This document shows, one piece after another, positions 1 to 23,083 of a stretch of 23,083 nucleotides of DNA; position 1 is the first letter of the stretch, and each line of letters begins with the position of its first letter. The stretch is from positions 1-23,083 of the forward strand of contig WION01000714.1 in the NCBI GenBank assembly GCA_015039365.1, read 5' to 3'. The position numbers and the translations under genes are program-made. This DNA comes from Amanita rubescens (Eukaryota > Basidiomycota > Agaricomycetes > Agaricales > Amanitaceae). Below the pieces are notes generated by a model that did no database searches, was not told the origin of the DNA, and was given only the letters and a program-made list of their open reading frames with translations.

Positions 1-288
1 CCGTCTCGATGTTGGATCTAGTTTCATTGGTTGAGTTATTAGCAAGGTCACAATCCTCTCGTCAGCTCTTTTGTGATAGACTCTAATCTGATATTTTTTC
101 CGGATGTCATCTGCTCTCTCATTCTTTGTGGAAGTAAACGTTCTGCTTACGAATTGGATGGTAGGTTAAGTATAGCATAAACGCCAGTATAGTAATTTCT
201 CAATGTGAATTCAGCACGCTCTGGAGCCATTCATTTGGCGTGTTGTCGCCCGCCATCCTGATTTTTAGGAGGTGAAGTGAGAAGTCAG

Positions 289-504
289 TGAAAAGACTCC
301 TCCGAAGTTTGTCGAAGCGCATCAAAGGCGGCTATCGCAGAGCTCCGTTTCGCTCCCATGAGGTAGTGGAGGATCAGCCTGTCGCTCGACTCGCTCTCTT
401 ATTGTCCTTTCCTCTTTTTGCAGGATCTACTCATGCACCACTTGGCCGGGCTTTTGGACTTCCTGCGCATGAACCAGATATATCCATCGGGATTTGTAAA
501 TTAA
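289..504 (+). CDS. Possible last two exons of a gene entering from the left edge
   Basis: A convincing fungal intron (363-423, 61 nt, donor GTAGTG, pyrimidine-rich acceptor CTTTTTGCAG) joins an exon ending ...RSHE at 362 to a terminal exon 424-504 that reads DLLMHHLAGLLDFLRMNQIY then PSGFVN and TAA. Both sides of the splice are phase 0. The upstream exon could start after the CAG at 286-288. In the alternative frame the upstream exon is also open (to ...RFAPMR), but it then stops at a TGA inside the last exon, so the frame is not certain. I do not recognise the protein. No convincing coding sequence is seen in 1-288, though a short open stretch begins near base 3. The gene is partial at best, and the whole call could be chance. 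Confidence 0.3.
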
Positions 505-588
505 AAGGACAGCATTCTACTAAAAAGGAGCAATTCTGGAAATTTCATCAACCATATTTCTACAGCCGTGCTTCAACGTCACCCCCGG

Positions 589-1561
589 TCAGTCGGAGTC
601 CGAACCGGACTCATCCGTCGTTTGCGGCCTACAGCAATGTTTATGAAACATGTGATGTGTAGTGATGAGCCCACACGCATCACACTTGATGAACAAGCCG
701 AGGAATTGATCCTCGGTTAACCCGGGCTTTTCCTTAAGCTCCAGCTGCCATAAATTCCACCAGTCGGTTCGGAGACACAAATCCATCCCTTCAAACCCAG
801 GAGCAGGGAAGGGGGGGTCCAGCATACCTGCACGCGTTTCATCATGATCGATCCATGTTTTAAGGGATATCCTCTACATACCAACTGGAGCACATGTCCT
901 CTTCAACTGCCCTACGGCTATACCCTTCACCTCCCTTTCGGTGAAGACTTGTGGAGGGCAGGGCGTACCTTTGCAATCCAGGCTCATGGTAAGTGCCAGA
1001 TTGGTATAGAACCGAAAACATTACGAACTAACCTCTCAGGGGATAGGTCTTAAAAAAGACACCGTTCTTAGGGTATATCCTCTCTATTGGTACTGCATGA
1101 GGAAGGCGTCAGTTCTCGCTACGCTAAAGGACTTGTGAAATGAAGACCAACCCAAATAACCGCACTGGTGCTTTGCGCATTCGGCGACATACTCTCCTCT
1201 GTAAGGACCATCTATAGCTAAGTAGACTGCTGCTTCCTTATACAGTGCTTTTTTACTGAAACGTTCCAACAAGGGGCATAGGCAACCTGGCCCAAGGTAC
1301 TCGTGAGTTTGACGATATTGGCACAATCCGTCTGGCGGTACACGGGCTCCATTATTGATGGGCCTATGGAGACAATGCAAGTTCAGGAATCGCAGTAATC
1401 GTGGAAGTTATGGTTACTTGCCAATAATGCATGACTAAGTTCTGTTCCGCTGGATCATAGGACAAGACATGGTGAGTCGACTCATTGGTGACAGCATGCA
1501 GCAACTTTTGTCTGTAGGTTGGGATAGTTGAGAATGGTAACGGTCTGGGATTTCTGGACAT
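589..1561 (-). CDS. Paralogue A of an unnamed Cys/His protein, five exons, 245 aa
   Basis: Exons, in gene order, are 1561-1422, 1363-1152, 1092-1033, 968-882 and 827-589, with introns of 58, 59, 64 and 54 nt. Phases agree throughout and the sum is 738 nt (245 aa plus stop). The model was built by aligning with paralogue B at 1912-2858; single reading frames break at each intron. Shared blocks include SYDPA, LVxHYWP, RVPPD, YRQTH, GPGCLCPLLE, EYVAEC, CGYLVP and ERIYP. The C-terminus carries C-x2-C-x5-H-x5-H-x-C (from CDAC), which could bind zinc. Intron 1 only keeps frame if it is a GC-AG intron (GCAAGT donor); the other donors are GTTGGT, GTTAGT and GTATGT. The start is the ATG at 1561, matched by B. 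No signal peptide or membrane segment is evident. I recognise this only as a hypothetical protein type of Agaricomycetes; its function is unknown. Confidence 0.72.
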
Positions 1562-1643
1562 GTTGGGATAGATCGCAAGCTCAAGCAGGTCGGTGTCCAA
1601 TTTCAGCACCAAGGGATGATGTTGATGTCTCTGGCTAGGAATA

Positions 1644-1680
1644 GGCTCTTATATTTCGGTCGCCCAGTCATAATGAGTCA
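1644..1680 (-). promoter_or_regulatory. Core promoter of paralogue A: TATA-like box and TGACTCA site
   Basis: Read on the minus strand, TGACTCA (1680-1674) is followed by TATGACTGGGCGACCGAA and then ATATAAGAG (about 1655-1647), 80-120 nt before the ATG at 1561. The same order, TGACTCATTATGACT then a TATA-like AATAAGAG, occurs upstream of paralogue B. TGACTCA is the core recognised by Gcn4/AP-1-type bZIP factors. That a bZIP factor acts here is inferred from motif conservation alone. Confidence 0.45.
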
Positions 1681-1911
1681 CATTCGCGTCCCTGAACAAT
1701 CTGTCTCCCACGCGGTTTGGGCGCATACCAAGGGCAGCAGCCGACCAACCCCGTAGTACACTCAATGAATATTTAAAAATATCGTTCTCTTTGTCTATTG
1801 AGGGATGTACTCTAGAGGGTCGTGATAATGGTAAGATTGTTAAAGTATGAATAAATGTGGAAAGTTATGAAGTTAGAAGGAATACTAAATATCCGGCCGA
1901 TCAGTTTCAAG
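1681..1911. other. Spacer between the tandem paralogues
   Basis: This is the 3' flank of paralogue B and the distal promoter of paralogue A. The part near 1681-1735 still resembles the upstream region of paralogue B (shared TCCCTGAAC and ATACCA words), so the duplicated unit included the promoter. The rest is AT-rich with no open frame of note. Confidence 0.4.
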
Positions 1912-2858
1912 TTATAGCTCACAACTATGGTCGTAGAACGACCGATGCACGACGATGAGCTTGCATACATCACACTGGACGAACAAGCCCAGGAATTCCT
2001 CTTCGGCTAGTCCAGGCCTATGGAAACTACCAACTTTTGGGAATCTCCGCCAGTCAGTCAGCGTCCGACGCCTCTTCAATGCAGGGAATGGTGGGTTGAG
2101 CAGACCTATTCCACAGTTGTCGTAATATTCACACTAGTAGGATTATAATCACATACTGGCTTCCGCATGTGTCCTCTTCAACGGCCTTGTGGTGTCCGCA
2201 GGCTCTACCTCCTGGGCGAAGACTTCTGTGAGGCAGGGCCCCTCAACATCAGCTCTCACCTCGTTCTTGGAAAAAACTACCGGAGGGCAAGGCATACTGA
2301 CATCTTGCAATCCAGGTTCGTAAGTCAACATAGAATCAAAAACTTGGATACTGACCTCGCAGGGGATATGCCTTCCCCGGGACTCTTCGCCTAGGATATA
2401 TGCGCTCTAACGGTACTGAGTGATAAGCCAGAGCATTAGTGCTCGCTTCATCAAGGCGGGAAAATGGAGACAAACCCAAGTACCCGCAACGGTCGTCTGC
2501 ACATTCGGCGACGTATTCTCCCGGGTAACCATTCACCGCCAGGTATATCGCTGCCTCCTTATGTGCTGTGAGCGGTTCTAGCAGCGGACATAGGCATCCT
2601 GGCCCAATGTATTGGTGGGTTTGACGATATAGACACAATTCGTCCGGGGGCACTCGCTTGCCATCCGGCAGGACGGGCCTATCGAATAAATGCAAGGTTA
2701 GAGTTTATCACGGTGATTATGATTACGTGCCAGTAATGCACAACTAAGCCCTGTTTGGCAGGGTCATAGGACGTTATGTGGCGATTCAACTTGATCACAT
2801 GCAGCAACTTCTGGCAATAGGTTGATAATGACAGCGGCACGGGAACGCTAGGAATCAT
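1912..2858 (-). CDS. Paralogue B of the unnamed Cys/His protein, five exons, 243 aa
   Basis: Exons are 2858-2731, 2678-2476, 2415-2356, 2303-2157 and 2105-1912, with introns of 52, 60, 52 and 51 nt. Phases agree and the sum is 732 nt. Intron positions and phases are the same as in paralogue A, and exon 3 is 60 nt in both. The first intron again needs a GC donor (GCACGT) to keep frame. Intron 2 has the branch-like CACTAATG before CTCAG. Exon 4 is 60 nt longer than in A, with an acidic insert before PLKRT. The C-terminus keeps the C-x2-C-x5-H-x5-H-x-C pattern (CDVC...HSC), which argues for selection on that tail. The gene is intact and diverged from A well beyond a recent duplicate. It is transcribed away from the DUF6698-like gene. 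Function is unknown. Confidence 0.72.
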
Positions 2859-3040
2859 GGTAAGCTAGAGCGCTAAGCGATGAATGTCTGGGCAGGGATG
2901 GGAAAGGAATTGAAGGCTCTTATTTCCGTTGCCCGAGTCATAATGAGTCACTCCTGCCAGTGTCCCTGAACGTGACTCACATACCAGGGGCGATACAAAG
3001 GCAAAGCCTCTCTCAAGAATCACTCGTTCTCGCACCTCCA
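2859..3040. promoter_or_regulatory. Bidirectional promoter between paralogue B and the DUF6698-like gene
   Basis: These 182 bp separate two divergent start codons (2858 minus, 3041 plus). They hold TGAGTCA at 2944-2950 (TGACTCA on the minus strand, as upstream of paralogue A) and a second TGACTCA on the plus strand at 2973-2979. A TATA-like AATAAGAG lies near 2922 on the minus strand. Shared regulation of the two genes is possible but is only inferred. Confidence 0.4.
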
Positions 3041-4454
3041 ATGTCTGGGGCCGAAAACAATCCTTCGGTCAACGCTTTAAAGCTTGGAAGTAGGAAAAAG
3101 CCGTGAGACTATCCGACCACTTCTCCGCTAGACATGGCATTCACACTAGCCCAGTCGCACAGGCGGTCCTTTTGTTCACCATGGGCGACACTTTAGCAGA
3201 ACAGTGCATGCGATGTGTAACGTCCAAGCACTTATTGCCAATTGCCTCCTTCTTTTCGGCCAGGATGGGGATGTTATCCTAGAGGGGCTCACATCGCAGT
3301 CCGTCTTCAGCCTCCTTCTTGCATCCTGACCTTTGACATACACGTCCTTCTGTATTAGGCAACGAAAGGAGTTGAATGTATTTCAGAAACTGTTAGAAAT
3401 GGTGCCCCATCTACAGGAGCGTCTTACGGAAAGCTCTGAACTCGAAGAATACATGACGATAGCAGATTCGGTACGTCTACAACTTGAGGGCTCTCAAATT
3501 TATGCTTATCGTTTCCATTAGATTCAAAAAGGCATGTCAAGCGCAAGGTCAGACGACACCAAGAGTCTCAAGGGCGTCGTGCTGGACTGGATAACTCCCC
3601 GAGACAAGCCTTTGAATCCACCTCTTTCCCGTAGTGTCAAGACAAATCGTGGCTTCAACCACCCCGTCACTGGAGCGCTCCTCTGTCCAGCTGGCCTAGA
3701 TTGGAATGATCCCGAGTGACTCGCTTTCCCCCCCTTACACGTTGGTCACGCTAATCTGCTATCATAGAACTCGCACAAAGCTTACCAGCGGTCAACTAGC
3801 TGTGAAGGGAGATCAATGGCCCCTGATATTATACGCGAAGCAAGAGTTCGACCCTGAAGATCCATGGGATGGGCTCTTCAGAAGTGAGCTTCTTGTCTGG
3901 GTTCGTACTCCTTTGTTTTCTTTTTGGATTATTCACTACTTCGCGTGCAGGCCTTCAAGCATATCTTCACTTCGCCCAGCTCTGTGGAGAAAGAGAACAA
4001 AGCGACAAGATCCGGCAACGCTCGTATCCACGGCATGACTCGGGTCACGACGGCTTCCTTAGCCTATGTTGCTACACAGGTGAGTCCAAGTCTGACTGTC
4101 CGATCTTGTAGCTTCAATCACTGAATGTCTAAGCAGTTTCGTTTCGCCTTGTCATCCACATCCGTCTTCAGTCGGTCTGACACTTCAACCGACTCGGAAA
4201 GATTCTACGAGAGTGTATGGGACTTTTTGAACGATCCTGATGAGAGGAACGAGGTTACTGATTTGCTGAGCTGGTGGGATTGGTAGGTCTTTTGTCAATA
4301 CATCCGGTGTCAGTCTTCTATCTCATCTTTTTGTAGCCAGGTATTCCCCAGCTACGTGAATCGTGAAGGTGGAATAACGAAGCAAAGCGCACTAGCGAAG
4401 CTGAAGGAGAAGAGGGAAAAGCTGAAGCAATTGCAGAATGGACGAGCGTCGTGA
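3041..4454 (+). CDS. DUF6698-like protein, eight exons, 345 aa, complete
   Basis: Exons are 3041-3102, 3155-3298, 3359-3470, 3522-3715, 3768-3900, 3951-4079, 4137-4282 and 4337-4454. Introns are 50-60 nt with consistent phases; the sum is 1038 nt with one open frame. Landmarks in order are GRHFSRTVHAMCNV (about residue 31), a helical LLEMVPHLQERL block, ARSDDTKSLKG, PVTGALLCPAGLDWNDPE, LTSGQ, DQWPLILYA, DPEDPWDGLF, AFKHIFTSPSSVEKE, ATRSGNARIHGMT, VFSRSD and a WWDCQVFPSY end followed by a Lys-rich tail. From memory these fit the DUF6698 family, which is abundant in Agaricomycetes and often sits near transposable elements; its function is unknown. The start ATG gives a short polar leader and fits the first donor (GTGAGA). 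The least certain site is the intron 2 donor (GTCCGT). Nothing suggests decay. Confidence 0.85.
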
Positions 4455-6039
4455 TACCCTAGTAAGCTAATTTAAGAACTCCCAGCCTCTTGCTCTGTGA
4501 ATATTCAGGAGATGCGGTCCCGTTGCGCTGCATCAAACCGTAGCTTAACCTTATTGGACTTCCTTCCAGCGCCCATTTTTTATTTATTTACCAGAATGGG
4601 GTGTCCCTCCACCCAGCAACAATTGATTCTACTGTACTGTCTGATGTAACCACTCAAGTTTGTGATTTTCACTGCGTACGGCATGCTTCAGATTGAACAC
4701 TCTTTTCCTGCAAGCTGTATAGTCTTGTGTATGCGACGATGCTTCGGCCAATCATAAATGGCCATAGGCCCATAGCTCACAATAGGAGTAGACCACTTGT
4801 GCGTTCAATGAAAGCCATACTTTTGTTATGTGTTTCTAGCTCATGAAGCTTGTGAATAGTTGTAATACCTGTTCAATACCTCCTAGAGAACTTGTGGGAT
4901 GTGGGCCACCGCTTCGCGTGGCATGGTCCGAGGCTGGGCGGCTTCACAAGTCATATGTCTTTTTTTTTAAAAAAATAAATGAGGCCATTTGGCCCACAAA
5001 ATTCTAGACAGACGAGCAAGTCGTTCGTCAGAAAATGGCTAGCTTAGCATGTTTCAAGTCTCAACATTCTTATTTCCATGTCTTTAACGATTCGAGATAT
5101 TCTAGGCCTGATGACGTGCGCTGCTTGGACAGCACTATAGCCTAACTGCATGGATGTGTTGCGCGAATTGCGGGACACTGCTTGGATGTCTTGCTTAGAG
5201 CCGTATCCTTCACTGGCGGAAAAGTTCTCTCGTGAATCGCCATTCGCTGCTCGGATGTTTCACGTAGAGCTGTTACTTCAGTACTCGTGAAGTGCCGGCT
5301 TCGCGGGCTGCAACCTTGCTTTCAGAGAGTATGTAAGTCTCTTTTTGGCCCGTCTTTAATAGAATTATTCATGAACCCATTTGATTCCCGCTACTCATAT
5401 CTACAACATTAAGTATGAAGCTGACACTGACATTAAATAAGTGAGGACCAGCATATGTGGAAAACATAGAGACAATCTATCACACTGAAATTTCGTAGTG
5501 GCGGACAGCGAATAAACGGTTTGGCAGTCGTCAATACAATGTCCATCGATCAATGTCATACGATTGACAGGCGGTAAGCGAGGTTGAATAGTGGGCAACG
5601 CAACGCCCAATCTGCGCCAACGTGGGCGCTAGATACTCTCCCCGATGCTCTTTGTCATATGCAACGACTTTCTCTCAAAATCGTTCTATACAACTCTCGT
5701 CAGTTACCAAATTCTGTTATGTGCCCCTACTTACGATATGCTCGTCGTCTTCTTTTCCTTTTCTGGCATCGCCTCGTAACCGCATTTGTATGCTTCCCAA
5801 CTGACCACCGAATTTGGCGGACTGGTCGCTCCAGAACTCGACGAAGAGGAAGACGGCCCATTAGTCACGCTTTATCCTGCGGTGCGAGTCTCATTGACTG
5901 TAGATGTTGGGATGATTCAGTTTGGAGTGGGTAGAGGGGAGATGATCTGCGGGAGGTGGGAGAGGACGGGGCGTAGGCCATTTCGGGAAAGACACAAAAC
6001 ACACCCAAGTACCACCACTTCGGAGTAGTTTTGCATTAG
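4455..6039. other. Long intergenic region without a supported gene
   Basis: This stretch holds the 3' flank of the DUF6698-like gene, then mixed sequence. There is a T9A7 homopolymer pair at about 4960-4975. Words of the type GGATGT-T-GC recur at 5152-5195 and again at 6772-6812, hinting at an old dispersed repeat. Open frames on either strand here are short and show no family I recognise, and no splice-joined coding series emerged. I see no RNA gene. Confidence 0.4.
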
Positions 6040-6360
6040 TTTGGATGTCGCCCGTTTGAGGTCGTTGGTCGTGGACGATCACACAACTGTACAGTGCGAA
6101 TGTGATGAGGTAGGTCATGGCGTAGGTTGCAGGAAAAGCGGGGAGTAATCGTTGAAGGCTTGCGAGTCGAATAGGTGTTGGGGGTGAGAACGTGGGTGAT
6201 GTTGTAGACTTGGGAGAGTCCGTTGTAGGGGTTGTTGTAGGATATAGGGAAGTAGGTGAAGTGTCGGCTCTGGGGCGGGCGTTAGATGGGTGGGTGAAAA
6301 CGAGAGGAAAGATGGGCTCACGTTGGTATAGTAAAACATCCCCTTGAAATTGCATGAACT
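6040..6360 (-). pseudogene. Relic of an oligopeptide transporter (OPT family)
   Basis: Four pieces in the order expected of a fungal OPT transporter lie in different minus-strand frames: FYYTNV near 6343; YNGLSQVYNITHVLTP at about 6230-6181; LFDSQAFNDYSPLFL at about 6172-6130; and PATYAMTYLITFALYSCVIV at about 6130-6078. The extracellular loop with YN-TxVLTP, the AYSPLFL motif and the following membrane segment are typical of the family, known for proton-coupled uptake of small peptides. Joining the pieces needs two frame changes, and no intron with usable splice sites explains them. The rest of the transporter (normally about 700-900 aa) is not seen on either side, so this is a broken gene fragment. 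Confidence 0.6.
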
Positions 6361-7138
6361 ACTAGTCAGCGAGTTGAGATCCGGTGGTAAGAATCCTTGC
6401 GCATGGCTATCACCAAAGACAAGTAGTCAGATTGGATGTACGTCCTTGTCGAAAGTGACTCAATCACCTGGTGATCTGAGCTCGATAGAATCGCACAAGG
6501 CCCAAGACAGACTCTGCATACTCGATAGCATCCTGATGTTTTGATAAAGTGGGAGGTAAGAGCGCGTTGGTATTCGTCGTGAAGGACGACCCATATTTTG
6601 GAGACTGGAAGAGCATGGTTCATGCATAGAGATGGAAGCTGTAGATAGGATGATATGAGTAAGGTTTTGGAGGATACGAAACGACACATACCATCCACGT
6701 CCATTATGAATCCATTTTGAACGGCATCCGGTCTTCACAATTTGGCAATGTGGGCAGCTCTGTGTAGAGCTTGGATGTGTCGCGTCTTCCGCGAGTTGCA
6801 TGGATGTCTCGCATAGTGCCGAAAAACGTCGTGAGTGGAGCCGTTGTTGTCTCGGGGATGTTCGCCGGAAAATGCCGTCCGCACTGGCGTTTCTCGCGTT
6901 TTCCCGGTGCAAGATTCCGGACCTGAGTCCTTTCAGGGCCTCGGAACTTTGCGCGTGTTTTGACTGCACTTATAATCTGATCTGACTCGACGGTCACCAC
7001 CATGTACTCTGTTCGTTTTCTCACCCTCATCATCCCCACGGTCTCGCACAGAAGAATCCAGGGGCAGACTTTACGTCGCCCCTCAAGGGGTAGACTCTTG
7101 TGTCGCTCTTTCACCGACCGTGACCCAAACTGTGCTAT
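6361..7138. other. No supported gene
   Basis: Several overlapping open frames exist on the minus strand (longest near 6460-6969 and 6704-7186), but none resembles a family I know and they overlap one another in different frames. The 6704-7186 frame runs into the LINE insertion, so its end is not ancestral. This stretch is the 5' flank of the LINE insertion site. Confidence 0.35.
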
Positions 7139-7948
7139 TATGTATGCATTCAGCCGTCCTCGCTCGGGAATGGCTCCAAAGATCACCAGAACACCAATTA
7201 CGCTTTACGTGGTGCCCATCACATGTAGGTATCGATGGCAATGAACGTGCTGACAGAGCAGCAAACGGTGGGGGGGATGTGGACGTCCACCCGGGAGGCC
7301 TTCGCCTCCACCTCCTTGAAGAAGACAAGGAACGCGCTCAGAAATGGTGGCGCCTGAGGGCGCTACAAGAAAACTACATCGGGCACAACTTCATCCGCAT
7401 CCGACGTAAGGGGAAACCATTCCGCCCATACTTCAAGTCAAAAAACAAAAACTTCTTCATCGATCTCGGTAACAATAATATTGTCAATGTCAGCCGGCTA
7501 ACGCGTATCCTTACAGGCCACGCTCCTACAGGTGAATACCGGGAGCGTTTCTTCCCAGATAAAGCTACTCATTGTCATCACTGTGGATACGGTACTTTCC
7601 ACTCCCGACATCACATACTCGTAGAATGTACAAAATACTCATCCCTCCTTAGGTCCTTAAATGACCTCATCTATAACCAAGACAATGGCAAAGCCATACG
7701 AACGTTCCTCAAGAAAAACCCTACTGCCTTCACTTTAAATGACCTCCCTCCCGAGCCCCCATGATACCTCTACTATAATGCTAGACACCTTCCTCGTAAT
7801 CCTTACGACCCTAGACATAATTTTACGTTACTACGTACATTTATTTACCTCCGCATGAGGTGGCCCCAAAAGCGATCATAGGATACCGCTCTAGTACATA
7901 CACAAATACACTTCTATTCGGAAAAAAAAAAAAAAAATATGTATGCAT
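7139..7948 (+). mobile_element. 5'-truncated LINE retrotransposon with 11 bp target-site duplication
   Basis: The 11 bp TATGTATGCAT occurs at 7139-7149 and again at 7938-7948, directly after a run of 16 A (7922-7937). The element body is therefore 7150-7937, 788 bp: the end of ORF2, a 3' untranslated part and the poly(A) tail. A poly(A) tail plus short direct repeats plus loss of the 5' part is the signature of target-primed reverse transcription that stopped early. The duplicated 11 bp are still identical and the remaining frame is open, so the insertion is probably young. The empty site would have read CTAT, then the 11 bp once, then CAATTTCTG. This copy cannot move by itself. Confidence 0.85.
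7150..7764 (+). CDS. C-terminal part of LINE ORF2: RNase H end and zinc-binding tail (partial)
   Basis: The frame is open from before the element to the TGA at 7762-7764; the element-derived part is about 205 codons. It begins inside the RNase H domain: FTWCPSHVGIDGNERADRAA contains the conserved His and the last catalytic Asp of RNase H1-like domains of LINE elements. Further on, LTRILTGHAPTGEYRERF is followed by a C-x2-C...H-H-x4-C group (CHHC...RHHILVEC), a tail common in fungal Tad/I-type elements. The endonuclease, reverse transcriptase and most of RNase H are missing because of 5' truncation. There is no start codon of its own; any translation would begin in flanking DNA, which is unlikely to matter. 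Confidence 0.8.
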   Translation, partial: SAVLAREWLQRSPEHQLRFTWCPSHVGIDGNERADRAANGGGDVDVHPGGLRLHLLEEDKERAQKWWRLRALQENYIGHNFIRIRRKGKPFRPYFKSKNKNFFIDLGNNNIVNVSRLTRILTGHAPTGEYRERFFPDKATHCHHCGYGTFHSRHHILVECTKYSSLLRSLNDLIYNQDNGKAIRTFLKKNPTAFTLNDLPPEPP

Positions 7949-8960
7949 CAATTTCTGCCTTGTTTCCATCAGACTGACTACGCTACTCGCAAACTGCACC
8001 TGTTACTGCCCTGTCCACCCACACTCAATTTGTTTTGTAAGTTTATTACTCCCGTCTTGTATTTAAACTAACTTGGATACTGCCATCGCATACATTCTCA
8101 GATGGATTGGATGCACTCTCCTCCCCTCCCCCTGTCCACTACCTCTTCTTCTTCCTTATTCGCATGGCAGGGTGACAGAGTGCCAACGCGGTGAGACTTT
8201 TCTTCTCTTGCTTCAAATCCATGCCTAATGTGGCTAGTCCGGCTTAAACTCAAACCGATATATGTCCTGCTTATGAGCAAGTGTCGTCAATCCGACCCGA
8301 ATATGTGGCTTCCCCTCGTGCTTCTCCGCCGTTAACTTCGAATACGGTTATACACGCCCTTGATGTGGCGCTATCCTTTGTCAATGCTCACAGGTCAACC
8401 AGCAACCGTTTCCTTCTGATCCCCCGCCCTAATCATCACGCACTAGCCTATTTGAACCAGTCCCTGCCCCGGCAAGCAGAATGCTAACATGCTGAAAATC
8501 AAGCTGGATCTATGCTGGCCGGATATGAAATCCAACAAGGCCAGGTAAGCACGAGTCTGCGCCCGATAGTCTCAACATTATTCCAATTTGCACCAGACGC
8601 AGGCGAGTACATTGTCCATGTGATCGGCGTTATGTTCATCTTCAGGCTTAATGATTTTTCAGGTGAGACGAACATCGTATCAGAGCCATTACCTTGCTTG
8701 ACAAGGTATCTGCTTGAGCAATCCCTGGTAGCTGGAGACGTGCCATAAATATCGGTAAATAGAACGTCATGCCCTTTGGCTCTCGTCCGGCCGCCTTTCC
8801 TCTCCGTGCCTAAAACTTCCTTCGCACACTCTGCTCTGGTCGTTTGGGTCGCCCATCCCATCCGGTCGTTTTGCGTTGGGGCGTTTTTCATGCGTTCCAG
8901 CATGTGTATACCCCTATTTGACGCCGACATACTTCCATTACATCATCAATTCTGCTTCTA
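7949..8960. other. Unassigned region after the LINE
   Basis: Plus-strand open frames at 8281-8487 and 8512-8748 are short. Good-looking splice sites exist, for example donor GTAAGC at about 8547 and acceptor GACGCAG near 8601, but the frames on either side do not give a recognisable protein. A decayed or small gene may be present; I cannot define it. Confidence 0.3.
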
Positions 8961-9365
8961 ATGCCATCGACAAGATGGGCATCGAATGCGGTCCTGACGC
9001 TGAGAGACGAATCATATGTGAGCTATCAAGTATCAACCCTGCTCCTAGATGACGGCTTTGCTCACCGTGCGACCGGAATAGGCGGAGAAGTTTTACCTCA
9101 TGCCACCCACTCGTTTGCGTCGTTGGATCGCAAATCCGTCCGGTTCGCGGTACCCCTACTACTGCATTGAACGGTTGAATCATGAATACACAGAGCAGTC
9201 ATATATGCACTCGGCGTATGACATCAACCTCTCCACAACTCGTACGTAGCCCATCCATCATGGAACCAAAGCATGACTTGAATAGAACTTTAAGGTCGCT
9301 CAACTGACGTCTTTACGCCCAACCGCGGACCCTTTTGCGCCACTCTGAGATGCGCTGAAGATTGA
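8961..9365 (+). CDS. Candidate small three-exon gene, about 95 aa, unknown
   Basis: Exons 8961-9017, 9082-9241 and 9295-9365 join with consistent phases (57+160+71 = 288 nt). Donors are GTGAGC and GTACGT, acceptors GAATAG and TTTAAG, and introns are 64 and 53 nt. The middle exon reads EKFYLMPPTRLRRWIANPSG and ends ...YMHSAYDINLSTT; it is rich in Tyr, Arg and Trp and looks more like a real protein than chance. I know no family for it. The ATG at 8961 follows an in-frame TGA at about 8918, so an earlier exon is possible. The model could also be part of a longer broken gene reaching the open frame at 9447-9641. Confidence 0.28.
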
Positions 9366-9959
9366 ATTGTAATCAGCAAAGAGATGGATACCATGGTTTG
9401 TACGTGAAACCTTGCTCATGGCTGATAGGTCTCAGATATATCAACAGTGCCATGGTCTTCGCGTTCCGGACTTTTTCTTCTGCATGGGACTCAAAGTCTT
9501 GTTCCAAGTAGGGTGTGTAACCGTTTCTATGTTGAACTAATGGATTCTTTCGATCTTGGCGATGATATCATGACTTACGATGGGACGTATTATAGCTATT
9601 CTCATGATCAATGGGCAGATGCTACTACAAGTTCTGGATGATGGTGGTTCCCTCAAGTACGTCCCGGTGCCCTTTTTGATGACAACATCACTCACGTCGT
9701 TCAGTGTGATAAGGGAATACTCACCTCCCTTGATCAATTAGCCCATAATATGGTAGGACATTACGACACATGGTTCGTCGCCTCTCATCTCCAGCTCTAA
9801 TGCAACCTAACACAAAGACAGATGGATGTCCATCTATCCATAGACCCCGAAAACATACGGGTTTCTGTTCTTTTCTTTTCTATAGCAGCGGGTTCTCCAT
9901 CATCAGTTACCAGGCCTCTCCATGTTTGCAAACTCACTGCCAACAAAATCAGGCACCAG
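9366..9959. other. Unassigned, short open frames only
   Basis: A plus-strand frame at 9447-9641 ends in a Tyr/Asp-rich stretch (MDSFDLGDDIMTYDG near 9541). It has neighbours with splice-like borders but no recognisable domain. Nothing else is supported. Confidence 0.25.
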
Positions 9960-10240
9960 GTGAGCCACGTCAATCCCTGCTTCATTGTTGCTGACCCATC
10001 ACCCTCCCTTGCCTCTACCACTCAACTTAGCTGCCCTGTTGCACCCTCCAATGCCCTGTCATGCCCATCCACACCCTTCATACCTTGTCTCACCCTAGGT
10101 AAGCCACAATAAAGGCTCTTTTTGACATTGCTGACCCATTTACCCTCTCTCGTGCTCCCATCGCTCAACTACTCCACCATGCCTGATGCACCCTTCCACA
10201 CTGTGCTGCCTCCTGTGACACCCAGAGTAAGCCAAGCGTG
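9960..10240. repeat. Three decayed direct repeats, period about 130-140 bp
   Basis: The block GT(G/A)AGCCA...TTGCTGACCCA...CCCTC is seen starting near 9960 and 10099, and its GTAAGCCA start recurs near 10226. After each GCTGACCCA comes a C-rich stretch ending in CCATGCC or CAATGCC type words. The copies are only moderately alike, so the duplication is old. The block marks the change from mixed-composition DNA on the left to AT-rich DNA on the right. Confidence 0.45.
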
Positions 10241-11640
10241 TGAACACCAGGCGATTGGTTATAACTGGTTATAACCTACACCTAGTTCAGTCAAGTTAGT
10301 GGTGGATATGGGCTGTTCTGTAACTGGCTGTGGTTATGCCATATGGTTGGCTCAAATTTGAGCTGTAACCAGACATCACCAGGCCTACATATGACATTGT
10401 AATGCTTGACAGTGCACTCCATGGATGGTAGGGTTCTTATTTGGGACAGAATATTACCATACACAATAATAATTGTTTGTCTTACCATACTTGAGCATAT
10501 GAGATCAGGCCTTGTGCATCCTATCAAACCATGACTGTCTGACAGTGCCTGATCAGAGGCACTATCATACCAAATCCTGCCATCCAAAGAACAATAATTA
10601 ACAGTCTGATGCACATGATCAATCCCCTGATGTATTGCACTTTTTACAAACTATGGCTGCCTGGTGGTCCTTAACCAGAGGCACAGTCAAGCCAATGTTG
10701 ATATAATTAGGTAAAGCTGGATCAGGGTCACCATCCTGCTACTAGCAATGTAATATGCCATTGCTACCATCTGTTATCTCCCCTGAGACATCTGGTAGGT
10801 TTTGGTAAATCTTATGGCTAATTGCCCAGAATTGTCATACTTACTATTCCTGATATAATGATTAACATGTTGATGCCCATGATCCAACTCCTCAACTCTG
10901 GTGGATCTTACAAACAATGGCTACCTGACAGCACTCAATCAGAGGTATCATCAAGGCAAACTCAGACATTTGATGAATAGGCTGACACTCATTATCTGCC
11001 ATCTCATGTCTTGCACATCTGATCACATTGCAACTACAAGATGGCACTTGGTCAGATGTACCACCCTTGTAAAGTTGTAATTAATGAGACACCTGGCCTT
11101 TTTTGGGTTATACTGGCAGTCCTTATGCAAATTAATATGTCTGGCATCTCATGACCTATGTATATCACCCTTACACATCTTTGCAAGTTGCAACTACTGG
11201 TATCCATTGGTCACACTCTGATATCTGTGATGTAATCTGCCATTGCTACCATGTCTTATCTACAGGTAAAGCTAGACCAATTCTCATCACCCTGATACTG
11301 GTGATGAAATTTAGCATGGCTACTGTCCCTTATCTGTCCAGAGATAGCTGGTAGCATTCCATAGCTCTTTTGGCTGATTGTCTAGGATTACCATACTTAT
11401 TATTTTTGATCACAAGATTGCAGCCTACACATCAATATCATCCTGATACATATGGTGGAATCTACCATTGCTACCGTCTCTTATTTGCCCTGAGACAGCT
11501 GGTGGCATTTTGTCACCCTTTTAGCTAATTGCCTAGGATTATCTTACTTATTATTTCTGATCACTAGATTGTAATCAGTTTCTCAGACAGTCCAATACTT
11601 GTGAAAGTGCCAATTCTGGACTACCTTGTGAAAATTGTCA
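10241..11640. repeat. AT-rich region of diverged interspersed direct repeats
   Basis: Two kinds of block alternate. One has GATGCCCATGATC or GATGCACATGATC, then TTACAAACAATGGCTGCCTG-like sequence and ATCAGAGG (copies near 10610, 10870 and, partly, 10530). The other has GCCATTGCTACC, CTTATCT, GAGA-AGCTGGTAG, GGCTAATTGCC and ATACTTATTATT (copies near 10750, 11240, 11310 and 11460). Copies are roughly 150-160 bp where adjacent. No coding frame survives and no splice-like three-base spacing is seen, so this differs from the GTPase array. It may be an old satellite or a decayed gene. Confidence 0.5.
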
Positions 11641-12473
11641 ACCCTACCGTCCTTTAAATTGCATTACCAATTGGTATATCAGACTTGAAAATATTACAGG
11701 TTTTTTATTTATTTTAAGTCTTTATCTAGCCTTATCCATTTTCCACCGTTTTCCTGATGTATATGTCACTACAGGTCACAACTAGATGAATATTGAAGGC
11801 TCAATAACTCGAAAACTGGACCGCCGATTTCTTAGCTATTCCAGGGTTAGTAAGTGGTATAGGATACCTTTCCATTGATACAATAAGATTTGAAAAAATC
11901 TATGATATGTTTATAGTACTAGTGTTATAAAAAGGTGTATAATTGGATCACTTACATAAATGAAAATGGTCCGCCGATGGCAGCGTTGTAATAGGCGGAC
12001 CATTTTCACATGGTTTTGGTTGGTCACAACACTATGTTTGGCTTGACACAAAATAATCTACCGTGAATCGCTATGTCTTTATCGGTGGATGATTGGCACA
12101 TCATACTCAGTATGTAAACTACTCTGCCCATTGCAGTGGCATCATTGCCGGACTATTTTCATGCCTATATATTCATTATCATATGCAAAACACACATCTT
12201 CTGCCTATTGCAACACTGTTTTAAGCGGATGAAAACAGATACATTCTGCACACTTTGTATGTAAATGACAGACCAACTCATCCGCGCTTCCTGGTGTTCT
12301 CATCCGCGGTTGCTTTTGTGCTAAACATATGTTTCATATGTGTTTCACATGTTATACACAACAAACTTCCGCACATTATTTCTTACTTTTGTGCCATGTT
12401 TCTGGCTAAATCAATACAATAACCCCCCACAGTATACCATATACCCCCTATGCTAACTCCGAAAAGCACCTAT
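11641..12473. other. AT-rich spacer with hairpin and dispersed repeat
   Basis: No gene is seen. The segment at 11811-11880 (AAAACTGGACC...TTAGCTATT...GGGTTAG...CATTGATA) is a diverged copy of 13076-13140. Short inverted words GCGGATGA (about 12224) and TCATCCGC (about 12278 and 12299) can pair. The hairpin at 11961-12008 is listed separately. Confidence 0.4.
11961..12008. repeat. Perfect 15 bp inverted repeat, 18-nt loop
   Basis: TGAAAATGGTCCGCC at 11961-11975 is the exact reverse complement of GGCGGACCATTTTCA at 11994-12008, with an 18-nt loop. The stem is GC-rich in its inner half while the surroundings are AT-rich. It could be a small-RNA precursor, the core of a miniature inverted-repeat element, or a structural signal. 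Nothing in the window decides between these. Confidence 0.7.
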
Positions 12474-12745
12474 AATGGGGGTGAAAGGGGGTGACGACAA
12501 CGACGAGGGAAATTGGGGGATGTGGGGCGACGATTGCCAAAAAGGGAAAGGGGACAGCGGCGGAAATTGGGGGGGATGCAGGGCGACGATTGCCAAAAAG
12601 GGAAAGGGACAGCGGCCACGATGGGGGACAAAGGGGGGATGACAATGACGACGAGGGGGGTAATGACGATGATGACGAAAGAGGAGGGGGGGTGATGACG
12701 ACGATGACAAAAAAGGAAAGGGGCAACAACGACGTCGCGATCGCG
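12474..12745. repeat. G-run and GAC-rich tract with a 55 bp internal duplication
   Basis: Runs of three to seven G recur on the plus strand, separated by GACGA-type words. A unit beginning GGAAATTGGGGG and containing GGGCGACGATTGCCAAAAAG occurs twice in a row at about 12508-12615. The purine bias is extreme, so the open frames on either strand are by-products of low complexity. The G-run spacing would allow G-quadruplexes on the plus strand. Confidence 0.6.
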
Positions 12746-13075
12746 ACCAAAAATAGATCATGCACCCGAAAACGTGCCTTGGCCCTTTGGGCCTGGGGCG
12801 CCACACCATGCCCTCGTCAGGGCAGTCTGCCTGTTAAAGGACACAGCTGGCACAGACACCTTCAGCTGGGTCATGATATCTACAAGTTCACAGAGCAGCA
12901 AAAATGAAGCACTACACAGCTTCATAATTTGCACATGATAAATTCATCAGAGTATGTAGAAAAATAATTGCTAGATGCAGATTGTACTGTGTGACACAAT
13001 GTATCACTGTCACATGCCTCCAAATAAGGAAAGTCTCCATGAAAGCAGATATATATTGTTTCCTTTATATCTCCA

Positions 13076-13160
13076 AAACTACACCAATTCCTTAGCTATT
13101 TTAGGGCTGATATATTAAGCATATAAGCTTTTAACTGATACCTTTACTTCCAGGAAAAAA
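13076..13160. repeat. Second copy of the dispersed TTAGCTATT repeat
   Basis: CAAAACTACACC...CTTAGCTATTTTAGGG...ACTGATACCTTTAC is collinear with 11811-11880. The shared words are spread over about 80 bp. It lies in the 3' flank of the GTPase gene. Two copies 1.3 kb apart suggest a small dispersed family; its type is unknown. Confidence 0.4.
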
Positions 13161-13166
13161 TGGTTC

Positions 13167-13172
13167 TTTATT
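13167..13172 (-). terminator. Candidate poly(A) signal AATAAA of the GTPase gene
   Basis: AATAAA on the minus strand, 120 nt beyond the proposed stop codon at 13292. Spacing and orientation fit a 3' end signal for the GTPase gene, but the hexamer is common in AT-rich DNA. Confidence 0.4.
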
Positions 13173-13291
13173 ACACATACAAGTATATAGGTATAAAATC
13201 CACATTAATACCCTAAACCCAGGACCCTAACAGGGTGTATATAATACTGCAAAATTTTGAATCTTGCTTATGTCAAAATCTGAGGAAAAGT

Positions 13292-16200
13292 TTAACAACA
13301 AGAAAAAGATCTTGAAAGGATTTTTTCAGCCATGCAAAATGTTCCAGTGCCAGCTGTGATGCCTACATCAGAAAGAAAATATTTGAGACAGATGAATGAA
13401 CAACAAAGGGAATGCATATGTGATCTATGTACAAATAAATATGATCCCAATGCAAAGACAATGCAGCCAATATATCACTGCCTGGATATCATACTGTCTG
13501 TTTCACCCTGCCATAAATTGTTCATATGTAACTAGTGCATGACTAGACAAAGTACATACCATCAATGTGAGACACCTGCCTATTGAGTAATGTGACAAGA
13601 TCTTGATGACCAGAGTGCATAAAGTCAGGAGTAATGTCAGTCTTCAGCTTCTGAGCATAGCCTTTTTGCTTGTATTGATCCAAGGCCTCTGTGACTGATG
13701 GCAGAAATGGTTTATTGATCCAAAAGGATAGCTTGGCAATGATAATAAGTGCTCCAAGGTTTAAGCATAAATTCAGTAAATGAAAAGGAGTAATTTACAA
13801 ACTAAGACCTGGCAATCAGTAGGCTTGTTGCAATGGCATCAGTTGTGTACTTCCCAAAAAGAAAAAAAAAATACCTTGACTGTAAAGTTCTTTTGCTTGT
13901 TTTCAAACATTGAGAAAAGTTCATGCTAGTTATGTATGAAATAGAGAATGATCACATGAGGTGAGAGTGGGTGAACTGAAATGAAATCTTACAATCTTGT
14001 CATAGGAAAAAATGTGATGAGATTGCCTTTCACAAAATGTGCAATGTCACTCACTTCCTGTTGGTCATATGAAAAGATGTGATGAGACTGCCTCTCACAA
14101 AATGTGCAATGTCACTCACAGACTGTTGGTCATAGGAAAAGATGTGATGAGACTGCCTTTCACAAAATGTGCAATGTCACTCACTTCCTGTTGGTCATAG
14201 GAAAAGATGTGATGAGACTGCCTTTCACAAAATGTGCAATGTCACTCACTTCCTGTTGGTCATAGGAAAAGATGTGATGAGACTGCCTTTCACAAAATGT
14301 GCAATGTCACTCACGGACTGTTGGTCATAAGAAAAGATGTGATGAGACTGCCTTTCACAAAATGTGCAATGTCACTCACTTCCTGTTGGTCATAGGAAAA
14401 GATGTGATGAGACTGCCTTTCACAAAATGTGCAATGTCACTCACAAACTGTTGGTCACAGGAAAAGATGTGATGAGACTGCCTTTCACAAAGTGTACAAT
14501 GTCACTCACTTCCTGTTGGTCACAGGAGAAGATGTGATGAGACTGCCTTTCACAAAATGTGCAATGTCACTCACTCGCTGTTGGTCATAGGAAAAGATGT
14601 GATGAGACTGCCTTTCACAAAATGTGCAATGTCACTCACTCGCTGTTGGTCATAGGAAAAGATGTGATGAGACTGCCTTTCACAAAATGTGCAATGTCAC
14701 TCACATCCTGTTGGTCATAGGAAAAGATGTGATGAGACTGCCTTTCACAAAATGTGCAATGTCACTCACTTCCTGTTGGTCATAGGAAAAGATGTGATGA
14801 GACTGCCTTTCACAAAATGTGCAATGTCACTCACTTCCTGTTGTTGGTCACAGGGGAAGATGTGATGAGACTGCCTTTCACAAAATGTGCAATCTCACTC
14901 ACAAACTGTTGGTCATAGGAAAAGATGTGATGAGACTGCCTTTCACAAAATGTGCAATGTCACTCACTCGCTGTTGGTCATAGGAAAAGATGTGATGAGA
15001 CTGCCTTTCACAAAATGTGCAATGTCACTCACATACTGTTGGTCATAGGAAAAGATGTGATGAGACTGCCTTTCACAAAATGTGCAATGTCACTCACTCG
15101 CTGTTGGTCATAGGAAAAGATGTGATGAGACTGCCTTTCACAAAATGTGCAATGTCACTCACTCGCTGTTGGTCATAGGAAAAGATGTGATGAGACTGCC
15201 TTTCACAAAATGTGCAATGTCACTCACATCCTGTTGGTCATAGGAAAAGATGTGATGAGACTGCCTTTCACAAAATGTGCAATGTCACTCACATCCTGTT
15301 GGTCATAGGAAAAGATGTGATGAGACTGCCTTTCACAAAATGTGCAATGTCACTCACTTCCTGTTGGTCACAGGAGAAGATGTGATGAGACTGCCTTTCA
15401 CAAAATGTGCAATGTCACTCACTTGCTGTTGGTCATAGGAAAAAATGTGATGAGACTGCCTTTCACAAAATGTGCAATGTCACTCACCATCTGTTGGTCA
15501 TAGGAAAAGATGTGATGAGACTGCATTTCACAAAATGTGCAATGTCACTCACAAACTGTTGGTCATAGGAAAAGATGTGATGAGACTGCCTTTCACAAAA
15601 TGTGCAATGTCACTCACTCGCTGTTGGTCATAGGAAAAGATATGATGAGACTGCCTTTCACAAAATGTGCAATGTCACTCACTCCCTGTTGGTCACAGGA
15701 AAAGATATGATGAGACTGCCTTTCACAAAATGTGCAATGTCACTCACTCGCTGTTGGTCATAGGAAAAGATGTGATGAGACTGCCTTTCACAAAATGTGC
15801 AATGTCACTCACATCCTGTTGGTCATAGGAAAAGATGTGATGAGACTGCCTTTCACAAAATGTGCAATGTCACTCACTTCCTGTTGGTCATAGGAAAAGA
15901 TGTGATGAGACTGCCTTTCACAAAATGTGCAATGTCACTCACTTCCTGTTGTTGGTCACAGGGGAAGATGTGATGAGACTGCCTTTCACAAAATGTGCAA
16001 TGTCACTCACTCGCTGTTGGTCATAGGAAAAGATGTGATGAGACTGCCTTTCACAAAATGTGCAATGTCACTCACATACTGTTGGTCATAGGAAAAGATG
16101 TGATGAGACTGCCTTTCACAAAATGTGCAATGTCACTCACTCGCTGTTGGTCATAGGAAAAGATGTGATGGGACTGCCTTTCACAAAATGTGCAATGTCA

Positions 16201-19200
16201 CTCACATCCTGTTGGTCATAGGAAAAGATGTGATGAGACTGCCTTTCACAAAATGTGCAATGTCACTCACTCGCTGTTGGTCATAGGAAAAGATGTGATG
16301 AGACTGCCTTTCACAAAATGTGCAATGTCACTCACTCGCTGTTGGTCATAGGAAAAGATGTGATGAGACTGCCTTTCACAAAATGTGCAATGTCACTCAC
16401 ATCCTGTTGGTCATAGGAAAAGATGTGATGAGACTGCCTTTCACAAAATGTGCAATGTCACTCACATCCTGTTGGTCATAGGAAAAGATGTGATGAGACT
16501 GCCTTTCACAAAATGTGCAATGTCACTCACTTCCTGTTGGTCACAGGAGAAGATGTGATGAGACTGCCTTTCACAAAATGTGCAATGTCACTCACTCGCT
16601 GTTGGTCATAGGAAAAAATGTGATGAGACTGCCTTTCACAAAATGTGCAATGTCACTCACCATCTGTTGGTCATAGGAAAAGATGTGATGAGACTGCCTT
16701 TCACAAAATGTGCAATGTCACTCACAAACTGTTGGTCATAGGAAAAGATGTGATGAGACTGCCTTTCACAAAATGTGCAATGTCACTCACAAACTGTTGG
16801 TCATAGGAAAAGATATGATGAGACTGCCTTTCACAAAATGTGCAATGTCACTCACTCCCTGTTGGTCACAGGAAAAGATATGATGAGACTGCCTTTCACA
16901 AAATGTGCAATGTCACTCACTCGCTGTTGGTCACAGGAAAAGATGTGATGAGACTGCCTTTCACAAAATGTGCAATGTCACTCACTCGCTGTTGGTCATA
17001 GGAAAAGATGTGATGAGACTGCCTTTCACAAAATGTGCAATCTCACTCACAAACTGTTGGTCATAGGAAAAGATGTGATGAGACTGCCTTTCACAAAATG
17101 TGCAATGTCACTCACTTGCTGTTGGTCATAGGAAAAGATGTGATGGGACTGCCTTTCACAAAATGTGCAATGTCACTCACAAACTGTTGGTCATAGGAAA
17201 AGATGTGATGGGACTGCCTTTCACAAAATGTGCAATGTCACTCACAAACTGTTGGTCATAGGAAAAGATGTGATGAGACTGCCTTTCACAAAATGTGCAA
17301 TGTCACTCACATCCTGTTGGTCATAGGAAAAGATGTGATGAGACTGCCTTTCACAAAATGTGCAATGTCACTCACATCCTGTTGGTCATAGGAAAAGATG
17401 TGATGAGACTGCCTTTCACAAAATGTGCAATGTCACTCACGGACTGTTGGTCATAGGAAAAGATGTGATGAGACTGCCTTTCACAAAATGTGCAATGTCA
17501 CTCACTCGCTGTTGGTCATAGGAAAAGATGTGATGGGACTGCCTTTCACAAAATGTGCAATCTCACTCACCAACTGTTGGTCATAGGAAAAGATGTGATG
17601 AGACTGCCTTTCACAAAATGTGCAATCTCACTCACAAACTGTTGGTCATAGGAAAAGATGTGATGAGACTGCCTTTCACAAAATGTGCAATGTCACTTAC
17701 ATCCTGTTGGTCATAGGAAAAGATGTGATGAGACTGCCTTTCACAAAATGTGCAATGTCACTCACTCGCTGTTGGTCATAGGAAAAGATGTGATGAGACT
17801 GCCTTTCACAAAATGTGCAATGTCACTCACAAACTGTTGGTCATAGGAAAAGATGTGATGAGACTGCCTTTCACAAAATGTGCAATGTCACTCACGTACT
17901 GTTGGTCATAGGAAAAGATATGATGAGACTGCCTTTCACAAAATGTGCAATGTCAGTGGTCACTCACTCGCTGTTGGTCATAGGAAAAGATGTGATGAGA
18001 CTGCCTTTCACAAAATGTGCAATGTCACTCACATCCTGTTGGTCATAGGAAAAGATGTGATGAGACTGCCTTTCACAAAATGTGCAATGTCACTTACATC
18101 CTGTTGGTCATAGGAAAAGATGTGATGAGACTGCCTTTCACAAAATGTGCAATGTCACTCACTTCCTGTTGGTCATAGGAAAAGATGTGATGAGACTGCC
18201 TTTCACAAAATGTGCAATGTCACTCACAAACTGTTGGTCATAGGAAAAGATGTGATGAGACTGCCTTTCACAAAATGTGCAATGTTACTCACTTGCTGTT
18301 GGTCATAGGAAAAGATGTGATGAGACTGCCTTTCACAAAATGTGCAATGTCACTTACATCCTGTTGGTCATAGGAAAAGATGTGATGAGACTGCCTTTCA
18401 CAAAATGTGCAATGTCACTCACAAACTGTTGGTCATAGGAAAAGATGTGATGAGACTGCCTTTCACAAAATGTGCAATGTCACTCACTCCCTGTTGGTCA
18501 TAGGAAAAGATGTGATGAGACTGCCTTTCACAAAATGTGCAATGTTACTCACATACTGTTGGACACAGGCAAAATTTTGATAAGGTCATCTTTTGAACCA
18601 TTAAACCAGTATGACATGCTGCTAACCTTCTATGTTTATAAGAAAAGCTGTGATTTCACTGCTTTTCACAAAACTTTCAATATCACTCACAATCTGTAGA
18701 ACAAAATAATGTGACCTGTAGCAGCCAGCATCACTCACTCACTTCCTTTTAGAATGGAATTAGTATCATGAGGAGTTGTGAAAAAAGAAAACAATGCCAC
18801 TGACTCTCTTTTGCCATAGTATTTTATATGATGGATTCACATGTCACAAAAGGATCACATACATCCTGTTTGTTTTGCAATAGCTTTGAAGTTTGAAGAG
18901 GCTTTGAAAAGGAGAGATATTTACTGTCTGTTGTTTTGGGACATGATGCAATGTTTATAAGCAGACAGAAAGGAGATGTTACTTACTTCCTGTTATTAAT
19001 CCAATGAAATTTGTTGAGACTCTCTTTCAGATAATAATATGTTACCAACTTTCTGTTGTTTATTGAGTTATGTCTGATAAGCTGTATGAACATCAATGTT
19101 GCTTACTTTCTTTAACCAGGTCAGATGTGGTGTGAAACAATGTTGTAATACCCACTCCCTGTCCATGAGAGACTGGATTCACAAGTATGCTTACAATGAT

Positions 19201-20987
19201 AGATCAACTCACTTGCTATTGGACATATGATGCACCATGGGATCATTTACCAAAGATCAAAATGGAGTCATGTCACTCACTTCCTGTAGATTATGGGACA
19301 AGACTGCTGATCACAAAAGGAAGCATTACTCACAAACTAGTGTCATGAGACAATATATCAGATCTATGCTATGTATGTAGTAGTTCAATGTCACTTACCC
19401 ACTGATATCAATATCATCAGATCATGCCACCAAGAATATGGTGACAGTGACTAACCTGTGTTTCACTCAGTTGTTCATTGGCCATCTGAAGCATGACTAA
19501 TCTTGTTTTCATGTGAAGGCATTGGAGTGTTACTTACCACCTGATGAACATTTGCAAATATTTATCATTCCATATGAAGGTCACCTGCCTCCCTGTCCAC
19601 CTATTGCCATTTAAAATTTCCTATGCTGATGTGCAGTTTGACAAAAATGCATACCCAAAAATGTGGAAATTTTGAAAAAACTATGATAATGACATCATCC
19701 CATGTCCAATTTTTATACTTCAGAACATGTCTGGATAATGTCAATGTTAGTAAGTGACATTTTGAATGTGACCCTCACTGAAGTGCAGATTTAACACAAA
19801 GGTCAAGATTATTCATTTGTGTTGAAACAAACAGCTGATGTATGCTGGCATCATCTATTGCATCAGCAGTTTGCTGAGTTAATTCAGCACAATTCTTCTC
19901 TGGTAAATCCATGTCTATGAAACAACATTACTACCATTTTTCAGGAAGAAATCCTCATCATTCTCACCTTCCAATCGCACATATGCCTTGGGAGGATATA
20001 TGGCATCCAAAACTTGAGGAAGATAAACTTTCTGAAAAGTGATTTCAGCAATTTCCCTGGCTCTCTCCCACTTATCTTCATCCTTTGCATCAGGAGTCAA
20101 GTTGACAGATTCACTGGCTATTTGACCATCAAATTTAGTGAATATAACCACCAAAGGAACTGTAAAGGAAATATTTACTAGTCAGTACTAGTAGATTTTG
20201 TGACAAGTTGGCCAATGGAAAGGAGGTAACAATAGTTAAGGGTAACCAAAACCAACAAGTTACAAGATGAGATATGAATTCATTAGGACTTACCTCTGCC
20301 TGTCCCTTTATTGAAGAATTCAAGTTCTGCAGGTAGAATGGGTCGAGGGCTGTCCATGGGTATACAGTACCTAGAGGAAGCCAGGTTAGCCAGTACTGTA
20401 AAGGGATAGAGCAAAATACCAAATTGCATGCAGCTGGTTTTTCAGCTCAGTTTCTGCAGACTTCTTTTCAATGAACTTCCAAGCAATCTCCAATTCCTCA
20501 GTTGAACCAGATTCAAAACCCTGAGAGTCATGGAAGATAAAGTTACTTCCAGGGTATGTAATCTGATGCTCAATATCATGCAGGCCCCTCTATTATTATG
20601 GCATGTGAATGGGTACATTCATACATCATTATCTAACTCACCTCAAGTGATGGCATCAAATGAATCACAGACTGTTCAAGCTGATTACCTGCAAGAGACT
20701 CAACAATTGAAGGAAGCACAAGATCCAGACTCACTTACCATTCTTGCCATATATGATGGGCTTTGTCCCCTTTGCTACACCACAAACCTTCTCAAGGATG
20801 GTTGTCTTGCCTGCATTAGCCCTCCCAATGACAAGGATGCGAAAGTGTGGGCATAGGTAGCGTTCCCTGAGCATTTGAACATGTGTCTCATCTGAGTCTG
20901 CATCTGATATGTGTCAGTCAAGGGTTAGCAATGCTGAGTCACATAAATTAGCCTACTCAAAGAAGGTGCACCAGTTGTATCTGCCAT
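13292..20987 (-). CDS. P-loop GTPase with a tail encoded by about 87 single-codon exons
   Basis: G-domain exons: 20987-20957, 20903-20739, 20688-20642, 20589-20420, 20370-20294, 20159-19968, 19914-19779, 19730-19719 and 19600-19585 (282 codons). G1 is GRANAGKTT (residues 37-45), G3 is DSQG (102-105) and G4 is TKFD (171-174); AEITFQ, YPPKAYVRLE and LFVSTQMNNLDLC are also typical. These fit the large Agaricomycete family of predicted G-domain proteins; cellular role unknown. Then come GTG (19540-19538), a 30-nt exon (19485-19456, MANEQLSETQ), 14 single codons (19401-18627), 70 single codons (18555-14055), ATT (13995-13993), a 15-nt exon (13889-13875), TTT (13801-13799), a 172-nt exon (13731-13560) and probably 13362-13292. 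Phases agree and total 1395 nt (464 aa). The G domain is secure. The exons at 19730-19719 and 19600-19585, the acceptors of the 15-nt and 172-nt exons, and the final exon are less so. The array could also be removed as one long intron without changing frame. Confidence 0.75.
13875..13889 (-). other. 15-nt exon after the microexon array
   Basis: AACTTTACAGTCAAG lies between acceptor GCAAAAG and donor GTATTT and adds NFTVK in phase 0. AAAAG-type acceptors also flank two upstream microexons (18805-18807 and 18743-18745). A competing acceptor (TTTACAG) would leave only 5 nt and break the frame. Confidence 0.4.
14705..15812 (-). repeat. Higher-order repeat, copy 1 (17 units)
   Basis: The series of trinucleotides and rare intron markers from 14705 recurs 1108 bp later. 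The markers are the CAACAACAG gain, CACAGG for CATAGG, AAAAAATG, and AGATATGATG for AGATGTGATG. The 1108 bp offset equals 17 units plus the 3-nt gain, so a block of units was duplicated together. Confidence 0.75.
15813..16985 (-). repeat. Higher-order repeat, copy 2 (18 units)
   Basis: Same order of marked units as copy 1, with one unit lost (the TTT unit at about 14905), two gained, and two matched units whose codon differs. Unequal exchange or replication slippage over about 1.1 kb explains the block copy. Confidence 0.7.
18556..19540 (-). other. Fourteen one-codon exons in diverged introns, plus a 30-nt exon and GTG
   Basis: Each trinucleotide sits exactly between an acceptor AG and a donor GT. 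TGG 19399-19401, TTT 19334-19336, GAA 19281-19283, CAA 19213-19215, GGA 19156-19158, AAA 19107-19109, AAA 19050-19052, GAA 18987-18989, ACA 18925-18927, GAT 18863-18865, AGA 18805-18807, GAA 18743-18745, ATT 18691-18693, AAG 18627-18629. The introns are 62, 50, 65, 54, 46, 54, 60, 59, 59, 55, 59, 49, 61 and 71 nt. Their interiors share little beyond the splice signals and, in some, a GTGAGTGACATTG-like start. The 30-nt exon 19485-19456 (MANEQLSETQ) and GTG 19540-19538 precede them. Donors are GTAAGT, GTGAGT, GTATGT, GTTGGT, GTGGGT, GTAAGC, GTTAGC, GTAAAT and one weak GTCAGT. Confidence 0.75.
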
Positions 20988-21600
20988 GACTGATGTTGTG
21001 CTAGGATCAAGATCAGATTATTTGATTGAGGGGGCAGTGGTGAAATGGAAATGCTCACCAGAGATGATGGAAAAAAGCAGTGCCAATAGCTGGGTGTGTG
21101 AATCAAGAAGAGTTGTGTACCGAACTCGACAGAGGCCACGGATGATGTGTCTCGGACTCTGGATTAAGAGATCTCAGATTGGCAGGCAGAAGTGGTGATG
21201 ATCCCCTAGTACGCGAAGCGTAGATTGTGTGTAGGGCAGCGGGCGACTCGGAGTCCGAGAGATCAAAGAGATAATGGTACGTCAGATGACCGTGCGATAG
21301 GCGACAATTGGTTAGAAACGATGCGTTTGGTCAAGACTTGAGAGCGCACAGAGCTATGCGAGTGTACTGTGTGGTACGGGTACGAGCGAAATCGAATGGT
21401 GCGTCTGGTCAAAAGATCGAGAGCACGCAGGACTATAAGTTCACAAGGCCGCACTGACCCCCAGGAACCAGGTCGCTTGGCAGGCCCAGTCTTACATATT
21501 TGGATAACTTCTCCATTCAGCAACGTGGGTAGTACTCCGTCTCACCCCTTCTTCCTTCTATTCTAGCTCTTTCTCGAAACTACGGACTCTCAGGTCAGTG
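20988..21600 (-). promoter_or_regulatory. 5' flank of the GTPase gene
   Basis: This is the upstream side of the ATG at 20987. No clear TATA box. A 37 bp imperfect direct repeat (about 21322-21358 and 21401-21437; TGCGT(T/C)TGGTCAA...GAGAGC...CGCA) lies 330-450 nt upstream and could be a duplicated regulatory element. Base composition changes near 21120 from AT-rich gene-like sequence to more GC-balanced DNA. The 21263-21523 minus-strand open frame overlaps the repeat and is probably not a gene. Confidence 0.35.
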
Positions 21601-23083
21601 ACAGACGGGCGCTCGCTTACGAAGGTGCTCCGTCCCTTCGCTGACCCGTTTCCACACGCTGCCCAACCACCATATTCTATTCGCGTCTCCACCAATTCAT
21701 CGTAATTTTACGGTCGAGCCAACATCTACCACGGTCCACGGCCTGGCATGAGGCTAAGCGAGAAATCATTGAAGTCGCGTCCAACTTTTGCCCCGGTTGT
21801 GAAACGATTCTGCCTCTCAAGTACTCCTGGAACTCGATCTTTACCAGTCTGCAACTCCCTCGCTCATGTCCAACACGACCTCATCTTCCTCTGTTCCAAT
21901 CTTGTTCTTCCCACGGAAAACCCGCCGTTGCCGTCCTTCCTCTCGTCGTCATCGGCGCCATCGTGATCTGGGACAAGGTCAAACGATGAACATCAACACC
22001 TATCTCATTCGCAGTCACTGCTACCCGTGTCTCCCATTCATTTGCCACCAACCTCGCCCTTTCACAGATTCTCGTCATACAGCCAGCACTTCCTGCACCT
22101 CTCATGTATTCCATTCCGCTTATGCGCCGCCTGTCCCTTCTCTTCCTGCCGTGTACAATCACAAAGAAAACTCGGTCGGAGTCGACGTCACCCTCAAATC
22201 GCTGGTTCTCTCAGTTCAGAAGAGATTTGCGTCAAGATACAGAGTGGCTAAGACGACGATGACGTTCTTCCTGCTCTAGCTAGTAAGTCGTTCACTCCTT
22301 CTCTTACAATGGATGATCTAATCCACTACCTCGGTGATGCGCAGGGCCGGATCATGTGCCTCTACCAACAACCCCTTCAGTCCGGCCTACCGATCTTCTT
22401 CCATGGTCGAAATCGAGGAATAACAGGCAGATGGCTACCTCCTTCAATCTCATCACCTACCCCAATAACTACTGAGGCAGCAACCGATCGTCTCGTGAGT
22501 CGGATGAGCTGCCCGATGCACTGGTCATACGATAGCGTAAATCTTGACGGTTAGTTCGGTTCATATCCTCCTCGCCCTTATCTGTCCAATCCGACTACCG
22601 TAACAGTGACGATAACCACGTATTATCACCACCTGCTATTCATTAATCCCATCACGGTCGACGCCGAGACCTCTGTACAAAAGAACCCAAAGGTGCACCC
22701 ATAAATCCTTACCACATCTTCTCGCTCAACCTAATATCTCCGACAGTTCGTAACGCTTGGATTTGCAACCATAGCGCGATGCGAAGGTTATTTCGCTCGG
22801 ATGGTCTCTTCGCTATGCTTGGGGAATGTGTTGACGAGGTTGAAGAACCTATTTTCAGCCCGGGTCCTAGCACTGTATAAACTGTATAACCAGTACAATG
22901 ATAATTTTTTCCTTAATTCGAAAAATTAACATAAATTACACCAAGTCCAACAAGCTCTGCTGTAACCCGTATTCACTCCCCTCCCTGCCATCCCGTCCTT
23001 TTTCCTCTTCCTCCCCTTCTTGCCTTTCACTCCCGGCCCACCCCCCAATCCCACCTTCAAACTTAACTCTTTGCACAAGTTTC
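21601..23083. other. Unassigned right end
   Basis: Plus-strand sequence near 21730-21985 is open for about 85 codons in one frame (WHEAKREIIEVASNFCPGC at the left, VVIGAIVIWDKVKR before TGA) but has no Met. Strong donor GTAAGT at about 22285 with acceptor GCGCAG at about 22345 suggests a spliced transcript. I could not assemble a protein of a known family. From about 22560 to the end I see only C-rich and AT-rich noncoding sequence. Confidence 0.25.

Follow-up and report, generated by a model that had tools for sequence, protein, structure and literature searches.

Can a protein be assembled from dozens of exons of a single codon each, or does a tandem repeat lying inside a gene imitate such an arrangement? 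The question is raised by a stretch of 23,083 nucleotides of the Amanita rubescens genome (contig WION01000714.1 of assembly GCA_015039365.1), hereafter the window, whose minus strand reads over 13993..19540 as a series of acceptor AG, three nucleotides and donor GT, at the very positions given by the original prediction. We consider it highly probable (about 0.87) that the window carries a gene for a GTPase-like protein with a hypervariable tail, predicted as 86 one-codon exons that are likely joined by the stepwise removal of short introns.

The predicted spliced coding sequence (Table 1) comprises 99 exons and 487 codons in a single open frame without stop, and the series lies in phase between intact G-domain exons and downstream coding exons, as had been proposed. 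The earlier count of about 87 one-codon exons among about 100 was close: we find 86, namely 19540-19538 and 85 within 19401-13993, and all 86 are indeed phase 0 and sense. The last large exon had been described as 172 nt long (13731-13560); it actually measures 192 nt (13751-13560) and follows exons of 51 and 25 nt. TRAFAC-type GTPases display the motifs P-loop GxxxxGK[ST], DxxG and [NT]KxD in this order, and the window coding sequence contains, in order, GRANAGKT (in exon 2, which we take to be the P-loop), DSQG and TKFD. Exon 9, before the GTG codon, has a GC donor in two loci, the window gene and L027, a near-identical copy of it; the 14 other loci compared at this junction have GT there (in L028 after one extra base). 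An example of a run of window-specific codons is MREDDRRDRYREED.

Table 1. Predicted features of the GTPase-like gene (positions of the window)
Feature	Positions	Strand	Length	Basis or remark
Exon 1 with start codon, protein beginning MADTTGAPSL..	20957..20987	-	31 nt	Frame runs on into P-loop exon; homologues
Exon 2, putative P-loop GRANAGKT	20739..20903	-	165 nt	Spliced CDS and homologues
Exon 3	20642..20688	-	47 nt	Spliced CDS
Exon 4, HDSQGFESG (DxxG-like)	20420..20589	-	170 nt	Spliced CDS
Exon 5	20294..20370	-	77 nt	Spliced CDS
Exon 6, TKFD (NKxD-like)	19968..20159	-	192 nt	Spliced CDS
Exon 7, end of G domain	19779..19914	-	136 nt	Spliced CDS
Exon 8, ..SKFPHFW	19655..19730	-	76 nt	Spliced CDS
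Exon 9, VDRE	19589..19600	-	12 nt	Corresponding residues: VGRD in P0062, VDRA in P0008
One-codon exon GTG (V)	19538..19540	-		Same place: V in P0008, E in P0062
Exon MANEQLSETQ	19456..19485	-	30 nt	Spliced CDS, protein matches
First 15 one-codon exons, WFEQGKKETDREIKY	18553..19401	-		Introns diverged, 46-71 nt long; P0008, P0062 and other loci have similar residues
85 one-codon exons (AG-NNN-GT), protein tail	13993..19401	-		Chain search, shuffles, open frame
Homogenised array part, each 65-nt unit being one codon with a 62-nt intron	13999..18574	-		TRF: tandem repeat, 70.2 copies
C-terminal exon 1, HELFSMFENKQKNFTVK	13875..13925	-	51 nt	P0121 has DELFSMFGDGQRNFAVK
C-terminal exon 2, PTDCQVLV+S	13799..13823	-	25 nt	Spliced CDS, comparison with P0121
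C-terminal exon 3, ..SLIIIAKLSFWINKPF..HID	13560..13751	-	192 nt	Spliced CDS

Chance is excluded as the source of the series. At exon size 3 the longest AG-exon-GT chain in the window has 78 links; at sizes 0-2 and 4-12, or on the opposite strand, the longest chain has 1 or 2, and in 200 dinucleotide shuffles of the array stretch it never exceeds 2 (shuffle controls were run on four stretches). Loci L009-L018 also yield long chains at exon size 3 alone. Genome-wide, CAG-N3-GTRAGTGA occurs at 4,622 sites (backward control 83) and its N4 version at 67 (backward control 112).

A non-coding intronic minisatellite to whose unit the AG-NNN-GT pattern is coincidental would agree with the 65-nt tandem repeat called by TRF, but where the array varies makes this explanation extremely improbable. 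Steps from unit to unit are exactly 65 nt in 67 of 84 cases and, among 66 of these units (one was dropped as too diverged), it is the three codon columns that vary most (diversity 0.69, 0.67 and 0.59, whereas the 62 intron columns average 0.016 and peak at 0.19), a roughly 40-fold difference. Diverged loci moreover keep the pattern despite varied intron length, and for the sister loci the minisatellite is already contradicted by a spliced protein.

This protein, P0121 (156 aa), is a JGI entry retrieved when the C-terminal exons served as query in a protein search. Its contig is only 2,135 nt long, hence a likely cDNA (the cDNA nature of JGI contigs being judged from their length); its tail alone covers 4.0 kb in the sister locus L025. 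The two agree at 65 of 66 tail residues over 61 exons, of which 57 are one-codon, three are of 6 nt and one of 9 nt; the residue is identical at 56 of the 57 one-codon exons, and the alignment scores 328 against a mean of 114 and a maximum of 140 in 100 shuffles. The longest unbroken one-codon run is 21, because the 6-nt and 9-nt exons interrupt the series. Two L025 triplets with good splice sites (AAA and CGA) are missing from P0121.

The predicted stretch following the G domain of the window gene, whose last 15 residues come from one-codon exons, is matched by P0008 (42/55 identical, E 2e-30), P0062 (39/55, E 1e-26) and P0040 (27/56, E 6e-12), and the conserved tail start is present in P0008 and P0062. 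Beyond this start, the latter two gave a clear match in none of the 18 loci tried; C604 and C599, the loci best matching the G-domain end of P0008, were rejected as its source since the P0008 tail is absent from them. The 40-residue variable part of P0040 scores 123.5 against L032 (maximum of 100 shuffles 101). The matches of P0040 to L031 and L032 are weaker than that of P0121 to L025: in the L032 alignment some exons measure 6, 12 or 15 nt and introns reach 129 nt, and the L031 alignment passes through a TGA. To our eye, the last residues of P0040, GTGTGTGACATTGCACA.., resemble the intron family of the window. A protein search with the window tail region yielded no hit at E 0.01 among its 14 candidates. 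Among 127 proteins (the best 120 of 1,309 homologues and 7 from the C-terminal-exon search), a motif search found the conserved tail start in three JGI entries and in no NCBI-named protein, so gene catalogues seem to miss the part of the protein that varies most and possibly similar tails elsewhere.

The original prediction had left the choice between stepwise or recursive splicing and none at all. The joining of codons is supported in sister loci by these likely cDNA proteins, with the 57 one-codon exons of the P0121/L025 match; for the window gene we infer it, as we do the order of splicing. It is quite unlikely that the homogenised array of the window is instead spliced out within a single long intron or a few of them, or spoils the transcript, with one-codon exons used only in the older, diverged sister arrays. 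Such an outcome would be in line with the fact that the transcript-like proteins with a matched locus all belong to loci other than the window, none having been found to match its array of 66 nearly identical units, and with the tendency of identical splice sites to favour skipping, P0121 itself lacking two good-site triplets. It is at odds with the 85/85 sense codons of the array in one open frame, with the donor GT and the final eight acceptor columns, which are invariant across the 66 units, and with the comparison to L027, whose array is set apart by a single 65-nt unit, a 7-nt gap and a change at 1 of the 5,147 intron bases, the 255 codon bases being identical.

How might exons of this size be spliced? 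The donors of the window tail are mostly GTRAGT (77/86) and its acceptors mostly YAG (81/85) and, since the introns are also short, each of them would be recognised across itself, by intron definition. A codon is too small to accommodate two spliceosomes and would be joined to one neighbour first and to the other later, never to both simultaneously. Retention of the intron preceding an array codon would cause a stop or a frame shift in 85 of 85 cases (80 by frame shift). In recursive splicing, a zero-nucleotide exon, AG/GTRAGT, serves as a ratchet point. A candidate, CAG/GTGAGT, lies inside the L025 stretch 6762-6870, the whole of which is skipped by P0121, and similar candidates occur in L011, L013, L014, L015, L016 (GTGGGT there) and L018; the window has no AG/GTRAGT site of this kind. 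Splicing can probably join far smaller exons, and far more of them in a row, than textbooks assume.

The window gene has many relatives. None of the 150 genome-wide matches of C-terminal exon 3 that were scored contains an internal stop, and for 121 of 150 G-domain-end exons (haplotypes included) a C-terminal exon follows 2.4-8.1 kb downstream (controls 4 and 10). L035 and L036, examined as candidates for further gene families, proved to belong to this GTPase-like family as distant members. Across 18 loci (L015, whose fetched stretch lacks the start, is not among them), predicted tails comprise 27 to 86 one-codon exons and differ in length among paralogues. Tail identity past residue 17 is 0.37 versus 0.35 in shuffles (151 locus pairs), and that of the C-terminal exons is 0.71; when 11 chosen loci are compared pairwise over their first 13 one-codon exons, identity is higher for codons than for introns in 54 of 55 pairs. 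The tails of this expanded family are hypervariable past their conserved start. In-frame TGA codons appear in the chains of L010 (three) and of L014, L016, L017, L018 and L036 (one each), which we attribute to misparsing or decay. The layout of the gene leads from intact G-domain exons through a conserved one-codon start, WFEQGKKETDREI, and a fast-changing one-codon middle, whose 62-nt introns are nearly identical copies, to conserved C-terminal exons.

Such tails may grow by unequal exchange or slippage between identical introns, with the gain or loss of whole intron-plus-codon units; each event would therefore change one residue without frame shift, and the codon may be diversified afterwards by point mutation and selection. 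Insertion of introner-like elements behind each codon of what was an ordinary tail exon, rather than tandem duplication of intron and codon, seems an unlikely origin. A hallmark of introner-like elements would be the presence of near-identical copies in unrelated genes, together with target-site traces. One intron core does have 1,991 matches in the genome (up to 3 mismatches), and codons are uncoupled from their flanking intron sequence, differing in 267 of 335 pairs of window units with identical introns on both sides. Fungal introner-like elements, in the portion of the published account available, likewise represent a single intron sequence present a great many times in near-identical form (PMC4457414); the copies of the window family, in contrast, stand in tandem within one gene family at the loci retrieved. 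Arguing for tandem duplication are the nearly uniform, locus-specific period of the arrays (56 in L009, 65 in the window and L010), the difference of one whole unit between L027 and the window, and the variable tail lengths of paralogues.

The tails could also be chiefly an alternative-splicing device, any one-codon exon being skippable in frame so that one gene would give many tails. We regard this as possible and rather doubtful. The 86 one-codon exons of the window share phase 0 and similar splice sites, P0121 is one transcript-like protein without two L025 triplets, and a truffle system is reported, in the excerpts at hand, to splice alternatively (PMC9815663, PMC3689799, PMC4986451, PMC10197012); against this, a single transcript-like protein has been matched in detail, and its two absences may be lineage differences. 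As to function, the stepwise-joined tail might be a variable recognition or interaction part of a large GTPase family, perhaps in non-self recognition. Tentatively, one may picture an independently evolved fungal diversity generator, in which more than 100 GTPase gene copies would build hypervariable receptor-like tails residue by residue, by copying or skipping units; identical introns would act as both splice units and recombination substrate, allowing single-residue change within and between generations with the frame never lost.

As to the protein family itself, Pfam detected MMR_HSR1 alone in P0040, and this below the cut-off; P0008, P0062 and P0121 gave nothing at E 0.01. In a structural model of P0040, 186 of 378 residues, mostly in the G domain, have a pLDDT of 90 or more, and its best Foldseek matches are GM4951, Irga6/IIGP1, septins and BDLP (E from 1.3e-5), from the immunity-related GTPases (IRG), septins and dynamin-like GTPases, with a sequence identity of 9-16% in the rows listed; against IRGs, the TM-score reaches 0.41 at 11-15% identity. 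A PDB sequence search at E 0.01 gave no match.

The original prediction knew of no locus with dozens of 3-nt exons in a row. Such genes had in fact been reported: 3-bp mini-exons occur by the dozen in the Tuber melanosporum NACHT-ANK (nank) genes (Iotti et al. 2012, as described in PMC9815663, PMC3689799, PMC4986451, PMC10197012). From these descriptions, they are the closest known system, in a different protein family and a different phylum. Both cases involve an expanded NTPase family of an ectomycorrhizal fungus with tens of codon-sized exons in a variable C-terminal part; unlike the NACHT and ankyrin genes of this ascomycete, the window gene is GTPase-like and basidiomycete and, by the secondary descriptions available, is set apart by conserved C-terminal exons after the tail and by minisatellite-like introns. 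Pfam results for P0040, P0008, P0062 and P0121 include no NACHT domain with ankyrin repeats; the window gene is therefore not a nank gene and merely works like one. The comparison suggests that the same trick arose in truffles and in a basidiomycete from NTPase families unrelated to each other. Among the listings obtained from open-access PMC text, no report of one-codon exon arrays in Amanita or in GTPases came up. Single microexons such as the one-nucleotide exon of Fusarium CYP621A (PMC12940212, in part) are also far under the usual minimum size; the window gene differs in having dozens in a row. With its 4,622 strict sites, the A. rubescens genome offers a natural system of thousands of candidate 3-nt exons for the study of minimal exon size, intron definition and splicing order.

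One-codon exons also differ from ordinary exons in codon usage, in a set of 972 codons whose lack of stops carries no weight, the chain search having penalised them. NAG makes up 22/319 of NAG plus NAA codons in one-codon exons versus 357/734 in ordinary exons. A general explanation by which exon ends avoid AG was rejected, two-fold codons ending in C being rare too (5/182 versus 305/977); the last base is therefore biased in general towards A or T.

The series of acceptor AG, three bases and donor GT that the original prediction read on the minus strand is present in the window (contig C667, 23,083 bases, of a 75.7-Mb assembly; see the table), and the number of one-codon exons, put at about 87, comes to 86 by our count, namely 85 in the array and GTG further upstream. 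Eleven upstream exons including GTG, the 85 one-codon exons, all in phase 0, and three C-terminal exons join into a stop-free frame of 1,462 nt and 487 codons up to HID, whose G domain carries a P-loop as well as DxxG and TKxD motifs. With exon size fixed, donors near consensus and introns of 44-95 nt, a chain search yielded 78 links in the window at exon size 3 and only one or two at any other size from 0 to 12 or on the opposite strand. Ten fetched sister loci with the same intron core, not ten independent cases since L017 and L018 yield the same tail, and including L012 at a contig end, gave size-3 chains 7 to 66 long and at most 3 links at other sizes; L015 bears a second chain of 15 links on its other strand. 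When the window array, L025, L014 and L013 were shuffled with dinucleotides preserved (200 times each), the chain never exceeded 2. Among the 66 homogenised 65-nt units of the window (a 62-nt intron plus one codon) the codon is the main difference: diversity is 0.685, 0.668 and 0.590 in the codon columns and averages 0.016 (maximum 0.193) in the intron columns, with 12 distinct codons and zero stops.

Features of the window and of sister loci
Sequence	Position	Strand	Feature	Remarks
Window	19540 to 13993	minus	AG, three bases, GT series	sequence reading
Window	19540	minus	one-codon exon GTG	
Window	19588-19583	minus	GC donor (GCAGGT) after VDRE	common to window gene and its near-identical copy L027; GT in 14 other loci compared
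Window	6976-7764	plus	262-aa open frame	RNase H match below Pfam cut-off
Window	12508-12717		short tandem repeats	56, 24 and 32 nt
L025	within 6762-6870		zero-nucleotide CAG/GTGAGT site	inside last long intron
L025	within 4874-4993		triplet AAA	good splice sites; missing from P0121
L025	within 5639-5759		triplet CGA	good splice sites; missing from P0121
L009	2904-6992		array	period mostly 56 nt
L010	4615-7501		array	units of 64 and 66 nt; in-frame TGA in chain

Evidence that such exons are joined comes from JGI proteins recovered by protein search, whose contigs are too short for the genomic exons and, for the spliced entries, are presumably RNA. P0008, P0062 and P0040 reach beyond the G domain to residues of the one-codon stretch and match the predicted window sequence at 42/55, 39/55 and 27/56 residues, the last 15 being encoded there by one-codon exons. 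The window tail region used as a protein query found zero matches. The C-terminal exons found seven proteins, of which P0121 alone reads as spliced; the other six read like genomic open frames running through intron sequence. The C-terminal part of P0121 (92% identity over 64 residues) indicated loci C207 and C278, and its tail agrees with L025 (C207) at 65 of 66 residues through 61 exons, of which 57 are 3 nt long, three 6 nt and one 9 nt, separated by introns of 50-121 nt. A given tail can therefore be kept. Against the second copy, L029 (C278), the tail scores 292; the next-best of the 18 loci reaches 114, and shuffled versions of the tail (n = 100) average 113.8 (maximum 140). The variable part of P0040 (40 residues) scores 123.5 against L032 (shuffle maximum 101) and 105.5 against L031; both alignments require some larger exons, and that to L031 passes through a TGA. 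The end of P0040 (VCDIAQFSECQSHL..) looks, from its sequence, like a translated, i.e. retained, intron of this family. Past the conserved tail start, P0008 and P0062 have no clear partner in the 18 loci. The two L025 triplets missing from P0121 would reflect either skipping of single codons or a lineage difference; the alignment to L029 has the same 121-nt gap at the CGA place. Since the one-codon exons are in phase 0 and their sites alike, such skipping would be frame-silent. Among P0001-P0127 (the best 120 of 1,309 homologues, plus 7) the motif of the tail start occurs only in the JGI entries P0008, P0040 and P0062; the NCBI-named homologues inspected end at, before or shortly past the ..FPHFW exon, so that these gene models appear truncated ahead of the tail.

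The tail has a conserved and a variable part. Its first 13 one-codon residues are conserved among 11 loci compared, and over these exons codons agree better than introns do in 54 of 55 locus pairs (0.90 versus 0.81, gaps counted as differences; L010, L014, L015, L017, L031, L032 and the copies L018, L027 and L029 excluded). After residue 17, tails as returned by the chain search, which misses exons of 6 or 9 nt, show a mean identity of 0.37 versus 0.35 when shuffled (151 pairs, 18 loci) and, where C-terminal exons share 85% identity or more (18 pairs), of 0.43 versus 0.38; the near-identical pairs window/L027 (1.00) and L025/L029 (0.89) were removed from these means and the copies retained in other pairs. 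Beyond this point tails are about as different as shuffled sequences. Relative to the window array, that of L027 has one extra whole unit (CGA); the two otherwise depart from each other at a single intron base and a 7-nt gap, and 0 of 255 codon bases have changed; tails may grow by whole units. The predicted L009 tail (LQKLQKLQKYLEREQYLERYKEYQRERDRRGY) resembles a coiled coil, and those of other loci are quite unlike it. L010, whose C-terminal exon is 98% identical to that of the window, is perhaps a decaying copy.

The family is large. A 58-residue query from the last large exon gave 219 candidates, and all 150 scored lack an internal stop, which sets the copy number at 150 or more, near-identical copies on many contigs (haplotypes) inflating this and the linkage counts. 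Of 150 places of the G-domain-end exon, taken from the listed part of 207 matches, 121 are followed on the same strand by a C-terminal exon place 2.4-8.1 kb downstream (median 3.9 kb); control counts within 12 kb were 4 of 150 upstream and 10 of 150 on the opposite strand. The strict site CAG-N3-GTRAGTGA occurs 4,622 times genome-wide (backward control 83) and its N4 version 67 times (backward control 112). As 546 of the 1,014 chain exons in 17 loci have the strict site, we infer a genome total near 8,500 one-codon exons, provided other loci are alike.

Recognition across the intron is the usual mode in fungi, and at about 62 nt, with GTGAGT donors and CAG acceptors, the introns are well suited to it. 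Given their footprints, complete spliceosomes are unlikely to occupy two neighbouring introns at once over a 3-nt exon, and neighbouring introns are therefore likely removed one after another. In L025, L011, L013, L014, L015, L016 and L018, the last long intron, which leads from the one-codon exons to the HELFSMFG-type exon, holds a zero-nucleotide CAG/GTGAGT site or a near variant of it; this site is absent from the window and could serve as a recursive splice point (ratchet).

The original paper on mini-exons in truffle NACHT-ANK genes is reportedly Iotti et al. 2012. The original prediction knew of no locus with dozens of 3-nt exons in a row; this must be withdrawn, as four papers describe these truffle genes as carrying tens of mini-exons, each the size of a codon and alternatively spliced (PMC9815663, PMC3689799, PMC4986451, PMC10197012). 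The codon-sized exon device is common to both systems and already known from truffles, whereas the protein family and phylum differ. Pfam reported MMR_HSR1, below cut-off, in one of the four proteins tested. An AlphaFold2 model of P0040 (47 sequences) has a mean pLDDT of 77.8, its tail lying mostly below 60, and its best structural matches, at low TM-scores, are immunity-related GTPases (IRGs), septins and dynamin-like proteins. A function in non-self recognition is therefore a guess, based on analogy to IRGs and to the truffle genes.

Elsewhere in the window, the plus-strand open frame is probably a retroelement remnant, and short tandem repeats of three lengths are also present.
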